This document shows, one piece after another, positions 1 through 64,000 of a stretch of DNA of 64,000 nucleotides (positions are counted from its first letter, which is position 1; the number at the start of each line of letters is the position of its first letter). Origin of the DNA: Rhodospirillales bacterium (GTDB lineage Bacteria > Pseudomonadota > Alphaproteobacteria > Rhodospirillales > WMHbin7). The position numbers were made by a program, and so were the translations under genes. The DNA lies in assembly GCA_016214125.1 (NCBI GenBank), contig JACRPC010000011.1, positions 62,001-126,000 on the forward strand, read 5' to 3'. Below the pieces are notes generated by a model, which had not been told where the DNA came from, made no database searches, and was given only the letters and a program-made list of their open reading frames with translations.

Positions 1-383
1 AGATCGGGCTCGCCAATCTCAAGCTTACCGCGCAAGGCGGCGAGGTGGGCGAATTCCGCGCCGCGCTCATCCGCCTGAAGCAGAATCAAGGCGTCTTTTC
101 CGACGAAGTCGAGCCGATCAACGTCTTGGGCAACCGGCTGTTCCGAACCGAGATGCATTTTCCGGCCAACGTTCCGGTCGGCACCTATCGGGTCGAGGTC
201 TATCTGGTGCGCGAACGCCAAGTGGTGAGCGCCCAGATGACGCCGCTCATCATCGGCAAGATCGGGCTGGGCGCCGATCTATACGACTTTGCCCATTACC
301 AGGCCGCGCTGTACGGCATCGCCGCCATCTTGATCGCCGTTGCCGCGGGCTGGCTGGCCAGCGTCGCCTTCCGCAAGCGCTGA
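1..383 (+). CDS. Alph_Pro_TM-like (TIGR02186-type) membrane protein, 5' truncated
   Basis: The reading frame is open from base 3, so the start lies outside the window; an in-frame GTG at 45 is internal. About 126 C-terminal residues are visible. A globular part rich in beta-type sequence ends in a single transmembrane segment (roughly the last 28 residues) followed by the basic tail RKR. The segment leading into the membrane helix (DFAHYQAALYG) resembles the end of the alphaproteobacterial family of putative transmembrane proteins TIGR02186/PF09608, whose function is unknown and which is often found near sulfur-oxidation or sulfite-export genes. Its position just before fccAB fits that setting. 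The assignment rests on remembered family pattern and was not searched. Confidence 0.6.
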   Translation, partial: IGLANLKLTAQGGEVGEFRAALIRLKQNQGVFSDEVEPINVLGNRLFRTEMHFPANVPVGTYRVEVYLVRERQVVSAQMTPLIIGKIGLGADLYDFAHYQAALYGIAAILIAVAAGWLASVAFRKR

Positions 384-552
384 CCTGCAACAATCTGGCA
401 AATCACGTCTTTTTCCCTTTTATCAGCAATCCAAAATTTTGCTGTGAAATTCGAATTTTGCATGTTAGTGTTGCCAGCCTGGCCGATTGCGCAACATTGT
501 TGCGCGATTGGACCTGCGGGGAAAAACAACGATCCAAAGGAGGGTTCGATCC
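384..552 (+). promoter_or_regulatory. fccA upstream region with palindromes
   Basis: This 169-bp region is much richer in A/T than its surroundings. It holds a perfect 12-bp palindrome AAATTCGAATTT at 447-458 and a perfect 17-bp palindrome GCGCAACA-t-TGTTGCGC at 489-505. The ribosome binding site AAAGGAGGG (536-544) lies 8 nt before the fccA ATG. The palindromes are plausible operators for sulfide-responsive control of fccAB, but no regulator binding consensus could be assigned. Confidence 0.4.
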
Positions 553-1137
553 ATGACAGCGCTTCGGATATTGGCGGCAGCGTTGGCGGTCGCCCTGGTA
601 CCGGCAAGCGGGGCATTGGCCCAGGGCGTTAGCCCGGCCACCTTGTCCGAGGCTTGCGCCGGCTGCCACGGTTCCGACGGCACCACGCACGGCGCCGCGC
701 CGACCATCGCCAACTTGAAGGAAGAGTATTTCGTCACCACCATGCAGGAATACAAGTCGGGCAAACGCGCCGCGACGGTGATGGGCCGGATCGCCAAAGG
801 CTATTCGGATGACGAGATCAAGGCGATGGCGAAATATTTCGACGCCAAGCCCTTTGGTCGCAACCCGCAGAAGTTCGACGACGCCAAGGCGAAGACCGGC
901 GCCGGCCTGCATAAGAAATACTGCGACTCCTGCCACGAGGAGAACGGCCGCAAATCGGACGGTATCGGCGTTCTGGCCGGCCAGGCCGCCGGCTATCTCG
1001 CCTACTCGATGGCCGACTTCAAGTCGGGCAAGCGCGAGATGGAAAAGCGCAAGAAGCAGAAGGTCGATGCCCTCTTCGAGGAGCAGGGTCCGGCCGGCGT
1101 GGACGCCCTCGTCCACTATTACGCCAGCCAGAAGTGA
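553..1137 (+). CDS. fccA: Flavocytochrome c sulfide dehydrogenase, diheme cytochrome subunit
   Basis: 194 residues. The ATG at 553 is chosen because a strong Shine-Dalgarno lies 8 nt upstream and because it gives a clean Sec signal peptide ending at AQG (about residue 24). Two c-type haem sites are visible: CAGCH at residues 35-39 and CDSCH at 124-128, matching the two-domain diheme FccA family of about 21 kDa. FccA takes electrons from the FAD of FccB during sulfide oxidation to sulfur/polysulfide in the periplasm. fccB follows after 17 nt, so the two genes are almost certainly cotranscribed and make one complex. Other small diheme class I cytochromes look similar, but the neighbour settles the call. 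Confidence 0.88.
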
Positions 1138-1154
1138 TCGGGGAGGACCAAGAC

Positions 1155-2453
1155 ATGTTTCGCACCAATCGTCGCGATTTTCTCAAGGTGTCGGGCGCCG
1201 CTTTGGCCGCCGGCACCGTCATCGGCATGCCGCACGTCGCCAAGGCGGCGGGTGGCAAAGTTGTGGTGGTGGGCGGCGGCCCGGCCGGCGCCACGGCGGC
1301 CCGTTATCTCAAGCGCGCCGACGCCACGCTCGACGTCACCCTGATCGAGGCCAACGACAGCTACCACACCTGCTTCATGAGCAACGAGGCGATCGGCGGC
1401 GAGCGCACCGTCGAATCGCTCAAGGTGGGCTTTGACGGCCTGAAGAAGGCCGGCATCAAGGTCGTCAAGGACATGGTCACCGGCATCGACGGCGCCGGCA
1501 AGAAGGTCACCACCCAGGGCGGCCAGACCTTCGCCTACGACCGCTGCATCATGGCGCCCGGCATCGACTTCAATTACGGCTCGATCGATGGCTATTCGGC
1601 CCAGGCGGCCGAGACCATCCCGCACGCCTGGAAGGCCGGCCCGCAGACCACGCTCTTGCGCAAGCAGTTGGAAGCCATGCCGGACGGCGGCGTGGTGCTG
1701 ATGGCCGCACCGCCCAATCCCTACCGCTGCCCGCCCGGTCCCTACGAGCGCGCCAGCATGATCGCCCACTATCTGAAGGCCAAGAAACCGAAGTCGAAGA
1801 TCATCATCCTCGACCCCAAGGACGCCTTCTCCAAGCAGGGCCTGTTCATCAAGGCCTGGACCGAGCTTTACGGTTACGGCACCCCCAACGCCCTGATCGA
1901 ATGGGTGCCCGGCGCCAAGAACGGCAAGATGACCAAAGTCGACGTCAAGGGCATGCAGCTCGAAGGCGATTTCGACAAGCACAAGGGCGCTGTCATCAAC
2001 ATCATCCCGGCGCAGAAGGCGGGACCGATCGCCTTTGCCGCCGGTCTGGTCGAGGGCGCCTGGTGCCCGGTCAACCTCAAGACCTTCGAATCGACCAAGG
2101 TGGCGGGCGTGCATGTCATCGGCGACGCCACCTTGAACGTGGCGCCGATGCCGAAGTCGGGCTACATCGCCAATTCGCAGGCCAAGGTGGCGGCGGCGGC
2201 AGTGGTGGCTTTGCTCTCGGGCAAAGAGCCCGGCGATCCCGCCTTCATCAACACCTGCTACTCGGTGGCTGGCAAGGACTACGCCTTCTCGGTGGCCGGC
2301 GTCTATCGCTTCAACGCCGCCGAGAACAAGATCATTGAGGTTCAGGGCTCGGGCGGCCTGTCGCCCATCGACGCCTCGGCCGAGGACAAGAAACGCGAAC
2401 TGGCTTACGCGCATAGCTGGTACGCCAACATCGTCAAGGATAGCTGGGGCTGA
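1155..2453 (+). CDS. fccB: Flavocytochrome c sulfide dehydrogenase, flavoprotein subunit
   Basis: 432 residues; start ATG at 1155 has GGGAGG 8 nt upstream. It carries a twin-arginine signal (RRDFLK at residues 6-11, export with bound cofactor) followed by the FAD dinucleotide fold [12 protein letters not shown] near residue 40. Cys73 in SYHTC is at the position that covalently binds FAD in the Allochromatium vinosum enzyme. Cys192 ([11 protein letters not shown]) and Cys368 (NTCYS) match the redox-active disulfide that attacks sulfide. The C-terminal FCSD domain is complete, ending [12 protein letters not shown]. Function: periplasmic oxidation of HS- with electron transfer to FccA haems. The similarity to A. 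vinosum FccB runs over the whole length, so this is the FCSD subunit rather than a sulfide:quinone oxidoreductase. Confidence 0.92.
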
Positions 2454-2488
2454 TCGGTCCCGTGATCCAAACTTGAACGACGCCGGAC

Positions 2489-2515
2489 CTCCCGCCTCCC
2501 TATTGGGGGCGGGAG
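2489..2515. other. Intergenic hairpin between fccB and the NapC-like gene
   Basis: CTCCCGCC (2489-2496) pairs perfectly with GGCGGGAG (2508-2515), and an inner CCC/GGG pair closes a TATT loop. There is no following T-run, so it is not a canonical intrinsic terminator. It could be an mRNA-stabilising or attenuating hairpin that sets different levels for fccAB and the tetraheme cytochrome. Confidence 0.4.
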
Positions 2516-2578
2516 CAACCGGAGCGATCATCCCACCACGAACAAGGCCAGGGGCGGCCAAACGGGAGCCTTCGCGCC

Positions 2579-3166
2579 GTGCTGATGCGATTCTGGAAGT
2601 GGTTTACGAAACCGTCGACCCGCTGGGGTTGGGGCCCGATCGCCATCTTGGGCGCACTGTCGCTGCTGATCGCCTACAACGGCTTCCTCGGCTTTTCCGC
2701 CGGCACCAGTTCGATCGAGTTCTGCATCTCCTGTCACGAAATGAAAATTCCCTACGAGGAATACAAGAAGTCGCTGCATTACAAGAACCGCGCCGGGGTC
2801 AAGGTCGAATGCGCCGATTGCCACGTGCCGCGCTCCTTCCTCCCCAATCTGGCGGCCAAGATCTACGCGGCCAAGGATGTGGTCGGCCATTTCCTGGGCA
2901 CGCTCGACACGCCCGAGAAATTCAAGGCCGAGCGGCTGGCGATGGCCAAGCGGGTCTGGGCCAGCATGCAGACCTCGGGCTCCCGCGAATGCCGCAACTG
3001 TCATGACTACAGCGCGATGAACATCGAGGAGCAGGGTCGGCGCGCCAAGCGCAAACATCCCGAAGGGATCGACCAAAAGAAAACCTGCATGGATTGCCAC
3101 AAGGCGGTGGTCCACGAAATGCCCGATGGCGTGGAAAACGAGGAAGGCGACAAGAAGTCTTCCTAA
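2579..3166 (+). CDS. NapC/NirT-family membrane-anchored tetraheme cytochrome c
   Basis: 195 residues from GTG at 2579 (GGGAG at 2564-2568); an ATG at 2585 is an alternative. One N-terminal transmembrane anchor (about residues 18-40) is followed by four CXXCH haem sites: CISCH, CADCH, CRNCH and CMDCH. Length and haem spacing match NapC/NirT quinol dehydrogenases, which move electrons between the membrane quinone pool and periplasmic proteins. No nitrate, nitrite, TMAO or other reductase gene is next to it. Its place just behind fccAB suggests it exchanges electrons between periplasmic cytochromes and quinone during sulfide oxidation; that role is an inference. Confidence 0.82.
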   Translation: MLMRFWKWFTKPSTRWGWGPIAILGALSLLIAYNGFLGFSAGTSSIEFCISCHEMKIPYEEYKKSLHYKNRAGVKVECADCHVPRSFLPNLAAKIYAAKDVVGHFLGTLDTPEKFKAERLAMAKRVWASMQTSGSRECRNCHDYSAMNIEEQGRRAKRKHPEGIDQKKTCMDCHKAVVHEMPDGVENEEGDKKSS

Positions 3167-3412
3167 GTGTTGATCGATCCATCCGAACCGGTCAGCGGCG
3201 GCGCCTCCGCCACCCGCCAATCCTTGCCGTTTACGTCGGCGATTAGCGATATTTTACTTAAGGTTATTTAGCAAAAATCAAGGCAGTCGCGCGATATAAT
3301 ACCCTATTTTGTTTGCCGGATTGAAAAACTCGGTTATGATGCGAACATTGTTTTTTTCGACGCGGACGGCGCAACAAGACGCCGGCATGCGGGGGTATTG
3401 GAAGACAGGGGC
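3167..3412 (+). promoter_or_regulatory. A/T-rich intergenic region with candidate promoters
   Basis: No gene is visible in this 246-bp stretch. From about 3240 it becomes strongly A/T-rich. TTGCCG (3313-3318) and TATGAT (3335-3340) are 16 bp apart and form a plausible sigma-70 promoter for the receiver gene that starts at 3413. A perfect TATAAT also occurs at 3295-3300 but lacks a recognisable -35 box. Confidence 0.35.
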
Positions 3413-3856
3413 ATGCGCTCGGGTTCGGAAGCGGTCGAGATTCTATTGGTCGAAGACAATCCAGGCGATGCGCGCTTGGCGGTCGAGGCCCTCAAGGAAG
3501 GTGGTGGCAACCGGTGCCGGCTTCACGTCGTCCAGGACGGCGTCGAGGCGATGAGCTTCCTGCGCCGCCAAGGCGACCATGGCAAGGCGCCGCGACCCCA
3601 TCTGGTGCTGCTCGATCTCAATTTGCCGCGCATGGACGGGCGCGAGGTGCTGGCCGAGGTCAAGGCCGATCCCGATCTCAAGCGCATTCCGATCGTCGTC
3701 CTCACCACCTCGCAGGCCGAGCAAGACGTGGTGAGCTGCTACGAGCTGAACGCCAATTGCTTCATCACCAAGCCGGTCGATCTCGACCAGTTCATCGCCG
3801 TGGTCCGCACCATCGAAGGCTTCTGGTGCCAAACGGTCAAGCTGCCGCCGCGCTGA
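3413..3856 (+). CDS. Single-domain response regulator, Rcp1-like
   Basis: 147 residues, one receiver domain and no output domain. Visible features: acidic pocket in [12 protein letters not shown] near the N-terminus, phosphoacceptor Asp in [13 protein letters not shown], Thr/Ser in [11 protein letters not shown], and the conserved Lys in [10 protein letters not shown]. The loop between beta-2 and helix-3 and the phrase [16 protein letters not shown] are typical of the Rcp1 subgroup that often partners bacteriophytochrome-type kinases. The ATG at 3413 is preferred (GGAAGA 7 nt upstream) over a TTG at 3398. No histidine kinase gene adjoins it, so its partner is unknown. Confidence 0.8.
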
Positions 3857-3865
3857 TTCGATCCC

Positions 3866-4711
3866 ATGAAACTGCTGCGCCACGGCCCCAAAGGATTCGA
3901 GAAGCCGGGGCTGCTTGATCGCGCCGGCGTCGCGCGCGATCTTTCCGCCCATCTTGCCGATCTCGATCCCGCCTCTCTGGCGCCCGTGGCGCTGGCGCGT
4001 TTGCGGGCCCTTGATCCCACCACCCTTCCCGCCCTCGATCCCGATGTCCGGCTGGGCGTTCCGGTCGCCGGCATTCGCGATTTCTTTGCCATCGGCCTCA
4101 ATTACCGCGACCACGCCGCCGAGGCCAAGATGGCGCTGCCCGCCGAACCGGTGCTGTTCAGCAAGGCCACCGGCTCGCTGGCCGGTGCGTGCGATCCGCT
4201 CGTTCTGCCGCCCGGCTCGGTGAAGACCGATTGGGAAGTCGAGTTGGCGGTGGTCATCGGCACCGAGGCCCGTTTCGTCGCCGAGGAGCGGGCGCTGTCC
4301 CATGTCGCCGGCTACATGGTGTGCAACGATTTATCCGAACGCGCCTATCAGCTCGAGCAAGGCGGGCAGTGGATCAAGGGCAAATCCTTCGACGGCTTCG
4401 GACCGCTCGGCCCCTGGCTGGTGACGTCCGACGAGGTTCCCGATCCGCAAGCCCTGACGCTGTGGCTCGAGGTGAACGGCACCCGCATGCAGCAGGGTCG
4501 CACCGCCGACATGGTGTTCGGGGTCGCCCAATTGATCGCCTATCTCAGTCGTTTTCTGACGTTGAAGCCCGGCGACGTCATCACCACCGGCACCCCGGCC
4601 GGAGTCGGCATGGGACGCGGCGTGTTCCTAAAGCCGGGCGACGTGATGCGCCTTGGCGTCGAGGGGCTGGGCGAGCAGCGCCAAGAGGTCCGGGCTAGCC
4701 GATCCGTCTGA
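3866..4711 (+). CDS. Fumarylacetoacetate hydrolase (FAH) family protein
   Basis: 281 residues. The C-terminal two thirds (from about residue 72) form an FAH fold: GLNYRDHAAE, the metal-binding acidic pair in DWEVELAVVIG, NDLSERAYQ, KSFDGFGPLGPW and TTGTPAGVGMG are all typical. The family includes fumarylpyruvate and acylpyruvate hydrolases, 2,4-didehydro-3-deoxy-L-rhamnonate/fuconate hydrolases and oxaloacetate decarboxylases; the exact substrate cannot be read from the sequence. The gene starts 9 nt after the receiver gene and converges with a MarR gene, overlapping it by 17 bp. MarR regulators often control catabolic genes, but adjacency is the only link here. Confidence 0.8.
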   Translation: MKLLRHGPKGFEKPGLLDRAGVARDLSAHLADLDPASLAPVALARLRALDPTTLPALDPDVRLGVPVAGIRDFFAIGLNYRDHAAEAKMALPAEPVLFSKATGSLAGACDPLVLPPGSVKTDWEVELAVVIGTEARFVAEERALSHVAGYMVCNDLSERAYQLEQGGQWIKGKSFDGFGPLGPWLVTSDEVPDPQALTLWLEVNGTRMQQGRTADMVFGVAQLIAYLSRFLTLKPGDVITTGTPAGVGMGRGVFLKPGDVMRLGVEGLGEQRQEVRASRSV

Positions 4712-5135
4712 GCAGATCGATCAGGGTGCGCTGCTCGGCTTCGCTGAGGACCGCCAAGGTTTCGACGTTGCTGGCTTCGGCCATCGGCACCAGACGTTCG
4801 ATCAGCTCGGCGCCCACCGGCGTAAGCGAGAGCAGCACGAGTCGCTTGTCGGCCGGATCGGGATTGGCGTCGATCAAATGGCGCGCCTTCAGGCGGCGGA
4901 CCACGCCGTGCGCGGTCGGCGGGTCCATGGCGGCCAGACGGCCCAGTTCGTTCTGCGACACCTGGCCCCGCTCGCGCAACCGCACCAAAACGGAAAACTG
5001 CATGGGCGTCAAATCGTGCTCGCCGATCCGGCGCATCAGGTTGCCCGAGGCCCGCTGATAGGCCTTGCGCAAGAGAAAGCCGGCAATGTCGTCGAGACGG
5101 TAGGCTCCCGCCGATTCGGTCGATTTCCGTTTCAT
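4695..5135 (-). CDS. MarR-family transcriptional regulator
   Basis: 146 residues from the ATG at 5135; longer in-frame starts would add sequence that runs into the promoter of the divergent gene. Winged helix-turn-helix core: LTPMQFSVLVRL, QNELGRLAAMDPPTAHGVVRRL (recognition helix) and the wing DPADKRLVLLSLTPVG, the DxR signature of MarR proteins. Helical dimerisation segments lie at both ends. It probably represses its own gene or a neighbour in response to a small ligand. It is divergent from the glycosyltransferase gene (119-bp gap) and convergent with the FAH gene. Confidence 0.85.
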   Translation of the reverse strand: MKRKSTESAGAYRLDDIAGFLLRKAYQRASGNLMRRIGEHDLTPMQFSVLVRLRERGQVSQNELGRLAAMDPPTAHGVVRRLKARHLIDANPDPADKRLVLLSLTPVGAELIERLVPMAEASNVETLAVLSEAEQRTLIDLLRRIG

Positions 5136-5253
5136 TGCGGCCCATGGCCCCCTGGTCGTTTCCCCGGTTGTCCGGCCAATGTGCGCGATCGGCCCATAAT
5201 TGTCCATGGCTCTTGCGCCGGCGACTGGATAGTCTGGCCCGGAAAGGATCGCC

Positions 5254-6921
5254 ATGCCCGCCAACGCCGCCCTCTATTACACCCGGGTCGATTTCGACAA
5301 TCGCGGCGCCGACCAGCCCAAGGGCCGCCTGTCGGCGAATGAAGGTTTTCTCGAAGCCTTCCTCGCCCATGCCGGGGTCGAGGAGTTCGCCTGTCTGGCG
5401 CCCAGCCGGGCCGACGCCCAGCATTTTGCCGACCGGGTCTTGAAGGCCATCGGCAAGTCCCGCACCGCCTGGATCGGCCCCACCGCGCACGAGCCCTTGG
5501 GCAAGATCGGCACCCTGTTTTACATGTCGCCCGGCCTGGCGCCCTGGGCCTGGCGGCGACGGCGCTACCATCCCCGGGCCTACAGCCTGGTCGGCATCAC
5601 CTACACCATTTCCTCGCCGGTGGTGCTGGACGCCCTGGCGGCGATGCCGGCGGCGCCCCTCGAACCCTGGGACGCGCTGGTCTGCATTTCCGAGGACGGC
5701 ATGAAGGCGGCGCAGACGGTGCTGAGCGCCCAGGCCGATTATCTTAGGGAACGGCTGGGAGCCACGAGGCCGAGCCTTCCCCAATTGCCGGTGATTCCCT
5801 TCGGCGTCGACGCCCAGGCGCTGGCGGCGCTCCGCCTGCGGCGCCAGCGGGCGCGCGCCCGCTTCGACCTCGCTGAGGGCGAGATCGCCGTGCTGGCGCT
5901 GGGGCGCCTCACCCCCTTCGACAAGGCCAATCCCCTGCCCCTGTTCCTGGCGGTCGAAGAAGCGGCCAAGAAAACCTCCAAGCCCTTGCGCCTGATTCTG
6001 GTCGGCCGCGCCCCCGACGCGAAGACGCACCAAGCCTTTGCCCAGGCGGCGGCGACGATCGCACCCTCGGCCCGTCCCGGCCTGTTCGACGGCCAGGCCG
6101 AGGGCATGATCGAGGAGGCTTGGGCAGCGGCCGATATCTTCCTTTCCCTGCCTGACAATCACCAGGAAACGCTGGGCCTGACGCCGATCGAGGCCATGGC
6201 AGCGGGGATTCCGGTGGTGGGCGCCGATTGGGACGGCTACCGCATGTCGGTCCGCCCCGGCATCGACGGCTTTCTGGTGCCGGTGCGCGCCGCGATGCCC
6301 GGCTCGGGCGGCGATCTGGCGGTCCGCCTGGAAGCCGGGATCGACAACGTCTTTCAATCGCTGGGCCAGGCCAGCCAGTTCGTCGCCGTCGATGTCGCGG
6401 CCGCCGCCGAGGCGCTGGTCCGCCTGGCCGACGATGCCGAACTGCGCGCCCGCCTGGGCCAAGCCGGACAGGCCCGCGCCAAGGCCGAGTTCGATTGGCC
6501 GCGCATCGTTGCCGCCCACCAGAAGCTCTGGGAGGCGCTGGCCGAAATTCGCCGGGCGGCAACGCCCGGGCCGGCCATCGACCCCGCCAACGTCCATCCC
6601 GCCCGCCCGGACCCCTTCCGCATGTTCGCCAGCTATCCGACCGAGACGCTGGCGCCCGCCATGCGCATCGCGCCCGGGCCCGCCTTCGCGCCCGAGCGGC
6701 GCCGCCTGATCTTGGAATCGCCCCTGGCCACCTTCATCGATCCGGCCCTCCTGCCGACGCCCGAGGAAACGGCGCGCGCCCTGGCCGCCATCGCCCAGGC
6801 TGGCGCCACCAGCCTCGGCGACGTGGCGGCGCTGTTCGAACCGTCGCGCCGTGCCTTGCTGGCGCGCGGCTTGCTTCGGCTGGCGAAATTCGGCGTTCTG
6901 CGAATCGAATCCGCCCTATGA
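5254..6921 (+). CDS. GT4-like family glycosyltransferase with C-terminal extension
   Basis: 555 residues; GGAAAGGA lies just before the ATG. The central and C-terminal parts show the GT-B fold of family 4: AVLALGRLTPFDKANP (start of the second Rossmann domain), LILVGRAPD, DIFLSLPDNHQETLGLTPIE with the EX7E motif that binds the nucleotide sugar, and EAMAAGIPVVGADWDGYR. An extra C-terminal segment of about 110 residues (from about residue 445) has no obvious motif. Donor and acceptor are unknown. The stop codon overlaps the start of the next gene (ATGA), so the pseudouridine synthase gene is translationally coupled to it. Confidence 0.8.
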   Translation: MPANAALYYTRVDFDNRGADQPKGRLSANEGFLEAFLAHAGVEEFACLAPSRADAQHFADRVLKAIGKSRTAWIGPTAHEPLGKIGTLFYMSPGLAPWAWRRRRYHPRAYSLVGITYTISSPVVLDALAAMPAAPLEPWDALVCISEDGMKAAQTVLSAQADYLRERLGATRPSLPQLPVIPFGVDAQALAALRLRRQRARARFDLAEGEIAVLALGRLTPFDKANPLPLFLAVEEAAKKTSKPLRLILVGRAPDAKTHQAFAQAAATIAPSARPGLFDGQAEGMIEEAWAAADIFLSLPDNHQETLGLTPIEAMAAGIPVVGADWDGYRMSVRPGIDGFLVPVRAAMPGSGGDLAVRLEAGIDNVFQSLGQASQFVAVDVAAAAEALVRLADDAELRARLGQAGQARAKAEFDWPRIVAAHQKLWEALAEIRRAATPGPAIDPANVHPARPDPFRMFASYPTETLAPAMRIAPGPAFAPERRRLILESPLATFIDPALLPTPEETARALAAIAQAGATSLGDVAALFEPSRRALLARGLLRLAKFGVLRIESAL

Positions 6922-7601
6922 GTCCGGACGAAATTTTGGCGCGCTTGCTTTATCGCGATCCGCTGATGCTGATCCTCGACAAGCCGGCCGGGCTGCCGGT
7001 CCATGCCGGCCCCAAGGGCGGCCCCAATCTCGAACAGTTTCTCGATCCGCTTCGCTTTGGCCTACCCGACCGGCCGAGTCTGGCGCATCGACTCGACCGC
7101 GACACCTCGGGCTGCTTGGTCTTGGGCCGCCATCGCAAGGCGCTGAAGAAGCTGGGCCGGCTGTTCGAGCAGGGCCGCGTCGAGAAGGTCTATTGGGCGG
7201 TGGTCGAAGGGCGCCCGCCCACCCCCGAGGGGGTGATCGATCAACCCCTGGCCAAGCTGACGCCCAAAAGCGGCTGGAAGATGGTGGTCGATCCCCAGAA
7301 CGGCCAGAAGGCGCTCACCGAATACCGCGTGCTCGGCCTGGGCGATGGGCTTTGCTGGCTGGAACTGCGCCCGCGCACCGGCCGCACCCACCAGATTCGC
7401 GTCCATTGTCAGCATCTGGGCTGCCCGGTGCTGGGCGATCCGGTTTATGGCCGCACCCTGCCGCCCGACCAGCCCTTGCATCTGCACGCCCGCGCCATTC
7501 GCCTGCCGCTTTATCCCTCGCGCGAGCCGATCGAAGCGGTGGCGCCGGTGCCCACCCACATGCGCCAAGCGCTACTCGTCTGCGGCTGCCGGGAAACCTA
7601 G
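6918..7601 (+). CDS. RluA-family RNA pseudouridine synthase
   Basis: 227 residues. The catalytic motif HRLDRDTSGCLVLGR holds the nucleophilic Asp. LILDKPAGLPVHAG and RPRTGRTHQIRVH are the other RluA-family signatures. There is no N-terminal S4 domain, so it belongs to the short RluA/RluC/TruC-like group that modifies uridine in rRNA or tRNA; the target site is not deducible. It begins inside the stop codon of the glycosyltransferase gene and its end overlaps the opposite-strand DUF1491 gene by 4 bp. Confidence 0.87.
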   Translation: MSPDEILARLLYRDPLMLILDKPAGLPVHAGPKGGPNLEQFLDPLRFGLPDRPSLAHRLDRDTSGCLVLGRHRKALKKLGRLFEQGRVEKVYWAVVEGRPPTPEGVIDQPLAKLTPKSGWKMVVDPQNGQKALTEYRVLGLGDGLCWLELRPRTGRTHQIRVHCQHLGCPVLGDPVYGRTLPPDQPLHLHARAIRLPLYPSREPIEAVAPVPTHMRQALLVCGCRET

Positions 7602-7927
7602 ATGATTTTTTCGTCGGGCTCGAACAGACCCTTGGGGTCCTCGATCTCGACCACCCACAGGTCGGGATCGCGATCGAGCGCCCGGCCGATATAGGCATCG
7701 GCCTGATCTTCGCCGACCGCCGCCGGCCCGGTGCCGGCCATCCAGGCGGGCTCGCCGTCGCGGGTCCGGGTCTGGGCGAGAACCCGTACGCCGGCGCCCA
7801 TCCGGTTGTGCTTGAGCAGGACGGCGCCGCCATCCGAATCGCCCCGACGGACCACCGCCACCGCCAGCCCCATCCCGTCCAAACGCCGGATCAGGGCCGA
7901 AACCCAAATTGCCGATTTCAGGCGCAT
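7598..7927 (-). CDS. DUF1491-family protein
   Basis: 109 residues. The pattern RLKSAIWVSALIRRL at the start and the tail DLWVVEIEDPKGLFEPDEKII match the small, uncharacterised alphaproteobacterial DUF1491 family. No membrane segment, signal peptide or catalytic motif is visible; a short mixed alpha/beta cytoplasmic protein is likely. It is convergent with the pseudouridine synthase gene and divergent from the receiver gene at 8039. Confidence 0.72.
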   Translation of the reverse strand: MRLKSAIWVSALIRRLDGMGLAVAVVRRGDSDGGAVLLKHNRMGAGVRVLAQTRTRDGEPAWMAGTGPAAVGEDQADAYIGRALDRDPDLWVVEIEDPKGLFEPDEKII

Positions 7928-8038
7928 TTCCGCATTTCACCCTCTTTCAGCTTGACCAATATCATCTTATGATAACAATCCGTAGAAAAAGCAGAGGACA
8001 GGGCGGCCCAGGGCCACCCGGCGCGGGAGCGGGAGGGT
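7928..8038. promoter_or_regulatory. Divergent intergenic region with inverted repeat
   Basis: A 111-bp A/T-richer gap between divergent genes. TATCAT (7960-7965) and ATGATA (7969-7974) form an inverted repeat with a 3-nt spacer, just behind TTGACC (7952-7957). The repeat could be an operator or part of a promoter for the receiver gene. GGGAGCGGGAGGG sits directly before its ATG and provides the ribosome binding site. Confidence 0.35.
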
Positions 8039-9028
8039 ATGATCAACACGATCGATGCGGCGGCCAAGCAATCGGTGCAAATCGTTCTGGTCGATCCGGA
8101 CGTGCAGCTTCGCAACAATCTGCGCCAAGCTTTGTCGAGCGCCGGCTTCCGCACGGTCGCCGACTACAATCACATCAAAAAATTCCAAGACGATCTGGAC
8201 AAGATCTTTCCCGATCTTCTCCTGATCGACGCCCACATGCCCGAGGGCGACACTTGCCAGATGATCCGCGAAATGCGGATGAACCGTCTGGGCAAGAACC
8301 CCTTCCTGTCGGTGATCCTCACCGTCTGGCAGACCAAGATCGACGACATCGAGAAGCTGGTGAGCAGCGGCGCCGATCACATCCTGATCAAGCCGATCGC
8401 GCCCCAAGCAATCTTCGAGCGTATGGAAGCGCTGATGGAGCGCCGCCGACCCTTCGTCGCCACCAGCACCTATGTCGGCCCCGACCGGCGCAAGGGCGAC
8501 CGCGAGGGCGTCGATCCGATTCCCACCTTCCACGTCCCCAACACGCTGAAGATCAAGGCGACGAACCGCAAGGTCGATGTCGATTCGCTCCAGCGCGCCA
8601 TCGACCAGACCTTGAACAAGATGAACGACGAGATGATCCTCAGGCTGGCTTTCCAGATCGCCTTCCAGGTCAAACGGCTTCTGGTGGCGCTGGGCAAGGC
8701 CGACATCGAGGGCGAGGGCGATCAGGCGTTGCGCGACCTCAAATGGGCGCTGATGGAGTTGAACCACCGTCTGGCCGCGACCGCCTATCAGCAGATCGCC
8801 GAGCTGTGCAACAAGCTCAACACCGTGGTCGAGGGCGTCATCCGCGCCATGCCCAATCCCTCGGAGCGCGACCGCCAACTCATGGTCAAGCTGGCCGAGG
8901 CGATCAATCTGGGCCTGAAGAGCAACCAGAACCCGGCCGAGCTGGCCTCGAAGGTGGTCAAGGCCATGCAATCCTACGAATCGAAGAAGGCCCGCAAGGT
9001 TGCCGCCAAACCGGTCTCGACGCGCTGA
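8039..9028 (+). CDS. Response regulator with helical C-terminal domain
   Basis: 329 residues. Residues 13-135 form a CheY-like receiver: LVDPDVQLRNNLRQ, phosphoacceptor Asp in LLLIDAHMPEGD, Thr in ILTVWQTK and Lys in ILIKPI. A linker with TYVGPDRRKGDR, common in alphaproteobacterial receiver proteins, leads into a mostly helical C-terminal half (about 180-329) that has no DNA-binding, GGDEF or phosphatase signature. The output is unknown; protein-protein interaction through the helical part is likely. The HIT gene starts 8 nt downstream. Confidence 0.75.
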   Translation: MINTIDAAAKQSVQIVLVDPDVQLRNNLRQALSSAGFRTVADYNHIKKFQDDLDKIFPDLLLIDAHMPEGDTCQMIREMRMNRLGKNPFLSVILTVWQTKIDDIEKLVSSGADHILIKPIAPQAIFERMEALMERRRPFVATSTYVGPDRRKGDREGVDPIPTFHVPNTLKIKATNRKVDVDSLQRAIDQTLNKMNDEMILRLAFQIAFQVKRLLVALGKADIEGEGDQALRDLKWALMELNHRLAATAYQQIAELCNKLNTVVEGVIRAMPNPSERDRQLMVKLAEAINLGLKSNQNPAELASKVVKAMQSYESKKARKVAAKPVSTR

Positions 9029-9036
9029 CCGCGTCG

Positions 9037-9438
9037 ATGGCCGATCTCGATCCCCGCCTGGCAGCCGATACCGAGGCGATCGCCCAATGGCCGCTGTCGC
9101 GCGTGCTGCTGATGAAGGACGCCGCCTATCCCTGGCTGATCCTGGTGCCCGACCGTCCCAACCTCGTCGAACTGTTCGACCTTGAACCGACCGACCGCGC
9201 CCGCTTGACCGAGGAAATTGCCCGAGCCGCCCAAACCCTGAAGCGCCTCACCGGCGCCGATAAGATCAATGTCGGGGCGCTCGGCAATGTGGTGGCGCAG
9301 TTGCACATCCATGTGGTGGCGCGCTTTCGAGGCGATCCGGCCTGGCCGGGTCCGGTCTGGGGCAAGGCGCCGCCCGTCGCCTACCCGCCCGAGGTCTTGG
9401 CCAAGCGTCTGGCGCAATGGCGCGAGGCTTTGGCGTGA
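9037..9438 (+). CDS. HIT-family nucleotide hydrolase
   Basis: 133 residues, ATG at 9037. The HIT signature is present as NVVAQLHIHVVARF near residue 85-98, preceded by KINVGALGN. Domain content and length fit the Ap4A-hydrolase/GalT-related branch found in alphaproteobacteria, which cleaves dinucleoside polyphosphates or nucleoside phosphoramidates. It follows the receiver gene by 8 nt and overlaps the next gene, so it likely belongs to one transcript with both. Confidence 0.8.
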   Translation: MADLDPRLAADTEAIAQWPLSRVLLMKDAAYPWLILVPDRPNLVELFDLEPTDRARLTEEIARAAQTLKRLTGADKINVGALGNVVAQLHIHVVARFRGDPAWPGPVWGKAPPVAYPPEVLAKRLAQWREALA

Positions 9439-10019
9439 TCCGCGCCACCCTCGTTGCCCTGGCCGGCCTGCTGATCGCTGGCCTCGGCCAGGCGCAGGAT
9501 CTGCCAGGCGAGGATGCGCCGCTGGCGCTCGATCAGCGTTTCGCGCCCGCCCATTACGGCTATTCGATCCGCTATCCCGGCCTGTGGCAGCCCGTCGAGC
9601 CGGTGCGCTTCTCGGTGGTGTTCGGCGGCCCGCCCGGCACGCCCGCCTTCCACACCACGGTGGCGATCCAGAACGTTCGGGTGGCGCGCTCCGACGACAT
9701 GGCGGCCGAAGCCGCCCAGGAACTGGCGGCCTATGAAGGGCGGATGCGCGACGACACGGTCGAGCTGACCATTCAGACCCGCAAGCCCTTCATCAAGCGC
9801 CAAGGCGAGGCCAAGCCGATCATCGGCTACCAGATGGTGGCCGATTTCGTGCGCAAGGGCGAAGGCTTCCGCCAATGGGTGGTGATCCTGCCGCGCGCCA
9901 AAGCGCCGATCCTCCATGTCTGGAGCTACACGGCGCCCGTCGAGCAATTCGCCGGAACCCTGCCGACGGCGCGGGCGATGCTCGATTCCTGGACCCTCGA
10001 TGCCGATTCGAGCGACTAG
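9435..10019 (+). CDS. Exported hypothetical protein
   Basis: 194 residues from GTG at 9435, which has GAGG 7 nt upstream and overlaps the HIT stop; an ATG at 9417 in the same frame is possible. A signal peptide of about 20 residues (ATLVALAGLLIAGLGQAQ) precedes a small globular domain with the motif HYGYSIRYPGLWQP, reminiscent of PsbP/DUF1795-like folds that often begin with a 'Y-x-I-x-YP-x-W' phrase. That resemblance is only a pattern impression. The mature protein is probably periplasmic. Function unknown. Confidence 0.6.
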   Translation: MIRATLVALAGLLIAGLGQAQDLPGEDAPLALDQRFAPAHYGYSIRYPGLWQPVEPVRFSVVFGGPPGTPAFHTTVAIQNVRVARSDDMAAEAAQELAAYEGRMRDDTVELTIQTRKPFIKRQGEAKPIIGYQMVADFVRKGEGFRQWVVILPRAKAPILHVWSYTAPVEQFAGTLPTARAMLDSWTLDADSSD

Positions 10020-10076
10020 CGCCCCCGCGAAAATATGATTAGCCTCGATCCGGCTCGACAAGGGGGAGGCGTCTCG

Positions 10077-10145
10077 ATGTCCAAGACCAATCCGGCCCGC
10101 AAGGTCTTCCTCGCCCTGCCGACCGGAACCGTCCTTGAGGAGTAA
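10077..10145 (+). CDS. Possible 22-residue leader peptide upstream of homocysteine methyltransferase
   Basis: A short open frame, MSKTNPARKVFLALPTG..., begins at ATG 10077 with the very strong ribosome binding site AGGGGGAGG (10061-10069) 7 nt upstream, and stops at 10145. Its last codons contain the Shine-Dalgarno (GAGGAG, 10137-10142) of the next gene, so translating the short frame would affect ribosome access there. It may be a leader peptide, a genuine small protein, or chance. Confidence 0.35.
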   Translation: MSKTNPARKVFLALPTGTVLEE

Positions 10146-10149
10146 GAGC

Positions 10150-11049
<900 letters not shown>

Positions 11050-11083
11050 CGCGCGGCCAAATCCGCCGGCCGCCCGGACGCGC

Positions 11084-14065
11084 CTACTCGATCCGCCCCA
11101 AGATTCGGGCCAGCAGCAGGTAGAGCTTGCCCACCTCGGCGCTGGTGAAGGTGGCGGTAAGCACGTCGGCGCGGTCCGAGGTCTTGGCGCGGGCCAACAG
11201 GCTTTCGAATTCGTTGACGTAGCGGACCACGTAATCGCGGAATTGCGAATCTTGGGCGACCCGCTCGCGCACCGCGTTGATCTGGCCCTTGTCGAGCCAT
11301 TTAAGCAGCCGGCGCAGGAAGATCGCCTGATCGCCCTTCTGGAAGCGCCGCCAGGTGTCGTCATCGATTGCCGGCTGGTGCAGCCTGGCGATATCGACCG
11401 CCAAGGCCTGCAGACGCTCGACCACGAAGGCGGCGCCCTGCAGGAAGCTTTCCACCCCCACTTCGGCCCGCATCTGCTTGAGCGCCGAGGCCTGGGCGGC
11501 GGCGGCGTCCGAGGTGCGGATCAGGTCTTCGACCTGACGCTCGAACACCCGGCCCAGCTCCTCGGCCTTGGCGGCGACGCGGTCGCCGGTTGAGAACAGC
11601 TCGCCCGATTGGCTCTTCAGCTTGTCGTAGACCTCTTGGACTTCCTGCACGGTGCGCTGGGCCGCCTCGCCCAGATCGCCCGACTGGCGGCGGAAGCCCT
11701 CGCCGGCGGCGCGCACATGCGCCGACACCCGCTCGGACGAACCGACCAGTTCGCGCATGCTTTGGCGCAGCATGTCGTTGACCGCCGAGACGTTGGCCGA
11801 GGTCCGCCCGGCGCTCTCCGCGAAATCCTGGGTAATCTGGCGCAAGACGTCGGTGACGCTGCGCGCCTGCATGTGCGCGTGATCCGAGGCCTGGGCGATG
11901 TCGTCCGACTGGCGCTTGAGGGCGTCGGAATAGGCCTTGAGCAAGGCCTGGGCGTTCGACGACACCCGGCCCAGCGCATCGACCTGCCCCTCCATGGTCT
12001 GGGCGCCGTCCTTGATGTGTTGTTCGGCCTGATCGGCCACCAGGGCCAGACCCTCGCCCTGTTTGCGGATCGACTCGCCGACGCTTTGCAGGCGGGCGGC
12101 GGCGTGGTCGGACAATTCCGCCAATTGCTGGGTGCGCCGCTCCAGGGATTCGCCCACCACGTTGGTGCGGCTGGCCGCCTGCTCGGCCGCCTCGACCATA
12201 TCCGAGGCGCGCTGGCGCAGCCCCTCGCCCAGCGATTCAAGATCGAAGGTGACGCGGCTCGAGGTGGCGGTAAGTTCGCTGGTGGCGTTGCGCAGGATTT
12301 CGCCGATCGCCTTGATGCGCGCCATCGCCTGGTCCGAGGTGGCGGTGAGATGGCGGGCCTGCTGGGTGAGCGAGGATTCGGATAGCCGTGTCTGCGCCGT
12401 CACCATGTTGGCGATGTCGGTCAGTTCGTCGGACTGCTTGCGCAGGGTCATGCGGATCTGTTCGGCGGTCTGCGCCGCCTGATCGGCGCCCTTCAGCAGC
12501 TCCTCGGTGTGCGCCTTCATCGCCTGGGCGACCTCGCGGGTGCGGGCGCCCATCTGGTCGTTGGCGTTGCCAAGATCGCGGTTGTGGCCCTGGAAAGCCT
12601 CGCTGGCGGCCAGAAGGCCGGCGACCGAGCGATCGGTGCCCTCGGCCAGATCCTTGGCCCGGGCGCTCAACAGCTCGCCCACCTCGCCGATGCGTTTGGC
12701 GGCCATGTCGCTGGCCTCGACCAATTCCTTGCGGTTCTTGGCAAAGGACTCCTCGATGATCCGGAAGCGCTCCATCGCCTGGTCGGAGGCCGAAACCAAT
12801 TCGCGCGACTGTACGGTCACCGCTTCCTCGATGATCTTCACCCGCGACATCACCCGGCCGGAAACCTGCTCGATAGTGTTGACCTGCTGGGCCAGCATGC
12901 CGTCGATGCGCTCGGCCATTTCGGCCAGACGGGCGGCAACCCGGTCGAGATCGGCGCTACGATCCTTTAACCGGCCGTCGACGGTGGCCGACTGGCTGTC
13001 CAGCCGTCCGGCCATGGTCTCGAAGCGCTCGGCCGCCGATTGGGTGCCGGCCAAGAGCTTGACGGCGTGCTGGTCGATCAGGCGGGCCGCCTCGTTGGCC
13101 CGCGCCAGCGTGGTTTCCGAGGCGCTGGTCATCGATTCCTGCTGGCGGCGCATCAGATCGGCCATGGTCTCGGTCCGGCTGGCCACCTCCTGGCTGGTTT
13201 TGTCGAGCGTCTCGGCCATGGCGCGCATCAGCGTTTCGCTGTCGCGCGAGCGGGTCTGGGCGGCGGCCGACACCTGATCGACCTCGGCCACTTGGCGCCT
13301 AAGCGCGATTTCGGCCTCGCGGGCGCGGCTCGAGGCGGCCTCGGCGGCGCTGGCCAGTTCGCGCACATGCTCGCCCAACAGCTTGACCGCCGAACCGGCG
13401 CGGTCGCCCACCGATTGGGCGGCCTTCAGCATGTCCTCGGTCTGCAGCTTGAGTTGGATGCCGACCGAAGCGGTCTCGACCGCGGCGCTCTTGCTCGCCT
13501 GCGCCAGTTCCTGGGCCTGGCGCTTCAAACTGTCGGCCACCACCTGGGCGCGCCGTTCGCCCTGCGGCGTCGGCAAGGTCAGTTGTTCGAGCTGGCGGCG
13601 GAGCGCATGGGCCTCGGCGCGGTATTCGCGCCCGCGCTCGAAATGCACCACCAACAGCCAGAGCAGCGCCACCGGCAGCAGCGCCCCGCCCGCCAGGCCG
13701 CCAAACTCGTGCGGCAACAAGGCCAGGATGTTGGACCAGCCGACGGCGGCGTCAAGATAACGCCCGATGACAGCCAGCCAACCCAGCGACAGCGCCCAGG
13801 CGCCGCCCAGCAACAAACGGCGCGGCCAGGGCGAGACCGGCGGCGGCAGATCGACATAGTCGGAAGACGACTCGTTCAAACCCGCCCGGTCGATCAGTTC
13901 GGCCGCCTGGGCGCGCTCGGCATCGAGGATGGGTTCGGGGCGCGGCGATTCTCCGGCCGGCGAAGGCGCGGCGGACAGCGTTTCGCCCGCCTTCTCGGCA
14001 TCGTAGGCGATCTTGAGCGAAGCGGGGGCGTCGCCCCTTGGACGGTTACGCGATTCGTCGGCCAT
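11084..14065 (-). CDS. Membrane-anchored coiled-coil protein with 27 x 25-residue repeats
   Basis: 993 residues. Residues 1-80 are low-complexity and polar. Two hydrophobic segments (about 84-101 and 122-141) anchor it in the inner membrane. Residues 162-847 consist of 27 consecutive units of exactly 25 residues, interrupted once by an 11-residue insert (362-372). A typical unit reads L-x-x-A-S-D-x-A-x-x-R-x-x-x-V-G-E-x-L-R-x-Q-x-x-D/E. Residues 848-993 form a separate helical C-terminal domain (DTWRRFQKGDQAIFLRRLL...YLLLARILGRIE). The layout (two N-terminal membrane helices plus a long coiled coil) resembles the Caulobacter pole-organising protein TipN, but homology is unproven. The gene lies 70 bp downstream of the BatA/DUF4159 cluster on the same strand. 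Likely role: scaffold or polarity factor, by inference. Confidence 0.75.
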   Translation of the reverse strand: MADESRNRPRGDAPASLKIAYDAEKAGETLSAAPSPAGESPRPEPILDAERAQAAELIDRAGLNESSSDYVDLPPPVSPWPRRLLLGGAWALSLGWLAVIGRYLDAAVGWSNILALLPHEFGGLAGGALLPVALLWLLVVHFERGREYRAEAHALRRQLEQLTLPTPQGERRAQVVADSLKRQAQELAQASKSAAVETASVGIQLKLQTEDMLKAAQSVGDRAGSAVKLLGEHVRELASAAEAASSRAREAEIALRRQVAEVDQVSAAAQTRSRDSETLMRAMAETLDKTSQEVASRTETMADLMRRQQESMTSASETTLARANEAARLIDQHAVKLLAGTQSAAERFETMAGRLDSQSATVDGRLKDRSADLDRVAARLAEMAERIDGMLAQQVNTIEQVSGRVMSRVKIIEEAVTVQSRELVSASDQAMERFRIIEESFAKNRKELVEASDMAAKRIGEVGELLSARAKDLAEGTDRSVAGLLAASEAFQGHNRDLGNANDQMGARTREVAQAMKAHTEELLKGADQAAQTAEQIRMTLRKQSDELTDIANMVTAQTRLSESSLTQQARHLTATSDQAMARIKAIGEILRNATSELTATSSRVTFDLESLGEGLRQRASDMVEAAEQAASRTNVVGESLERRTQQLAELSDHAAARLQSVGESIRKQGEGLALVADQAEQHIKDGAQTMEGQVDALGRVSSNAQALLKAYSDALKRQSDDIAQASDHAHMQARSVTDVLRQITQDFAESAGRTSANVSAVNDMLRQSMRELVGSSERVSAHVRAAGEGFRRQSGDLGEAAQRTVQEVQEVYDKLKSQSGELFSTGDRVAAKAEELGRVFERQVEDLIRTSDAAAAQASALKQMRAEVGVESFLQGAAFVVERLQALAVDIARLHQPAIDDDTWRRFQKGDQAIFLRRLLKWLDKGQINAVRERVAQDSQFRDYVVRYVNEFESLLARAKTSDRADVLTATFTSAEVGKLYLLLARILGRIE
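11525..13582 (-). repeat. 27 tandem 75-bp-phase coding repeats (25 residues each)
   Basis: Splitting the protein from residue 162 gives eight 25-residue units, an 11-residue insert (bases 12950-12982), then nineteen more 25-residue units up to residue 847 with no other insertion or deletion. Units are divergent in sequence but share hydrophobic residues at positions 1, 4, 8, 12, 15 and 19, small residues at 4-5, Arg/Lys near 11 and 21, and Asp/Glu at 25. 25 equals 7+7+11 and the insert equals 11, as expected for mixed heptad/hendecad coiled coils. Confidence 0.9.
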
Positions 14066-14096
14066 TTTCCCTGAACCCTGTCGGGTTAGAGCGTCC

Positions 14097-14123
14097 TCCG
14101 ATTGGCGGATTCCGTCAATCGGA
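14097..14123. repeat. Intergenic quasi-palindrome
   Basis: TCCGATTG (14097-14104) pairs perfectly with CAATCGGA (14116-14123), and the interior GCGGA/TCCGT continues the stem with one G-T pair to a loop of about 3 nt, giving a 12-bp hairpin. There is no T-run on either side. A nearby AACCC-TGTC-GGGTT forms a second small hairpin. It may be a dispersed REP-like element or an mRNA processing site between the upstream cluster and the coiled-coil gene. Confidence 0.4.
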
Positions 14124-14135
14124 ATTACGCCAAAA

Positions 14136-16172
14136 TCACCGTCGGCCCTCGCGCCACCACGCCCACATCAGCAGGCCCAACGCCAAGACCAAGGCCGCCC
14201 AGCCGGGCAAAATCGGCTTTTGCGCCAAGCCGCTGGCTTGGGCCTCGCCGGGCGCGCGGAGCGCCATCCAGCCCGGACCGGCCGCCTTGTCGCCTGGCGT
14301 GCGGCGCACCAGTTCGGGAACGCCTCCTTCGGCCAGCCGGAAAAGCCCGCCGCCCGAGGCCTGGACCAGGGGCATCAGCCTGGCCTCGCTGGCCATCGGA
14401 TCGGCCAATTCCAGGGGATCGACCACGCCCGCTGCCACCACGGCGGCACGCAAGCCGTCGCCCACCCGCCAGAGGCCGGTTTCCGGGGTGGGCAGCGAGC
14501 CCACCGCCTTGCCGTCGCCCTGATCCTGAAGCGTCAGCCGATGCTCCGCGCCATCCGGGCCGGTGACGGTGATCGGCGCCGGATTGGGATCGAGGCTTTG
14601 GCGCTCGACCACCAGCTTGCCGTCCTGGGCCTTGGCGGCGAGCGCCTCCTCCTCCAGCGCCGGTTCCTTCATCAGCCAATGCGCGATGCGGCGCATCAGC
14701 TCGGCCTGAGGGCCGCCGCCGTCGAAACCCCGACCCCACAGCCACAGGCTGTCGCTGGCCAGAAGGGCCACCCGCCCCTCGCCCATCCGCTCCAGGATCA
14801 AGAGCGGCCGGCCGCCCTCGTCGCTCATCACCGGCTGACCGCCCCTTGGCTCCAGCGCCACCATCCTCAGCCAGCGGCCCCAGCGCTCGGCCTCCAGCCC
14901 GGTCAGCACCGGATGGCGCTTGCCGGTGGCGGTGATCTGCGGCCGATAGGGCTCGCCCGAGACTAGGCCGGTCGGCCGCGCCGGCATGACATCGGCCAAG
15001 GCCGTGCGATAGAGGCTGTCGGGCCCGGCGAATTCGGCCCCCGCGGCGATCAAGAGCGCGCCGCCCTTGCGGACATGGCGGACCAGATTTTCGTAATAGG
15101 CGGCCGGCATGAAATTGCGCCGGCGGTAGCGGTCGAAGACGATGAGATCGAATTCGGCCACCCGGCGCTCAAACAATTCGCGCACCGGAAAGGCGATCAG
15201 GGCCATTTCCTTCTCGGGCGTCGGATCGAATTTTTCCGGCTCGCGCAGGATGGTGAAATGGACCAGATCGACCGCCGGGTCCGATTTCAGAAGATTGCGC
15301 CAGGCCCGTCCGCCCGGATGCGGCTCGCCCGAAATGAGCAGCACCTTCAAGCGATCGCGCACGCCGTTGATGGTCGCGGCCAGACGGTTGTTGGCCGCCG
15401 TCAATTCGCCTTGCAGCAGCGGCGCTTCGATTTCCACCAAAACCGGACCGGCATGGCGCATCGGCACCCGCACCGGCACCACCTGGCCCACCGGCACGCG
15501 CAGGATTTCCGGCGCCCCGCCCGCCTGGCGCACCGCAAGATCGACCAGCGTACCCGGCACGGCGCCGGTCTCGTCGAGACGGATGCGGATCTGGGTCTGG
15601 GTTCCGACCAGGGCGAAGCTCGGCGCCTCGACGATCGACAGCTTGCGGTCCTTGTCGGTCTTGGCGCCGGTGAGCAGGACATGGAGCGGCGCCGCAAAGG
15701 GCGGACGCTCGGGCGCGTCCTGCACTTGTCCGTCGGTGATCAGGATCACCGCGCCCAGCCGGGCGGGGGCGATATCGGCCAGCGCCCGTTCGACGACGGC
15801 AAACAGATGGGTGCCCGATTGCCCGGCCGGCGCCGTCCCACCCTGGACGGTGCGGGTTTCCACCCCCTCCATCCGCTCCAACTTCGCTTTCAGCGCCGCC
15901 AGCGCCGCCGCGCTTTGCACCGGCCGCCCGCCCAGCTTCTGGCTGGCGCTGTCATCGACGGCGATGAGCGCGATGTCGGAAAGCGGCTTGCGTTCTTCGA
16001 TCACGCTGTGCGGATCGGCCAGGAGGACGAAGAGCATCGCTACCGCCAAGGCGCGCCAACCCAGACCGGGCGCGTGCTTCCAGGCGGCCAGACCGAACAG
16101 GATCAGCGCCAACCCGGCCAGGGCGGCCATCGCCGTCCAACCGATCAGCGGGGAGAAAGCCAGCGCGTTCAT
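14136..16172 (-). CDS. Large inner-membrane protein with GATase1/VWA-like region
   Basis: 678 residues; ATG at 16172 overlaps the stop of the upstream gene (ATGA), so translation is coupled. Two N-terminal membrane helices (about 10-30, 38-52) and one C-terminal helix (about 655-672) enclose a long periplasmic or peripheral part. Within it, IALIAVDDSASQ and AVILITDGQVQDAP resemble a degenerate VWA-like domain, and LKVLLISGEPHPGGRAWRNLL with ALLIAAGAEFAG resembles the class I glutamine-amidotransferase-like domain found in this family. No catalytic Cys triad is obvious. It belongs with the MoxR/DUF58/BatA cluster; such clusters are linked to envelope stress or complex assembly. Confidence 0.75.
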   Translation of the reverse strand: MNALAFSPLIGWTAMAALAGLALILFGLAAWKHAPGLGWRALAVAMLFVLLADPHSVIEERKPLSDIALIAVDDSASQKLGGRPVQSAAALAALKAKLERMEGVETRTVQGGTAPAGQSGTHLFAVVERALADIAPARLGAVILITDGQVQDAPERPPFAAPLHVLLTGAKTDKDRKLSIVEAPSFALVGTQTQIRIRLDETGAVPGTLVDLAVRQAGGAPEILRVPVGQVVPVRVPMRHAGPVLVEIEAPLLQGELTAANNRLAATINGVRDRLKVLLISGEPHPGGRAWRNLLKSDPAVDLVHFTILREPEKFDPTPEKEMALIAFPVRELFERRVAEFDLIVFDRYRRRNFMPAAYYENLVRHVRKGGALLIAAGAEFAGPDSLYRTALADVMPARPTGLVSGEPYRPQITATGKRHPVLTGLEAERWGRWLRMVALEPRGGQPVMSDEGGRPLLILERMGEGRVALLASDSLWLWGRGFDGGGPQAELMRRIAHWLMKEPALEEEALAAKAQDGKLVVERQSLDPNPAPITVTGPDGAEHRLTLQDQGDGKAVGSLPTPETGLWRVGDGLRAAVVAAGVVDPLELADPMASEARLMPLVQASGGGLFRLAEGGVPELVRRTPGDKAAGPGWMALRAPGEAQASGLAQKPILPGWAALVLALGLLMWAWWREGRR

Positions 16173-18844
16173 CGGCGCAACCGTTCCAGAATGATCGGCA
16201 GATGCACCTGATCCGATTTGTAATTGCCGGTGAGCGCCATCATCACCAGATTGATGCCGAAGCGGAACGCCATCTCGCGCTGCATCTCGCCGCCCGGCTC
16301 GGTGGCGAAGAGCGGACGGCCGCGCGCATCCTGCGCCCAGGCCGCGACCCAATCGTTGCGGCCGGCGACGATGGTGGTGACGCCGTCGGTGCCGGCGCGC
16401 TCGCCCGCCTCGATCCAGAGCGGACCGCCGGCGTGGCGGCCGGGAAAGGAATCGAGCAGGTAATAGCTGCGCCCGAGCACATGATCGCCGGGGATCGGCC
16501 GCAAGGCCGGCAGATCGAGGGCGCGGGCGAGGGCGCCCAGGCGGGCCGCGCTTTCGCCTTCGGTCAGGGCGGTGGCGTCGCCGCTGTCGAACAGGATCAG
16601 CCCGCCCTGGGCGAGATAGCGGCCCACCTTGACCCGCACCGCCGGCGATGGCGTCGGCATCGCCGTACCGGCCGGCCAGTAGACGAGCGGAAAGAAAAGA
16701 AACGGATCGCTCTCCGGCCACAATCCGATCGGCGCCGCCAATTCCACCGTGGTGCGCCTAGCCAGCATGCGCGTCAGGCCCTCAAGGCCCAGCCGGCTGG
16801 CGGTGTCCTTGTTGGCGTCGCCGGTCAGGATGTAGGCCAGCCGGGGCTCAAGCCCGGCCATGCGCGCGAAGGCCTCGTCCTCGGCGGCACCGGCCGGCGC
16901 CAGCGCCGCCAGCAGGAACAGAGCGGTCAGCAAACCGCGCAGCCGCATCGAAAGCACCAGATCGATCATCAGCAAGAGAAGTGCCGCCACCAGGAGCGCC
17001 GGCTTGAGATCGATTTCCGCCGCCCGATCGGCTTCGGCCAAGGGCCGGCGTTGGATGGAATCGGGCAGGGCCTCGATCGCTTTCGGCGTGCCCAAGAGCG
17101 GCGCCAGATTGCGCGCCCGCCGGCTGTCCGCCGGACCGTAATAGCCCGGCGGATGTTTGGGTCCAGGCGGCAGGGCCAGAAGCTCCGGCGCCTTCAAGGG
17201 CACGGCGGCGGTGCCGGGCGGCACCAGCCGACCGAAGCCATCGAGCACCGTTTGCGGAACCAGCGCCGCCGGCTGGATTTCGGCCAAGCCGGTCCCCAAG
17301 GCCATCACGCGGCGCAACAGATCGACGAACAGGCCCGAGATCGGCAGATTCGACCAGCCGGTGTTGGCGCCCACATGCACGAGCACCAGCCAGCCCTTGC
17401 CCAGGCGCTTGGCGGTCACCAGGGGCGTGCCGTCGGCCAGACGCGCCCAGCTTTGCCGGGCGAGATCGGGGCCGGGCTCGGCCAGCACCTGGGTGGTGAC
17501 GCGGACGTCGTCGGGCACCGCCAGGCCGGCGAACGGGCTTTCCGGCGCGAAGGGGGCAATCCGCGCCGGTTCGGTCCAGGAGAGGGTGCCGCCAAACGAA
17601 CGTCCGCCGCCCCTCAGGCGCACCGGCACCAGGGGCGGTTCGCCGGTCTGCTCGGCCAGCCTTGGGCCGGCGAAGCGGACCAGCACGCCGCCTTCGGCGA
17701 TCCAACGCTCGACCGCGCCCAGGGCGGTTTCCGGCAAGGGCTGGGAATCGCCAAGAACCATAAGTGTCAGAGGCCGCTCAAGAAGCGCCATGGCCTCGCC
17801 GGCCCGGATTTCCGCGAAGGGCGCCAGGGCGCGCTCGACGTAATAGAGTTCGCCGGTGAGCGGCTGCAACGCCTCCGAACGGTTGGCAACCGCCAGCCCG
17901 ACCGGACGGCGCCGGCCACCCTCGTCGAGCAGCACTGTCGCGCCGGCGCCGGATTCGTCCTCAAGCGCCAAGGTCTGCACCCGGTTGAGGCTTTCCAAGG
18001 GCAGATCGAACCGCGTTTCGACCTTGGTGGCCGAGGGCTCGAAGCGGACTTCGGTCCGGCCCAGCACCCGCCCCTGCCCGTCCAAGGCTTTGACCGGCAC
18101 CGTCTCGGCAAAGCCGCCCTGGGCACGCCGCACGTCCAAGGTAAGATCGCCGCTTTGGGCGGGGGCCAAGCGCAACAGGCGGGCCAAAGCGGGCGGATCG
18201 GGCCGATGGAGGGTGGTGGGACCCAGCGCGGCAAGGGCCCGCGCCAAATCGCCCGACCCGCCATCCTCAAGGCCGTCGGCCAGCCAGACGATTTCCGAGA
18301 ACCGTTCCACCCGAATGGCGGCCAGCGCGCCAACCGCCGCTCGACGATCGCTGGGCCAGGGTTTTGGCGTCAACGCCGCCAAGGCCGCGCCCGCCGCCGA
18401 CGCCGTCAGCAGTCGGGCGGTCGGCGGATTTCCATCCTCGGCTGGCGCGGTGGCGAGCAGAAGGACCGGCCGATTGCTCCGCTCCGCCCGCTTGATCCGG
18501 ATGTCCGCCTGGCTCCGGACCGCATCCCAGGAGCGCGCCGCCGCCCAGCCATCGTCGATCGCCAGCAGGATCGGGCCGTCACCACCGCCCTCGGCGGGCG
18601 GATTAAGCACCGGATGGGCGAGCGCGACGATCGCCAGGGCGGCGATGACCAGACGCAGCAGCAACAACCACCAGGGCGTGCGGTGGCTGGTCCGTTTCGT
18701 GCCGACCAGATCGGCCAACAGGGCCAGGGGCGGAAAGGCCTGGCGGCGGGGTGGCGGCGGCACGACGCGCAACAGCCACCACAGGACCGGCAGGACCAGC
18801 AGGCCCCAAAGCAGGCTTGGCGCCAGGAAGCCCAGCCCGCTCAT
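16169..18844 (-). CDS. BatA-domain / DUF4159 membrane protein
   Basis: 891 residues. The N-terminus (MSGLGFLAPSLLWGLLVLPVLWWLL, then RTPWWLLLLRLVIAALAIVALAHPVL) is the BatA/aerotolerance-regulator N-terminal module with two membrane helices. A middle periplasmic region contains GATase1-like stretches (GVLVRFAGPRLAE). Further helices occur near residues 615-650. The C-terminal part from about 670 (MAGLEPRLAYILTGDANKD, GGLILFDSGD, HVLGRSYYLLDSFPGR) matches DUF4159. It starts 4 bp inside the end of the DUF58 gene. Likely works with the MoxR chaperone and the DUF58 protein in assembling or maturing an unknown target. Confidence 0.8.
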   Translation of the reverse strand: MSGLGFLAPSLLWGLLVLPVLWWLLRVVPPPPRRQAFPPLALLADLVGTKRTSHRTPWWLLLLRLVIAALAIVALAHPVLNPPAEGGGDGPILLAIDDGWAAARSWDAVRSQADIRIKRAERSNRPVLLLATAPAEDGNPPTARLLTASAAGAALAALTPKPWPSDRRAAVGALAAIRVERFSEIVWLADGLEDGGSGDLARALAALGPTTLHRPDPPALARLLRLAPAQSGDLTLDVRRAQGGFAETVPVKALDGQGRVLGRTEVRFEPSATKVETRFDLPLESLNRVQTLALEDESGAGATVLLDEGGRRRPVGLAVANRSEALQPLTGELYYVERALAPFAEIRAGEAMALLERPLTLMVLGDSQPLPETALGAVERWIAEGGVLVRFAGPRLAEQTGEPPLVPVRLRGGGRSFGGTLSWTEPARIAPFAPESPFAGLAVPDDVRVTTQVLAEPGPDLARQSWARLADGTPLVTAKRLGKGWLVLVHVGANTGWSNLPISGLFVDLLRRVMALGTGLAEIQPAALVPQTVLDGFGRLVPPGTAAVPLKAPELLALPPGPKHPPGYYGPADSRRARNLAPLLGTPKAIEALPDSIQRRPLAEADRAAEIDLKPALLVAALLLLMIDLVLSMRLRGLLTALFLLAALAPAGAAEDEAFARMAGLEPRLAYILTGDANKDTASRLGLEGLTRMLARRTTVELAAPIGLWPESDPFLFFPLVYWPAGTAMPTPSPAVRVKVGRYLAQGGLILFDSGDATALTEGESAARLGALARALDLPALRPIPGDHVLGRSYYLLDSFPGRHAGGPLWIEAGERAGTDGVTTIVAGRNDWVAAWAQDARGRPLFATEPGGEMQREMAFRFGINLVMMALTGNYKSDQVHLPIILERLRR

Positions 18845-19731
18845 CGCCGCCGGTCCTCGGCCAGGGCCTGATGCAAGGCCAAGAGGGCGGTGGTGGGCGG
18901 CGTGTCGGTGGCGTGCCGGATCAGACCCCAGCCCAAACGACGGCAGAAATCGGCCAGCGCCACCTCATGGGCGGCGAGACGGCGGCGATAGGCCGGGGCC
19001 AATTCCTCGGCCTGATCGATGGGGATCGGCGCCTCGCCCTCCAAGCCTTCGAAGCGCAGGCGGCCCTGGAAGGGAAAGCGGGCCTCGGCCGGGTCCTCGA
19101 TACGCAGCAGAAGGCCGCGCACGCCCTTGCCGGCCAGTTCGGCCAAACGCGCCTCCAGGCGGTCGAAGGGCTCCAGGAAGTCGCCAAACAGCACGATCTG
19201 GGCGTGGCGCGGCAGTTCCGCCTCCGGCGGCAGGCCCCCGCCCTTGGGGGCGCTCAATAAGGTGACGGCGAGGCGCTCCAGCACCGCCCGCCCGCTGGTC
19301 GGCGGCGTGCGGTCGCCCAACAGCGCCACCCGCTCGCCGGCGCGCAGCAGAAGCGCCGCCAGAGCCAGAAGCAGCAGATCGGCGCGTTCGCCCTTGCGGG
19401 GCAGGGCGATCTCGGAGCACCAATCCATCGAGGCCGAAGGGTCGCGCCACAGCCAGGCCGATTGCGCCGCCGCCCATTCGGTCTCGCGCACGAACAGGTG
19501 CATCGAACGCGCCGATTGCCGCCAATCGATCTGCTCAGCGGCGTCGCCAGGCTGGTGGCGGCGGAACTGCCAGAAGCTGTCGCCCGGCCCCACCCGGCGC
19601 CGACCATGCACCCCTTGCGCCACGGTCGCCGCCACCCGCTTCGCCGCCAACAGCAAGGGCGGCAGGCGGGCGGCCAGGCTCTCGCCTTCGGCCCTTACGG
19701 CTTCGACGGCGTTCAGGCCAGGGGGGCGCAC
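18841..19731 (-). CDS. DUF58 domain protein
   Basis: 296 residues. The DUF58 core is clear: GRRRVGPGDSFWQFRRHQPGDAA, IDWRQSARS, and LWRDPSASMDW, which stands where a VWA metal site (DxSxS) would be: D-P-S-A-S. These proteins are usual partners of MoxR AAA ATPases and bridge them to VWA proteins. The gene overlaps the end of moxR by 19 bp and the start of the BatA/DUF4159 gene by 4 bp, so the four genes form a tight operon. Confidence 0.87.
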   Translation of the reverse strand: MRPPGLNAVEAVRAEGESLAARLPPLLLAAKRVAATVAQGVHGRRRVGPGDSFWQFRRHQPGDAAEQIDWRQSARSMHLFVRETEWAAAQSAWLWRDPSASMDWCSEIALPRKGERADLLLLALAALLLRAGERVALLGDRTPPTSGRAVLERLAVTLLSAPKGGGLPPEAELPRHAQIVLFGDFLEPFDRLEARLAELAGKGVRGLLLRIEDPAEARFPFQGRLRFEGLEGEAPIPIDQAEELAPAYRRRLAAHEVALADFCRRLGWGLIRHATDTPPTTALLALHQALAEDRRR

Positions 19732-20717
19732 AGGCGCTCGATCACCTGCGCCAAGGTCACGCCCTCGGCGCGGGCGGAGAAGGACAGGGCCATGCGGTGG
19801 CGCAGCACCGGCCCGGCCAGCGCCAGAACGTCTTCGATCGAAGGAGCCAGCCGGCCATCAAGCACGGCGCGGGCGCGCACGGCGCGCATCAGGGCCTGGC
19901 TGGCGCGTGGCCCCGGACCCCAGGCGACATGGCGGCGGATGTCGGTGATCGCGCTTTCTTCCGGCCGGCCTTGGCGGACCAGGGTCAGGATCGCCTCGAC
20001 GACCTTGTCGCCCACCGGCACATGGCGAAGCAGCGCCTGGGCCTCCATCAGGGCCTTGGGGCTCAGGCGGGTTTGCGGATGGGCGTCCTCGGGGCCGGTG
20101 GTGGCGATGATCATCGCCTTTTCCGCCGCCCGATCGGGATAAGTGATGTCGGACTGCATGAGGAAGCGGTCAAGCTGGGCCTCGGGCAAGGGATAGGTGC
20201 CCTCCTGCTCCAGGGGGTTCTGAGTGGCCAGGACATGGAAGGGCTGGGGCAGCGGGTGATAGGCCCCGGCCACCGAAACCCGGCCTTCCTGCATGGCCTG
20301 CAACAAAGCCGATTGGGTGCGCGGGCTGGCGCGGTTGATCTCGTCGGCCATCAAGAGCTGGGCGAAGACCGGACCGGGCAGAAAGCGGAAGGCGCGCTGG
20401 CCGCTGGCGCTTTCCTCCAGCACCTCGGCACCCAGAATGTCGGCCGGCATCAGATCAGGGGTGAACTGGACGCGCTTGGCGTCGAGCCCGAAAACGATGC
20501 CCAGGGTCTCGACCAGCCGGGTCTTGGCTAGGCCAGGCACGCCCACCAGCAGCAGATGACCGCCGGCCAGCAGCGTGATAAGGGTCTCTTCGATGACGCG
20601 ATCCTGGCCCAGCACGACGCGGGCGATTTCGGCCTTGGCCCCGGCCAAGGACTGACCGACCGCCTGCAAAGTGTCGAGGGCCTTCTGGACAGAGGCTTCG
20701 GGCGTTCCCATATCCAT
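19713..20717 (-). CDS. MoxR-family AAA+ ATPase
   Basis: 334 residues from ATG at 20717 (AAGGAAAGG just upstream); longer frames would run through the divergent gene. Walker A is GVPGLAKTRL, Walker B is LLMADEINRASPRTQSALL, sensor 1 lies in HVLATQNPLEQEGTYPLPEAQLDRF, and the C-terminal lid contains ITDIRRHVAWGPGPRAS. MoxR ATPases act as chaperones that insert cofactors or activate partner complexes. It is the first gene of the minus-strand cluster moxR-DUF58-BatA/DUF4159-GATase-like protein, possibly continuing into the coiled-coil gene. Only 39 bp separate it from the divergent DUF1285 gene. Confidence 0.9.
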   Translation of the reverse strand: MDMGTPEASVQKALDTLQAVGQSLAGAKAEIARVVLGQDRVIEETLITLLAGGHLLLVGVPGLAKTRLVETLGIVFGLDAKRVQFTPDLMPADILGAEVLEESASGQRAFRFLPGPVFAQLLMADEINRASPRTQSALLQAMQEGRVSVAGAYHPLPQPFHVLATQNPLEQEGTYPLPEAQLDRFLMQSDITYPDRAAEKAMIIATTGPEDAHPQTRLSPKALMEAQALLRHVPVGDKVVEAILTLVRQGRPEESAITDIRRHVAWGPGPRASQALMRAVRARAVLDGRLAPSIEDVLALAGPVLRHRMALSFSARAEGVTLAQVIERLCAPLA

Positions 20718-20756
20718 GTCTACCTTTCCTTCGCACCCGGACGGACGCATCGACGG

Positions 20757-21296
20757 ATGATCAAGGCCCCCGCCCCGCCCGCGCCGGTTACCCCGGCCTC
20801 CCGCCCGACGGAGTGCGGCGATCTCGGCATCCGCATCGACCGGAACGGTACTTGGTTCTATCACGGCTCGCCGATCCATCGCAAAGAGATGGTGTGCCTG
20901 TTCGCGTCCGTCCTCTCGCGCTGCGCCGAGGGCCATTACTGGCTCACCACCCCGGCCGAGCGGGGCCGCATCGAGGTCGAGGACGCGCCCTTCCTGGCGG
21001 TCGAGCTTTACAACGCCTCGGCGGGCCGCGAGCGGGTGGTGAGCTTCCGCACCAATGTCGACGAAATGGTGACTCTCGACGCCCAGCACCCCCTGCGCTT
21101 CGGAATTTGTCCAATCAAGGGCGAACGAATTCCCTATATTTTGGTGCGCGATGGGCTGGAAGCAAGGCTCGCTCGCCCGGTATACTATGAGCTGGTCAAT
21201 CTCGGCATCGAGGAAACCATCGAGGGCGAGACAACGTTCGGCATATGGAGCAGCGGACAATTCTTTCCGATCGGTCCCGTGACGGAGGCGGACTGA
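20757..21296 (+). CDS. DUF1285-family protein
   Basis: 179 residues from ATG at 20757. Conserved family phrases are visible: GDLGIRIDRNGTWFYHGSPIHRKEMVCLFASVL, YWLTTPAERGRIEVEDAPFLAVEL, and RPVYYELVNLG. DUF1285 proteins are small cytoplasmic proteins of unknown function. The gene overlaps the following NUDIX gene by 52 bp, indicating cotranscription of a run DUF1285-NUDIX-cca. Confidence 0.82.
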   Translation: MIKAPAPPAPVTPASRPTECGDLGIRIDRNGTWFYHGSPIHRKEMVCLFASVLSRCAEGHYWLTTPAERGRIEVEDAPFLAVELYNASAGRERVVSFRTNVDEMVTLDAQHPLRFGICPIKGERIPYILVRDGLEARLARPVYYELVNLGIEETIEGETTFGIWSSGQFFPIGPVTEAD

Positions 21297-21904
21297 GCCG
21301 CGCCGAGATGGCGCGGCTGTTGGGCGGTCGCACGCCCGGATTGCGCACCTCGCCGCATCCCGAGCCGGGCGATCTCGATTACCGCCTGACGCCCGGCGCG
21401 CTGGCCGCCCTGGTGCCGGCCGCCGTGCTGGTGCCGATCGTCGAGCGCGACGGCGGCCCCACCATTCTTCTCACCCGACGCACCACCCATCTCACCAACC
21501 ATGCCGGGCAGGTGAGCTTCCCCGGCGGCCGATTGGAAGCCGAGGAAACCGACCCCATCCAGACGGCGCTGCGCGAGACCGAGGAGGAAATCGGGCTGGG
21601 GCGCCGCCACGTCACCCTGATCGGCCGATTGGACGAATACGTTACCGGCACCGGCTTTCGCATCGTGCCGGTGGTGGGGATGGTCCAGCCGCCCTTCGAT
21701 CTCGAACCCGATCCCTTCGAGGTCGAGGAAGTCTTCGAGGTGCCGCTGGCCTTCGTCCTCGATCCGGCCAACCATCAGCTTTGTTCGCGCGAGCACCAAG
21801 GGCGTTCGCGGCATTTCTACGCCATGCCCTATGAGGGCCATTACATCTGGGGCGCCACGGCAGGCATCCTGGTCAATCTCTACGAGGTCTTGGCGGGGCG
21901 ATGA
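21245..21904 (+). CDS. CoA pyrophosphatase-type NUDIX hydrolase
   Basis: 219 residues. The Nudix box is intact (GGRLEAEETDPIQTALRETEEE followed by IGL; shown here in part as GGRLEAEET...RETEEEIG), and the upstream phrase TILLTRRTTHLTNHAGQVSFPGG is the CoA-binding signature of the NudL/YeaB group that hydrolyses CoA to 4'-phosphopantetheine and 3',5'-ADP. The start at 21245 lies inside the preceding gene; this long overlap makes a somewhat later start possible. Its end overlaps cca by ATGA. Confidence 0.87.
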   Translation: MEQRTILSDRSRDGGGLSRAEMARLLGGRTPGLRTSPHPEPGDLDYRLTPGALAALVPAAVLVPIVERDGGPTILLTRRTTHLTNHAGQVSFPGGRLEAEETDPIQTALRETEEEIGLGRRHVTLIGRLDEYVTGTGFRIVPVVGMVQPPFDLEPDPFEVEEVFEVPLAFVLDPANHQLCSREHQGRSRHFYAMPYEGHYIWGATAGILVNLYEVLAGR

Positions 21905-23193
21905 CCGCCGCCGGCAAGCCGCCCGAAGGCCAGATCGCGCCCCAGCCCTGGATGCGGGCGCCGGAAACCCAAGCCGTGATGGCGGCCCTGATGGCCGAGG
22001 GCGACGAGGCCCGCTTCGTCGGCGGCTGCGTGCGCGATTCGATCTTGAAGCGGGCGGTGAAGGACATCGACATCGCCACCCGCCGCCCGCCCGACGCGGT
22101 CATGGCGCTTCTCGAGCGGGCGGGCATCCGGGCCATTCCCACCGGCATCGAGCACGGCACGGTGACCGCCGTCATCGGCAAGGCGCATTTCGAAATCACC
22201 ACGCTGCGCCACGACGTCGAAACCGACGGCCGGCGCGCCCGGGTGGCCTTCACCGACGATTGGGAGGCCGACGCGCTCAGGCGCGATTTCACCATCAACG
22301 CCCTGTCGATGACCCAAGACGGCTTCATCCACGACCCTTGCGAGGGCTTGGCCGATTTGGGCCGCGGCGTGGTGCGGTTCGTGGGCGATCCGGTGCAGCG
22401 CATCGAGGAAGACGTTTTGCGCCTTCTGCGCTTCTTCCGCTTCTACGCCCATTACGGCGCGCCGCCGCCGCATGTCGAATCGCTGGCCGCCTGCCGCAAG
22501 CTGGCCCATCTCCTGCCCCGCCTGTCGGGCGAGCGGGTGCGCGGCGAATTGATCCGCATCCTCTTGGCGCCCGATCCGGCCGGCGTCTTGCTCCTCATGC
22601 AGGGCGAGCGGGTGCTGCCCCACATTCTGCCCGAGGCCAAGGAATTCGGCCGGCTGCGGCAAATGGCTTGGTTCGAGGATCGCGGCATCAAGCAAGAAGG
22701 CCTGACGCCCGATGCGCTGCGTCGTTTGGCTTCGCTGATCGAGACCGACGCCGACGGCGCCGCCGCCATCGCCCAAAGGCTGCGCCTGTCCAACGAGCAG
22801 ACCGAGCGGCTGGCCAGGCTGGCCAAGCCGGGCGCCCGCCCCGATCCGACGCTCGATTCCCGGGCGCGCCGCCGCCTGCTCTACCATCTGGGCGCGCCCA
22901 CGCTGCGCGATCGGGCGCTGATCGAATGGGCGGCAAGGCGCACCGTCGATCCGCGCGCGCCCGACGCCGCCCAGGGGCCGTGGCTCGACCTGCTTGCCGA
23001 TATCCGGGCCTGGCAAGCCCCCGAACCGCCCCTTAAGGGCCGCGACGTCCTGGCGCTTGGCGTTCCCCCTGGCCCCCAGGTGGGCGCGCTGCTCGACGCC
23101 GCGCTCGCCTGGTGGGAAGAAGGCGACTTCCAAGCCGATCGCGGGGCGGCGCTCGACTACCTCCGGCAATTGGCCTCAAACAGCAACATCTAG
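21901..23193 (+). CDS. cca: CCA tRNA nucleotidyltransferase
   Basis: 430 residues. The class II nucleotidyltransferase head shows RFVGGCVRDSILKRAVKDIDIAT with the catalytic DxD, then HGTVTAV, RRARVAFTDDWEADALRRDFTINAL and DPVQRIEEDVLRLLRFFRF. The C-terminal half is helical, without an HD domain, as in the alphaproteobacterial enzyme. It adds or repairs the 3' CCA end of tRNAs. Translationally coupled to the NUDIX gene through an ATGA overlap. Confidence 0.92.
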   Translation: MTAAGKPPEGQIAPQPWMRAPETQAVMAALMAEGDEARFVGGCVRDSILKRAVKDIDIATRRPPDAVMALLERAGIRAIPTGIEHGTVTAVIGKAHFEITTLRHDVETDGRRARVAFTDDWEADALRRDFTINALSMTQDGFIHDPCEGLADLGRGVVRFVGDPVQRIEEDVLRLLRFFRFYAHYGAPPPHVESLAACRKLAHLLPRLSGERVRGELIRILLAPDPAGVLLLMQGERVLPHILPEAKEFGRLRQMAWFEDRGIKQEGLTPDALRRLASLIETDADGAAAIAQRLRLSNEQTERLARLAKPGARPDPTLDSRARRRLLYHLGAPTLRDRALIEWAARRTVDPRAPDAAQGPWLDLLADIRAWQAPEPPLKGRDVLALGVPPGPQVGALLDAALAWWEEGDFQADRGAALDYLRQLASNSNI

Positions 23194-23230
23194 GATGGAC
23201 AGACCCTTTCGCCCCCAACCCTTCGCGTCC

Positions 23231-23246
23231 TGTGATTCGGGTCACA
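23231..23246. promoter_or_regulatory. CRP-like palindromic site
   Basis: TGTGA-N6-TCACA is a perfect match to the consensus recognised by CRP-type regulators. It lies 50 bp before the start of the SGNH-protein gene and 38 bp after cca. Distance and symmetry suit a regulator site, but the match may be chance and the alphaproteobacterial regulator is unknown. Confidence 0.4.
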
Positions 23247-23295
23247 GACCCCCGGGCCGGACCGGAATAGCCTAGGGAATCGAAGGAGCAAAGCG

Positions 23296-23988
23296 ATGAC
23301 CGACCTGACGGTCCTGTTTTTCGGCGACGACCAGACCCTGCCCGACGGCGACGAGGCGGGACTGGGCTGGATCGGCCGTCTGGCCAGGGCCGAGCGGCGG
23401 TTCGGCTCGGCGGTCTCCTTCTATCCCCTGGGGGTGGCGGGCGACCGGACGGCCGACATCGCAAGGCGCTGGTCGGCGGAAACGGCGCTGCGCCTGCCCG
23501 AAGGCGCCGGCGGCCTGTTGGTCTTCGCCTTCGGGCGCAACGACATGGCGGCCGCCGACGACCAAACCTTGCGCGCCAATCTGCCGGAAACCCTGTTCCT
23601 GGCCGAAGAGATCCTGCGCAACGCCCGCGAACTTCGCCCCGTGTTGTGGCTTGGTCCGGCGCCGCTCGGCGCCAAGGAGGTCGAGCTTCGCGATCCCGAG
23701 GATCGGCTGTGGCGCCACAACAACAGCCGCGTCGCCGGCTTGAACGAATCCTTCCGCACGCTGGCGCGGGCGATCGGCGTGCCCTATCTCGATCTCTACA
23801 ATCTGCTTCTGCCCGACCACCGCTATATGCGCGCCCTCAAGGAGGGCGACAAGATCCACCCGGCCGGCGAAGGCCACGCGCTGATCGCCGATCATGTCTG
23901 CCATTGGCATCGCTGGCGCGACCACATGGCCCTCGTTCACCGACCGCCCGAGACGAACGGCCTAAAAATCGCCAATAGCGGGGCGTGA
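23296..23988 (+). CDS. SGNH/GDSL hydrolase-like protein lacking the catalytic serine
   Basis: 230 residues; AAGGAG at 23283-23288 precedes the ATG. SGNH blocks are recognisable: block I reads FFGDDQTLPDG, with Asp12 where GDSx has the nucleophilic Ser; block III is FGRNDM (GxND); block V is DKIHPAGEGH with the Asp-x-x-His pair. A normal lipase/esterase needs the Ser, so this member is probably inactive as an esterase, or has a different chemistry or a ligand-binding role. No signal peptide is visible. Its end overlaps the opposite-strand trmL by 27 bp. Confidence 0.72.
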   Translation: MTDLTVLFFGDDQTLPDGDEAGLGWIGRLARAERRFGSAVSFYPLGVAGDRTADIARRWSAETALRLPEGAGGLLVFAFGRNDMAAADDQTLRANLPETLFLAEEILRNARELRPVLWLGPAPLGAKEVELRDPEDRLWRHNNSRVAGLNESFRTLARAIGVPYLDLYNLLLPDHRYMRALKEGDKIHPAGEGHALIADHVCHWHRWRDHMALVHRPPETNGLKIANSGA

Positions 23989-24462
23989 GGATAACTGCCG
24001 TAACGCCTCGGCCAGGGCGATGGCAGCCGCTTGGGCGACGTTGAGCGAGCGGGCACCCGGCACCATCGGGATCACCAGCCTGGCATCGGCGGCTTGGCGC
24101 ACCGCTTCGGGCACGCCGGCGCTTTCTTGCCCCACCATCAGCGCATCGCCGGCTTGGAAGCGGAAATCGCTGTAGATTTGATCGCCCTGGGTGGTGAGCA
24201 GGGCCAGGCGGCGGTCTTTGGCTCGCCGGTCGGCCTCGAACGCCTCCCAGGATGGGTGACGGAGCGGCTCGATCAAATCGAGATAATCCATCCCGGCCCG
24301 CCGGAGCTTGCGGTCGTCGAGAAGAAAGCCGCAGGGCAGGATGAATTCCGCCCCCACCCCCAAGGCGGCGGCCAGACGCAGCATCGCCCCGGCATTCTGC
24401 GGGATGTCGGGTTGAAACAAGACCAAGGAAAGATTGGGCTTCGTGGGTTGCTTGGGCATCAT
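23962..24462 (-). CDS. trmL: tRNA (cytidine(34)-2'-O)-methyltransferase
   Basis: 166 residues from ATG at 24462 (24459 equally possible). It is a minimal SPOUT methyltransferase: LSLVLFQPDIPQNAGAMLRLAAALG at the start, then LMVGQESAGVPEAV and IPMVPGARSLNVAQAAAIALAEALR, the trefoil-knot SAM site. Length and motifs match TrmL/YibK, which 2'-O-methylates position 34 of tRNA-Leu isoacceptors. An upstream in-frame start at 24504 would add an unlikely extension. Confidence 0.87.
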   Translation of the reverse strand: MMPKQPTKPNLSLVLFQPDIPQNAGAMLRLAAALGVGAEFILPCGFLLDDRKLRRAGMDYLDLIEPLRHPSWEAFEADRRAKDRRLALLTTQGDQIYSDFRFQAGDALMVGQESAGVPEAVRQAADARLVIPMVPGARSLNVAQAAAIALAEALRQLSSRPAIGDF

Positions 24463-24647
24463 TTCCGGCTTTTCAAGGGGGCTGCAATGGGGTATAGGGT
24501 GCACCGCGAAAAGCCGCCGCCCCGCGTCGTCTTGGGAAGGCGGGCAATCGCGTCCCGGCCCGCTTAACCGCCATCAAGTCTGGACTGGCCGGAGACGCCA
24601 TAAGGGGTAATGGACCCGTCAATCGGGGTCAACACGAGGGTAACCGC
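24463..24647. promoter_or_regulatory. Divergent region between trmL and petA
   Basis: This 185-bp gap must contain the petABC promoter. I see no convincing -35/-10 pair and no clear palindrome. GAGGG at 24636-24640 is the petA ribosome binding site. Confidence 0.3.
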
Positions 24648-25217
24648 ATGGCCAGCAGCACCACCCACGACCACGCCCAGCCCAGCCCGGCGGCACCCGA
24701 ATCGGGCGAGTCGCGGCGCGATTTCCTGCTTTACGCCACCAGCGCGGTCGGCGCCGCCGGTACCGTCCTGGCGCTGTGGCCGTTCGTGCACAGCATGAAC
24801 CCGGCGGCCGACACGCTGGCGCTGTCCTCAACCGAGGTCGATCTGGGCCCGATCGCCGAGGGCCAAAGCATCACCGTCACCTGGCGCGGCAAGCCGGTGT
24901 TCGTGCGCCATCGCACCGCCGACGAGATCAAGGCCGCCCAAGGCGTCGATGTCAAAGCGCTCCGCGAACCCCAGGCCGACAAGGACCGGGTCAAGAAGCC
25001 CGAGTGGCTGATCATGGTCGGCGTCTGCACCCATCTGGGCTGCATTCCGCTGGGCCAGAAGCCGGCCGAGCCCAAGGGCGAGTTCGGCGGCTGGTTCTGC
25101 CCCTGCCACGGGTCGCATTACGACACCTCGGGTCGCATCCGCAAGGGTCCGGCGCCGGCCAACCTGCCGGTCCCGGAATACACCTTCCTTAGCGACACCC
25201 TGGTTCGCATCGGCTAG
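24648..25217 (+). CDS. petA: Ubiquinol-cytochrome c reductase, Rieske iron-sulfur subunit
   Basis: 189 residues. A twin-arginine-type N-terminus ([14 protein letters not shown]) and one membrane anchor (about residues 28-48) lead to the Rieske domain. The [2Fe-2S] ligands are in CTHLGC and CPCHGS, with GGWF before the second box. It passes electrons from quinol at the Qo site to cytochrome c1. First gene of petABC, 13 nt ahead of petB. Confidence 0.95.
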
Positions 25218-25230
25218 AAGGATCATCGCG

Positions 25231-26457
25231 ATGAGCAGCGCTCCCGCTCCCGTCTGGAACAACAAACTCATCAAATGGGTCGATGATCGCCTGCCGATCT
25301 TCACCTTGATGCACGGTTCGGCGGTCGCCTACCCGACGCCCAAGAACCTGAACTACTGGTGGAACTTCGGCTCGCTGGCCCTGTTCGTGCTCGTGGTGAT
25401 GCTGATGACCGGCATCTTCCTCGCCATGAGCTACACGCCGCATGTCGACCACGCCTTCAACTCGGTCGAGCGCATCATGCGCGACGTCAATTACGGTTGG
25501 CTGTTGCGCTATCTGCACATGAACGGCGGCTCGATGTTCTTCATCGTCGTCTACATCCACCTGTTCCGCAATCTTTATTACGGCTCTTACAAGGCGCCGC
25601 GCGAGATTCTGTGGTGGATCGGTGTCATCATCCTGTTGGCGATGATGGCCACCGCTTTCATGGGCTATGTGCTGCCCTGGGGCCAGATGAGCTTCTGGGG
25701 CGCCACGGTGATCACCAATCTGTTCTCGGCGGTGCCGGTGGTCGGTGATTACATCGTCAGTTGGCTGTGGGGCGGCTTCTCGATCGACAACCCCACGCTC
25801 AACCGCTTCTTCTCGCTCCACTACCTGCTGCCCTTCGTGATCTTCGGGCTGGCGGTGGTGCATCTGTGGGCGCTGCACACCTCGAAGTCGAACAACCCCT
25901 TGGGCGTCGAGATCAAGACCCCGGCCGATTCCATCCCCTTCCACCCCTACTACACGATCAAGGATTTCTACGGGGTGGGGGTGTTCCTGATCTTCTACAT
26001 GTTCTTCGTCTTCTACGCGCCCAACTTCTTCGGCGAGCCCGACAACTACATCCCGGCCAACCCGCTGGTGACGCCGCCGCATATCGTCCCGGAATGGTAC
26101 TTCCTGCCCTTCTACGCGATCTTGCGGGCCATCCCGGACAAGCTGGGCGGCGTGGTTGCCATGTTCGGCGCCATCATCGTCTTGTTCTTCCTGCCCTGGC
26201 TCGACACCAGCAAGGTCCGCTCGGCCAAGTTCCGCCCGATCTACAAGCAGTTCTTCTGGATCTTCCTGATCGACTGCATCGTGTTGGGCTGGGTGGGCGC
26301 CAATCCGCCCGAAGGCCATTTCGTGCTGATCGGCCAGATCTCCACCGCCTATTATTTCTTCCACTTCCTCATCCTGATGCCGGTCCTGGGCTTCCTCGAA
26401 CCGACCCGCCCGGTGCCCGCCAGCATCAGCCAGCCCGTGCTGAAGGAGAAGGCGTGA
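25231..26457 (+). CDS. petB: Cytochrome b of the bc1 complex
   Basis: 408 residues with eight membrane helices. Haem-ligating His pairs are in [23 protein letters not shown] and [19 protein letters not shown]; the Qo-site motif [13 protein letters not shown] is intact; [19 protein letters not shown] is the other Qo loop. Alphaproteobacterial full-length type (not split b6/IV). The stop overlaps the petC start (TGATG). Confidence 0.96.
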
Positions 26458-27218
26458 TGCGCAGTCTGCTATCCCTCGCGCTTGCCGCTGCCGTTGGCGT
26501 CTTTGCCGCCGGCGCGGCCCCGGCCTCGGAAGGGCCCGCCATTCCCAAGCGGACCTGGTCCTGGGACGGCGTCTTCGGCCAGTATGATGTGAAGCAGCTT
26601 CAGCGCGGCTTCCTGGTCTTCAAGGACGTCTGTTCGAACTGCCATGCGATGAAGCTGGTGGCCTATCGCAACCTGACCGCGCTTGGCCTGTCCGAGGACG
26701 CCATCAAGAAGATCGCCGCCGAGAAGGAGGTGATGGACGGCCCCAACGATGCCGGCGACATGTTCAAGCGCCCGGCCCGCCTGTCGGACCGCATCGTGCC
26801 GCCCTTCCCCAACGACAACGCGGCGCGTTCGGCCAACAACGGCGCCCTGCCGCCCGATCTGTCGCTGATGGCCAAGGCGCGCAAGGGTGGGCCCGACTAC
26901 ATCCACGCCCTGATGATGGGCTACAAGGACCCGCCCAAGGACGTCACGGTCGCCGACGGCATGAACTACAACACGGCCTTCCCCGGCAACCAGATCGCCA
27001 TGCCGCCGCAGATGCAGGACGACCTCGTCACCTACGCCGACGGCACCAAGGCGACCGCCGATCAGATCGCCCAGGACATCGCCGCCTTCCTCAATTGGGC
27101 GGCCGAGCCGGAACTGAACGAGCGCAAGAGCCTGGGCCTGAAGACGATGATCTTCCTCGTCGTGCTGACGGCGATGCTCTACGCCTTGAAGCGCAAGATC
27201 TGGGCCGACCTGCACTGA
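26457..27218 (+). CDS. petC: Cytochrome c1
   Basis: 253 residues; ATG at 26457 shares a base with the petB stop. A cleavable signal peptide (about 24 residues, ending APASE) is followed by the haem site CSNCH near residue 60 and the axial-Met region around FPGNQIAMPPQM. A C-terminal membrane anchor (MIFLVVLTAMLYALKRKIW) fixes it to the inner membrane. It hands electrons to soluble cytochrome c and may also receive them in reverse flow from sulfur oxidation. Confidence 0.95.
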   Translation: MRSLLSLALAAAVGVFAAGAAPASEGPAIPKRTWSWDGVFGQYDVKQLQRGFLVFKDVCSNCHAMKLVAYRNLTALGLSEDAIKKIAAEKEVMDGPNDAGDMFKRPARLSDRIVPPFPNDNAARSANNGALPPDLSLMAKARKGGPDYIHALMMGYKDPPKDVTVADGMNYNTAFPGNQIAMPPQMQDDLVTYADGTKATADQIAQDIAAFLNWAAEPELNERKSLGLKTMIFLVVLTAMLYALKRKIWADLH

Positions 27219-27243
27219 GTCGGGCCCGATCGGAAATCCAATC

Positions 27244-27277
27244 GGCCGCCGGCAGCCCTGCCGGCGGCCCTTTTCTT
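27244..27277 (+). terminator. Intrinsic terminator after petABC
   Basis: A perfect 11-bp stem GGCCGCCGGCA (27244-27254) / TGCCGGCGGCC (27259-27269) with a GCCC loop is followed by CTTTTCTT. It sits 25 nt behind the petC stop and separates petABC from mtnP. Confidence 0.9.
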
Positions 27278-27294
27278 GATCAGGGAGCCTTCCT

Positions 27295-28178
<884 letters not shown>

Positions 28179-28182
<4 letters not shown>

Positions 28183-30398
28183 TCGACCTTTTGCGCGGGC
28201 TGGGCGATGGCGAAGGTGCCTTTGCCGTGCTCCTTGGCGACATACATCGCCCGATCGGCGCCGCCCAGGATGTCCTCAACCGTCTCGCCATGGTCGGGGT
28301 AGAAGGCGACGCCGATGCTGGCGCCGATATGGGCTTCGCGCTCGCCGATCCAATAGGGCCTGGACACCGCATCGAGGATCTTGCCGACCACCCGGGTCAG
28401 CACGCCCTCGGCCATCGCCGGCATCAAGAGGATGATGAATTCGTCGCCGCCCAGGCGGGCCACCGTGTCGGCGTCGCGCACGCATTCCTGCAGGCGCTGC
28501 GCCACCTCCTTCAGCACCAGATCGCCGGCGCTGTGGCCCATCCGATCGTTGACCGCCTTGAAGCCGTCGAGATCGATGAACAGCACGCCCAGCTTGGCCT
28601 GCTGACGCTTGGCCAGCGCCATCGCCTTAGCAAGCCGGTCTTCCAGCAAATTGCGGTTGGGCAGCCCGGTCAGATTGTCGTGGCTGGCCAGATGACGGAT
28701 GCGTTCCTCGGCCGCCTTCAATTGGGAAATGTCGATGCCGACGCCGATCAGATGCGGCTGGCCTTCGATGAAAATCCGCCGGCCGGAGAAGAAATAGGGG
28801 ATCGAACGGCCGTCCTTGGTCACCAGGCTCGCCTCGACCTCGCCCGAGCCGGTCTGGAAGACCTGGCCGATCCGGCTCTCGATCAGCGCCCGGTCTTCGC
28901 CCAGAAAGAAATCGAGCGGATGGCGATTCTTCATCTCCTCGGGGCTGTAGCCGGTGACGAATTCCTGCGCCCGGTTCCACAGCACGTAACGCCCCTCGCG
29001 GTCGATCAGATAGAAGATGCCGGGCAGCGAGTCGATGAACCCCATCACCAGGGCGTGCTCGCGCCGCGCCTCCTCCTCGGCCTTGCGGCGCTCTTGAACC
29101 TCGGTCAAAAGGGCCTGGTTCTTGTCGTCGAGTTCGTGGGTCCGTTCGGCAACCCGCAATTCCAAGGTGGCGATGTTTTCCCTGATCTTGCTCGCCATGG
29201 CGACGAAGACGTCGCCGAACTGGGTGAATTCGCGGCTGATCATCGCCGGCATGGTCTGATCGAGATGCCCGGCCGCCAGGCGCTGGGCGGCTGCCGCCAT
29301 CAGTTGGATGGCGTTGGTGAAGCGGCTGCCGGCCAGGGCACCCAAAAGGCCGGCGACGATCAAGATGACCAGCGCCACGCTGAGCAGGAAATTCCTCTGG
29401 TGCAGCAACGGCGCCTCGAAATCGGCGTCGCTCAGAACCACGCCCAGGAGCCAGACCATGCCGTTGCTGTCGACGCTGGGCTGCAGGCGGGCTCGATGCG
29501 TCCCACCCTCGACCTCGAAGGTGAATTCGACCGGCATGCTGATCCGATCCAGGGCTCCGGCCTTGACCACCGCCTGGGCGGCTGCGGCGCGAATCAGCGG
29601 GTCGGGGCTGGCGGTGGCGTGCCGGCGCGCCGGTTCGGCCGCCGAATCGTCCGGCGCGCCGCCCTCGGAACTGGCGACCATCAGGCCCGAGGGCTCGAAG
29701 ATGAAAGCCCGCCCGTTCGGACCCAGATCGAGCTGCTTGAGGAACTGGTCGATGCCCTTGAGGTGGATGCCCACCGCCATCACGCCCTCGACCTGGCGCC
29801 GGGAATCGCGGATCGCCTGCACGACGGTGACAAACAGCGAGCGGTGCGGGCCGAAATAATAGATCTCGGTCCAGCGCGGCTCGGCCAAGGGCAGCGCCGC
29901 CCGATACCAGGGACGGCCCCGCGGATCGTAATCGGGCAGCCGGCTGATCTCCTCACCCCGTTCGCCATTCTCCGCCAGACGCTGCCCGACAAAGGCGTGG
30001 CCAGTGCCGGCGTCCGATCGGGTCAGGATGATCGTGCCGTCGGGCCGGCGCTCGACGCCGACGAAGCTCTTGTCCTCGGCGCCGTAGAAAATCGCCCCGG
30101 CCTGCGGATGGTGCTTGAGATTGTCAAGGAATCGGGCCTGCACCTCGTCGCGCTCGCCCCGAAAGGCGGCCTGGGACACCATAAGGTCAAGCAGGCGGTC
30201 GTTGCTGGCCAGAAGGTTCTGGACTTCGCGCTCCATCCGGCCGATGGCGGCCTCGCGCAGCAGACCGACATACTCGCCCACCAAATGGCGGCTGCTGCTC
30301 AGCGCCTGCCAGGTCACCAAGCTGATCGTAACCAAAACAAGGAGGACAAATGTCGCCCAAGTGAGCAGACGGATCGACGGCTTCTGGTACATCGGCAT
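28179..30398 (-). CDS. Membrane diguanylate cyclase: dCache-HAMP-PAS-GGDEF
   Basis: 739 residues. A membrane helix (about 10-30), a periplasmic dCache-type sensor (about 35-335, with DYDPRGRPWYRAAL), a second helix (about 340-358), a HAMP-like segment, a short coiled coil, a PAS domain (about 460-570, with FYLIDREGRYVLWNRAQEF) and a GGDEF domain from about 575. The active site is LGGDEFIILL and the substrate-binding phrase SHDNLTGLPNR is intact, so it should make c-di-GMP. Ligand unknown. It is inserted between mtnP and mtnA on the opposite strand. Confidence 0.9.
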
Positions 30399-30594
30399 TG
30401 ACCCCCGCCGCGAAAGGAATTCAGGCCCCCGACCGATTCTCGGCGTCTTGATTGTTTATTGTGGTCATCGTTTTTCCCCGCTTCAAGGGTAGCAAGAGAA
30501 AGAGCAAGAAAAAACATCGCAATTCGCGCAAACTCTTGCGGAACCCTTAAACGCCCCCTTAGATTAGCGGTCCCCGAACAAGCCCAGGCAAGCG
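30399..30594. promoter_or_regulatory. Divergent region with long-range hairpin upstream of mtnA
   Basis: A 196-bp A/T-richer gap. AAGGGT (30485-30490) plus GCAAGAG (30492-30498) is complementary to CTCTTGC (30533-30539) plus ACCCTT (30543-30548), giving a 13-bp stem with a small internal loop and a 34-nt apical loop, about 46 nt before the mtnA ATG. It could be a 5'-UTR structure of mtnA or an operator for the divergent pair. No known SAM riboswitch class was recognised. Confidence 0.35.
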
Positions 30595-31692
30595 ATGAAA
30601 ATCAACGGCGTTCCCTATCGCACCATCTGGCCGTCGGCCGACCGCCGATCGGTGACGATCATCGACCAGACCCGCCTGCCGCACGAGTTCGTTACCCGGT
30701 CGCTGGCAAACCTCGATCAAGCGGCGCACGCCATCAAGGCGATGCAGGTGCGAGGCGCGCCCCTGATCGGCGCCACGGCGGCCTATGGGCTGGCGCTGGC
30801 GATGAACGCCGATCCCTCCGATGCGGGCCTCAAGACGGCGTATGACCGGTTGCTTGCCACCCGGCCCACCGCCGTCAATTTGCGTTGGGCGCTCGATGCC
30901 ATGCAGACAGGCCTGACGCCGCTTCCGCCGGCCCAGCGCGCGCTGACGGCCTGGCAGCGGGCGGCGGCGCTTTGCGACGAGGACGTCGCCATCAATGAGG
31001 CGATCGGCCGCCACGGCAAAAGCCTGATCGCCCAGGCCTGGGAAAGGAAGGGCTGCCAGGGATCGGTCAACATCCTCACCCACTGCAACGCCGGCTGGCT
31101 GGCGACCGTCGATTGGGGCACCGCGCTGGCGCCCATTTACGCCGCCCATGACGGCGGCATTCCGGTCCATGTCTGGGTCGACGAGACGCGGCCGCGCAAC
31201 CAGGGCGCCAGCCTGACCGCCTGGGAATTGGGCCAGCATGGCGTGCCGCACACGGTGATCGCCGACAACGCCGGCGGGCACTACATGCAGCACCACCGGG
31301 TCGATCTGGCGATCGTGGGCACCGACCGCACCACGGCCAGCGGCGACGTCTGCAACAAGATCGGCACCTATCTGAAGGCGCTGGCCGCCTTCGACAACAA
31401 GGTGCCCTTCTACGTCGCTCTGCCCAGCCCAACCATCGACTGGACGATTTCCGACGGGCTGGTGCAGATCCCGATCGAGGAGCGGGCCGGCGACGAGGTT
31501 TCGCACATCCCCGGCCTGGCCGAGGACGGGCGGATCACGCGGGTTCAGGTGACGCCCAAGGGCAGCGCGGTCGCCAACCCGGCCTTCGACGTCACTCCGG
31601 CCCGCCTGGTCACCGCCCTTGTCACCGAACGCGGTATCTGTCCGGCAACGCCCGAAGGGCTGCGCGCGCTCTTTCCCGAGAAGGCTCCATGA
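30595..31692 (+). CDS. mtnA: S-methyl-5-thioribose-1-phosphate isomerase
   Basis: 365 residues. Motifs of the MtnA/eIF2B-alpha-like fold: [38 protein letters not shown] (active-site Cys), [18 protein letters not shown], and [20 protein letters not shown] with the catalytic Asp. It converts methylthioribose-1-phosphate (or the 5-deoxyribose analogue) to the ribulose-1-phosphate. The stop overlaps the next start as ATGA, so it is translationally coupled to the aldolase fusion, which is a strong pointer to a shared pathway. Confidence 0.93.
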
Positions 31693-33746
31693 AAAATCTC
31701 TGGTCCGACGCCGACGCCAAGGCCGCCATCCGCGGTTACGCCAAGGCGGGCGTCAACCGCGATCGGGCGCTGCGCGTCTACACCACCCGCTTGCTCGGCT
31801 CCGAGCCCAAGCTGGTCCTGCATGGCGGCGGCAACACTTCGGTCAAGACCGTGATGGCCGACGCCACCGGCCAAGCGGTGCGGGTGCTGTGCGTCAAGGG
31901 TTCGGGCTGGGACATGGGATCGATCGAGCCGGCGGGCTTGCCGGCGGTGCGCCTCGAGCCTCTCCTCAAGGCCGCCGCGATCAAATCGATGTCCGACGAG
32001 GCGATGGTCAATCTGCAGCGGGTCAATCTGCTCGATGCCGGCGCCCCCAATCCTTCGGTCGAAACGCTGCTGCACGCCTTCATCCCGCACAGCTTCATCG
32101 ACCACAGCCACGCCAACGCCATCCTGAGCCTGACCGACCAGAAAAACGGCGCCCGTCTGGCGCGCGAGCTTTACGGCGACAAGCTGGCCTTGGTGCCCTA
32201 CATCATGCCGGGCTTCGATCTGGCCCTGGCGGCCAAGCGCGTCTTCGACGCCCATCCAAGGGCCGAGGGGCTGGTGCTCTTGAAGCATGGCCTGTTCACC
32301 TTCGGCGCCACCGCCAAGGAGGCCTATGACCGCCACATCCGCTATGTCAGCCAGGCCGAGAAGCGCTTGGCGCAGGGCACGCGCGGGCGAATTTTCCTTC
32401 CCGCCCGCCTGCCGAAAGACTTGGCGGCGCCGACCCTGGTGGCGCCCATCCTGCGCGGGCTGGTCGCCCAGCCGCTTGACGCCGCCCAGGGCCGCTATCG
32501 GCGGATGATTCTCGATTTCCGCGCCACCCCCGCCATCCTCGATTACGCGGGCGCCAAAGCGGTAGCCCCGCTTTCGCGGCGCGGCACGGTGACGCCCGAT
32601 CACGTCATCCGCACCAAGGGCTGGCCGCTGGTCGTGCCGGCGCCCGAGGCCGGCCGGCTGGACGATTTCGCCAAGGCGGCCCGGGCGGCGCTGGGGGAAT
32701 TCGTCTCCGGCTACCAAGCCTATTTCGCCCACCACAACGCCCACCAGAATCCCAAGAAGAAGCCGCTCGATCCCTATCCCCGCGTCATCTTGGTGCCGGG
32801 TGTGGGCCTGTTCGGGCTGGGGGCCAGCAAGAAGGAGGCGGCGATCGCCGCCGATCTGGCCGAAACGGCAGTGGCCACCATCACCGACGCCGAGCGCATC
32901 GGCCGCTTCGAAAGCATCGCCGAGGCCGATCTGTTCGCCATGGAATATTGGTCGCTCGAGCAGGCGAAGCTGGGCAAATCGGCCGAGAAGCCTTTGGCTC
33001 GCCAGGTGGTGGCGGTGACCGGCGGGGCATCGGGCATCGGCGCCGCCACCGCCCGGGCCTTTGCCGCCCAAGGGGCCCAGGTCGCCGTGCTCGACCGCGA
33101 CCCCGAAGCCGCCCGCGCCGTCGCCCGATCGATCGGCGGCTTGGCGCTGGCCAGCGACGTCACCGACGCCGCCTCGGTTGCCCGGGCCGTCCAGGCCATC
33201 GCCCTTCATTTCGGCGGACTCGACATTCTGGTCTCCAACGCCGGCGCCGCCTGGCAGGGCCGCATCGGCAGCGTCTCGGAACAAATCTTGCGCGACAGTT
33301 TCGAACTCAATTTCTGGGCCCATCAGAAGGTGGCGCAGGCGGCGCTGGGGGTGATGCGGGCGCAGGGAACCGGCGGCGCGCTCTTGTTCAACGTCTCCAA
33401 GCAGGCGATCAATCCCGGTCCCGATTTCGGTCCCTACGGCCTGCCCAAGGCGGCGACCTTGGCGCTGATGCGCCAATATGCGGTCGATCACGGCAAGGAT
33501 GGCGTCCGCGCCAACGCCGTCAACGCCGATCGCATTCGCACCGGCCTCTTGACCGACGCCATGATCAAAACGCGCTCGCAGGCGCGGGGCTTAAGCGAGC
33601 ATGATTACATGGCCGGCAATCTGTTGGGCCGCGAGGTGACGGCCGAGGACGTCGCCCAGGCCTTCGTCGATCTAGCGCTGGCCGAGAAGACCACCGGCTG
33701 CGTGATCACCGTCGATGGCGGCAACATCGCCGCCGCCCTGCGCTGA
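31689..33746 (+). CDS. Bifunctional class II aldolase / short-chain dehydrogenase
   Basis: 685 residues. The N-terminal part (about 1-260, linker to 430) is a class II aldolase of the rhamnulose/fuculose-phosphate type: [10 protein letters not shown] phosphate loop, Glu in [12 protein letters not shown], metal ligands in IDHSHANA and [10 protein letters not shown]. The C-terminal part (about 435-685) is an [21 protein letters not shown] cofactor loop, SNAGAAW, catalytic Ser in FNVSKQA and the YGLPK (YxxxK) motif. The architecture is that of YuxG/RhaEW rhamnulose-phosphate enzymes. Its coupling to mtnA suggests the substrate is 5-methylthioribulose-1-phosphate or 5-deoxyribulose-1-phosphate, giving DHAP plus an aldehyde that the SDR then oxidises or reduces. 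No rhamnose genes are nearby. Confidence 0.85.
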
Positions 33747-33832
33747 TTTGGAACCCCTTTACTTCGCCAATCGCGGTTCCTACCTATTAGTCTCGACTTG
33801 CCAGAGGGAGCCGAAGGGGCTTTGATAATCAG
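33747..33832. other. Intergenic gap with weak inverted repeat
   Basis: GGAACC (33750-33755) and GGTTCC (33775-33780) are complementary with a 19-nt spacer directly behind the aldolase-fusion stop. No T-run follows. GAAGGGG at 33813-33819 may be the ribosome binding site of the EAL gene, at an unusually long spacing of 13 nt. Confidence 0.25.
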
Positions 33833-35578
33833 ATGACCGTCACGGCCGCTCCCGCTTCGGTCCAGCCCAAGCCACCTTCCTCGTTGGCTCCGGCTGCGGC
33901 CCCGACACCGGCCTCTGCCGTCTCGCCTGCCCAAAAGGCCGAGCGTGAGCGTTACGTGGCGCTTGCCTTCTGCTGGGCCGATCTCTTGTTCGAATTGGAC
34001 CGCAATGGGGCGCTCACCTTCGCCTCAGGCGCCACCGAGGCTTTCGTCGGCCGCAAGCCCAAGGACCTGCCCGGTACACCGCTGGCCGACCTCTTCGCCC
34101 CCGAAGATGGCCCCCTGGTCAACCATTTCCTGAAGACCGTGTACGCGCGGGGCCGCCACGACAACGAAATCCTTAGGCTCCGTCGCCTGCACGGCCCCAA
34201 TCTGCCGGTTTCGGTCGCCGGCTATCATCTCGACGGCAAGTTCTTCATTGCCATGCGGATGCGCGCCGCCTCGCTGGCCAGCGCCTCCGATCATGTGGTC
34301 CGCGATCAGAAGACCGGCCTGGTCAATCACGAGGCCTTCAGCGAGGCCGCCAGCCAGCGCATCAAGCAGATGCAGGAGCTGGGACAGAAGGCCGAAGTCT
34401 CGGTGGTGGCCTTGGCCGGCTTGGCCGACCTCAAGACCCGGCTGGGCGCCGGCGCCGCCGATCAGCTCATGAGTTCGGTCGGCGCCGCCCTGAAGGCCAA
34501 TTCGGTCGATGGCGACACCGCCACCCAGATCGACGACGACAAATTCAGCCTGGTCCATCAGGCCACCGTCGATCTGGCCTCGATCGAGGAACAGATCACC
34601 CTTCTCGCCAAGCGGGCCGATCCCACCGGCGAGGGCGTCACCGTCGAAGCCGCCTCGCTCGACATGGCCGGCGCCGATGCGATCAATCAGGAAGATCTCG
34701 CCAAGGGCTTGATGTACGCGCTCTCCAGCTTCCAGAAGGAGGCCGGCGCCGAATTCCGCCTCGACAAGCTGTCGGCCAACATCGGCACTCTGGTCACCAA
34801 GGGGGTGAACGAGGTCAACGGCTTCAAGCGCATGGTGGCCGAGGGCAAGTTCTACGTGGCGCTCCAGCCGATCATCGACATCAAGACCGGCGACATTCAC
34901 CACTACGAGGCGCTGTGCCGCTTCGAGCAGGGCGCGCCCGGCGAATCGCCCTACCGCTACATCACCTTCGCCGAGGAAACCGGCCTCATCCACGATTTCG
35001 ATCTGGCGATGGCCAAGAAAGTGATCGAGTGGCTGTCCAAGATGCCGCGCAACAACGACAAGTACCGGGTGGCGGTGAACATCTCGGGCTTCTCGATTGG
35101 GATGCCCGGCTATGTCGAGGGCCTGCACAAGCTCTTGAAGGCCAACGATTGGACCAAGGGCAAGCTGATGTTCGAGATTACCGAAAGCTCGCGGATGAGC
35201 GATCTCGAAAGCGCCAACGCCTTCATCCAGGGCCTGCGCAAGAAGGGCCACCATGTCTGCCTCGACGATTTCGGCGCCGGCGCCGCCAGCTTCCAATATC
35301 TCTCGGCCCTCGAAGTCGATGTGGTGAAGATCGACGGCTCGGCGGTCAAGAACGCCCAGAAGGCGCCCAAGGGCCGCGCCTTCCTCTCGGCGCTTACCGA
35401 ACTCTGCAGCCGTCTGGGGGTCGAGACGATTGCCGAAATGGTCGACAGCCCGGAAAGCCTGGCCTTCGTACGCGATTGCCGCTGCGATTACGTTCAGGGT
35501 TTCCTGTTCGGCAAGCCCTCGGCCAATCTGGCCGATTTCACCCCCCTGCCGCACGGCAATCTGTTCAAGAAGCGCTGA
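33833..35578 (+). CDS. PAS / degenerate GGDEF / EAL c-di-GMP phosphodiesterase
   Basis: 581 residues. A Pro/Ala-rich start is followed by a PAS-like domain (about 40-145), a GGDEF-type domain whose active site reads IDDDKFS instead of GGDEF (about 155-290), and an EAL domain (about 335-570). The EAL catalytic set appears intact: YEALCRF, VNISGF, FEITESS, LDDFGAG, VVKIDGS, TIAEMVDSPES and VQGFLFGKP. It should therefore hydrolyse c-di-GMP, with the degenerate GGDEF as a possible GTP sensor. No membrane segment is seen. Confidence 0.87.
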   Translation: MTVTAAPASVQPKPPSSLAPAAAPTPASAVSPAQKAERERYVALAFCWADLLFELDRNGALTFASGATEAFVGRKPKDLPGTPLADLFAPEDGPLVNHFLKTVYARGRHDNEILRLRRLHGPNLPVSVAGYHLDGKFFIAMRMRAASLASASDHVVRDQKTGLVNHEAFSEAASQRIKQMQELGQKAEVSVVALAGLADLKTRLGAGAADQLMSSVGAALKANSVDGDTATQIDDDKFSLVHQATVDLASIEEQITLLAKRADPTGEGVTVEAASLDMAGADAINQEDLAKGLMYALSSFQKEAGAEFRLDKLSANIGTLVTKGVNEVNGFKRMVAEGKFYVALQPIIDIKTGDIHHYEALCRFEQGAPGESPYRYITFAEETGLIHDFDLAMAKKVIEWLSKMPRNNDKYRVAVNISGFSIGMPGYVEGLHKLLKANDWTKGKLMFEITESSRMSDLESANAFIQGLRKKGHHVCLDDFGAGAASFQYLSALEVDVVKIDGSAVKNAQKAPKGRAFLSALTELCSRLGVETIAEMVDSPESLAFVRDCRCDYVQGFLFGKPSANLADFTPLPHGNLFKKR

Positions 35579-35607
35579 TCCACCCCAAGCAAGGACTTAG
35601 TGTCTTA

Positions 35608-36102
35608 ATGCCCCACCGCGGCCCCTGGACCGATCGCCAAACCGGCGTTGTGCCCCCCGAGATCATGGGCAAATTGAGCGGCGTCGAATACATAAGGCGC
35701 ATGATCGCCGGTGACCTTCCCATGGCGCCCATCTGCGCGCCGCTGCGCTTCACCGCCATCGAGGTCGAACCGGGCCGGGTGCTCTTCGAAGGCGCGCCCG
35801 GCCCCGATTTCTTCAATCCGGGCGGCAACATCCATGGCGGCTATCACGCCACCCTGCTCGATTCCGCCATGACCATGGCGGTCTTTTCGATGCTGAGGGC
35901 CGGCCAAGGCGTCACTACCTTGGAATTCAAGATCAGTTTCGTGCGCCCGCTCACCGACCGGGTCGGCCATGTGCTGGCCGAGGGCAAGGCGATCCAGGTC
36001 GGCCGCACCATCGGCACCGCCGAGGGCCGCTTGACCGACAAACAGGGCAAGCTTTACGCCCACGCCACCACCACCTGCGCCGTTCTCAATCGCGGCGAAT
36101 AG
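35608..36102 (+). CDS. PaaI-type hotdog thioesterase
   Basis: 164 residues from ATG at 35608. The hotdog-fold signature FFNPGGNIHGGYHATLLDSAMTMAV contains the HGG motif and the catalytic acidic residue (LLDSA) of the PaaI/YbgC-like acyl-CoA thioesterases; TLEFKISFVRPLT and GRTIGTAEGRLTDKQGKLYAHATTTCAVL complete the fold. The acyl-CoA substrate is not predictable. The next gene starts 2 nt after its stop. Confidence 0.85.
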   Translation: MPHRGPWTDRQTGVVPPEIMGKLSGVEYIRRMIAGDLPMAPICAPLRFTAIEVEPGRVLFEGAPGPDFFNPGGNIHGGYHATLLDSAMTMAVFSMLRAGQGVTTLEFKISFVRPLTDRVGHVLAEGKAIQVGRTIGTAEGRLTDKQGKLYAHATTTCAVLNRGE

Positions 36103-36104
36103 CC

Positions 36105-37010
36105 GTGGCGCGCCGCCTTGATCCCCAGTTGCTGCTGATCTCCTCGCTGGTCGCCGTCGGACGGGTGGGCGCCCGGGCGTCGCTGTTCGCCTTCGAGCGT
36201 CTGGGCTTCGAGGCCGCGCTTCTGCCCACCGTGCTTTATTCCAACCATCCCGGCCATGGCCGCTTTTCCGGCCGTCCGCTTGCCCCGGCCCGTCTGGCGG
36301 ACTTGGCCGACGGGCTGGCGCGGCATGGCTTCCTTGCGGCTTGCGCCGGGGCGATGAGCGGCTATCTCGGCCAGGCGGGCGCGGTTGGCGTTTGCGCCAA
36401 AGCCATCCGGCGCCTGAAATCGGCGCGGCCCAACGCCCTTTATCTGTGCGACCCGGTGCTCGGCGATGCCGACAAGGGCCTTTATGTGCCCCAAAGCCTG
36501 GCCCGCGCCCTCGCGCGCGATCTTCTGCCGCTGGCCGACATCCTTACCCCCAATCCCTTCGAGCTGGCTTACCTGTCCGGCCATACGATCGCCAGCCGGG
36601 CCGATCTGTTGGCGGCGTCGCGGGCCTTGATCGACCGGGGACCAAGGTGGGTGGTGACGACCTCGGCGCGGCTTGGCGACACGCCCAAGGGTCGGCTCGA
36701 CGTGATCGCCGTTTCCGCCACCCAGGCCTGGCGGGTGCGCACCCCCCTGCTGCCCGGCACCTACAAGGGCGCCGGCGATCTGTTCGCCGCCCTGCTGCTC
36801 GCCCACCGGCTGCGCAAGCGACCGATGCCCGAGGCGCTGGCCCGCGCCGTCGACGCCACCTATCGGGCGGTGGCGGCGACGCGAAAAAAAGGCGCCGGAG
36901 AATTGGCGCTCTTGTCGGTTCAGAAGGATTTGGATCGGCCGGCGGACCGCGCCGCCCAGCCGCTCAGATCGTCGCCAGGAATTCGTCGAGCCAAGCGACC
37001 CGGGCGTTGA
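36105..37010 (+). CDS. PdxY-like pyridoxal kinase family protein
   Basis: 301 residues, GTG start 2 nt behind the thioesterase stop. Ribokinase-superfamily traits of the pyridoxal-kinase branch: SSLVAVGRVGARASLFAFERLGFEAALLPTVLYSNHPGHG at the N-terminus, LCDPVLGDADKGLYV, DILTPNPFELAYLSG and the catalytic anion-hole motif TYKGAGDLFAALLLA. It likely phosphorylates pyridoxal or a related vitamer. The C-terminus is extended and basic and overlaps the convergent winged-helix gene by 47 bp. Confidence 0.82.
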   Translation: MARRLDPQLLLISSLVAVGRVGARASLFAFERLGFEAALLPTVLYSNHPGHGRFSGRPLAPARLADLADGLARHGFLAACAGAMSGYLGQAGAVGVCAKAIRRLKSARPNALYLCDPVLGDADKGLYVPQSLARALARDLLPLADILTPNPFELAYLSGHTIASRADLLAASRALIDRGPRWVVTTSARLGDTPKGRLDVIAVSATQAWRVRTPLLPGTYKGAGDLFAALLLAHRLRKRPMPEALARAVDATYRAVAATRKKGAGELALLSVQKDLDRPADRAAQPLRSSPGIRRAKRPGR

Positions 37011-37500
37011 GCTGATCGATCTCGAGATCGAGCCAAGCCACCAGCGCGCGGCTGGCCGGGTTCTCGACTTCATGGCCGCGCAGATCGGCCAAGCGGGCCA
37101 GTTCGCTGGTGCAGGAATCGATCAGGGTCTCCACCTGATCGCGCCGTGCCTCGGGTGCCAACAGGTGGAGGAACCGCATCTTCAAGGCGGTAATCAGTTT
37201 CGAAAGGTCGCTGCCGGGACGCAGTCTGGCCACCAGAAGTTTTTCAAGCTCGCGCCGTCCGGCCTCGGTGATGGTCAACTGGGCGTCGTCGCCCTCGCCC
37301 GACACCGCCGAGACCAGCCCCTCATAGCGCAGAAGCTCGATCGAGGTGCCCATCAGATCGAGCGACGGCCCCATCACCCGGCCCAGGAAATGACGCACCG
37401 CACCCGCCAACTCCGCATAGCCGTAGGGACGCTCGGCGATCAGCCCCAGCGCGCAGAGCCGCTGGGCTTCCTTGGGTGTCAATGTGAGGTCGGCGAACAT
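36964..37500 (-). CDS. Winged-helix protein, PadR-like
   Basis: 178 residues from ATG at 37500. The N-terminal half looks like a winged helix (LTPKEAQRLCALGLIAERPYGYAELAGAVRHFL, then TSIELLRYEGLVSAV...QLTITEAGRRELEKLL), a PadR-like arrangement; the C-terminal half is helical and acidic (RDQVETLIDSCTSELARLADLRG) as in PadR effector/dimerisation regions. DNA binding and targets are inferred only from this pattern. Confidence 0.6.
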   Translation of the reverse strand: MFADLTLTPKEAQRLCALGLIAERPYGYAELAGAVRHFLGRVMGPSLDLMGTSIELLRYEGLVSAVSGEGDDAQLTITEAGRRELEKLLVARLRPGSDLSKLITALKMRFLHLLAPEARRDQVETLIDSCTSELARLADLRGHEVENPASRALVAWLDLEIDQLNARVAWLDEFLATI

Positions 37501-37620
37501 GGTCGGAGCCGCTATCCCTTGGGGTGGTTCGGGTAAGGCCTCAACAAATATAGCGCGGATGGGTCGTTTCGTCCATGGGCGGATATTTCCTTGGCGGCCA
37601 ATCCGCACTATCGTGGGCGC

Positions 37621-39672
37621 ATGACCATATCGCCGCTCCTGACGATGGCGGACACGCTTTTGGCCCAGGGTTCCGCCCTGGGGGCGGCTAAGGTCTTGGC
37701 CCTGGCCGCGGAATCCCTGGCGGCGGCGAGGCTGGAGGAGACGGCGGCGCTCGCCCGCCGCCTGATCGCCGCTCCCGAACCCCTGCAGCAAGGCCTGGGG
37801 GAAACCCTGGTTGGCCTCTTGGGCGATCTGGCTGGCGCCTTGATGGCGGAAAATCAGCCCTCCCTGGCGGAGCCCTTTTTGGCCCGCGCCCTCGCCTTGG
37901 CCCCCGAGCGGGCGGAATTGTGGAACAGCCAGGGCGCGCTCTCGATGCGGCTGGGCCGACCCGAGGCGGCGCGCCAGGCGCTTCTTCAGGCCTTGGCGCT
38001 CAAGCCCGGCCACGCCCCGGCCTTGGCCAATCTCGGCAATCTCCATCATCTTCAAGGCCAGTTCAAGGAAGCGGTCGCCGCCTTCAAGGCGGCGCTGGCC
38101 CAGCGGCCCGACGACGTACCCACCGCCATCGATCTGGCCGAGGCCTTGAACGATCACGGCTTCCCCGATCAGGGTCTGACCCTTCTGTCCAGCCTGCCAA
38201 GACGATCCGACGCGCTCATCGCCAAAGGCAATCTCTTCAAGGCCTGCGGCCGCTGCGACGAGGCGGCCGGCGCCTATGACGAGGCGCTGGCCCAATCCTT
38301 CGATCCGGCGCTGGCGGTGAAGCGGGCCATCCTGATGCCGGTGATTCCCAATTCGGCCGAGCAGATCGCCACCGAACGCGCCCGCCTGGGGGCCGATCTC
38401 GATCGGCTGGCGGCGATGGACGTTGCCATCGCCGATCCCGAGCGCCACGTGGGCGCCACCACCTTCCATCTCGCCTATCACGGCCAGAGCAACCGCGCCC
38501 TCCAGGAAAAACTGGCCCGCTTCTATCGCGCCGCCTGCCCCGATCTTTCCTTCACCGCGCCCCATTGCCTTGGCCGCCCGCGACCGGGCAAGCGAATTCG
38601 CATCGGCTTCGTCTCGCGCCATCTTCGCGCCCACACTATGGGCAAGCTCAATCAGCCCCTGATCGCCGGGCTCGACCGAACGCGCTTCGAAACCGTGGTT
38701 TTTCAATTGGGCGCGATGGACGGCGTCGCCCAGGCGATCGCCCATTCGGCCGACCGGGCGGCGCACTTGGCCGGTCCGCTGGCCTCGTTGCGCGAAACCA
38801 TCGCCCAGGCGGAACTCGATCTTCTCTACTATCCCGACATCGGGATGGAGCCCACGACCTATTTCCTGGCCTTCGCACGATTGGCCCCCGTGCAGTTGGT
38901 GGCCTGCGGCCATCCCGACACCACCGGCATCGACACGCTCGATGGCAGTATTTCGGGCGCCGACCTCGATGCGCCGGATGGGCAGGAGCTTTACACCGAG
39001 CCCCTTTTCCGCCTGCCGGGCTTTCCTCTTTACATGCGCCGCCCGCCGACCCGCGAGCCCCTGGCCTCGCGGGCCGAACTCGGCCTGCCCGATGCCGCGC
39101 ATCTTTATGTCTGCGCGCAAAGCCTGTTCAAGTTCCATCCCGATTTCGACGCCGTGCTGGCGGCCATCCTGGAGGGCGACCCCCAGGGCAAGCTGGTGGT
39201 GATCGAACAGCAGCATCCGGAAATCACCCGCCGTTTCAAGGCCCGGCTGGCGCGCCGGATCACCAATCTGGAGGCGCGGCTGATCGTGCTCAAACGCCTG
39301 GAGGCCCGGCTTTATCAGGGACTGCTGCGCCAGGCCGATTGCGTGCTCGATCCGCTGCACTTTGGCGGCGGCTCGTCGAGCCTCGAGGCCTTCGCCTTGG
39401 GGGTGCCAATCGTCACCTTGCCCAGCCGCTTCCTGCGCGAGCGCGTCACCTATGCCGCCTATCGGAAGATGGGCATCGACGACCTCATTGCCCGCGATCG
39501 GGCGCATTATGTCGATCTGGCGCTGCGGCTGGCCAACGATCCCGCCTGGCGGGCCGAATTGTCCAAGCGCCTTCTCGACGCCGCGCCGGTTCTCTTCGAA
39601 GACCCGGCCGAGCTGAAGACGATCGAGGATTTTCTGGAAGAAAGACTATCGGCCCAAACGCCATCGGGCTGA
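37621..39672 (+). CDS. TPR / OGT-SPINDLY-like glycosyltransferase (GT41 type)
   Basis: 683 residues from ATG at 37621; an in-frame TTG at 37591 is possible. N-terminal TPR-like helices (about 60-240, with units such as PSLAEPFLARALALAPERAELWNSQGAL and HAPALANLGNLHHLQGQFKEAV) precede a GT-B glycosyltransferase region: RIRIGFVSRHLRAHTMGKL, LDLLYYPDIGMEPTTY, PVQLVACGHPDTTGI, VCAQSLFKFHPDFD and DPLHFGGGSSSLEAFALGVPIVTLPS. This is the bacterial O-GlcNAc-transferase/SPINDLY-like family, which modifies proteins such as flagellin or adhesins or makes glycans. The acceptor is unknown. Confidence 0.83.
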   Translation: MTISPLLTMADTLLAQGSALGAAKVLALAAESLAAARLEETAALARRLIAAPEPLQQGLGETLVGLLGDLAGALMAENQPSLAEPFLARALALAPERAELWNSQGALSMRLGRPEAARQALLQALALKPGHAPALANLGNLHHLQGQFKEAVAAFKAALAQRPDDVPTAIDLAEALNDHGFPDQGLTLLSSLPRRSDALIAKGNLFKACGRCDEAAGAYDEALAQSFDPALAVKRAILMPVIPNSAEQIATERARLGADLDRLAAMDVAIADPERHVGATTFHLAYHGQSNRALQEKLARFYRAACPDLSFTAPHCLGRPRPGKRIRIGFVSRHLRAHTMGKLNQPLIAGLDRTRFETVVFQLGAMDGVAQAIAHSADRAAHLAGPLASLRETIAQAELDLLYYPDIGMEPTTYFLAFARLAPVQLVACGHPDTTGIDTLDGSISGADLDAPDGQELYTEPLFRLPGFPLYMRRPPTREPLASRAELGLPDAAHLYVCAQSLFKFHPDFDAVLAAILEGDPQGKLVVIEQQHPEITRRFKARLARRITNLEARLIVLKRLEARLYQGLLRQADCVLDPLHFGGGSSSLEAFALGVPIVTLPSRFLRERVTYAAYRKMGIDDLIARDRAHYVDLALRLANDPAWRAELSKRLLDAAPVLFEDPAELKTIEDFLEERLSAQTPSG

Positions 39673-39719
39673 AACCTAACTCCGGTCCGGCAACATGCGG
39701 CTCCACACGAAAAGCCCTT

Positions 39720-39787
39720 AACCACCAAGGCACAAAGACACCAAGAGGCGGAAGAAATCGCCTTGGTGCCTTGGTGTCTTGGTGGTT
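39720..39787. repeat. 68-bp palindromic repeat element
   Basis: The left arm (39720-39750) begins AACCACCAAG and the right arm (39759-39787) ends CTTGGTGGTT. Read as a hairpin, about 29 positions pair with three mismatches and a 2-nt bulge around an 8-nt loop. Each arm is itself built from CACCAAGG-like 8-9 bp steps. It lies between two convergent genes, 43 bp behind dsrN, so it could end both transcripts. The pattern resembles a palindromic repeat scattered in many environmental bacterial genomes. Confidence 0.75.
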
Positions 39788-39829
39788 GAAATGCCTTGGC
39801 CGAAGATCGGGTTTGAGGACGGTGTTGTC

Positions 39830-41200
39830 CTACCGCCTGATCTGACGCACGAAGGCCAGGAACCGATCCACCCAGGGCGTTTCGCCAACCTGGCGCAGAT
39901 GGGCGTAGGTGGCGACCAGATTGCCGATCACCAACCCGTCATGCGCGCCGTCGATGCCGGCGCCCCGCGCCACCCGATAGGCGAAGCGCCCGCCTTTCGG
40001 CAGGTCTTCGATCGTCGAGTGGTGGAATTCATGGGCGACGACGGCGCCGCCCTTGGGCCGCATCAAGGGCCAGGGGCCGGCGCCGGTTTCCTCGAGCTGT
40101 ACATAACCGCGCCCCATCGGACGATCATGCATCACCACCTCGCCCGGAATGGCGCCCACCATCGGGGCCCGCCGATCGCCCCAGCGGATCGAGCGCGCCA
40201 GATACATGAGCCCGCCGCATTCGGCATAGGCGGGCAGGCCGGCGGCGAGACGGCCACGGATGTCCTCGATCAGCGAGCGATTGGCGGCCAGCCGGTCGAG
40301 ATGGGTTTCCGGAAAGCCGCCGCCGATGAACAGCCCATCCAGACCCTCGGGCAGCGTGGCATCGCCAAGCGTGTCGAACGGAACCAGTTGGGCGCCGCCC
40401 CGGGCAAAGGCGTCGAGATCGTCGGGATAGTAGAATCCGAAAGCGGCGTCGCGGGCGATGCCGATGCGCAAATCGGGTTTGGGAGCGGCCGGTTTCGGCG
40501 CCGCCCCATGGGGAAACGGCCCCGCCTCGGCCAAGTCCAACAGCCGATCGAGATCGACCTGATCGCCAACCGCCTTGGCGATGCGGGCCACGGCGGCCTC
40601 GGCCTCGCTGGCTTCGTTGGCGGGCACCAGCCCCAGATGGCGCTCGGCGATGACCAGCCCGGGATCGCGGGCGAGCGCGCCCAGCACCGGAATGTCGGCG
40701 TAACGGGCCAGCGCTTCGCGCAATTTCTTCTCGTGGCGCGGGCCGGCCACCTGATTGAGGATCACCCCCTTGATCGCCAGGCCGGGATCGAAGGCGCGAT
40801 AGCCCAGCACCAAGGGCGCCACGCCGCGCGTCATACCCCTAGTGTCGATCACCAGCACCACCGGCGCCTTCAGCAGATGGGCGAGCGCGCCGCTGCTGTC
40901 GGCCCCCTCCACATCCATGCCGTCATAAAGGCCCTTGTTGCCCTCGACGAGCGCCAGATCGGCGTCTTGGGCCTTGGCGGCGAAGGTGGCGGCGATTTCG
41001 TCGCGGCCCATGGTGAAGAAATCGAGATTCCACGACGGCCGGCCGGCCGCCAGCCCATGCCAGAGCGGATCGATGTAGTCGGGGCCCTTCTTGAAGGGCT
41101 GCACGGCCAGACCGCGATCGGCGAAGGCCCGCAACAGGCCAAGAGTCAACGTCGTCTTGCCTGAGGATTTGTGCGCCGCCGACAGAACCAGACGGCGCAT
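39830..41200 (-). CDS. dsrN: DsrN, siroheme amidase (cobyrinate a,c-diamide synthase family)
   Basis: 456 residues. The N-terminal ATPase domain begins RLVLSAAHKSSGKTTLTLGLLR (P-loop) with FKKGPDYIDPLWH; the C-terminal glutamine amidotransferase domain has the nucleophile Cys in AYAECGGLMYL and the partner His in VVAHEFHHST. It looks like CbiA/CobB, but as the last gene of dsrABEFHCMKLJOPN it is DsrN, known in A. vinosum to amidate siroheme to siro(haem)amide for DsrAB. A role in cobalamin synthesis is the alternative; no cob cluster is adjacent. It starts 3 nt after dsrP. Confidence 0.9.
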   Translation of the reverse strand: MRRLVLSAAHKSSGKTTLTLGLLRAFADRGLAVQPFKKGPDYIDPLWHGLAAGRPSWNLDFFTMGRDEIAATFAAKAQDADLALVEGNKGLYDGMDVEGADSSGALAHLLKAPVVLVIDTRGMTRGVAPLVLGYRAFDPGLAIKGVILNQVAGPRHEKKLREALARYADIPVLGALARDPGLVIAERHLGLVPANEASEAEAAVARIAKAVGDQVDLDRLLDLAEAGPFPHGAAPKPAAPKPDLRIGIARDAAFGFYYPDDLDAFARGGAQLVPFDTLGDATLPEGLDGLFIGGGFPETHLDRLAANRSLIEDIRGRLAAGLPAYAECGGLMYLARSIRWGDRRAPMVGAIPGEVVMHDRPMGRGYVQLEETGAGPWPLMRPKGGAVVAHEFHHSTIEDLPKGGRFAYRVARGAGIDGAHDGLVIGNLVATYAHLRQVGETPWVDRFLAFVRQIRR

Positions 41201-41203
41201 CGG

Positions 41204-42382
41204 TCAGGATTTCGGTTCGGAAGGTGGCAGCAGGCGGAGCACCGCTTGGCCCGCCAGCACGATCGCCAAAGCGAGCGCCACGCCGCCCAGACCAAGCAGG
41301 AATTCGGGAGCCGAGGGCGCGTAGGCGGCCACTTGGCCGTCGCCAAAGGACGACGCCACCGCCATGCCGGGGAAGAGGTTCAAGGGATAGGCCTGGCCGC
41401 CGATGATGATGACGTAGATTTGGGCCAGTCCGCCCAGCAGCACCAGCGCCGAGGCCAGCGCCAAGTGACCGCGCCGGACGAAGGTCGAATGGAAAAGCAG
41501 GATGAGGGGCAGAACGCCGCCCAGCCCCACCGCGCCCAGCCAGAACAGCCACGGATAAACGCCGCCCTCGATCAAGAGGAAGCGCTCAACGCCTTCGCGC
41601 CCGGCCATGTAAAGGTTGGTCAGATGCTGGACGGCAACGAAATACAGCGCCACGGCGACGAACAGACCCAGAAGCGGGCGCAGCCGGTCGTAGACTTCCT
41701 GGTTGGCCCGGCGTACCGAACCCATCAGCACCAGAAGGAAAAAGGCGGTGCCGAAGGCCAGCGAGAGCGCGATGAACAAGGGCGCCAGGATGGCGGCGTT
41801 GTAAGCCTCGCGCGCCGCCAAAAAGCCGAAGATCGAGCCGGTGCCGGTGGTGAGCACCAGGCGCCAGAGGAACGCCGCCAGCCCCAGCCGCCCGCTTCGG
41901 GCAAAGCGGTTGCGGTCCATCTGCCACCACAGATACCAAAGCCCCAGCGCGAAAAATCCGGTGTAGAGAAAGATGTTCCAGGCGAAGATCGATTTGAAAT
42001 TGTAATGGAGCATGGCGACCGCAAGGCGGTCGGGCCGGCCGAGATCGAGCACCAGCACCGCCAGCCCGCCCGCCAGGAGCGCCAGGGCCAGCAGGGTGGA
42101 AAGCGGCGCGAAGGGCTTGTAGAGCGTACGGCCGAACACCGAGCCCATCGAGGCCACGTTGAGCGCCCCCGACGCGGCGACGATCAGGAACACCGCAAAG
42201 ACATGCGGCATTCCCCAGACCACCTGGTTGGTCATGCCGGTGACCCAATGGCCGTTATGCTCCATGTGCCAGGCGGCGCCCAACCCGACCAGAACCAGCG
42301 CGCCCAAAAAGGCGAAGGCGGCCAGCACGCCCGGCCGGCGCCAATCGCGTTCCTGAAGGATGGGGGCTTGGGCTTCAGCCAT
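41204..42382 (-). CDS. dsrP: DsrP, NrfD-family membrane subunit
   Basis: 392 residues; ATG at 42382, 4 nt after dsrO. About ten membrane helices, starting VLAAFAFLGALVLVGLGAAW and ending LALAIVLAGQAVLRLL. The NrfD/PsrC traits GMPHVFAVFLIVAASGALNVASM and NQEVYDRLRPLLG indicate a quinone-interacting integral subunit. In DsrMKJOP it pairs with the ferredoxin-like DsrO and triheme DsrJ to exchange electrons between quinone and the periplasm. Confidence 0.93.
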   Translation of the reverse strand: MAEAQAPILQERDWRRPGVLAAFAFLGALVLVGLGAAWHMEHNGHWVTGMTNQVVWGMPHVFAVFLIVAASGALNVASMGSVFGRTLYKPFAPLSTLLALALLAGGLAVLVLDLGRPDRLAVAMLHYNFKSIFAWNIFLYTGFFALGLWYLWWQMDRNRFARSGRLGLAAFLWRLVLTTGTGSIFGFLAAREAYNAAILAPLFIALSLAFGTAFFLLVLMGSVRRANQEVYDRLRPLLGLFVAVALYFVAVQHLTNLYMAGREGVERFLLIEGGVYPWLFWLGAVGLGGVLPLILLFHSTFVRRGHLALASALVLLGGLAQIYVIIIGGQAYPLNLFPGMAVASSFGDGQVAAYAPSAPEFLLGLGGVALALAIVLAGQAVLRLLPPSEPKS

Positions 42383-42386
42383 GGCG

Positions 42387-43127
42387 TCAAATCCCCCGAT
42401 AGCGCAGGGCGGGGTCGAGCCCCAGATCGGCGCGCAGCCGGGTGGCCGGCTGAGCGGCGAGCGCCCGGGCGATTTCGGATTGAGGATCGTGGAGATCGCC
42501 GAACAGCATCGCCCCCTTGCCCTGGGCCCGGCAGGCCTCGACGCAGGCGGGCAGCCGGTCGGCATCGATCCGATGGACGCAGAGCGTGCAGCCCTCGACC
42601 GTGCCCTTGCCGCGCGGATTGTGCGGCCGCTGGCCGCTTTGCGCCTCGTGGGCAAAGGAGCGCGCCTTGTAGGGGCAGGCCATCATGCAATAGCGGCAGC
42701 CGATGCAGATGTGGCGATCGACCAGCACCACCCCGTCAGCGCGCTTCATCGAGGCGCCGGTGGGGCAGACATCGACGCAGGGCGGCTTGGCGCAATGCTG
42801 GCACATCACCGGCACCGAACGCTCGACCCCGTTGGCCGGATTGCCCACGCTCACCTTGCGAAGATATTGGGCGTCGGTGGCCGGGCGGCCATGGTCCGGC
42901 AGCCCCATCTCGGTCTTGCAGGCGCTCACGCAGGCGGTGCAGTCGGCCGTGCATTTCGCGGTGTCGATCAACAGGCCCCAGCGCTGGGCGGCCGAGGCAG
43001 GCCGGCCGGCCGGTCGGGCCTGGGCGATCAGGGTCAGCCCCGGCGCCAGCACAAGCGAAAGCGCCGCGCCGCCCAGCAAAAGGCCGCGCCGCGATAGCCC
43101 GGTCAAGGGTTCCTCATTTCGACACAT
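42387..43127 (-). CDS. dsrO: DsrO, periplasmic iron-sulfur subunit
   Basis: 246 residues from ATG at 43127. A twin-arginine signal SRRGLLLGGAALSLVLAPG is followed by a polyferredoxin with Cys groups CTADCTACVSACK, CQHCAKPPCVDVCP, CIGCRYCMMACPYK and CTLCVHRIDADRLPACVEACR, enough for four [4Fe-4S] clusters like NrfC/DmsB-type subunits. Export by Tat places it in the periplasm beside DsrJ. It overlaps the end of dsrJ by 14 bp. Confidence 0.92.
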   Translation of the reverse strand: MCRNEEPLTGLSRRGLLLGGAALSLVLAPGLTLIAQARPAGRPASAAQRWGLLIDTAKCTADCTACVSACKTEMGLPDHGRPATDAQYLRKVSVGNPANGVERSVPVMCQHCAKPPCVDVCPTGASMKRADGVVLVDRHICIGCRYCMMACPYKARSFAHEAQSGQRPHNPRGKGTVEGCTLCVHRIDADRLPACVEACRAQGKGAMLFGDLHDPQSEIARALAAQPATRLRADLGLDPALRYRGI

Positions 43128-43455
43128 GGCACTCGAAACAATCGATCCGCACGGCGGCGTAGCCGTGGCAGACATTGCAGAAATGGCGTTGATCCTCGAT
43201 GCCCACCGGCTGGCCCTGGGCGTCGGGCACCGCGTGGCAGGTCAGGCAATCCTTGAGCGCGTGCTTGGTGCCGCGCACCCCGGCACGCAAGGTGAGGTCG
43301 CGCTGATGCTTCAACAGCTCCATATGGCTGGTCCGCATGGTCCGGCTGTCCTCGACGCAACGCTCGCCCTTGGCCTTGGGAATCACCGGCTCGGCCGCCA
43401 GGGCCAAACCGCCCAGACTCATGCCGATCAGCAGGGCGAGCAGGATGCGGACCAC
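43114..43455 (-). CDS. dsrJ: DsrJ, triheme cytochrome c
   Basis: 113 residues from GTG at 43455, which shares its G with the dsrL stop (TAGTG); no ATG start upstream fits. An N-terminal hydrophobic signal/anchor (RILLALLIGMSLGGLAL) is followed by three haem sites CLTCH, CNVCH and CFECH. The Cys in GERCVEDS corresponds to the distal Cys ligand of the unusual His/Cys haem described for A. vinosum DsrJ. Periplasmic electron-transfer subunit of DsrMKJOP. Confidence 0.9.
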   Translation of the reverse strand: MVRILLALLIGMSLGGLALAAEPVIPKAKGERCVEDSRTMRTSHMELLKHQRDLTLRAGVRGTKHALKDCLTCHAVPDAQGQPVGIEDQRHFCNVCHGYAAVRIDCFECHVSK

Positions 43456-45398
43456 TATTCCCCCAACCCCATCTGAATGTAGCCCGAAGGGCAGACGTCG
43501 CGGCAGATATGGCAGCCGATGCATTTGGCGTAGTCGGTCTCGACATAACGCCCCAGCGCCCGATCGCTCTTCTTCACGCGGCTCACCGCGGTTTGCGGGC
43601 AGAAGACCAGACAGTTGTCGCATTCGAAGCACAGCCCGCAGCTCATGCAGCGTTTGGCCTCGGCCACCACCCGCTCTTCGGCCAGCGCCACCAGCCGCTC
43701 CTCGAAATTGCCGATCACCCGATCGGCGCCGATATGGATCTCGTCGCGCTTGTGGCGCGGCGTGAAGGTGAAATGACCCAGGAACAAGTGATCGGCCGGC
43801 ACCACCTCGCTCGCCGAGCGGTCCTCGTAATTGTGGACGGCGACCTTGGACTCGTCGGTGCCGCGAATGCCCTCGCCCGCGAAGCGCTCGGGCGCCCGGC
43901 CCATCTCGCGCAGGGTGTCGATCATGTTGAAGTGATGGACGTCGACCTTCGGCCGCTTGCCGAATTCACCCCCGGCCAGGAAGGTGGCGATGCCCTCGGC
44001 GGCGATCGAGCCATGGCCGATGGCGGTGGTCAGGAGATGCGGGCGCACGATGTCGCCACCCACGAAATGCTTGGGCTTTCCCGGCACCCGGAAATGCTTG
44101 TCGGCGTTGATAAAGCCCTTGCCGTTGTCGAGCGCCTCCAGGCCGTCCAGATCGCCCTTCTGGCCGATCGCCGAAACGATCAGATCGCCCTCGATCTCGA
44201 ATTCGGTGCCGGCCTCGGGGATCGGGTTCATGCCGTCCATGGTGCAGCGGCACATCTTGAGGCCGCGGGCGCGGCCGTCCGGTCCCTTCAGCACTTCCAG
44301 GGGCATGATGCCGCCCTTGATCGCCACGCCTTCGCGGGTGGCGTCGTTCACCTCGCGCTCGGCGGCCATCATCTTCTCGACCGGAAAGAGCGAGGTCAGC
44401 ACCACTTGGGCGCCCTCGCGCCTTGCGGTGGCGGCCACGTCATGCGCGGTCTGGCCAAGCACGACGTTCTCGACGCGATCCTTGTCATGCACCTGGGTGA
44501 TGTGGCCCAGGCGACGCGCCACCGAGGCCACGTCGATCGAAGTGTCGCCGCCGCCGACCACGATGATGCGCTGGGCGACGTGCTTCAGGCGGCCTTGGTT
44601 GAAGGCCCTCAGAAAATCGACGCCGGTGATGCAGTTGGGGGCGTCGGCGCCCGGCACCGGCAGGGGTCGGCCGGAATGGGTGCCGATCGCCCAGAAGATG
44701 GCGTCGTGCGCCTTTTCCAGTTCGGCCAGGGAGAGGTCGCGGCCGATGCGGCATTTCATCTTGGCGGTCACGCCCATGTCGAGAATGCGGGCGATCTCGC
44801 CGTCCAACACCGTGCGCGGCGTGCGGTAGCCGGGAATGCCGTAGCGCATCATGCCGCCCAGTTCGGCATGCTCATCGAAGATGGTCACCGCATGCCCCTG
44901 CTTGCGAAGCTGGTAGGCGGCCGACAGGCCGGCCGGGCCGCCGCCGATCACCGCCACCGTCTTGCCGCTCTCCTTGGCGGGCTTGGGAAAGGCGAGTTTG
45001 TTGGCCAACGCCCAATCGCCGATATAATGCTCGACCGAATTGATGCCGATATGATCCTCGACCTCGTTGCGGTTGCAGCCATCCTCGCAGGGCGCCGGGC
45101 AAACGCGGCCCATCACCGCCGGGAAGGGGTTGGCGGTCGTCATCTTGCGAAAGGCGTATTCCTGCCAGCTCATGCCCTGGGGCGGCTTGTCGACGCCGCG
45201 CACGATGTCGAGCCAGCCGCGAATGTCGTGGCCCGAGGGGCAGCTCGCCTGACAGGGCGGCGTGCGATGCACATAGGTCGGGCATTTGTGCGACCAGCCG
45301 GCCTGGAAGATTTCGTCTTGCCAGTTCGTCACCTTGGCGTCGCCATCCTTGTAGCGGCGGTAGGAAAGCTGGCTGGCGTCGGTCATCTGGTGCGTCAT
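43455..45398 (-). CDS. dsrL: DsrL, NAD(P)H:acceptor oxidoreductase
   Basis: 647 residues; GAGGGA lies 6 nt before the ATG. Related to the small subunit of glutamate synthase: N-terminal Cys set CPTYVHRTPPCQASCPSG and CPAPCEDGC, an FAD fold VAVIGGGPAGLSAAYQL, an NAD(P)-binding fold IIVVGGGDTSIDVASVARR, a second FAD-contact segment (ISAIGQKGD-like VSAIGQKGD), and a C-terminal ferredoxin part (CMSCGLCFECDNCLVFCP, CIGCHICRDVCPSG). DsrL carries electrons released by reverse DsrAB to NAD(P)+ and is diagnostic for sulfur-oxidising rDsr systems. Confidence 0.94.
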   Translation of the reverse strand: MTHQMTDASQLSYRRYKDGDAKVTNWQDEIFQAGWSHKCPTYVHRTPPCQASCPSGHDIRGWLDIVRGVDKPPQGMSWQEYAFRKMTTANPFPAVMGRVCPAPCEDGCNRNEVEDHIGINSVEHYIGDWALANKLAFPKPAKESGKTVAVIGGGPAGLSAAYQLRKQGHAVTIFDEHAELGGMMRYGIPGYRTPRTVLDGEIARILDMGVTAKMKCRIGRDLSLAELEKAHDAIFWAIGTHSGRPLPVPGADAPNCITGVDFLRAFNQGRLKHVAQRIIVVGGGDTSIDVASVARRLGHITQVHDKDRVENVVLGQTAHDVAATARREGAQVVLTSLFPVEKMMAAEREVNDATREGVAIKGGIMPLEVLKGPDGRARGLKMCRCTMDGMNPIPEAGTEFEIEGDLIVSAIGQKGDLDGLEALDNGKGFINADKHFRVPGKPKHFVGGDIVRPHLLTTAIGHGSIAAEGIATFLAGGEFGKRPKVDVHHFNMIDTLREMGRAPERFAGEGIRGTDESKVAVHNYEDRSASEVVPADHLFLGHFTFTPRHKRDEIHIGADRVIGNFEERLVALAEERVVAEAKRCMSCGLCFECDNCLVFCPQTAVSRVKKSDRALGRYVETDYAKCIGCHICRDVCPSGYIQMGLGE

Positions 45399-45416
45399 GG
45401 CTGGTCCCTCGCGTCT

Positions 45417-46916
45417 TTACGAATGTTCGCCCATGCGGATGGCGTTGCCGACCAACTGATGGACGCTCACCACCATGCCCATGTCGTAGCCGTAATAGGG
45501 CAAGACCTTGGTGAACTGGCTTTTGCAGATGGCGCACATGGCGGCCAGATGGGTGACGCCGTGGCTTTCCACCACCTGCTTCAAGGCTTCGACGCGCGGC
45601 TTGGCGCCCTTGACGCGCAGATCGAGCAATTCGTCGGTCAACAGCCCGCCGCCGCCACCGCAACAGAAGGTGCGCTCGTGGGTGGTGTCGGGATGCATGT
45701 CGACGAATTTCGGGCAGGCGGCCTTGAGGATGTCGCGCGGATAGACGAATTGGCTGCCGGGCTCGGGGCCCATGCGGGTGGCGCGGGCGATGTTGCAGGA
45801 ATCGTGCACCGTCACCACCTTGTCGGCGTTGGCGTCGCGATCGAGGCGAATGGCGCCCGAACGGATGAAGCCGCGCGTCAGCTCCATGATGTGCTGCGGC
45901 ACCGGATAGCGCGGATCGAGGAAATCGAAGGGGCCGGCCAGCGTGTTCAAGAAGGCGTAGGCCACCCGCCAGGCATGGCCGCATTCACCAAAGACGATAC
46001 GCTTGACCTTCAAATCCAACGCGGCCTTGCGGATGCGTAGCGCGATCTTGCGCATCTGCTCGTAGCTGCCGATGAACATGCCGAAATTGCCGGCCTCGGA
46101 GGCGTAGGAGGACAGCGTCCAAGAGAGCCCGGCCTGGTGGAAAACCTTGGCGTAGCCGATCAAGCCATCGACATGCGGCTCGGCGAAGAAATCGGCCGAA
46201 GGGGTGACCAGCAGCACCTCGGCGCCCTCGACATCGAGCGGGAATTTGACGTCTTGGCCCGAGGCCTCCTTGACGTCTTCTTCCAGGCCCAAAAGCGTGT
46301 CTTCCAAGGCCGGCTGCGGCAGGCCAAGATTGTTGCCGATCTTGTGGACCTTGGCGATGATCTCGTTCGAATATTTCTGCCCGATGCCGATCGAATCCAT
46401 GATCTCGCGCGCCGCCATCGAGATTTCGGCGGTGTCGATGCCGTAGGGGCAAAAGACGGCGCAGCGCCGGCATTGCGAACATTGATGGAAATAGGAATAC
46501 CATTGATCGAGCCGCTCGCGGGTGAGCGGGGCCGCGCCCACCAGGCCGCCGAAAACTTTACCGGCCAGCGTGAAATGGCGGCGATAGACGTCGCGCAGCA
46601 GATCCTGGCGGGCCACCGGCATGTTGCGCGGATCGCCGGTGCCCAGGAAGAAATGGCACTTGTCGGCGCAGGCGCCGCATTTGACGCAGATGTCGAGATA
46701 GACCCTAAGCGAGCGGTACTTGCCTAACAGTTCGCCCAGCTTGGCGATGGCGCGCGCCTCCCAGTCGGGCAGCAATTCGCCCGGAAAGCCCAAGGGCTCC
46801 TGGTGCGCCTTGGCCGCCACATAGGGCTTCGAGGCCGCCATGGCGCCCGGATCGATCGCCGGCACGGTGGGAAGAGCGTCGAGCGTGGGGGCTTCGATCT
46901 TGGGGCCGGCCGCCAT
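45417..46916 (-). CDS. dsrK: DsrK, HdrD-like iron-sulfur subunit
   Basis: 499 residues; the ATG shares one base with the dsrM stop (TGATG). Two ferredoxin motifs, CVKCGACADKCHFFLGTGDP and CSQCRRCAVFCPYGID, precede a CCG-type catalytic region with GECGHAW, VHDSCNIAR and FCCGGGGGLLTD, the site of the special [4Fe-4S] cluster in heterodisulfide-reductase-like proteins. It is the cytoplasmic face of DsrMKJOP and is thought to act on the DsrC disulfide/trisulfide. Confidence 0.95.
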   Translation of the reverse strand: MAAGPKIEAPTLDALPTVPAIDPGAMAASKPYVAAKAHQEPLGFPGELLPDWEARAIAKLGELLGKYRSLRVYLDICVKCGACADKCHFFLGTGDPRNMPVARQDLLRDVYRRHFTLAGKVFGGLVGAAPLTRERLDQWYSYFHQCSQCRRCAVFCPYGIDTAEISMAAREIMDSIGIGQKYSNEIIAKVHKIGNNLGLPQPALEDTLLGLEEDVKEASGQDVKFPLDVEGAEVLLVTPSADFFAEPHVDGLIGYAKVFHQAGLSWTLSSYASEAGNFGMFIGSYEQMRKIALRIRKAALDLKVKRIVFGECGHAWRVAYAFLNTLAGPFDFLDPRYPVPQHIMELTRGFIRSGAIRLDRDANADKVVTVHDSCNIARATRMGPEPGSQFVYPRDILKAACPKFVDMHPDTTHERTFCCGGGGGLLTDELLDLRVKGAKPRVEALKQVVESHGVTHLAAMCAICKSQFTKVLPYYGYDMGMVVSVHQLVGNAIRMGEHS

Positions 46917-47656
46917 CAGCTCTTCTCCTCGAGCTTGGCCGCCCAGGGCGCCAGATGGCGGGCCTCGCGCGGGTTGTCGGCCTGGTGGCGGGTGGGGCTG
47001 AAGAAGATTCCCGGCAGATGCAGAAGCTTCGAGAAGGGAAAGAGGATCATCAGGGCCGCCACCGCCGCCAGATGCAAAAGAAGCGGCGGGTCGATCGGCA
47101 GCGGCCGTATCTGAAACATCAGCAGGCCGCGGAAGAAGGCCTTCACCATCACGACATCGACGCGGGCCATCGCCGACATGCCGAAGCCGGAAATCCCGAT
47201 GCCGATCAGCAGCAGCAGCATCAAGAGATCGGAGGGCGCGGTGACGAAGCGCACCCGGTCGATCACCAGCCGTCGCGCCAGCAGCATCAAGAGCCCCCCC
47301 AGCATGGCCAGCCCGCCATAGATGCCGAAGGGCTGGGCCAGCGCCACCGGCTCCCAGACCGGGTCCTGGAAATAACGGAGATGGCGGACCAGCGCCAGGG
47401 CCAGGCCGGCATGGAACAGCGCCGCCATGATCCACAGCCAACGGCTCGAGAAGAACAGGCTCTCGAACAGCACGACCTCGCGCGCCACCCGCAGGGCGGC
47501 GCCGGGCGCGCTCACCGGCGCCGGGGTGACGGCGATCTTCAGGGGCGAGGGCGTTCGCCAATACTGGCCGATCTTCCAGGCCAAGCCGCCCAGGAAGATC
47601 GCGGTCGCCGCGTAGAACAGCACCGCATAGAAGGTCGATACGCCGGATATGGCCAT
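46916..47656 (-). CDS. dsrM: DsrM, membrane cytochrome b subunit
   Basis: 246 residues; AGGGG 5 nt upstream of the ATG. Five to six membrane helices with His residues in ALFHAGLALALVRH and LLLHLAAVAALMILFPFSKLLH, as expected for a NarI-like dihaem b protein. It binds the DsrK subunit and reacts with the quinone pool. Coupled to dsrK by a 1-bp overlap and 26 nt behind dsrC. Confidence 0.92.
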   Translation of the reverse strand: MAISGVSTFYAVLFYAATAIFLGGLAWKIGQYWRTPSPLKIAVTPAPVSAPGAALRVAREVVLFESLFFSSRWLWIMAALFHAGLALALVRHLRYFQDPVWEPVALAQPFGIYGGLAMLGGLLMLLARRLVIDRVRFVTAPSDLLMLLLLIGIGISGFGMSAMARVDVVMVKAFFRGLLMFQIRPLPIDPPLLLHLAAVAALMILFPFSKLLHLPGIFFSPTRHQADNPREARHLAPWAAKLEEKS

Positions 47657-47682
47657 GATCGCCCCTGTGGGCCCGTCTCCCT

Positions 47683-48015
47683 TCAGACGCAGCCGGTGGG
47701 CTTGGGCAGACCGGCGATCTTGCAGGCCTGCTTGGCGGGACCATAGGGGAACAGCTCGTAGAGATATTTGTTGCTGCCCTTCTCCGCCCCCAGCTTCTTC
47801 GAAATCGCCTTGGTCAGCACCCGGATTGCCGGGGCGATCTGGTATTCGCTGTAATATTCGCGCAGGAAGTTGACCACTTCCCAATGCTCGGGGCTCATGG
47901 CGATCTGCTCGGCCTTGGCGATCTCGCCCGCCACCTCTTCCGACCACTCGTTGATGTTGACGAGATAGCCTTCCTCGTCGGTCTCCACCGTCTTGCCGTT
48001 CGCCTGATACGCCAT
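47683..48015 (-). CDS. dsrC: DsrC, sulfur-carrier protein
   Basis: 110 residues; AAGGAGA 7 nt upstream. The flexible C-terminal arm ends CKIAGLPKPTGCV, with the two redox cysteines 11 positions apart (Cys98 and penultimate Cys109), the hallmark of true DsrC (as Cys100/Cys111 of A. vinosum). Other traits: EEGYLVNINEWSEEVA and MSPEHWEVVNFLREYY. It receives sulfur from DsrEFH, presents it to DsrAB, and is the substrate of DsrMK. Confidence 0.96.
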   Translation of the reverse strand: MAYQANGKTVETDEEGYLVNINEWSEEVAGEIAKAEQIAMSPEHWEVVNFLREYYSEYQIAPAIRVLTKAISKKLGAEKGSNKYLYELFPYGPAKQACKIAGLPKPTGCV

Positions 48016-48065
48016 GGTCTCGTCTCCTTCTCGAATGCGAATGAAAATGGTTGGGTTGGTTGGGT

Positions 48066-48374
48066 TCAGCACCAAGCCTGCACGGCCTGATGCTTGGCCG
48101 CCAGCTCCACGAAGCCGCGATAATCGACCACCGTGACGCCGGCAATCAGCCTGTCCTCGCCCAGGCCGCGCGCCTTCAAGTCGGGCCCCAGCACGTAGAG
48201 GGCGCGGGTCTTGGCCGCCTCGGCCAGCCGCTCGGCGAACCGCCCGCCCTTGAGCGCGCCATAGACGCCGTCCTCGTATAGCAGGATCGCCGCGCCGGGC
48301 AGCGAAAGGTCGAGGCAGCTCGAAAGCGCGTCGCGCTCGAAGGGCGATTTGGCAACCGTGTGCAACAGGCTCAT
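48066..48374 (-). CDS. dsrH: DsrH sulfurtransferase subunit
   Basis: 102 residues from ATG at 48374; GGGGGA lies 6 nt upstream of that start, and using it the conserved Cys falls at residue 20, as in A. vinosum DsrH (102 residues, MSILHTV start). An ATG 6 nt earlier lacks room for a ribosome binding site. Motifs: LHTVAKSPFERDAL, AILLYEDGVYGAL, LYVLGPDLKARGL, VVDYRGFVEL. TusB-like member of the DsrEFH hexamer. Confidence 0.93.
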   Translation of the reverse strand: MSLLHTVAKSPFERDALSSCLDLSLPGAAILLYEDGVYGALKGGRFAERLAEAAKTRALYVLGPDLKARGLGEDRLIAGVTVVDYRGFVELAAKHQAVQAWC

Positions 48375-48385
48375 CGTCATTCCCC

Positions 48386-48790
48386 CTAGGCGCTCAGGAT
48401 CACGTCCATCTCGCCCATCAGCTTGGCCATCTCGGCCCGGCTGAGAACGGTGACCGGCACGATCAGATCGGCTTCCGCCAGGCCGCGTTCGTCGAGCGAT
48501 TCCTGATCGACATAGAGCTTCTCGATATCGTAGCCCTCGAGCGCCCGATAGGTGTTGGAAAAGTTCTTCATGCCGATGCCGGCGGTCTCCATGCCCTTCT
48601 TCAGCTCGAAGACGCCGTCGTCGGTGAAGACCAGATGCACATCCTGATCGAAGGCGGCCGAGATCAGCACCATCTCCAGCACTTCCAGGGCGTAGACGGT
48701 GCCGTAGGGCGCCTTGCGGTTGACGTACATGAATTTCTTGACGATGCCCGATCCGCCTTCGGCCTCGTCGGTGCGATCTTCGTCCATCAT
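48386..48790 (-). CDS. dsrF: DsrF sulfurtransferase subunit
   Basis: 134 residues. KKFMYVNRKAPYGTVYALEVLEM, FTDDGVFELKKGM, IGMKNFSNTYRALEGY and KLYVDQESLDERGL follow the A. vinosum DsrF pattern. The N-terminus has about 15 extra polar residues and the C-terminal part is shorter than in that protein. The position of the Cys seen in AAFDQDVC of A. vinosum is His here. TusC-like structural member of DsrEFH. Confidence 0.92.
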   Translation of the reverse strand: MMDEDRTDEAEGGSGIVKKFMYVNRKAPYGTVYALEVLEMVLISAAFDQDVHLVFTDDGVFELKKGMETAGIGMKNFSNTYRALEGYDIEKLYVDQESLDERGLAEADLIVPVTVLSRAEMAKLMGEMDVILSA

Positions 48791-48803
48791 GGCTCCCCTC
48801 CCC

Positions 48804-49163
48804 CTAATCGCCGAAGGTGACGAGGCGGTCGGCCTGGATGCCGGCCTCGATCAATTGACCCAGTCCCGAGATGCGGAAACCGGGCGCCAGATTGTCGTTC
48901 TTGATGCCGCGCCTGAGCGCGGCGGCGACGCAGACCACCAGATCGACCTTGTGATCCTCGGCCAGCGTCGACCAGTTCTTCACCACGTTGCGGTCGTCGG
49001 TCGGCGGCTCGGCCAGCATGTTGGCGTTGTGGACGCCGTCGTAATAGAAGAAGACGCGGAAGATGGCGTGACCGGCTTCCAGCGCCGCCTTGGCGAACTG
49101 ATAGGCGGAATCCGAGGCCTGGTGGTTGAACGGCCCCTCATTGACCAGGATGGCGAACTTCAT
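48804..49163 (-). CDS. dsrE: DsrE sulfurtransferase subunit
   Basis: 119 residues. Cys78 in DLVVCVAAALRRG is at exactly the active position known for DsrE of A. vinosum. FAILVNEGPFNHQASDSAYQFAKAAL and the tail GLGQLIEAGIQADRLVTFG complete the family pattern. TusD-like catalytic subunit that hands persulfide sulfur to DsrC. Presence of DsrEFH separates sulfur oxidisers from sulfate reducers. Confidence 0.95.
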   Translation of the reverse strand: MKFAILVNEGPFNHQASDSAYQFAKAALEAGHAIFRVFFYYDGVHNANMLAEPPTDDRNVVKNWSTLAEDHKVDLVVCVAAALRRGIKNDNLAPGFRISGLGQLIEAGIQADRLVTFGD

Positions 49164-49187
49164 CCCCCTCTCCCCTTTCCCGGCGGC

Positions 49188-50258
49188 CTAGAAGCGCAAC
49201 TGCGCCGAGGCGTTGAGGCTGGCCCGCCCGCCCCGCCAATTGTCGACGTGGTATTTGGTGAAGGGCAGGCCGGTCAGCTCGAAGAAGCGCGGCCAGCCGA
49301 TGCGGTCGATCCATTCGCCCACCCGCTCCCAGGCCCGGGCGTCCTTCTGATAGGCGCGCAGGATCGACTTCACCACGGCGGCCACCTCGGGCCAGCGCGG
49401 CGCGTTGTTTTCCAGCCCGGCCGCCACCAGCTTGTGGAAGCTGGGCTGCGAGCGGGTCGAGGAATGCTTGCCGCCCACCCAGATGGCGATCTTGGTGTTG
49501 ACGGGATCGTTGATCTGCATCGGCGGGCAAGGCGGATAGCAGGCGCCGCAGCAGACGCATTTCTTCTCGTCGACCTCCAGCGTCGGCTTGCCGTTGACCA
49601 GGGCGGGGCGGATCGCCGCCACCGGGCAGCGGGCGACCACCGCCGGGCGCTCGCATTGCAGGCTCACCAGCTCGTGATTGATCTTGGGGGGCTTGGTGTG
49701 CTGGACGTTGATGGCGATGTCGCCCTGGCCGCCGCAATTGATCTGGCAGCAGCTCGTGGTGATCTTCACTCGGTTGGGCATGCGCTCGTGGGTGAACTCG
49801 TCGTGCAACTCGTCCATCAGCGCCTTGACGACGCCCGAGGCATCGGTGCCGGGGATGTCGCAATGCAGCCAGCCCTGGGTGTGGGAAATCATCGTCACCG
49901 AATTGCCGGTGCCGCCGACCGGGAAGCCGGCCTTGGTCAAAGCCTCGACCAGGGGCGCCACCTTGTCGGCCTTGGAGACCATGAACTCGATGTTCGAGCG
50001 CACGGTGAAGCGCACATAGCCCTCGGCGTAGGTGTCGGCGATCTCGCAAAGCTTGCGGATGGTGCCGACATCCATCTGGCGCTGGGTGCCGGCCTTCACC
50101 GTCCAGATCTCGTCACCCGATTGGGCAACATGGTGGAGCACGCCGGGACGCGGCCGGTCGTGCCAGGCCCAATGACCGTAGTTCTTTTTCATCAGGGGGT
50201 GCATGTAAGGGAAGGGATCGGGCACCCCGCTCTCGGTCGGGCGACGAAGTTCAGCCAT
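49188..50258 (-). CDS. dsrB: Reverse dissimilatory sulfite reductase, beta subunit
   Basis: 356 residues. MHPLMKKNYGHWAWHDRPRPGVLHHVA is the DsrB start. The sirohaem/FeS region (TTSCCQINCGGQGDIA, CERPAVVARCPVAAI) and the ferredoxin insert (KCVCCGACYPPCPPMQI) are intact. With DsrA it forms the alpha2beta2 enzyme that, in the oxidative direction, converts DsrC-bound sulfur to sulfite in the cytoplasm. Confidence 0.96.
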   Translation of the reverse strand: MAELRRPTESGVPDPFPYMHPLMKKNYGHWAWHDRPRPGVLHHVAQSGDEIWTVKAGTQRQMDVGTIRKLCEIADTYAEGYVRFTVRSNIEFMVSKADKVAPLVEALTKAGFPVGGTGNSVTMISHTQGWLHCDIPGTDASGVVKALMDELHDEFTHERMPNRVKITTSCCQINCGGQGDIAINVQHTKPPKINHELVSLQCERPAVVARCPVAAIRPALVNGKPTLEVDEKKCVCCGACYPPCPPMQINDPVNTKIAIWVGGKHSSTRSQPSFHKLVAAGLENNAPRWPEVAAVVKSILRAYQKDARAWERVGEWIDRIGWPRFFELTGLPFTKYHVDNWRGGRASLNASAQLRF

Positions 50259-50291
50259 GCAATCGGTCCTCCATGTTGCGCCTGCGGTCGA

Positions 50292-51542
50292 TCACTCGGC
50301 GGCGCTTTTCTTGCGGGCGTTCCACTTCTGCACCTCGGCGTCCCAGCCGTCGATGCGGACGTAGGAATTGGTGCGCGGGTGGCGGATCATGTTGGGATCA
50401 AGATCGAGCTCGATGCCTTCGAGGAAGTTGACCAGCCCGATGCGCTCGATCATCTCGCCGCAGCGCTCGTGCTCGAGCGCGTTCTCGGCGAAGAACTCGA
50501 CCACCTTCTTGGCCAGTTCGACCAGCGCCTCGTAATCCTCGTCGGTGTCAAGCTTGTGGAAGGGCACCACCACGGTGCCCATCTGGTCGCCGATCTTCAA
50601 GGTGCGCTTGCCGCCGACCAGGATGGCCGCGCCGCGTTCCTTGCCGGGCTTCAGGGCCTTGGTGAGCACGTTGATGCAATGCATGCAGCGCACGCAGCTC
50701 TTGTTGTCGACGTCCAGGCTGTCGTCGTCGTTGAGCGACAAGGCCTCGGTCGGGCACATGCGGATGACCTGATCGATCATCTGCTTGCGGCCGTTCTTCT
50801 TGACGTAGGCCTGCACCTCGGCCTGGTTGACGCGCATGTCGTCCTTCCAGGTGCCGATCACCGCCATGTCGGCGCGGTGAATGGCGTTGGCACAGTCGTT
50901 GGCGCAACCGGCGAACTTGAACTTGAACTTGTAAGGCAGCGAGGGCCGGTGCATGTCGTCCAAGAAGGCGTTGACGACGCGGCGCATCGCCTTGGCCTCG
51001 TCGAAGCAGCTTTGCTCGCAGCGCGCCGCGCCGACGCAGGAGACCGAGGTGCGCACGCCGGCGCCGGCGCCGCCCAGATCGAAGCCCATTTCGTTCAGTT
51101 CGTCGAAGGCACCCTGCACCTTCTCCGAGCTGGTGCCCTGGAACATGATGTCGCCCGACTGGCCGTGGAAGGCGATGAGGCCCGAGCCGTGGCGTTCCCA
51201 CACGTCGCACATCTGGCGCAACAGATCGGTGGTGTAGTGCATGCCGGCCGGCGGCATGACGCGCAGCGTGTGGAATTCCTTCGAGGCCGGATACTTCTCG
51301 GCCACCTCGGAGAAGCGGGGAATGACGCCGGCGCCGTAGCCGAACACGCCCACCGTGCCGCCCTTCCAATAGCCCTTGCGGGTCTCGTAGGAATGTTCGA
51401 GTTGGCCCAGAAGGTCCTTCATCATGTCGGCATAGGGCTTGTCCTCGGCCTTCGCCAGGCGCTTCAAGCCGGTGACGAAGCTGGGCCAGGGCCCGCTCTC
51501 CAACTGGTCGAGCAGCGGCGTCTTGGGCATCGCTTTGGCCAT
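50292..51542 (-). CDS. dsrA: Reverse dissimilatory sulfite reductase, alpha subunit
   Basis: 416 residues from ATG at 51542, with AAGGAGG 8 nt upstream; the longer frame would lack such a site. TPLLDQLESGPWPSFVTGLKRL is the DsrA start. Cys ligands for the coupled sirohaem-[4Fe-4S] site are in SCVGAARCEQSC and GCANDC; the ferredoxin domain shows MCPTEALSL and CVRCMHCINV. First gene of the 13-gene dsr operon. Company of dsrEFH and dsrL, and length like A. vinosum DsrA, indicate the oxidative type. Confidence 0.96.
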   Translation of the reverse strand: MAKAMPKTPLLDQLESGPWPSFVTGLKRLAKAEDKPYADMMKDLLGQLEHSYETRKGYWKGGTVGVFGYGAGVIPRFSEVAEKYPASKEFHTLRVMPPAGMHYTTDLLRQMCDVWERHGSGLIAFHGQSGDIMFQGTSSEKVQGAFDELNEMGFDLGGAGAGVRTSVSCVGAARCEQSCFDEAKAMRRVVNAFLDDMHRPSLPYKFKFKFAGCANDCANAIHRADMAVIGTWKDDMRVNQAEVQAYVKKNGRKQMIDQVIRMCPTEALSLNDDDSLDVDNKSCVRCMHCINVLTKALKPGKERGAAILVGGKRTLKIGDQMGTVVVPFHKLDTDEDYEALVELAKKVVEFFAENALEHERCGEMIERIGLVNFLEGIELDLDPNMIRHPRTNSYVRIDGWDAEVQKWNARKKSAAE

Positions 51543-51850
51543 TCGCTTTCCTCCTTGCGACACGATCCGGTTCAAGGCGCCCAGGCCTTCGCTTGGGCCG
51601 GGCCGCCTCATTTCACAGCCGACTTATGCGGAATTTTGACAGAGCTCCGCCCTGGTCGGGTTCCTCCACGCACTCTTCTTGCCGGGGTCGGCGGTCGCGA
51701 TTTCGGCCATCCGCCCCCTTGGCCTCGTACATTATTACATCATAATATAATGTCCCAAGCAAAAATCCAGCGCTTTTTTTGCCCCCCGAACTGGGCTAGC
51801 GTGACGAGGGCAAGGCGGGCCGGAAATGAAATATTTTTTTGAAATTTCAA
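51543..51850. promoter_or_regulatory. Divergent dsrA / TauD-like control region
   Basis: A 308-bp gap without a gene. Its right half is strongly A/T-rich. ACATTAT (51729-51735) and ATAATGT (51747-51753) form an inverted repeat with an 11-nt spacer. On the minus strand, AATAAT lies 16 bp after TTGGGA within the same repeat, so a dsrA promoter may overlap it, giving a leader of about 180 nt. TTTGAAATTTCAAA (51838-51851) is a perfect 14-bp palindrome that touches the ATG of the TauD-like gene. A TTGACA on the plus strand at about 51647 has no matching -10 box. Confidence 0.45.
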
Positions 51851-52714
51851 ATGATTGATGATTATCAGGCCTGGCGGGCCGCCAAGCTCGGGGCCATCCC
51901 GGCGCTTGACGATCTGCTCGTTCGGCTGGCCGATCCGGGCAACCCGACCCAAGCCGAACGAAGCGCCCTTTTGGAGCGCTGCCGGCGCTTCAACATGGCG
52001 GTCTATTGCGGCCCGGACCGGCCACTGGATAAGGCGGAACTTCGGGCGCTGGCGGCGGCGCTCGGCCTGGTCTCGCTCGACCCCAACCAACTGGCCGATG
52101 ACGACGGCATTTCCGCGCTGGCGGTCAGGGAGCATGGCTCCGGCGCTCGTTTCATCCCTTACACCAACCGGCCGATCGCCTGGCACACCGACGGCTATTA
52201 CAATCCGCCCGACCGCACGGTGCGGGGTTTGATTCTGCACTGCCTGCGCCCGGCCCTACGGGGCGGCGTCAACGCCCTTTACGATCCCGATCGCCTCTAC
52301 ATCGCGCTGCGCGACCGCGACCCCGAATGGACGGCGGCACTTGAACGGCCCGACGCCTTCACCATCCCGGCCCAGGCCGAGCCGGGCCTGGAACCCCGCC
52401 CGCCGCAACCGAGCCCGGTTTTCACCTGGGACGAAGACGGCCATCTGGCGATGCGCTACACGGCGCGCACCCGCAGCATCGCCTGGAGCGCCGATCCGGC
52501 CGTGCAACGGGCCAAGGCGGCGCTCGAGGCGATTCTGGCCGGCGATCCGCCCGGCCGCCTGGACCACCGCCTGGAGGCCGGCCAGGGCCTGATTTGCAAC
52601 AACGTCCTGCACACCCGCACCGGCTTCGAGGACGATCCCGCCAAGCCGCGTCTGATCTGGCGGGCCCGTTATTACGAGCGCGTCGGCACCAACGGCGAAA
52701 GGAAGGCCCTATGA
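51851..52714 (+). CDS. TauD/TfdA-like Fe(II)/2-oxoglutarate dioxygenase family protein
   Basis: 287 residues from ATG at 51851; TTG at 51839 is an alternative. No Shine-Dalgarno precedes the ATG, which overlaps a palindrome, so a leaderless transcript is possible. The iron facial triad appears as AWHTDGYYN (HxD) and NNVLHTRTGF (distal His), followed by Arg in RLIWRARYYER for 2-oxoglutarate. Substrate unknown. In its position beside dsrA it may act on an organosulfur compound or modify a partner of sulfur metabolism, but this is inference. The stop overlaps the next start (ATGA). Confidence 0.78.
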   Translation: MIDDYQAWRAAKLGAIPALDDLLVRLADPGNPTQAERSALLERCRRFNMAVYCGPDRPLDKAELRALAAALGLVSLDPNQLADDDGISALAVREHGSGARFIPYTNRPIAWHTDGYYNPPDRTVRGLILHCLRPALRGGVNALYDPDRLYIALRDRDPEWTAALERPDAFTIPAQAEPGLEPRPPQPSPVFTWDEDGHLAMRYTARTRSIAWSADPAVQRAKAALEAILAGDPPGRLDHRLEAGQGLICNNVLHTRTGFEDDPAKPRLIWRARYYERVGTNGERKAL

Positions 52715-52926
52715 GCGAAACCACGACCGAACTGGCCCGCCTCGCGGCGCCCTGGGGGCGCGAGCTGGTGCTGTTCCAGGTGATTCATGAAGGCGGGCTG
52801 GCGATGCTTCGCCTGCGCATCCGCGAGGGCAAGCGTTTCACCACGCTCGATCTCGATGCCGCCACTGCCGGCGACTTGGCCGCCCGCTTGGCCGCCTGGG
52901 CCGCCGCCCCGCCTTCCGACGCCTAA
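52711..52926 (+). CDS. Small conserved-looking protein, partner of the TauD-like gene
   Basis: 71 residues, coupled to the TauD-like gene by an ATGA overlap. Compact alpha/beta sequence: WGRELVLFQVIHEGGLAMLRLRIREGKRFTTLDL, then a helix AATAGDLAARLAAWAAA. No Cys, membrane segment or known motif. The strand-rich middle may form a small barrel or add a subunit to the dioxygenase. It ends 4 bp inside the convergent CbiX gene. Function not recognised. Confidence 0.65.
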   Translation: MSETTTELARLAAPWGRELVLFQVIHEGGLAMLRLRIREGKRFTTLDLDAATAGDLAARLAAWAAAPPSDA

Positions 52927-53720
52927 CGCGTTTCCCGCACCAGATCGAGAATGATGTCGGCCAGGGCCTCGGCGTCGGCGATGCCGCGGCAAAACCAGAT
53001 GCGCCGCCCCTGGCAGGTGCCGGCGATCACCGATTGGCCGTCGGGCAAATCGGCCGGCAGGCCGAAGAGCAGCGGCAATTCGTGCCCGCCATGCTGGCCC
53101 TCGGCCATCAAGAGCGGCAGAACGATGATGTTGGGGCGATCGGTCAGCGCCGACCAACTGGCGGCCAGCGGCTCTTCTTCAAGGAAGACGGCGCGCACCT
53201 CGCCATAGCGGCCCGAGGCGTCGAGCTTCTGCGCCAGTTCGTCGACCGTGGTCCGCGCGCCGCCGCCGCGCTTGTTGCCATGCCCGACCAGGAACAGGGC
53301 AATCGAGTTGGGCTCCAGACGTTCCGAGGCGATGAGGTCGTCGGCGCGGGCCAGGATGAGGTTGGTCACCCGGGGATGGGTGCCGACCGGCCGGCAATAA
53401 TGGATGCGCCGGCCATCGGGGCGCACGGTGAGCGTCCCGGTCAGGCCCAATTCGCGCGGCACAATGACGCGGGTGAACTCGCCCTCGGCGGCAAAGACCG
53501 GCACCACGAAGATTTCCGGGGCGGCGATCCGATCCAGACCCTGGCCGATGAAGGGCGGCTCCTTCCAGAAACAGGTCTCGATGCGGGCAAAGCGGTGTTC
53601 GGCGGCCAGCCGATCCGCCAGCCGCCGGATGGGCGCCGAGGCGTCGGGGCGGCGCGACGAACCATGCCCGACCAGGAGCAGGGCGGCGCGGTGCGGCAAT
53701 GGCGCGTTTTCCATGGTCAT
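52923..53720 (-). CDS. CbiX-type sirohydrochlorin chelatase
   Basis: 265 residues. Two CbiX repeats: ALLLVGHGSSRRPDA (about 12-26) and ALFLVGHGNKRGGGARTTVDEL (about 142), each with the metal-inserting His, plus the structural strand FVVPVFAAEGEFTR and IVLPLLMAEGQHGGHELP. Such double-domain proteins insert Co or Fe into sirohydrochlorin. Next to dsr, iron insertion to make siroheme for DsrAB (with DsrN adding the amide) is the likely role; cobalt chelation cannot be excluded. Start 53720 or 53714; neither has a clear ribosome binding site. Confidence 0.82.
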   Translation of the reverse strand: MTMENAPLPHRAALLLVGHGSSRRPDASAPIRRLADRLAAEHRFARIETCFWKEPPFIGQGLDRIAAPEIFVVPVFAAEGEFTRVIVPRELGLTGTLTVRPDGRRIHYCRPVGTHPRVTNLILARADDLIASERLEPNSIALFLVGHGNKRGGGARTTVDELAQKLDASGRYGEVRAVFLEEEPLAASWSALTDRPNIIVLPLLMAEGQHGGHELPLLFGLPADLPDGQSVIAGTCQGRRIWFCRGIADAEALADIILDLVRETR

Positions 53721-53908
53721 GCGGTCTATTTAGCCAAAACCGGGCCCCTTGGCAAAGACCATCGGTACGCGCAGGCCGCTGGATTTCGGGCAAGTTCTTA
53801 CGCTATTGTTGGCGGGAGCCTCCGTCCATGCCCCGCCAACGCGGGCCAAGCGGGTTGGCTCCAACAAACCGAACGTCAACCGTTTGGTCCACAGGGAGAC
53901 CCGCGTAG

Positions 53909-54274
53909 ATGACCCGATCCGTCCTGGTGGTCGACGACGAATCGAACATCGTCCTTTCCCTCGAATTCCTGATGAAGCAGGCGGGGTTCGATGTCCGCGT
54001 GGCGCGCGACGGCGAAGCGGCGCTCACCGAAGTTGCGAAAAGCCCGCCCGATCTCATTTTGCTCGACGTCATGATGCCCAAGCGCGACGGCTACGACGTC
54101 TGCCAGACCATCCGCGCCAACCCCGACTGGAAGAACGTGCGCATCATCATGCTCACCGCCAAGGGCCGCGACATCGAGCGCGAAAAAGGCCTGGCGATGG
54201 GCGCCGACGACTACATCACCAAGCCCTTCTCGACCCGCGAGGTGGTCGAGCGGGTCAAGCACTACCTCGCCTGA
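53909..54274 (+). CDS. CheY-like response regulator
   Basis: 121 residues; AGGGAG 10 nt upstream. A single receiver: VLVVDDESNIV acidic pocket, phosphoacceptor Asp in LILLDVMMPKRDGYD, Thr in IIMLTAKGRD and Lys in DDYITKPFSTRE. No output domain. It is first in a four-gene cluster with the exonuclease fusion, a small membrane protein and a CbrA-like sensor kinase, which is the obvious phosphodonor. Confidence 0.9.
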   Translation: MTRSVLVVDDESNIVLSLEFLMKQAGFDVRVARDGEAALTEVAKSPPDLILLDVMMPKRDGYDVCQTIRANPDWKNVRIIMLTAKGRDIEREKGLAMGADDYITKPFSTREVVERVKHYLA

Positions 54275-54285
54275 GGGATTGGCCG

Positions 54286-56346
54286 GTGAGTCCGCGCGCC
54301 GGTCTCGCCCTCGCCTTCGCCCTGCTGGCCGTTCTGGCCGTCGCGGCCCTCTACCTTGCGCCCAGCTTGGATCCTCCCGCCCGCAGCCTGCTGGCGCTCG
54401 TCCTCGTGGTCGGCGTCGGCGTGTTGGCCTTCATCCTCGACCAGCGCCTGATGGGGCCGGCCGCCCAATTGGCCAACGAGGTCGAGTTCCAGGCCCGCAC
54501 CAAGGGCGCCCAGCGCGGTCTGATCCGGCCCGGCCCGCACTGGCTGGGGGCGCTTCTGCCGGCGGTCGAGGCGCTGGTCCAGGTTCTGCAGGGCCGCCAG
54601 GACGATCTGCGCCAGGCGCTCGACCAGGCCACCGCCAAAAGCGAGGAGCAGAAGCGCTGGCTGGAGGTGATCCTGGTCGACCTCTCGGAAGGCGTGCTGG
54701 TCTGCAACATGAGCCACCAGATCCTGCTTTACAATCAGGCGGCCATCCGCCTGTTCGAGGGCTCGGACGCGCTGGGGCTGGGGCGGCCGCTCTTCAATCT
54801 GGTCAGTCGGGCGCCGGTCTTGCACACCCTCGATCTCCTTCAGCACCGCCGCCGCCCGGCCTCCGACGACGAAGCGACGGTGCCCTTCGTTTGCGCCACC
54901 GCCGATTCCCGCCTGATGCTGCAAGGCCGGCTGGGGCTGATCAAGGACGCCAACGCCAAGATCACCGCCTACGTCGTCACCTTCAGCGACATCTCGGGCC
55001 GCATCGCCGAGATCGAGAAGGGCGACGAAGTGCGCCGCGCCATGACCCGCGAATTGCGCCAGCCGATCGCCAATCTGCGCGCCGCCGCCGAAACCCTGGC
55101 CGGCTATCCCGACATGGCGCCGGCGGTCCGCCAATCCTTCGATCAGGTGATTCTCGACGAAGGCACCCGCCTGTCGGATCGGCTGGAAGCGTTGGCCCGC
55201 GAATATCGCGGCCACGCCTTGGGCCGTTGGCCGATGGCCGATCTGCACGCCGCCGATCTGGTCAATTGCATCGACCGCCGCCTGGCCAAGGACCGGGCGC
55301 TGGCCCTGACCCTGGTCGGCATTCCGCTCTGGCTGCACGGCGATTCCCATCTGCTGATGCTGGGCTTCGAGCAGCTTTTGCGCCGCCTGCACGCCAAGAC
55401 CGGCGTTGCCGCCTTCGACGCCGAAACGATGCTGGGCGACAAGCGGGTCTATCTCGACCTGGCCTGGGAGGGACCGACGGTCAGCGCCCAGCAGATCGAG
55501 GCCTGGCTCGACGAGCCCCTGGCCGATGCCGACGGCCCCTACCGCCTGCGCGACGTCTTCGAGCGCCACGGCTCCGAGATGTGGTGCCAGGCAAGAGGCG
55601 GACGGGCGGTGTTGCGGGTGCCGCTGCTGGCGCCGGCCGGCGCGCCGATCAAGGGAACGGCGCCCGAACTGCCGCCCCGGCCGGAATTCTACGATTTCGG
55701 CCTGATGAGCGCCCACAGCGACGCCGGCCGCTTGAGCGAGCGCCCCTTGCGCGCCCTCACCTTCGTCGTCTTCGACACCGAAACCACGGGCTTGAAGCCT
55801 AGCGAAGGCGACGAGATCATCTCGATCGGCGCGGTGCGGGTGGTCAACGGACGGCTCTTGACCGGCGAAACCTTCGAGCGCCTGGTCAATCCCGGCCGCA
55901 CCATTCCCAAGGACTCGATCCGCTTCCACGGCATCACCGACGCCATGGTCAAGGACAAGCCGCCGATCGGCGTGGTGCTGCCGCAGTTCAAGGCTTTTGC
56001 CGGCGACGCCGTGCTGGTCGCCCACAACGCCGCCTTCGACATGAAATTCCTCCAGCTCAAGGAAAAGGCGACCGGCGTCGCCTTCGCCAATCCGGTGCTC
56101 GACACCATGCTGCTTTCGCTCTTGGCCGATGCCCATCTCGAGGATCATTCGCTCGACGGGGTGGCGCAGCGCTTCCTGATCGACATTCCCGACCGCCACA
56201 CCGCCCTGGGCGACGCCCTGGCGACGGCGGCGGTGCTGGTCCGCCTGATCGAAATCGTCGAGACCAAGGGCATCGCCACCTTCGGTCAGGTGATGAAGGC
56301 GGCCAACATGGCCGCCGAAGTCCGCGCCCGCCAGGCGCGGATCTAG
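54286..56346 (+). CDS. Membrane PAS / pseudo-histidine-kinase / DnaQ-like exonuclease fusion
   Basis: 686 residues from GTG at 54286 (GAGGG 8 nt upstream). Two N-terminal membrane helices (about 5-50), a coiled linker, a PAS-like domain (about 125-240), then a HisKA-like helix MTRELRQPIANLRAAAETL in which the phosphoacceptor His is Arg255; no N or G boxes for ATP are seen. From about 487 comes a DEDDh exonuclease: VFDTETTGLKP (Asp497, Glu499), VAHNAAFDMKFL (His580, Asp585) and RHTALGDALATA (His638, Asp643), all catalytic residues present. So a dead kinase scaffold is joined to an apparently active 3'-5' exonuclease at the membrane. Coupled to the receiver and the CbrA-like kinase. Confidence 0.85.
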   Translation: MSPRAGLALAFALLAVLAVAALYLAPSLDPPARSLLALVLVVGVGVLAFILDQRLMGPAAQLANEVEFQARTKGAQRGLIRPGPHWLGALLPAVEALVQVLQGRQDDLRQALDQATAKSEEQKRWLEVILVDLSEGVLVCNMSHQILLYNQAAIRLFEGSDALGLGRPLFNLVSRAPVLHTLDLLQHRRRPASDDEATVPFVCATADSRLMLQGRLGLIKDANAKITAYVVTFSDISGRIAEIEKGDEVRRAMTRELRQPIANLRAAAETLAGYPDMAPAVRQSFDQVILDEGTRLSDRLEALAREYRGHALGRWPMADLHAADLVNCIDRRLAKDRALALTLVGIPLWLHGDSHLLMLGFEQLLRRLHAKTGVAAFDAETMLGDKRVYLDLAWEGPTVSAQQIEAWLDEPLADADGPYRLRDVFERHGSEMWCQARGGRAVLRVPLLAPAGAPIKGTAPELPPRPEFYDFGLMSAHSDAGRLSERPLRALTFVVFDTETTGLKPSEGDEIISIGAVRVVNGRLLTGETFERLVNPGRTIPKDSIRFHGITDAMVKDKPPIGVVLPQFKAFAGDAVLVAHNAAFDMKFLQLKEKATGVAFANPVLDTMLLSLLADAHLEDHSLDGVAQRFLIDIPDRHTALGDALATAAVLVRLIEIVETKGIATFGQVMKAANMAAEVRARQARI

Positions 56347-56365
56347 GGAAGGAGGAGGCCCACCC

Positions 56366-56617
56366 ATGCCGCACCGCCGCACCCGACAACGCGCCCTGCG
56401 CCTGGTCCGCCAAAGCAGCGTCACCGCCCGCCTGGTGGGGGTGTTCCTCTTGGGCGCTTTCCTGTTCCTGCCGCCACTCTTGCGCGTCTTCAACGCCGGC
56501 GGCTTCCTGGCCGGCTTTCCCCTGCTTTATGTCTATCTCTTCCTGGCCTGGGCGGGGCTGGTGGCGGTGATGGCGCTGGCCATCGAGGGCGATCCGCCCT
56601 CCGGAATCGACGGATGA
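56366..56617 (+). CDS. Small two-helix membrane protein, CbrX-like
   Basis: 83 residues; AAGGAGGAGG 7 nt upstream. A basic N-terminus is followed by two membrane helices (about 24-41 and 50-73, with GFPLLYVYLFLAWAGLVAVMALAI). Small membrane proteins in this place, directly ahead of a symporter-histidine kinase, are known as CbrX in Pseudomonas (ahead of cbrA). The similarity is in size, topology and position; sequence homology was not tested. Probably an accessory to the kinase's transporter domain. Confidence 0.7.
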   Translation: MPHRRTRQRALRLVRQSSVTARLVGVFLLGAFLFLPPLLRVFNAGGFLAGFPLLYVYLFLAWAGLVAVMALAIEGDPPSGIDG

Positions 56618-56630
56618 ACGGGACCCGGCC

Positions 56631-59369
56631 ATGAGCGGGGCGGTGGTCATCGGCGTCGCCTTCGCCTATCTCTGCCTGCTGTTCGCCATCGCCTATTGGG
56701 GCGACAAGCGCGCCGACGCCCGGCGCAGCCTGATCGCCCACCCGGCGATCTACGCGCTGTCGATCGCCGTCTACTGCACCTCCTGGACCTTCTACGGCTC
56801 GGTCGGGCGGGCCACCCAGACCGGCGTCGGCTTCCTGCCGATCTATCTGGGGCCGACCTTGATGGCGGCGCTGTGGTGGCTGGTGCTGCGCAAGATGGTG
56901 CGGATCTCGAAAACGCACCGCATCACCTCGATCGCCGATTTCGTCTCCTCGCGCTACGGCAAAAGCACGTTTCTTTCCGGCCTGGTGACGGTGATCGCGG
57001 TGATCGGCATCATGCCTTACATCTCGTTGCAGCTAAAGGCGGTTTCCGCCTCCTTCACGGCGCTGGTCGAGTTCGCGGCGCCCGGCAGCACGCCCGGCCT
57101 GCCCTTGCCCGGCGCCGACACCCCCTTCCACGCCGACACCGCCCTTTACGTCGCCGCCATTCTCGCCGCCTTCGCCATTTTGTTCGGCACAAGGCACATC
57201 GACGCCTCCGAGCATCACGAAGGCATGGTGGCGGCCATCGCCTTCGAATCGATCGTCAAGCTCCTGGCCTTCCTGGCGGTGGGGCTGTTCGTCGCCTTCG
57301 GCCTCTTTGCCGGACCGGGCGACATCTTCCGCCAGGCGGCCGAGCGGGCCGACCTGGCGCGGCTCTTCACCATGCCCGATGCCGGCGCCATCGGCGATTT
57401 CGTGGCGCTCACCCTGTTGTCGATGCTGGTGATTCTGTGCCTGCCGCGCCAATTCCAGGTCTCGGTGGTCGAGTGCGTCGACGAGGTCCACATCAAGCGG
57501 GCGATGTGGATGTTTCCGCTCTATCTGCTGCTCATCAACCTCTTCGTGCTGCCGATCGCCTTTGCCGGCCTGCTCACTTTCCAGCCGGGCACCGTGCATC
57601 CCGATCTGTTCGTGCTGGCGCTGCCGCTTTCGCAGGGCCACCAGTTCCTGGCGCTGTTCGCCTTCATCGGCGGCCTGTCGGCGGCCACCGGCATGATCAT
57701 CGTCGAGACGGTGGCGCTGGCCACCATGGTCTGCAACGACCTGGTGATGCCGGTGCTGCTGCGCATCGAGGGCCTCAATCTCGCCCAGCGGCGCGACCTC
57801 AGCCGCCTGCTGCTCGCCATCCGCCGCTGGACCATCGTCGTCGTGGTGCTCTTGGGCTATCTCTATGTGCGGCTGATCGGCCAGTCCTTCGCGCTGGTCA
57901 CCATCGGTCTGGTGTCGTTTGCCGCCGCCGCCCAGTTCGCGCCGGTGCTGCTGGGCGGCATCTTCTGGCGCGGCGCCACCCGGGCCGGCGCCGTCGCCGG
58001 CCTGATGGGCGGTTTCGGCGTCTGGCTCTACACCCTTCTGCTGCCCTCCTTCGCCCGCTCCGGCTGGCTGCCGGTGGGCTTCGTCGATCACGGCCTCTTT
58101 GGCTTCGCTCTCCTCAAGCCCTACGCCCTGTTCGGCCTTTCCGGCCTCGATCCGATCACCCATTCCCTGATCTGGAGCCTGATCGCCAATCTCGGCTTCT
58201 ACATCGCGGTGTCGCTGGCCTCGGGCCAAGGGGCGATCGAGCGCATCCAGGCGGCGCTGTTCGTCGATGTCTTCCGCCCCTCGGGCGAAGCGGGCGGCGG
58301 CCGCTTCTGGCGCGGCACGGCGCCGGTCGCCGATTTGCAGGAGCTGGTCGGGCGCTTCGTCGGCGAAGAGGCGGCGGCGCGCGCCTTCGCCCTTTACGCC
58401 GCCGAACGCGGGCTCGATCTGGCGCTCCAGGGCGAGGCCGATGCCGATCTGGTCAACTTCGCCGAACGCATCCTGGCCGGCGCCATCGGCGCCGCCTCGG
58501 CCCGGGTCATGGTGGCCTCGGTCGCCAAGGGCGAGGTGGTCGGGCTGCAGGAGGTGATGGAAATCCTCGACGAGGCCTCGCAGATCCTGGCCTACAGCCA
58601 GAAGCTCGAGATGAAATCGAAGGAGCTGGAGCAGGCGACCGCCGAACTTACCGCCGCCAACGAACGCCTGAAGGAACTCGATCGCCTGAAGGACGATTTC
58701 GTCTCCACCATCACCCACGAACTGCGCACGCCCTTAACCTCGATCCGCTCCTTCTCGGAAATCCTGCACGACAATCCCGAGCTCGATCTCGGCCAGCGCC
58801 AGGAATTCCTGCGCATCGTCATCAGCGAATCCGAGCGCCTGACGCGGCTCATCAATCAGGTGCTCGACCTGGCCAAGATCGAGGCCGGCTCGCTCGATTG
58901 GGACATCCGGACGCTCGACGTCGCCGAGGCGGTGCGAGCCGCGCTGACCGCCACCCAGCGCCTGGCCGGCGACAAGGGGGTGACTCTCACCGTCGATCTC
59001 GAAGCCGGGGCGCCGCCGGTGCCGGCCGATCGCGACCGCCTGATCCAGGTGATGGTCAATCTGCTCTCCAACGCCGTCAAATTCGCGCCCCCCGACAAGG
59101 GCCGGATCGCCGTGACGCTGGCCGCGACACCGGAGGGGGTGCGGGTGTCGGTGGCCGACAACGGCCCCGGCATTCCCGCCGACCATCACGAGGCGGTGTT
59201 CGACAAGTTCCGTCAGGTGGGCGACACGCTGACCGAGAAGCCCGAAGGTTCGGGCTTGGGGCTGGCGATCAGCCGCACCATCCTCGAGCATCTGGGCGGC
59301 CGCATCTGGGTGGAAAGCCGGCCCGGCGAAGGCGCCACCTTCAACTTCGTCCTCCCCCGGGCCGTCTGA
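56631..59369 (+). CDS. CbrA-like sodium/solute symporter-histidine kinase
   Basis: 912 residues. Residues 1 to about 520 form a sodium:solute symporter-type membrane domain with about 13 helices (AVYCTSWTFYGSVGRATQTG, GFLPIYLGPTL are typical). A STAC-like linker follows (GLQEVMEILDEASQILAYSQKL), then a coiled coil and the kinase: HisKA with His696 in HELRTPLTSIRSFSEIL, N box NLLSNAVKF, G boxes VADNGPGIP and GSGLGLAIS. The kinase is complete. CbrA relatives sense or transport amino acids (His, Pro) or acetate; the ligand here is unknown. Likely partner: the receiver at 53909. Confidence 0.92.
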   Translation: MSGAVVIGVAFAYLCLLFAIAYWGDKRADARRSLIAHPAIYALSIAVYCTSWTFYGSVGRATQTGVGFLPIYLGPTLMAALWWLVLRKMVRISKTHRITSIADFVSSRYGKSTFLSGLVTVIAVIGIMPYISLQLKAVSASFTALVEFAAPGSTPGLPLPGADTPFHADTALYVAAILAAFAILFGTRHIDASEHHEGMVAAIAFESIVKLLAFLAVGLFVAFGLFAGPGDIFRQAAERADLARLFTMPDAGAIGDFVALTLLSMLVILCLPRQFQVSVVECVDEVHIKRAMWMFPLYLLLINLFVLPIAFAGLLTFQPGTVHPDLFVLALPLSQGHQFLALFAFIGGLSAATGMIIVETVALATMVCNDLVMPVLLRIEGLNLAQRRDLSRLLLAIRRWTIVVVVLLGYLYVRLIGQSFALVTIGLVSFAAAAQFAPVLLGGIFWRGATRAGAVAGLMGGFGVWLYTLLLPSFARSGWLPVGFVDHGLFGFALLKPYALFGLSGLDPITHSLIWSLIANLGFYIAVSLASGQGAIERIQAALFVDVFRPSGEAGGGRFWRGTAPVADLQELVGRFVGEEAAARAFALYAAERGLDLALQGEADADLVNFAERILAGAIGAASARVMVASVAKGEVVGLQEVMEILDEASQILAYSQKLEMKSKELEQATAELTAANERLKELDRLKDDFVSTITHELRTPLTSIRSFSEILHDNPELDLGQRQEFLRIVISESERLTRLINQVLDLAKIEAGSLDWDIRTLDVAEAVRAALTATQRLAGDKGVTLTVDLEAGAPPVPADRDRLIQVMVNLLSNAVKFAPPDKGRIAVTLAATPEGVRVSVADNGPGIPADHHEAVFDKFRQVGDTLTEKPEGSGLGLAISRTILEHLGGRIWVESRPGEGATFNFVLPRAV

Positions 59370-59378
59370 TCCGCCCGC

Positions 59379-60551
59379 TTACCACTTCATCGTGCATTTG
59401 TCGTGATAGGGGTCCTGGGAATCCTTGAGCGCCACGCTCAAGCCCTTCAAGCCGTATTCGCCGCGCGCGTCCTTCACCACTTCCTGAAGATAGAAATTTT
59501 GGATCGGGAAATGGTTGTTGCCGAAGCGAATCTTGCCGCGCGTGTTGGGAAAGTCGGCCTTGCGCATCGCCTGGCGCATCGCCTCCTTGTTGGCGAGATT
59601 GCCGCCGGCCGCCGCGACCGCGGCGTTGATCATCATCACCGAATCGTAGGCTTGGGCGGCATAAAAGGACGGCGTGCGCTGATGCTTGGCGCGGAAGTCG
59701 GCGACGAACTTCTTGTTCACCGGATTGTCGAGATCGGCCACCCAGGACTGGGTGCTGAGCGAACCGACCGCCGAATCGCCGATCTGCGGCAGGTTGAGCG
59801 AGTCGACCGAGAAGACGGAATAGAGGGTCGTCTTTTCCTTCAGCCCCGACTGGGCGTATTGCTGGAAGAACTGGCGGCCGGCGGCGCCGGGATAGAAGAC
59901 GAACGCCGCCTCGGAATTGGCGCTGCGCAGCTTGCTCAGCTCGACCGCGAAATCGAGCTGCTCGGGCCAACGGGTCATTTCCTGGCCGACCACCTCGCCC
60001 TTGTAGGTGCGTTTGACGCCCTCGGCCACGTCCTTGCCGGCGGCGTAGTTGGGGGCGATGATGAACAGCTTTTTCACGGCCCGCTGATTGAGCGCCTCGC
60101 CCAGCGCCATCGAGGTCTGGTCGCCCTGCCAGGAGATCGAGAAGAACCAGGGCGAGCACTGCTCGCCGGCGATCTGCGAGGGGCCGGCGTTGCCGCTGAT
60201 CAGGAAGGTCTCGGCGTCGACCGCCGTCTTGACCGAGGCCAAGAGAACGTTCGACCAGATGTAGCCGGTCAGGAAGTGAACGGCGTTGCTCTGGATCAGC
60301 TTCTCGGTCACCTGCTTGCCGACATCGGGCTTCTGCTGATCGTCGGCGTAGGTGACCTCGACCTCGAGACCGCCCATCTTGCGGCCCAACTGGTCGAGCG
60401 CCAGTTCGAAGGCGTCGCGCTGTTCGTTGCCGATGACGGCGTTGGGGCCGCTGAAGGTGTTGACGTAGCCGATCTTGACCTTCTGCTGGGCCTGAACGGG
60501 CAGGGCCAAAACGGCCAGCGCCGCCGCGATCAGCAAGGTTTTTCCGCTCAT
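59379..60551 (-). CDS. Branched-chain-amino-acid-type ABC substrate-binding protein
   Basis: 390 residues from ATG at 60551 (GGGAGGAGAG just upstream). A signal peptide (TLLIAAALAVLALPVQAQQ) precedes a LivJ-like periplasmic binding protein: VKIGYVNTFSGPNAVIGNEQRDAFELAL, EVTYADDQQKPDVGKQ, FLISGNAGPS, FVFYPGAAGRQFFQQY. Such proteins in this setting bind amino acids, aromatic acids or other carboxylates. Permease and ATPase genes are not in the window. It lies 46 bp behind the UroD-like gene, probably in its transcript, and converges with the CbrA-like gene 9 bp away. Confidence 0.87.
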   Translation of the reverse strand: MSGKTLLIAAALAVLALPVQAQQKVKIGYVNTFSGPNAVIGNEQRDAFELALDQLGRKMGGLEVEVTYADDQQKPDVGKQVTEKLIQSNAVHFLTGYIWSNVLLASVKTAVDAETFLISGNAGPSQIAGEQCSPWFFSISWQGDQTSMALGEALNQRAVKKLFIIAPNYAAGKDVAEGVKRTYKGEVVGQEMTRWPEQLDFAVELSKLRSANSEAAFVFYPGAAGRQFFQQYAQSGLKEKTTLYSVFSVDSLNLPQIGDSAVGSLSTQSWVADLDNPVNKKFVADFRAKHQRTPSFYAAQAYDSVMMINAAVAAAGGNLANKEAMRQAMRKADFPNTRGKIRFGNNHFPIQNFYLQEVVKDARGEYGLKGLSVALKDSQDPYHDKCTMKW

Positions 60552-60597
60552 GGTGCTCTCCTCCCTCGAGTATGTAGTCGTCAATTGAGAACCGGCT

Positions 60598-61887
60598 TTA
60601 GCCGGCGTATTGGCGGGCCGCCCGGAACATGGCGCGCACGTTGTCGATCGGCGTCTCGTCGGGAATGCCGATGCCGCAATCGAGAATGAGGTGGCCGCCC
60701 TTGTTCCACACCTTGTCGACGACGTGCTTGACCTCGGCGTCAACGTCGGCTGGCTTGCCGGTCACCATGGTCGAGGCCATCACTCCGCCGCGCAACGCCA
60801 CCCGATCGCCCATGATCTCGTGGGCGCGGATCAGATTGTCGGTGCGCTCGAACCAGTAGATGCACTTGCCGGCCGGCACGTCGGCGATGGTTTCCAGGCG
60901 CTTGTCGCATTCGTGCTCCCACAGCACCATGGGAATGAGGCCGGCCTCGATGAAGCCCAAAAGCTGCTTCTTGAAGGGCGCCCACCAAAAGGTCTCGAAC
61001 TGCTTTTGCGACATGAAGGTGTCGCCCGGCCAATGGGTGGTGATCATGATCACCGGATGGTTGGCCGCCTTGGCGGCGCCCACGATCTGCGCCAGCATGT
61101 AGGGCGCCACCTTGTCCATCGCCGCCAGAAGCTGCTCGGGATGGCGGCGCATGTCGGTGAGGCCGCCGATGGCGCCGCGCCAATAGTCGGCCACCGCGTC
61201 GAAGGGATTGCCGGCCAGGGTGTTGGTCATCAAGGGATAGCCCAGCTCGGCGGCGCGCCGGGCGAAGGCGGCGCAATGGCCGCCGAAGCGCTCGACCTCG
61301 TCGGCCGCCGCCATCAGCCGGGTGAGCGACGCCTTGAGCGCCGGATTGGCGAAGGCGCGAATGGTGCTCATCACCCGCAGCCCGCTCATGGTCGGGAAGG
61401 GCGGCAGATGGACGAAGCCCTCGAACACCTCGGCCACCTGGGGCAGAAATTTCTTCAGGTAGTAGTTGGTGGGATCGTGCAGGAATTCGGGATAGTCGGC
61501 GGCCTTCATGTATTCGTATTCGAGATACTGATAGGGCATGTCCTCGGCCACGCCGTGCCCCGGCCATTGCAGGGTCTTGAGGCCCATCGCCTCCATCATC
61601 GGCCCCATGGCGGTGAAGAGCACCAGATTGTTGGTGAAGTCGGGATCGAATTCCAAAACGGCGCGCTCGCAGATCGCTTTGGTGCTCTCATAGTCGTACA
61701 TCAGCGATTTGTGGGAAACGCCGCCATATTTGGCCAGCCAGAAGGTGGCGTAGAGCACGACCGGCATGCGGTCGGTCCGCTTGAGGGCCACGGTGTCGAG
61801 CAGGCGCCGCCAGCGCCGGTCATAAGCCGCCTTGGCCTCAGCCGAGCCGGCCTTGGGGGGCGGGCTTCCATCGGTCGTCACGCTCAT
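60598..61887 (-). CDS. UroD-family methyltransferase-like protein
   Basis: 429 residues from ATG at 61887 (GGGGGAGAG upstream). The uroporphyrinogen-decarboxylase fold is recognisable (RRLLDTVALKRTDRMPVVLYATFWLAKYGG, then IMITTHWPGDTFMSQKQFETFWWAPFKKQL, and GGHLILDCGIGIPDETPIDNVRAM at the end), but the length and tail fit the catabolic branch related to MtaA/CmuA methyltransferases rather than haem synthesis. Such enzymes act on corrinoid-bound or O-/S-methyl groups. No corrinoid protein gene is visible here. Located between an IclR regulator and a binding protein, it probably belongs to a substrate-inducible uptake and breakdown system. Confidence 0.75.
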   Translation of the reverse strand: MSVTTDGSPPPKAGSAEAKAAYDRRWRRLLDTVALKRTDRMPVVLYATFWLAKYGGVSHKSLMYDYESTKAICERAVLEFDPDFTNNLVLFTAMGPMMEAMGLKTLQWPGHGVAEDMPYQYLEYEYMKAADYPEFLHDPTNYYLKKFLPQVAEVFEGFVHLPPFPTMSGLRVMSTIRAFANPALKASLTRLMAAADEVERFGGHCAAFARRAAELGYPLMTNTLAGNPFDAVADYWRGAIGGLTDMRRHPEQLLAAMDKVAPYMLAQIVGAAKAANHPVIMITTHWPGDTFMSQKQFETFWWAPFKKQLLGFIEAGLIPMVLWEHECDKRLETIADVPAGKCIYWFERTDNLIRAHEIMGDRVALRGGVMASTMVTGKPADVDAEVKHVVDKVWNKGGHLILDCGIGIPDETPIDNVRAMFRAARQYAG

Positions 61888-62041
61888 GGCGGCTCTCCCC
61901 CTTGGTCCCGAAATCCGCACCCCGCGCCGACCGCGGCCCGGAGGCGCCCCATTTCGGTTGTCGTTTCCCCTGTCGGCGGCCTTGCCTCGGCCCCTCGACG
62001 CCCAAACGCTACGCCATCGTCCCCGCCCAAGCAAGGCGACA

Positions 62042-62065
62042 GTGAACACATTCACGCATGGTGAA
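62042..62065. promoter_or_regulatory. Three-half-site operator candidate for the IclR regulator
   Basis: GTGAA (62042-62046), TTCAC (62051-62055) and GTGAA (62061-62065) alternate in orientation at 9- and 10-bp steps; the inner pair is the 19-bp palindrome CATTCACGCATGGTGAATG. Three half-sites making a palindrome plus a direct repeat are the known layout for the IclR-family regulators PcaU and PobR. It sits 155 bp before the UroD-like gene and directly behind the IclR gene. Confidence 0.5.
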
Positions 62066-62091
62066 TGATTGCGTTTGCACGCAACGCGGGC

Positions 62092-62892
62092 TTACAGGGC
62101 CGCCTTCTTCTCGACGTAGCCCATCTGGCGCGACAGCGCCTTGGTGGCGTGCAGAAGGCGGCGCGCGATCGGGCCTTCGAAGCGGGCGTCGATCAGATTC
62201 ATGTCGCCAATCACCGTGATGACGGCGCTCACCTGGCCCTCGTGATCGAAAATCGGCGCCGCGAAGCCGCCGAAGCCGCGCAGCACATGGCCCAGGGCGC
62301 GCGACACGCCGTGGCGGCGAGCCTCCTCGACGACGCTCCAATCGAAGAGGGCCGGCTGGCCGCGCGCCTTTGCCAGTTCCAGCCGTTTCAGCTCCGGCTT
62401 GACCAGGGGATCGGTCACCACCCTGGGCAGGAAGGCCAGAAAGGCGCGGCCGGTGGCCGAGATCAGCATCGGCATCACCGTGCCGACCTTGACCTCGACC
62501 GGCACCAGATTGGCGCCTTCCAGCCGGGCGATCACCGTCGGCCCCAGATTGCCCCACACCGACAGAAAGACCGTATGACCGGTGGCGTCGACCAGATCGT
62601 ACATGGCGGCCCGGGCGGCGGTGAGCAGATCGATGTGCGCCAGGGCGGCCAAGCCAAGGCGCAGGGCGCCCGGCCCCAGCCCGTAGCGGTTGGTCACCGG
62701 GTCCTGGGCCACCAGCCCGACGCGGGCCAAGCTCACCAGATAGGAATGGGCCTTGCTGGCGCTCATGCCGGCGGCCTTGGCGACCTCGCCCAGCGGCAGG
62801 GGTCCGCGCGCATGCTCCAGCACCCGAAGCACCGCATAGCCGACCTCGATCGACTGGATTCCCTTCTGCGCCCGCTTGACGGCCACGCCCAC
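62092..62892 (-). CDS. IclR-family transcriptional regulator
   Basis: 266 residues with GTG start at 62892 (a second GTG at 62886 is equally possible). Winged helix at about 12-75 (IEVGYAVLRVLEHARGPLPLGEVAKAAGMSASKAHSYLVSL) and the IclR ligand-binding domain after that (ATGHTVFLSVWGN, VGTVMPMLISATGRAFLAFLP, FAAPIFDHEGQVSAVITVIG). It likely senses a small carboxylate or aromatic compound and controls the UroD-like and binding-protein genes downstream on the same strand, through the three-half-site motif. Confidence 0.9.
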   Translation of the reverse strand: MGVAVKRAQKGIQSIEVGYAVLRVLEHARGPLPLGEVAKAAGMSASKAHSYLVSLARVGLVAQDPVTNRYGLGPGALRLGLAALAHIDLLTAARAAMYDLVDATGHTVFLSVWGNLGPTVIARLEGANLVPVEVKVGTVMPMLISATGRAFLAFLPRVVTDPLVKPELKRLELAKARGQPALFDWSVVEEARRHGVSRALGHVLRGFGGFAAPIFDHEGQVSAVITVIGDMNLIDARFEGPIARRLLHATKALSRQMGYVEKKAAL

Positions 62893-62943
62893 CCCCCGGC
62901 GATTCCTGCTTAGCGCCTGTTATCGCACCGGGTGGGCGCCAAC

Positions 62944-62986
62944 ACAAAAAGAAAACGCCCCACCCCGGCCGAACCGGGATGGGGCG
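62944..62986 (-). terminator. Intrinsic terminator of the second binding-protein gene
   Basis: On the minus strand a 13-bp stem starting CGCCCCA and ending TGGGGCG (one G-T pair) closes a 5-nt loop and is followed by TTTTCTTTTT. It lies 15 nt behind the stop of the binding-protein gene and ahead of the IclR gene, so the two are separately transcribed. Confidence 0.88.
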
Positions 62987-63001
62987 CTGGAAAGGCCAAC
63001 G

Positions 63002-64000
63002 CTATTCGCTAAGCACAAACTTGCCGTTCTTCACCTCGACCATGCGCAGCGCCTGGGCGTCGATGCCCAGATGGTCGGTGGGCGAAAGGTGGAAGGTGCC
63101 GCCGACCCCGACATAGCCCGAGGTCTTCTCGATCTCGTCGCGCACCTTGGCCTTGTCGGTGGTGCCGGCGCGCCGGATGGCGGCCAAGGTCATATGCAGG
63201 GAGTCATAGGCGTAGCCGGCATAGGCCGAGGCATCGTCCTTGTAGACTTCGCGGTAGCTCTTGATGAACTCCTGCATCGTCTTCTTCTGCGGATCGCTGT
63301 CGGGAAGCTGATCGGCGACGATGACGCCGGCCGCCGACATCCGCACCCCCTCGGCCGCCTCGCCGGCCAGACGGATGAATTCGACGGTGGCGACGCCGTG
63401 GGTGTGGTAGAGCGGGGCGGTGATGCCGAGCTGGCGATAGTTCTTGGTGACGATCGCCGGGCTTTGGCCGAAGCCCCAGACGACCACCGCCTGCACGCCG
63501 GGCGTGTTCTTGATCCGGGTGAGCTGGGCGGTCATGTCCGGATCGCGCGGGTTGTAGAATTCGTCGGCGATCACGTCGATGCCGTAATTGCCCTTCACCT
63601 TCAGCGCTTCGTCATGGCCCGATTTGCCGATGCCGACATTCTCGGAGATCATGCCGATCTTCGAAATGCCGCGCTTCTTCATTTCGGCAAAGATCTTTTC
63701 GTTCGACATGCGGTCGGTGTGCGCGTTCTTGAAGATCCATTTGCGCACCGGCTCGATCGGCAGCACCGAACCCGACAGGTTGAAGAAGGGCATGCCGGCC
63801 TGCTCCATCAAGGGCAGCACGGTCATGACGATGGCGGTGGTCGAGCCGCCGACGATGACGTCGACCTTGTCGTTCTCGATCAGCCGCTTGGCGAAGCTGG
63901 TGGACCGCTCGGGGTTGCCGGCGTCGTCATACATGATCAACTCGATCTTGCGGCCGTTGATTCCGCCCGCCTTGTTAATCTTGGCGATCTCCATTTCGAT
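63002..64000 (-). CDS. ABC transporter substrate-binding protein, LivJ type, 5' truncated
   Basis: The frame is open to the window edge, so the N-terminus with its signal peptide is missing; at least 332 residues are present. Periplasmic binding protein family 6 traits: INKAGGINGRKIELIMYDDAGNPERS, VDVIVGGSTTAIVMTVLPLMEQAGMPFF, KIGMISENVGIGKSGHDEAL, AVVVWGFGQSPAIVTKNYRQLG and YAGYAYDSLHMTLAAIRRAG. Members of this group bind amino acids or aromatic acids. It is a different paralogue from the protein at 59379, so two related transport systems lie around the IclR/UroD genes. Confidence 0.88.
   Translation of the reverse strand: MEMEIAKINKAGGINGRKIELIMYDDAGNPERSTSFAKRLIENDKVDVIVGGSTTAIVMTVLPLMEQAGMPFFNLSGSVLPIEPVRKWIFKNAHTDRMSNEKIFAEMKKRGISKIGMISENVGIGKSGHDEALKVKGNYGIDVIADEFYNPRDPDMTAQLTRIKNTPGVQAVVVWGFGQSPAIVTKNYRQLGITAPLYHTHGVATVEFIRLAGEAAEGVRMSAAGVIVADQLPDSDPQKKTMQEFIKSYREVYKDDASAYAGYAYDSLHMTLAAIRRAGTTDKAKVRDEIEKTSGYVGVGGTFHLSPTDHLGIDAQALRMVEVKNGKFVLSE

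Follow-up and report, generated by a model that had tools for sequence, protein, structure and literature searches.

Gene layout and protein architecture

A complete open reading frame for a protein of 993 residues is found on the minus strand of the window (the whole 64,000-nucleotide stretch of DNA analysed here). Its predicted product has a two-helix membrane anchor, a long helical rod built from 25-residue units, and a conserved C-terminal domain (Table 1). Membrane helix 1 is weaker than helix 2, and its hydropathy stays under the cut-off of 1.5 that was used. Arginines flank the helix pair on both sides, which suggests that both ends of the protein are probably cytoplasmic. The rod contains no tryptophan, no cysteine and two prolines. 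The 11-residue step within the rod is common to all relatives of the window's family, and is also present in genomes G025 and G021. For the N-terminal and C-terminal end domains, no naming model was found in Pfam or NCBIfam, and only weak helical matches came up when the C-terminal profile was compared with solved structures.

Table 1. Features of the rod gene and its product, in window coordinates.
Feature	Position	Strand	Basis
Complete gene, membrane-anchored coiled-coil protein, RgsE/GPR-related, 993 aa	11084..14065	-	ORF; homologues in 35/40 relatives
N-terminal 80 residues, Pro/Ala-rich, variable, probably disordered	13826..14065	-	many gaps among close relatives
Predicted membrane helix 1, residues 84-103	13757..13816	-	position conserved in alignment A2
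Short loop with conserved LLPHE motif, residues 104-121, predicted periplasmic	13703..13756	-	sidedness inferred from Arg-rich flanks
Predicted membrane helix 2, residues 122-142	13640..13702	-	hydropathy peak 2.1; conserved in A2
Rod part 1, 8 x 25-residue units, residues 162-361; in phase from about residue 154	12983..13582	-	self-comparison, phase decoding
11-residue step, one hendecad, residues 362-372	12950..12982	-	phase decoding
Rod part 2, 19 x 25-residue units, residues 373-847; in phase to about residue 862	11525..12949	-	self-comparison, phase decoding
Conserved domain at the C terminus, from about residue 860 to 993, with homology to the RgsE C terminus	11087..11488	-	profile, tblastn, pairwise identity

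Upstream on the same strand (window 14136-19731, minus) lie genes for a DUF58 protein, a BatA/DUF4159 protein, and a third protein with weak amidotransferase-like matches (DUF7408/GATase1-like). The adjacency of this trio to the rod gene is not conserved in the relatives. Two plus-strand genes encode a response-regulator protein with a helical tail (8039-9028) and a 200-residue protein without a Pfam match (9417-10019); in each of the family's four other genomes, both lie close to the rod gene.

The 25-residue period

The preliminary description had reported 27 exact 25-residue repeats over residues 162-847, and this range maps exactly onto window 11525-13582. Self-comparison of the rod with BLOSUM62 gave its highest peak at lag 25 (z 19.3), followed by lags 50, 75 and 100 (z 16.5, 14.1 and 13.0), and the hydropathy period is 3.574, equal to 25/7. 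Shuffle controls were run because the 3-4 spacing of any coiled coil could by itself give a weak signal at 25. With composition preserved and core and surface held, the lag-25 signal had z values of 14.5 and 11.6; the latter came from the stringent shuffle, in which residues were exchanged solely among positions of the same kind (core, flank or surface). The surface positions alone gave z 9.5. No lag-25 signal was found in the coiled-coil arms of the SMC proteins from the same genome and one relative (z <= 1.3).

Cyclic phase decoding with 25 states, in which shifts were permitted anywhere, produced two runs (residues 154-359 and 360-862) with one shift of 11 between them, near residue 360. 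The manual phasing of 8 x 25, 11 and 19 x 25 residues is thus reproduced by free decoding. Phase decoding and the relatives also bear out the division of 25 into 7+7+11, the insert as a hendecad, and the register held along the whole rod. The count of 27 is slightly short, as residues 154-862 are in phase, or about 28 units; and the repeats are exact in length, but not in sequence (about 22% identity between neighbouring units). No 75-base tandem repeat was found at the DNA level. To judge from this divergence and the missing DNA repeat, the 25-residue units are old.

The consensus of the unit, obtained by phase decoding, is LTYTSDKAVTRIKEVGEALHQQTHD. Phases 0, 7, 11, 14 and 18 are each 79-100% apolar and form a narrow stripe; acidic residues are concentrated at phases 5, 16 and 24, and basic residues at 10 and 19. 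The net charge has power at 25/2, 25/3 and 25/9. Individual units are conserved between relatives, with 32% identity in register versus 20% when shifted by one unit, which favours putative position-specific sites over a uniform polymer.

Relationship to RgsE and GPR

Homologue matches were found in 35 of 40 relatives. In the class sample, the C-terminal domain is present in 114 of 289 genomes and the N-terminal domain in 91 of 289; the best 80 named contigs carrying the C-terminal domain are rhizobial. A tblastn search with the C-terminal domain of the window protein identified a 2089-residue protein of S. meliloti (E 5e-15). The two C-terminal domains share 34% identity over 157 residues, and profiles from the window's relatives match the S. 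meliloti protein at both ends (E 3e-37 for the C-terminal profile and 1e-8 for the N-terminal profile, A2). The identification of this protein as RgsE rests on its published length and its homology to GPR, as the RgsE paper describes a protein of 2089 residues homologous to Agrobacterium GPR. The matched protein (L223, CP090106.1, 2044121-2050390) is annotated as 'kinesin' and lies beside cytochrome bc1 genes; the 3.7-Mb record is labelled plasmid pSymB, yet carries chromosomal genes, among them folP, folK and cytochrome bc1.

On this homology, the window protein is a distant homologue of Sinorhizobium RgsE and Agrobacterium GPR. It shares with them the C-terminal domain, a two-helix anchor of common origin, and a long helical rod built from repeats, as in an RgsE/GPR family taken in the wide sense. 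The family link itself is not new, since distant homologues in Rhodospirillales were already mentioned by the RgsE authors, who noted that the role of such homologues may differ. The analysis of the rod and its mode of evolution are new as far as the searched literature goes.

RgsE and GPR have been described as proteins with two N-terminal membrane helices and a mostly cytoplasmic body, which localise to the growth pole and require their C terminus for function. They act in bacteria without MreB, and GPR was described as apolipoprotein-like. Like RgsE (SMc00190, 2089 aa) and GPR (A. tumefaciens Atu1348, 2115 aa), the window protein combines two N-terminal membrane helices with a very long loop-free helical rod and the homologous C-terminal domain. 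However, its rod unit is 25 residues (7+7+11, period 3.57), whereas RgsE and GPR have units of 11/22/44 (period 3.66); its rod is 709 residues long, against roughly 1500 or more. The rhizobial homologues match the apolipoprotein A1/A4/E family (PF01442) through their 11/22 periodicity, RgsE with 258 bits, whereas the window protein did not match PF01442 in the profile search. Its apolar face forms a narrow stripe, unlike the broad one of lipid-binding helices.

A true MreB is encoded in the window's genome (E 1e-152), whereas the rhizobial-type genomes have weak matches only. The rhizobial neighbourhood, with an Hpt gene upstream and MlaD-like, ABC-transporter and lipoprotein genes downstream, was not found around the window gene. 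The rod without PF01442, the presence of MreB, and the different neighbours set the window protein apart from a rhizobial GPR/RgsE in the strict sense. In G025 (locus L035), the closest relative outside the family, weak MreB matches and no true MreB were found in an assembly rated complete.

A rod-less paralogue of about 354 residues is encoded in the same genome on contig C18 (L235/L060; G000:C18:146338-147090, minus strand). It has the two end domains with hardly any rod between them (profile E 4e-23 and 9e-11, in single comparisons), and similar short proteins also occur in several other families. Since the paralogue keeps both ends without the rod, it supports the view that the end domains might be functional modules and the rod a spacer. 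In four genomes of one family in the class sample (G057, G169, G250 and G318), open reading frames of 330-377 residues have a weak match to the C-terminal domain only.

Comparison with other coiled-coil proteins

SMC arms resemble the window rod in their conserved length and preferred steps, and the functional regimes of SMC arm length are periodic (PMC5344682). In contrast, SMC proteins have an ATPase head and a hinge, both missing from the window protein, and their arms have no 25-residue repeat. An SMC identity was rejected, as the matches were to coiled coil only (21 bits against a cut-off of 729). Crescentin and intermediate-filament-like proteins have a long cytoplasmic coiled-coil rod, as inferred for the window protein, but crescentin lacks the membrane anchor and the C-terminal domain. 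A crescentin identity was also rejected, with a CreS_N match below the cut-off (E 0.063); the crescentin search of the class sample gave no clear Caulobacter relative.

Rod length in the window's order

Rod length was measured from the Pro after helix 2 to the Phe in the C-terminal domain. The anchor lengths of L044 (frame break in the MAG) and L036 (truncated contig) are invalid. The N-terminal part of L044 (G031:C38) is in a different frame from the rest, so that either the MAG contains an error or the gene is broken.

All five genomes of the window's family have a rod of 709 residues, and the next relative has one of 705; in an alignment of all six, the sole rod gap is one of four residues. 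In ten other genera of the order, belonging to nine families, the rod is exactly 1119 residues long, and these rods align without gaps at 22-48% identity (median 31%). Comparison of 80-residue segments gave the best fit at shift 0 in 962 of 1170 cases and at +/-25 in 190; segments fit either in place or one unit away, so there are no hidden compensating indels.

In the remaining members of the order, the rod departs from 1119 by -1, +7, +11, +22, +55, +121, +196, +588 and +784 residues, and the +22 rod is found in two genomes of one family. The three largest differences correspond exactly to 1, 3 and 4 copies of a 196-residue module, equal to 28 heptads or 7 x 25 + 21. Direct comparison at lag 196 confirmed the tandem module, with up to 92% identity. 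L047, L049, L040 and L044 carry between one and four tandem duplications of it, with the best-conserved rod junction at their centre.

Helical phase is better preserved by small steps than by random ones (p 0.013 when only lengths are used, uncorrected for phylogeny); when decoded steps, which may favour register, are added, p is 0.0005, likewise uncorrected for phylogeny. It had been expected that orthologue indels would come in steps of 25 or 11. The step of 11 was seen, along with 4, 7 and 22, the 196 module, and one of -1. What the rod steps share is that the register is kept rather than a size of 25 or 11 only. The strong selection on register that had been proposed agrees with the strong conservation of length and register in the relatives, both in the 709-residue rods and in the gap-free 1119-residue rods; the ruler, polymer or periodic binding sites suggested along with it are hypothetical roles.

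Most pairs of SMC proteins from the same genomes (excluding L225, for which the wrong ORF was extracted) differ by 2-5 gaps at 53-67% identity, and a few pairs are gap-free. The rods, gap-free at 22-48% identity, so keep their length at least as strictly as SMC proteins, and at much lower identity.

Rods in other clades

Of 40 further class members, 35 have their strongest lag at 25 or 50 and two at 29/58. The strongest lag of 75 rhizobial loci falls at 22, 11, 44, 29 or 33, and never at 25. Across the class, rod length between the anchors ranges from about 340 to 1950 residues. Among 18 Bosea rods, 16 are congruent modulo 11 and two are off by 7, and the length is otherwise free. The pairwise Bosea gaps are 22, 11, 44, 33, 88, 66, 132 and more, with gaps of 18 or 4 being rare. 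Microvirga rods are also free in length, with eight of 13 congruent modulo 11 and four off by 7. Steps of 11 at free length suggest that register rather than length is kept in these two genera. The steps are less clean in a mixed Pseudolabrys/Xanthobacteraceae set and in Ancylobacter, where the sets are smaller and more diverse. Brucella rods were left out of the length comparison, as their anchors could not be placed.

In the Bosea rods, no more than two positions per 11 residues are strongly apolar, as in a hendecad coiled coil. This pattern weakens the apolipoprotein reading of the rhizobial branch, even though the PF01442 match of RgsE is strong. In rhizobial-type loci L121, L122, L124, L126-L128, L130, L131, L146, L148, L161, L205 and L209, a cluster of MlaD-like, ABC-transporter and lipoprotein genes (names inferred from sequence) lies directly downstream of the rod gene in convergent orientation. 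An Hpt-domain gene lies upstream in many of them.

Proposed role and alternative explanations

The anchor, the 709-residue rod, the C-terminal domain, the homology to RgsE, and the conservation of register and length can be read from the sequences themselves. The explanation that we prefer, with a probability of about 0.62, is that the window protein may be a membrane-anchored envelope or pole scaffold of the RgsE/GPR family in the wide sense, in which the rod serves as a register-locked spacer with position-specific sites. The localisation, oligomeric state and function given below are predictions. The anchor would span the inner membrane and the rod would lie in the cytoplasm. Rods might associate in register, as pairs or bundles, to give a stiff rod; a single uninterrupted helix at 0.1485 nm per residue would be about 105 nm long. 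The rod would fix the position of the C-terminal domain relative to the anchor, and partners may bind at distinct units at a fixed spacing from it. The site is probably the cell pole or the growth or division site, as for RgsE and GPR; since the genome encodes a true MreB, the role need not be polar growth. Selection would preserve the coiled-coil register and, in the window's order, also the total length, so that the rod would change by whole register-preserving blocks.

As an organiser of polar growth, GPR/RgsE is essential or nearly so, and its very large helical rod has been interpreted as apolipoprotein-like. These analyses suggest a simpler view: a single family of membrane-anchored coiled-coil rods with conserved ends, a repeat unit of 25 in most of the class and 11/22 in Rhizobiales, and a length that evolves by register-keeping blocks. 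Such a view offers an alternative to the lipid-binding model of GPR/RgsE. The role of rod length becomes testable by adding or removing blocks, an approach already taken with SMC arms, which provide a precedent for a selected arm length that changes stepwise (PMC5344682).

The main rival to the spacer scaffold is selection on register only, which seems possible at somewhat below even odds. The protein would be an ordinary long coiled coil in which core-breaking indels are purged, total length has no function, and register-keeping indels are rare because the units have diverged at the DNA level. The missing DNA-level repeats, the class-wide range of rod length, and the Bosea and Microvirga rods, which vary by hundreds of residues almost only in multiples of 11, all fit this explanation. 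However, register alone would let lengths drift, and the frozen lengths of 1119 and 709 fit it less well; ten genera of the order are identical in length, while +7, +11, +22 and +196 are viable elsewhere. Part of the fixed length could still come from a low tolerance of long coiled coils for indels of any kind. At the other extreme, it may tentatively be proposed, also with less than even chances, that the rod is a quantised length standard. Selection would then act on length itself, at 709 residues (about 105 nm) or 1119 residues (about 166 nm), any change would have to come in quanta that preserve the register (7, 11, 25-based, or the 196 module), the end domains would do the work, and the apolipoprotein label of GPR would be a by-product of hendecad periodicity.

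A membrane-tethered filament former, assembling laterally with staggers in multiples of 25 in the manner of intermediate filaments, appears improbable. The regular acidic and basic bands with their charge periodicities, and a long rod almost devoid of Pro and lacking Trp and Cys, would suit such assembly. Nevertheless, the units are conserved one by one and are not equivalent, the crescentin match is insignificant (E 0.06), and the charge-stagger scores are modest, with congruence modulo 25 being automatic in a 25-periodic chain. Still less credible is a lipid-binding amphipathic protein of the apolipoprotein type that lies flat against the membrane, the arrangement proposed for GPR. The PF01442 score of RgsE, the description of GPR, and the gene cluster often found beside rhizobial-type rod genes agree with it, but the window protein has no PF01442 match, and the strongly apolar positions (5 of 25 in the window protein and 2 of 11 in Bosea) form a coiled-coil pattern. 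TipN of Caulobacter crescentus, of which the preliminary description was reminded by the two N-terminal helices, is a membrane-anchored coiled-coil protein of 882 residues, similar in size to the window protein. With two membrane helices and a coiled-coil body, it shares a general architecture, known from its description, that is unspecific and the only tie to the window protein. That the window protein is an orthologue of this new-pole landmark is rather unlikely. The literature notes a similarity between GPR and TipN and calls them analogous, and PopZ is present in the window's genome.

Follow-up and report, generated by a model that had tools for sequence, protein, structure and literature searches.

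A conserved fusion of a pseudo-histidine kinase and a DEDDh exonuclease, possibly a gated nuclease of an acetate/pyruvate-sensing module

The window analysed here is a stretch of 64,000 nucleotides from the genome of a Rhodospirillales bacterium. It contains a single gene in which a membrane-anchored sensor module that resembles a histidine kinase is joined to an exonuclease domain. This gene, its domains and its neighbours are as follows:

53909-54274, forward strand: CheY-like single-domain response regulator, 121 aa, with Asp53 as phospho-acceptor (Pfam Response_reg, E=8e-31)
54286-56346, forward strand: TM2-PAS-pseudo-histidine-kinase-DEDDh exonuclease fusion, 686 aa, single gene
54286-54495, forward strand: two transmembrane helices (aa 7-25 and 34-52) and the beginning of a membrane-proximal helix (hydropathy, AlphaFold2 helices)
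54676-54993, forward strand: PAS domain, about aa 131-236 (PAS_9, E=2e-4; conserved EGVxVCNLxHxxLLYN; PAS-like strands in the AlphaFold2 model)
55003-55215, forward strand: pseudo-DHp domain, aa 240-310, with Arg255 at the phospho-His position and Gln259 at the H+4 phosphatase position
55234-55635, forward strand: degenerate CA (HATPase-like) domain, aa 317-450 (AlphaFold2; Foldseek to VicK, HK853 and DivL), N- and G-boxes lost
55747-56253, forward strand: DEDDh exonuclease domain, aa 488-656 (RNase_T, catalytic residues, Foldseek to DnaQ epsilon and PolC)
56366-56617, forward strand: small hydrophobic membrane protein, 83 aa (open reading frame; tblastn with the 81-aa Paracoccus protein PDEN_RS25400, 44% over 41 aa)
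56631-59369, forward strand: CrbS/MxtR-like symporter-domain histidine kinase, 912 aa (HisKA, E=2e-19; HATPase_c, E=4e-31)

The fusion gene begins with a GTG codon 11 bases past the stop of the regulator gene. A start at 53749, which would give a longer in-frame reading frame that overlaps the regulator gene, is unlikely. The Pfam match to RNase_T was strong (E=2e-38, residues 497-654 in the scanned 689-aa translation), and the matches to PAS_9 and HisKA (E=0.012) were weak and under the curated cut-offs. The AlphaFold2 model, computed with 15 homologues, had a mean pLDDT of 78 and a pTM of 0.46, a value at which the relative placement of the domains is unreliable. In the model, a transmembrane hairpin and a PAS domain are joined by long helices of the DHp type, a CA-like domain of the alpha/beta kind and an exonuclease fold. 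Foldseek searches of the PDB matched the first two thirds of the protein to VicK/WalK, to other PAS kinases and also to DivL (4q20), with best E-values of about 1e-15 to 1e-18. The protein shares the common TM-PAS-DHp-CA layout with PAS histidine kinases of the PnpS/PhoR/VicK type, but it has lost the phospho-His, the phosphatase residue and the N- and G-boxes, and its output is a nuclease.

To characterize the kinase-like part, we aligned the window protein with 97 homologues. The position of the phosphorylated residue, Arg255 in the window protein, was not occupied by His in any of the 97, which had Glu (48), Arg (24) or other residues. None of the 97 had Thr or Asn at the H+4 phosphatase position, and a phosphatase-only pseudokinase is disfavoured for this reason. 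The ATP-box motifs were also eroded, with the N-box and the G2 box in 0 and D.G.G in 2 of 98 sequences. Set against a sensor histidine kinase, the window protein lacks the phospho-accepting His and the N, G1 and G2 boxes; the DHp and CA folds are recognizable in the AlphaFold2 model and by Foldseek. Most of the degenerate CA domain (about aa 317-450) was modelled with a pLDDT of about 80-90, and the matches to VicK/WalK and other full-length kinases extended across the region. Mean conservation was highest in the exonuclease, at 3.2 bits per position, and reached about 2.4-2.5 bits in the PAS, DHp and CA domains. Arg258 was kept in 95 of the 97 homologues, and the NLRAAAE and PxWLxGD353 motifs of the DHp/CA region were likewise conserved over a wide divergence. 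Since the PAS, DHp and CA domains are also conserved, the dead kinase part has been retained for some purpose.

The catalytic residues of the exonuclease showed the opposite pattern to that of the phospho-His. Asp497, Glu499, Asp585, His638 and Asp643 were present in all 97 homologues and His580 in 94, and the domain has the D-E-D-H-D residues in three motifs and the RNase-H-like fold of DEDDh (DnaQ-like) exonucleases. Foldseek aligned the C-terminus to the epsilon subunit DnaQ of E. coli (2ido, 2gui and 1j53) with TM-scores of 0.83-0.86 of the target and an rmsd of about 2 A, and to the PolC exonuclease with 40-41% identity. Among solved structures, those nearest in sequence are the DNA-proofreading exonucleases PolC and epsilon rather than Orn or RNase T. 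The fusion shares the DEDDh fold and residues with them (31-41% identity over the domain), but it is not tied to a polymerase and is membrane-anchored behind a sensor module, in a genome that has its own DnaQ; the fusion and DnaQ are the only two genes with PF00929 in that genome. The absence of the phospho-His in all homologues, together with catalytic residues that are always kept, indicates that the kinase-like part is an old pseudokinase and that the nuclease is under selection and apparently intact. That the nuclease is active and signal-gated we infer.

These results bear out most of a preliminary description of the gene, which had proposed two membrane helices and a PAS domain, Arg255 in place of the phosphorylated His and a complete set of DEDDh residues, and had asked for a structure prediction to look for the RNase-H-like fold that was found here. 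Its statement that the ATP-binding boxes are missing is correct at the level of motifs, but the degenerate CA domain is still present. It made no mention of this domain, of the CheY-like regulator, of the 83-aa reading frame, or of the DUF294 link and the PP_0353 genetics that are discussed below.

A scan of genome contigs in the whole collection confirmed 514 related loci, the best of which were mostly from Alpha- and Gammaproteobacteria; Ectothiorhodospira, Halorhodospira, Magnetospirillum, Skermanella, Amaricoccus and Competibacteraceae were represented among the best 80. The full fusion was present in 18 of 60 order-level relatives, with the genome of the window included, and in 6 of 240 genomes of a class sample from which it was excluded, while a short form occurred in 8 of the 60. 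Of 249 sampled at the level of the phylum, about 31 matched at E<=1e-90. Examples on Paracoccus plasmids are annotated merely as 'exonuclease domain-containing protein' or similar. A sequencing error that joined two genes, which the preliminary description had named as a condition that would refute it, and a decaying pseudogene are both rejected, as is chance: nothing spoke for them, the identical domain order was conserved across families in 122 distinct full-length proteins, 514 candidate loci were found, and the catalytic residues of the nuclease were invariant in the 97 homologues.

Besides the full form, the exonuclease was found as TM2-exo, with about 300 aa, as TM2-PAS-exo, with about 470 aa, and in a soluble form, exo-CBS-CBS-DUF294-DUF294_C. 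The last is a single in-frame protein of 704 aa (L182:4037-6148, reverse strand), with similar proteins in L051 and L052. In a tree of the exonuclease domains, the exo-DUF294 proteins formed a separate supported lineage. The TM2-exo proteins formed one supported group that was nested among the full forms, save for one full-form row on a long branch inside it, and this nesting suggests that TM2-exo arose by loss of the sensor core. At one locus (L179), the exonuclease, at 6180-6776, shares an open frame with about ten membrane helices that are similar to an EamA-type transporter, and a DUF294 gene adjoins it. A divergent full-length paralogue, 32% identical, is present in L046 (G034:C52) and at G051:C1:97416-99482 in genomes that also carry the standard fusion; regulator, kinase and DUF294 genes are all absent from the vicinity of the L046 copy.

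We also examined the gene neighbourhoods. The kinase at 56631-59369 resembles CrbS (MxtR) in being a symporter-domain kinase with intact HisKA and HATPase domains and looks active, with a match to SSF that is weak (E=0.002) and under the curated cut-off. Such a kinase was located directly downstream of the fusion at 52 of 97 loci; the preliminary description had suggested a search for the domain order of the fusion beside symporter kinases. The small hydrophobic protein is conserved beside this kinase, and its Paracoccus counterpart PDEN_RS25400 adjoins a kinase of the same type. Among 41 full-fusion loci with long flanks, 23 contained the symporter-kinase, 22 a DUF294 nucleotidyltransferase and 13 ActP, with at least one of the three in 37. 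CBS/DUF294 nucleotidyltransferase, actP, DUF485 and acs genes recurred as other neighbours across the loci, as exemplified by the order acs-DUF485-actP-cNMP/CBS/DUF294-hypothetical-regulator-fusion in Aestuarium and DUF294-small protein-symporter kinase-regulator-fusion in Paracoccus denitrificans. The proximity to CrbS/ActP-type genes that the preliminary description had mentioned is a stronger link than was then known. The linkage to CBS/DUF294 and actP holds for the family but not at the window, the genome of which has its DUF485-actP-CBS/DUF294 genes on another contig. Besides the exo-DUF294 fusion, all 18 other short forms examined had a DUF294 gene in the same locus. Two Magnetospirillum clusters (L076 and L084) combine the full fusion with a further exonuclease match and with DUF294, DUF485 and actP genes. 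L135:5780-6268, between DUF294 and the exonuclease, encodes a conserved protein that is about 160 aa long and has no Pfam match; homologues are found in L174, L175, L180 and L181, and all of these loci are alphaproteobacterial acetate clusters.

The CheY-like regulator was encoded directly upstream of the full fusion at 94 of 115 loci with sufficient flank. Asp53 was kept in 70 of 73 aligned regulators, and the face of helix 1 was near-invariant. Within the tree set, 36 of 43 full forms had the regulator directly upstream, as compared to none of the 16 short forms without DHp/CA. Hence, 7 of the 43 full fusions in the pair-test set were without an adjacent regulator, which means that the pairing is not absolute or that the regulator is encoded elsewhere. 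A phylogenetic pair test of the pseudokinase against the adjacent regulator gave a single direction throughout, but from two independent, well-supported pairs only, so that an association between the two is no more than suggestive and not statistically secure. The regulator is a 121-aa receiver only, and not the LuxR-type DNA-binding partner found in CrbS/CrbR (MxtR/ErdR) systems; we consider it the most plausible dedicated input to the fusion. A precedent is DivL of Caulobacter, a PAS-bearing pseudo-kinase with a histidine-kinase-like core that has no phospho-His, which binds the single-domain regulator DivK and acts on the kinase CckA. Both proteins combine a PAS domain with such a core, and the DivL structure was among the Foldseek matches to the fusion, but DivL is without a nuclease domain, and the motifs of the CA pocket are fully lost in the fusion.

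Members of the exonuclease group have been studied genetically in Pseudomonas. In P. putida, PP_0353, which has an RNase_T match, and PP_0354, a CBS protein with DUF294, form an operon under MxtR/ErdR (CrbS/CrbR); strains deleted for PP_0353 grow on pyruvate with a delay, while deletion of PP_0354 had no phenotype under conditions where that of PP_0353 had one (PMC9927547). The symporter-kinase pp_1695 and the regulator pp_1635 are encoded apart from PP_0353, and the homologues of PP_0353 in P. aeruginosa adjoin actP/yjcH (PMC9927547). Pflu5625 of P. fluorescens, with cAMP-binding, CBS and nucleotidyltransferase domains, is among the CrbS/R genes studied (PMC5715377). What this system has in common with the fusion family is an RNase_T exonuclease encoded together with a CBS protein, the P. 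fluorescens counterpart of which has a nucleotidyltransferase domain, in an acetate/pyruvate regulon under a symporter-kinase (PMC9927547; PMC5715377), and the short relatives (TM-exo, TM-PAS-exo and exo fused to CBS-DUF294), all linked to DUF294, match the PP_0354/PP_0353 pair. The published account gives only the RNase_T match for PP_0353, with no PAS domain or pseudokinase, and a kinase and regulator located elsewhere (PMC9927547). Judged by this description, the window gene appears to belong to the PP_0353 group as a member with a fused sensor. Beyond that account, we found nothing relevant to a kinase-exonuclease fusion or a DUF294/exonuclease link in the open-licence literature, which is a weak absence. 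The components were already known; what is new relative to the literature searched is that a pseudo-histidine kinase and a DEDDh nuclease are combined in one conserved protein.

We propose that the fusion acts as a pseudokinase-gated, membrane-anchored 3'-5' exonuclease of an acetate/pyruvate (CrbS/MxtR-type) carbon-sensing module, a tentative reading whose chance of being correct we place slightly below even. The symporter-like kinase would sense a carboxylate, or its uptake, and phosphorylate the single-domain regulator. Lacking a DNA-binding output, the regulator would then dock on the dead DHp/CA core in the way that DivK docks on DivL, and the altered DHp/CA packing would open or close the C-terminal nuclease, with the PAS domain and the membrane helices as a possible second input. 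Such docking and control of the nuclease are favoured by the adjacency of the genes, by a receiver that is phospho-competent but has no output, by the retention of the DHp/CA fold without its chemistry and by the fusion of the exonuclease to the nucleotidyltransferase elsewhere. An alternative is that the PAS/membrane region of the protein itself does the sensing, that the dead DHp/CA is no more than a dimerising linker and that the regulator serves the symporter-kinase alone. This would agree with the existence of TM2-PAS-exo and TM2-exo relatives without DHp/CA and of full fusions without a regulator, but we hold it to be improbable in view of the conserved R258, NLRAAAE and PxWLxGD353 and of the contrast in regulator adjacency between full fusions (94/115) and short forms (0/16).

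As for the substrate, we prefer a reading in which the nuclease would share it with the co-encoded CBS/DUF294 nucleotidyltransferase, in the simplest form by trimming the nucleotides that the transferase adds, as eraser to writer. A simple obligate pair is not favoured, since the PP_0354 deletion was silent where the PP_0353 deletion was not. Extended to the whole pathway, the phosphorelay would run from kinase to receiver to pseudokinase-gated nuclease and end in the hydrolysis of a nucleic-acid or nucleotide bond that reverses the CBS/DUF294 product, as an acetate/pyruvate nucleotidylation switch, which in this full form is a bold and rather unlikely proposal. The main rival is direct RNA decay, in which the nuclease would degrade or trim mRNAs of central carbon metabolism, or the ends of sRNAs or tRNAs, at the membrane and the nucleotidyltransferase would have a separate target. 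Henriquez et al. (PMC9927547) suggested RNA decay for PP_0353, and the DEDDh fold is compatible with it. It does not account, however, for a DUF294 nucleotidyltransferase that is constantly linked to the exonuclease and in places fused to it in frame, and the nearest solved relatives are DNA-proofreading enzymes, so that we regard it as unlikely. The enzyme might instead hydrolyse a small messenger, either a linear dinucleotide (such as pGpG or pApA) or an oligonucleotide made by the DUF294 enzyme, and so close a second-messenger loop. DEDDh enzymes include oligoribonucleases, and the partner has CBS and, in some genomes, cNMP-binding domains, but no cyclase or phosphodiesterase gene came to notice in the cluster, and the exonuclease is closer to PolC and epsilon than to Orn, so that this is a quite improbable option.

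If the preferred mechanism of a gated nuclease is right, a nuclease may be under the direct control of carbon sensing, and a two-component system would have a non-transcriptional output that targets nucleic acid or nucleotidylated molecules. A phenotype is known for the exonuclease of the CrbS/MxtR regulon, and the fused form suggests both its input, a receiver bound to the dead kinase, and the CBS/DUF294 nucleotidyltransferase as its partner. The exonuclease and the nucleotidyltransferase could then be assayed together, and the question of the acetate-regulon exonuclease would become testable.

Finally, genes similar to dsrAB, dsrEFH and dsrC of sulfur oxidation, recognised by eye, are located upstream in the window on the opposite strand (47683-51611, reverse strand).
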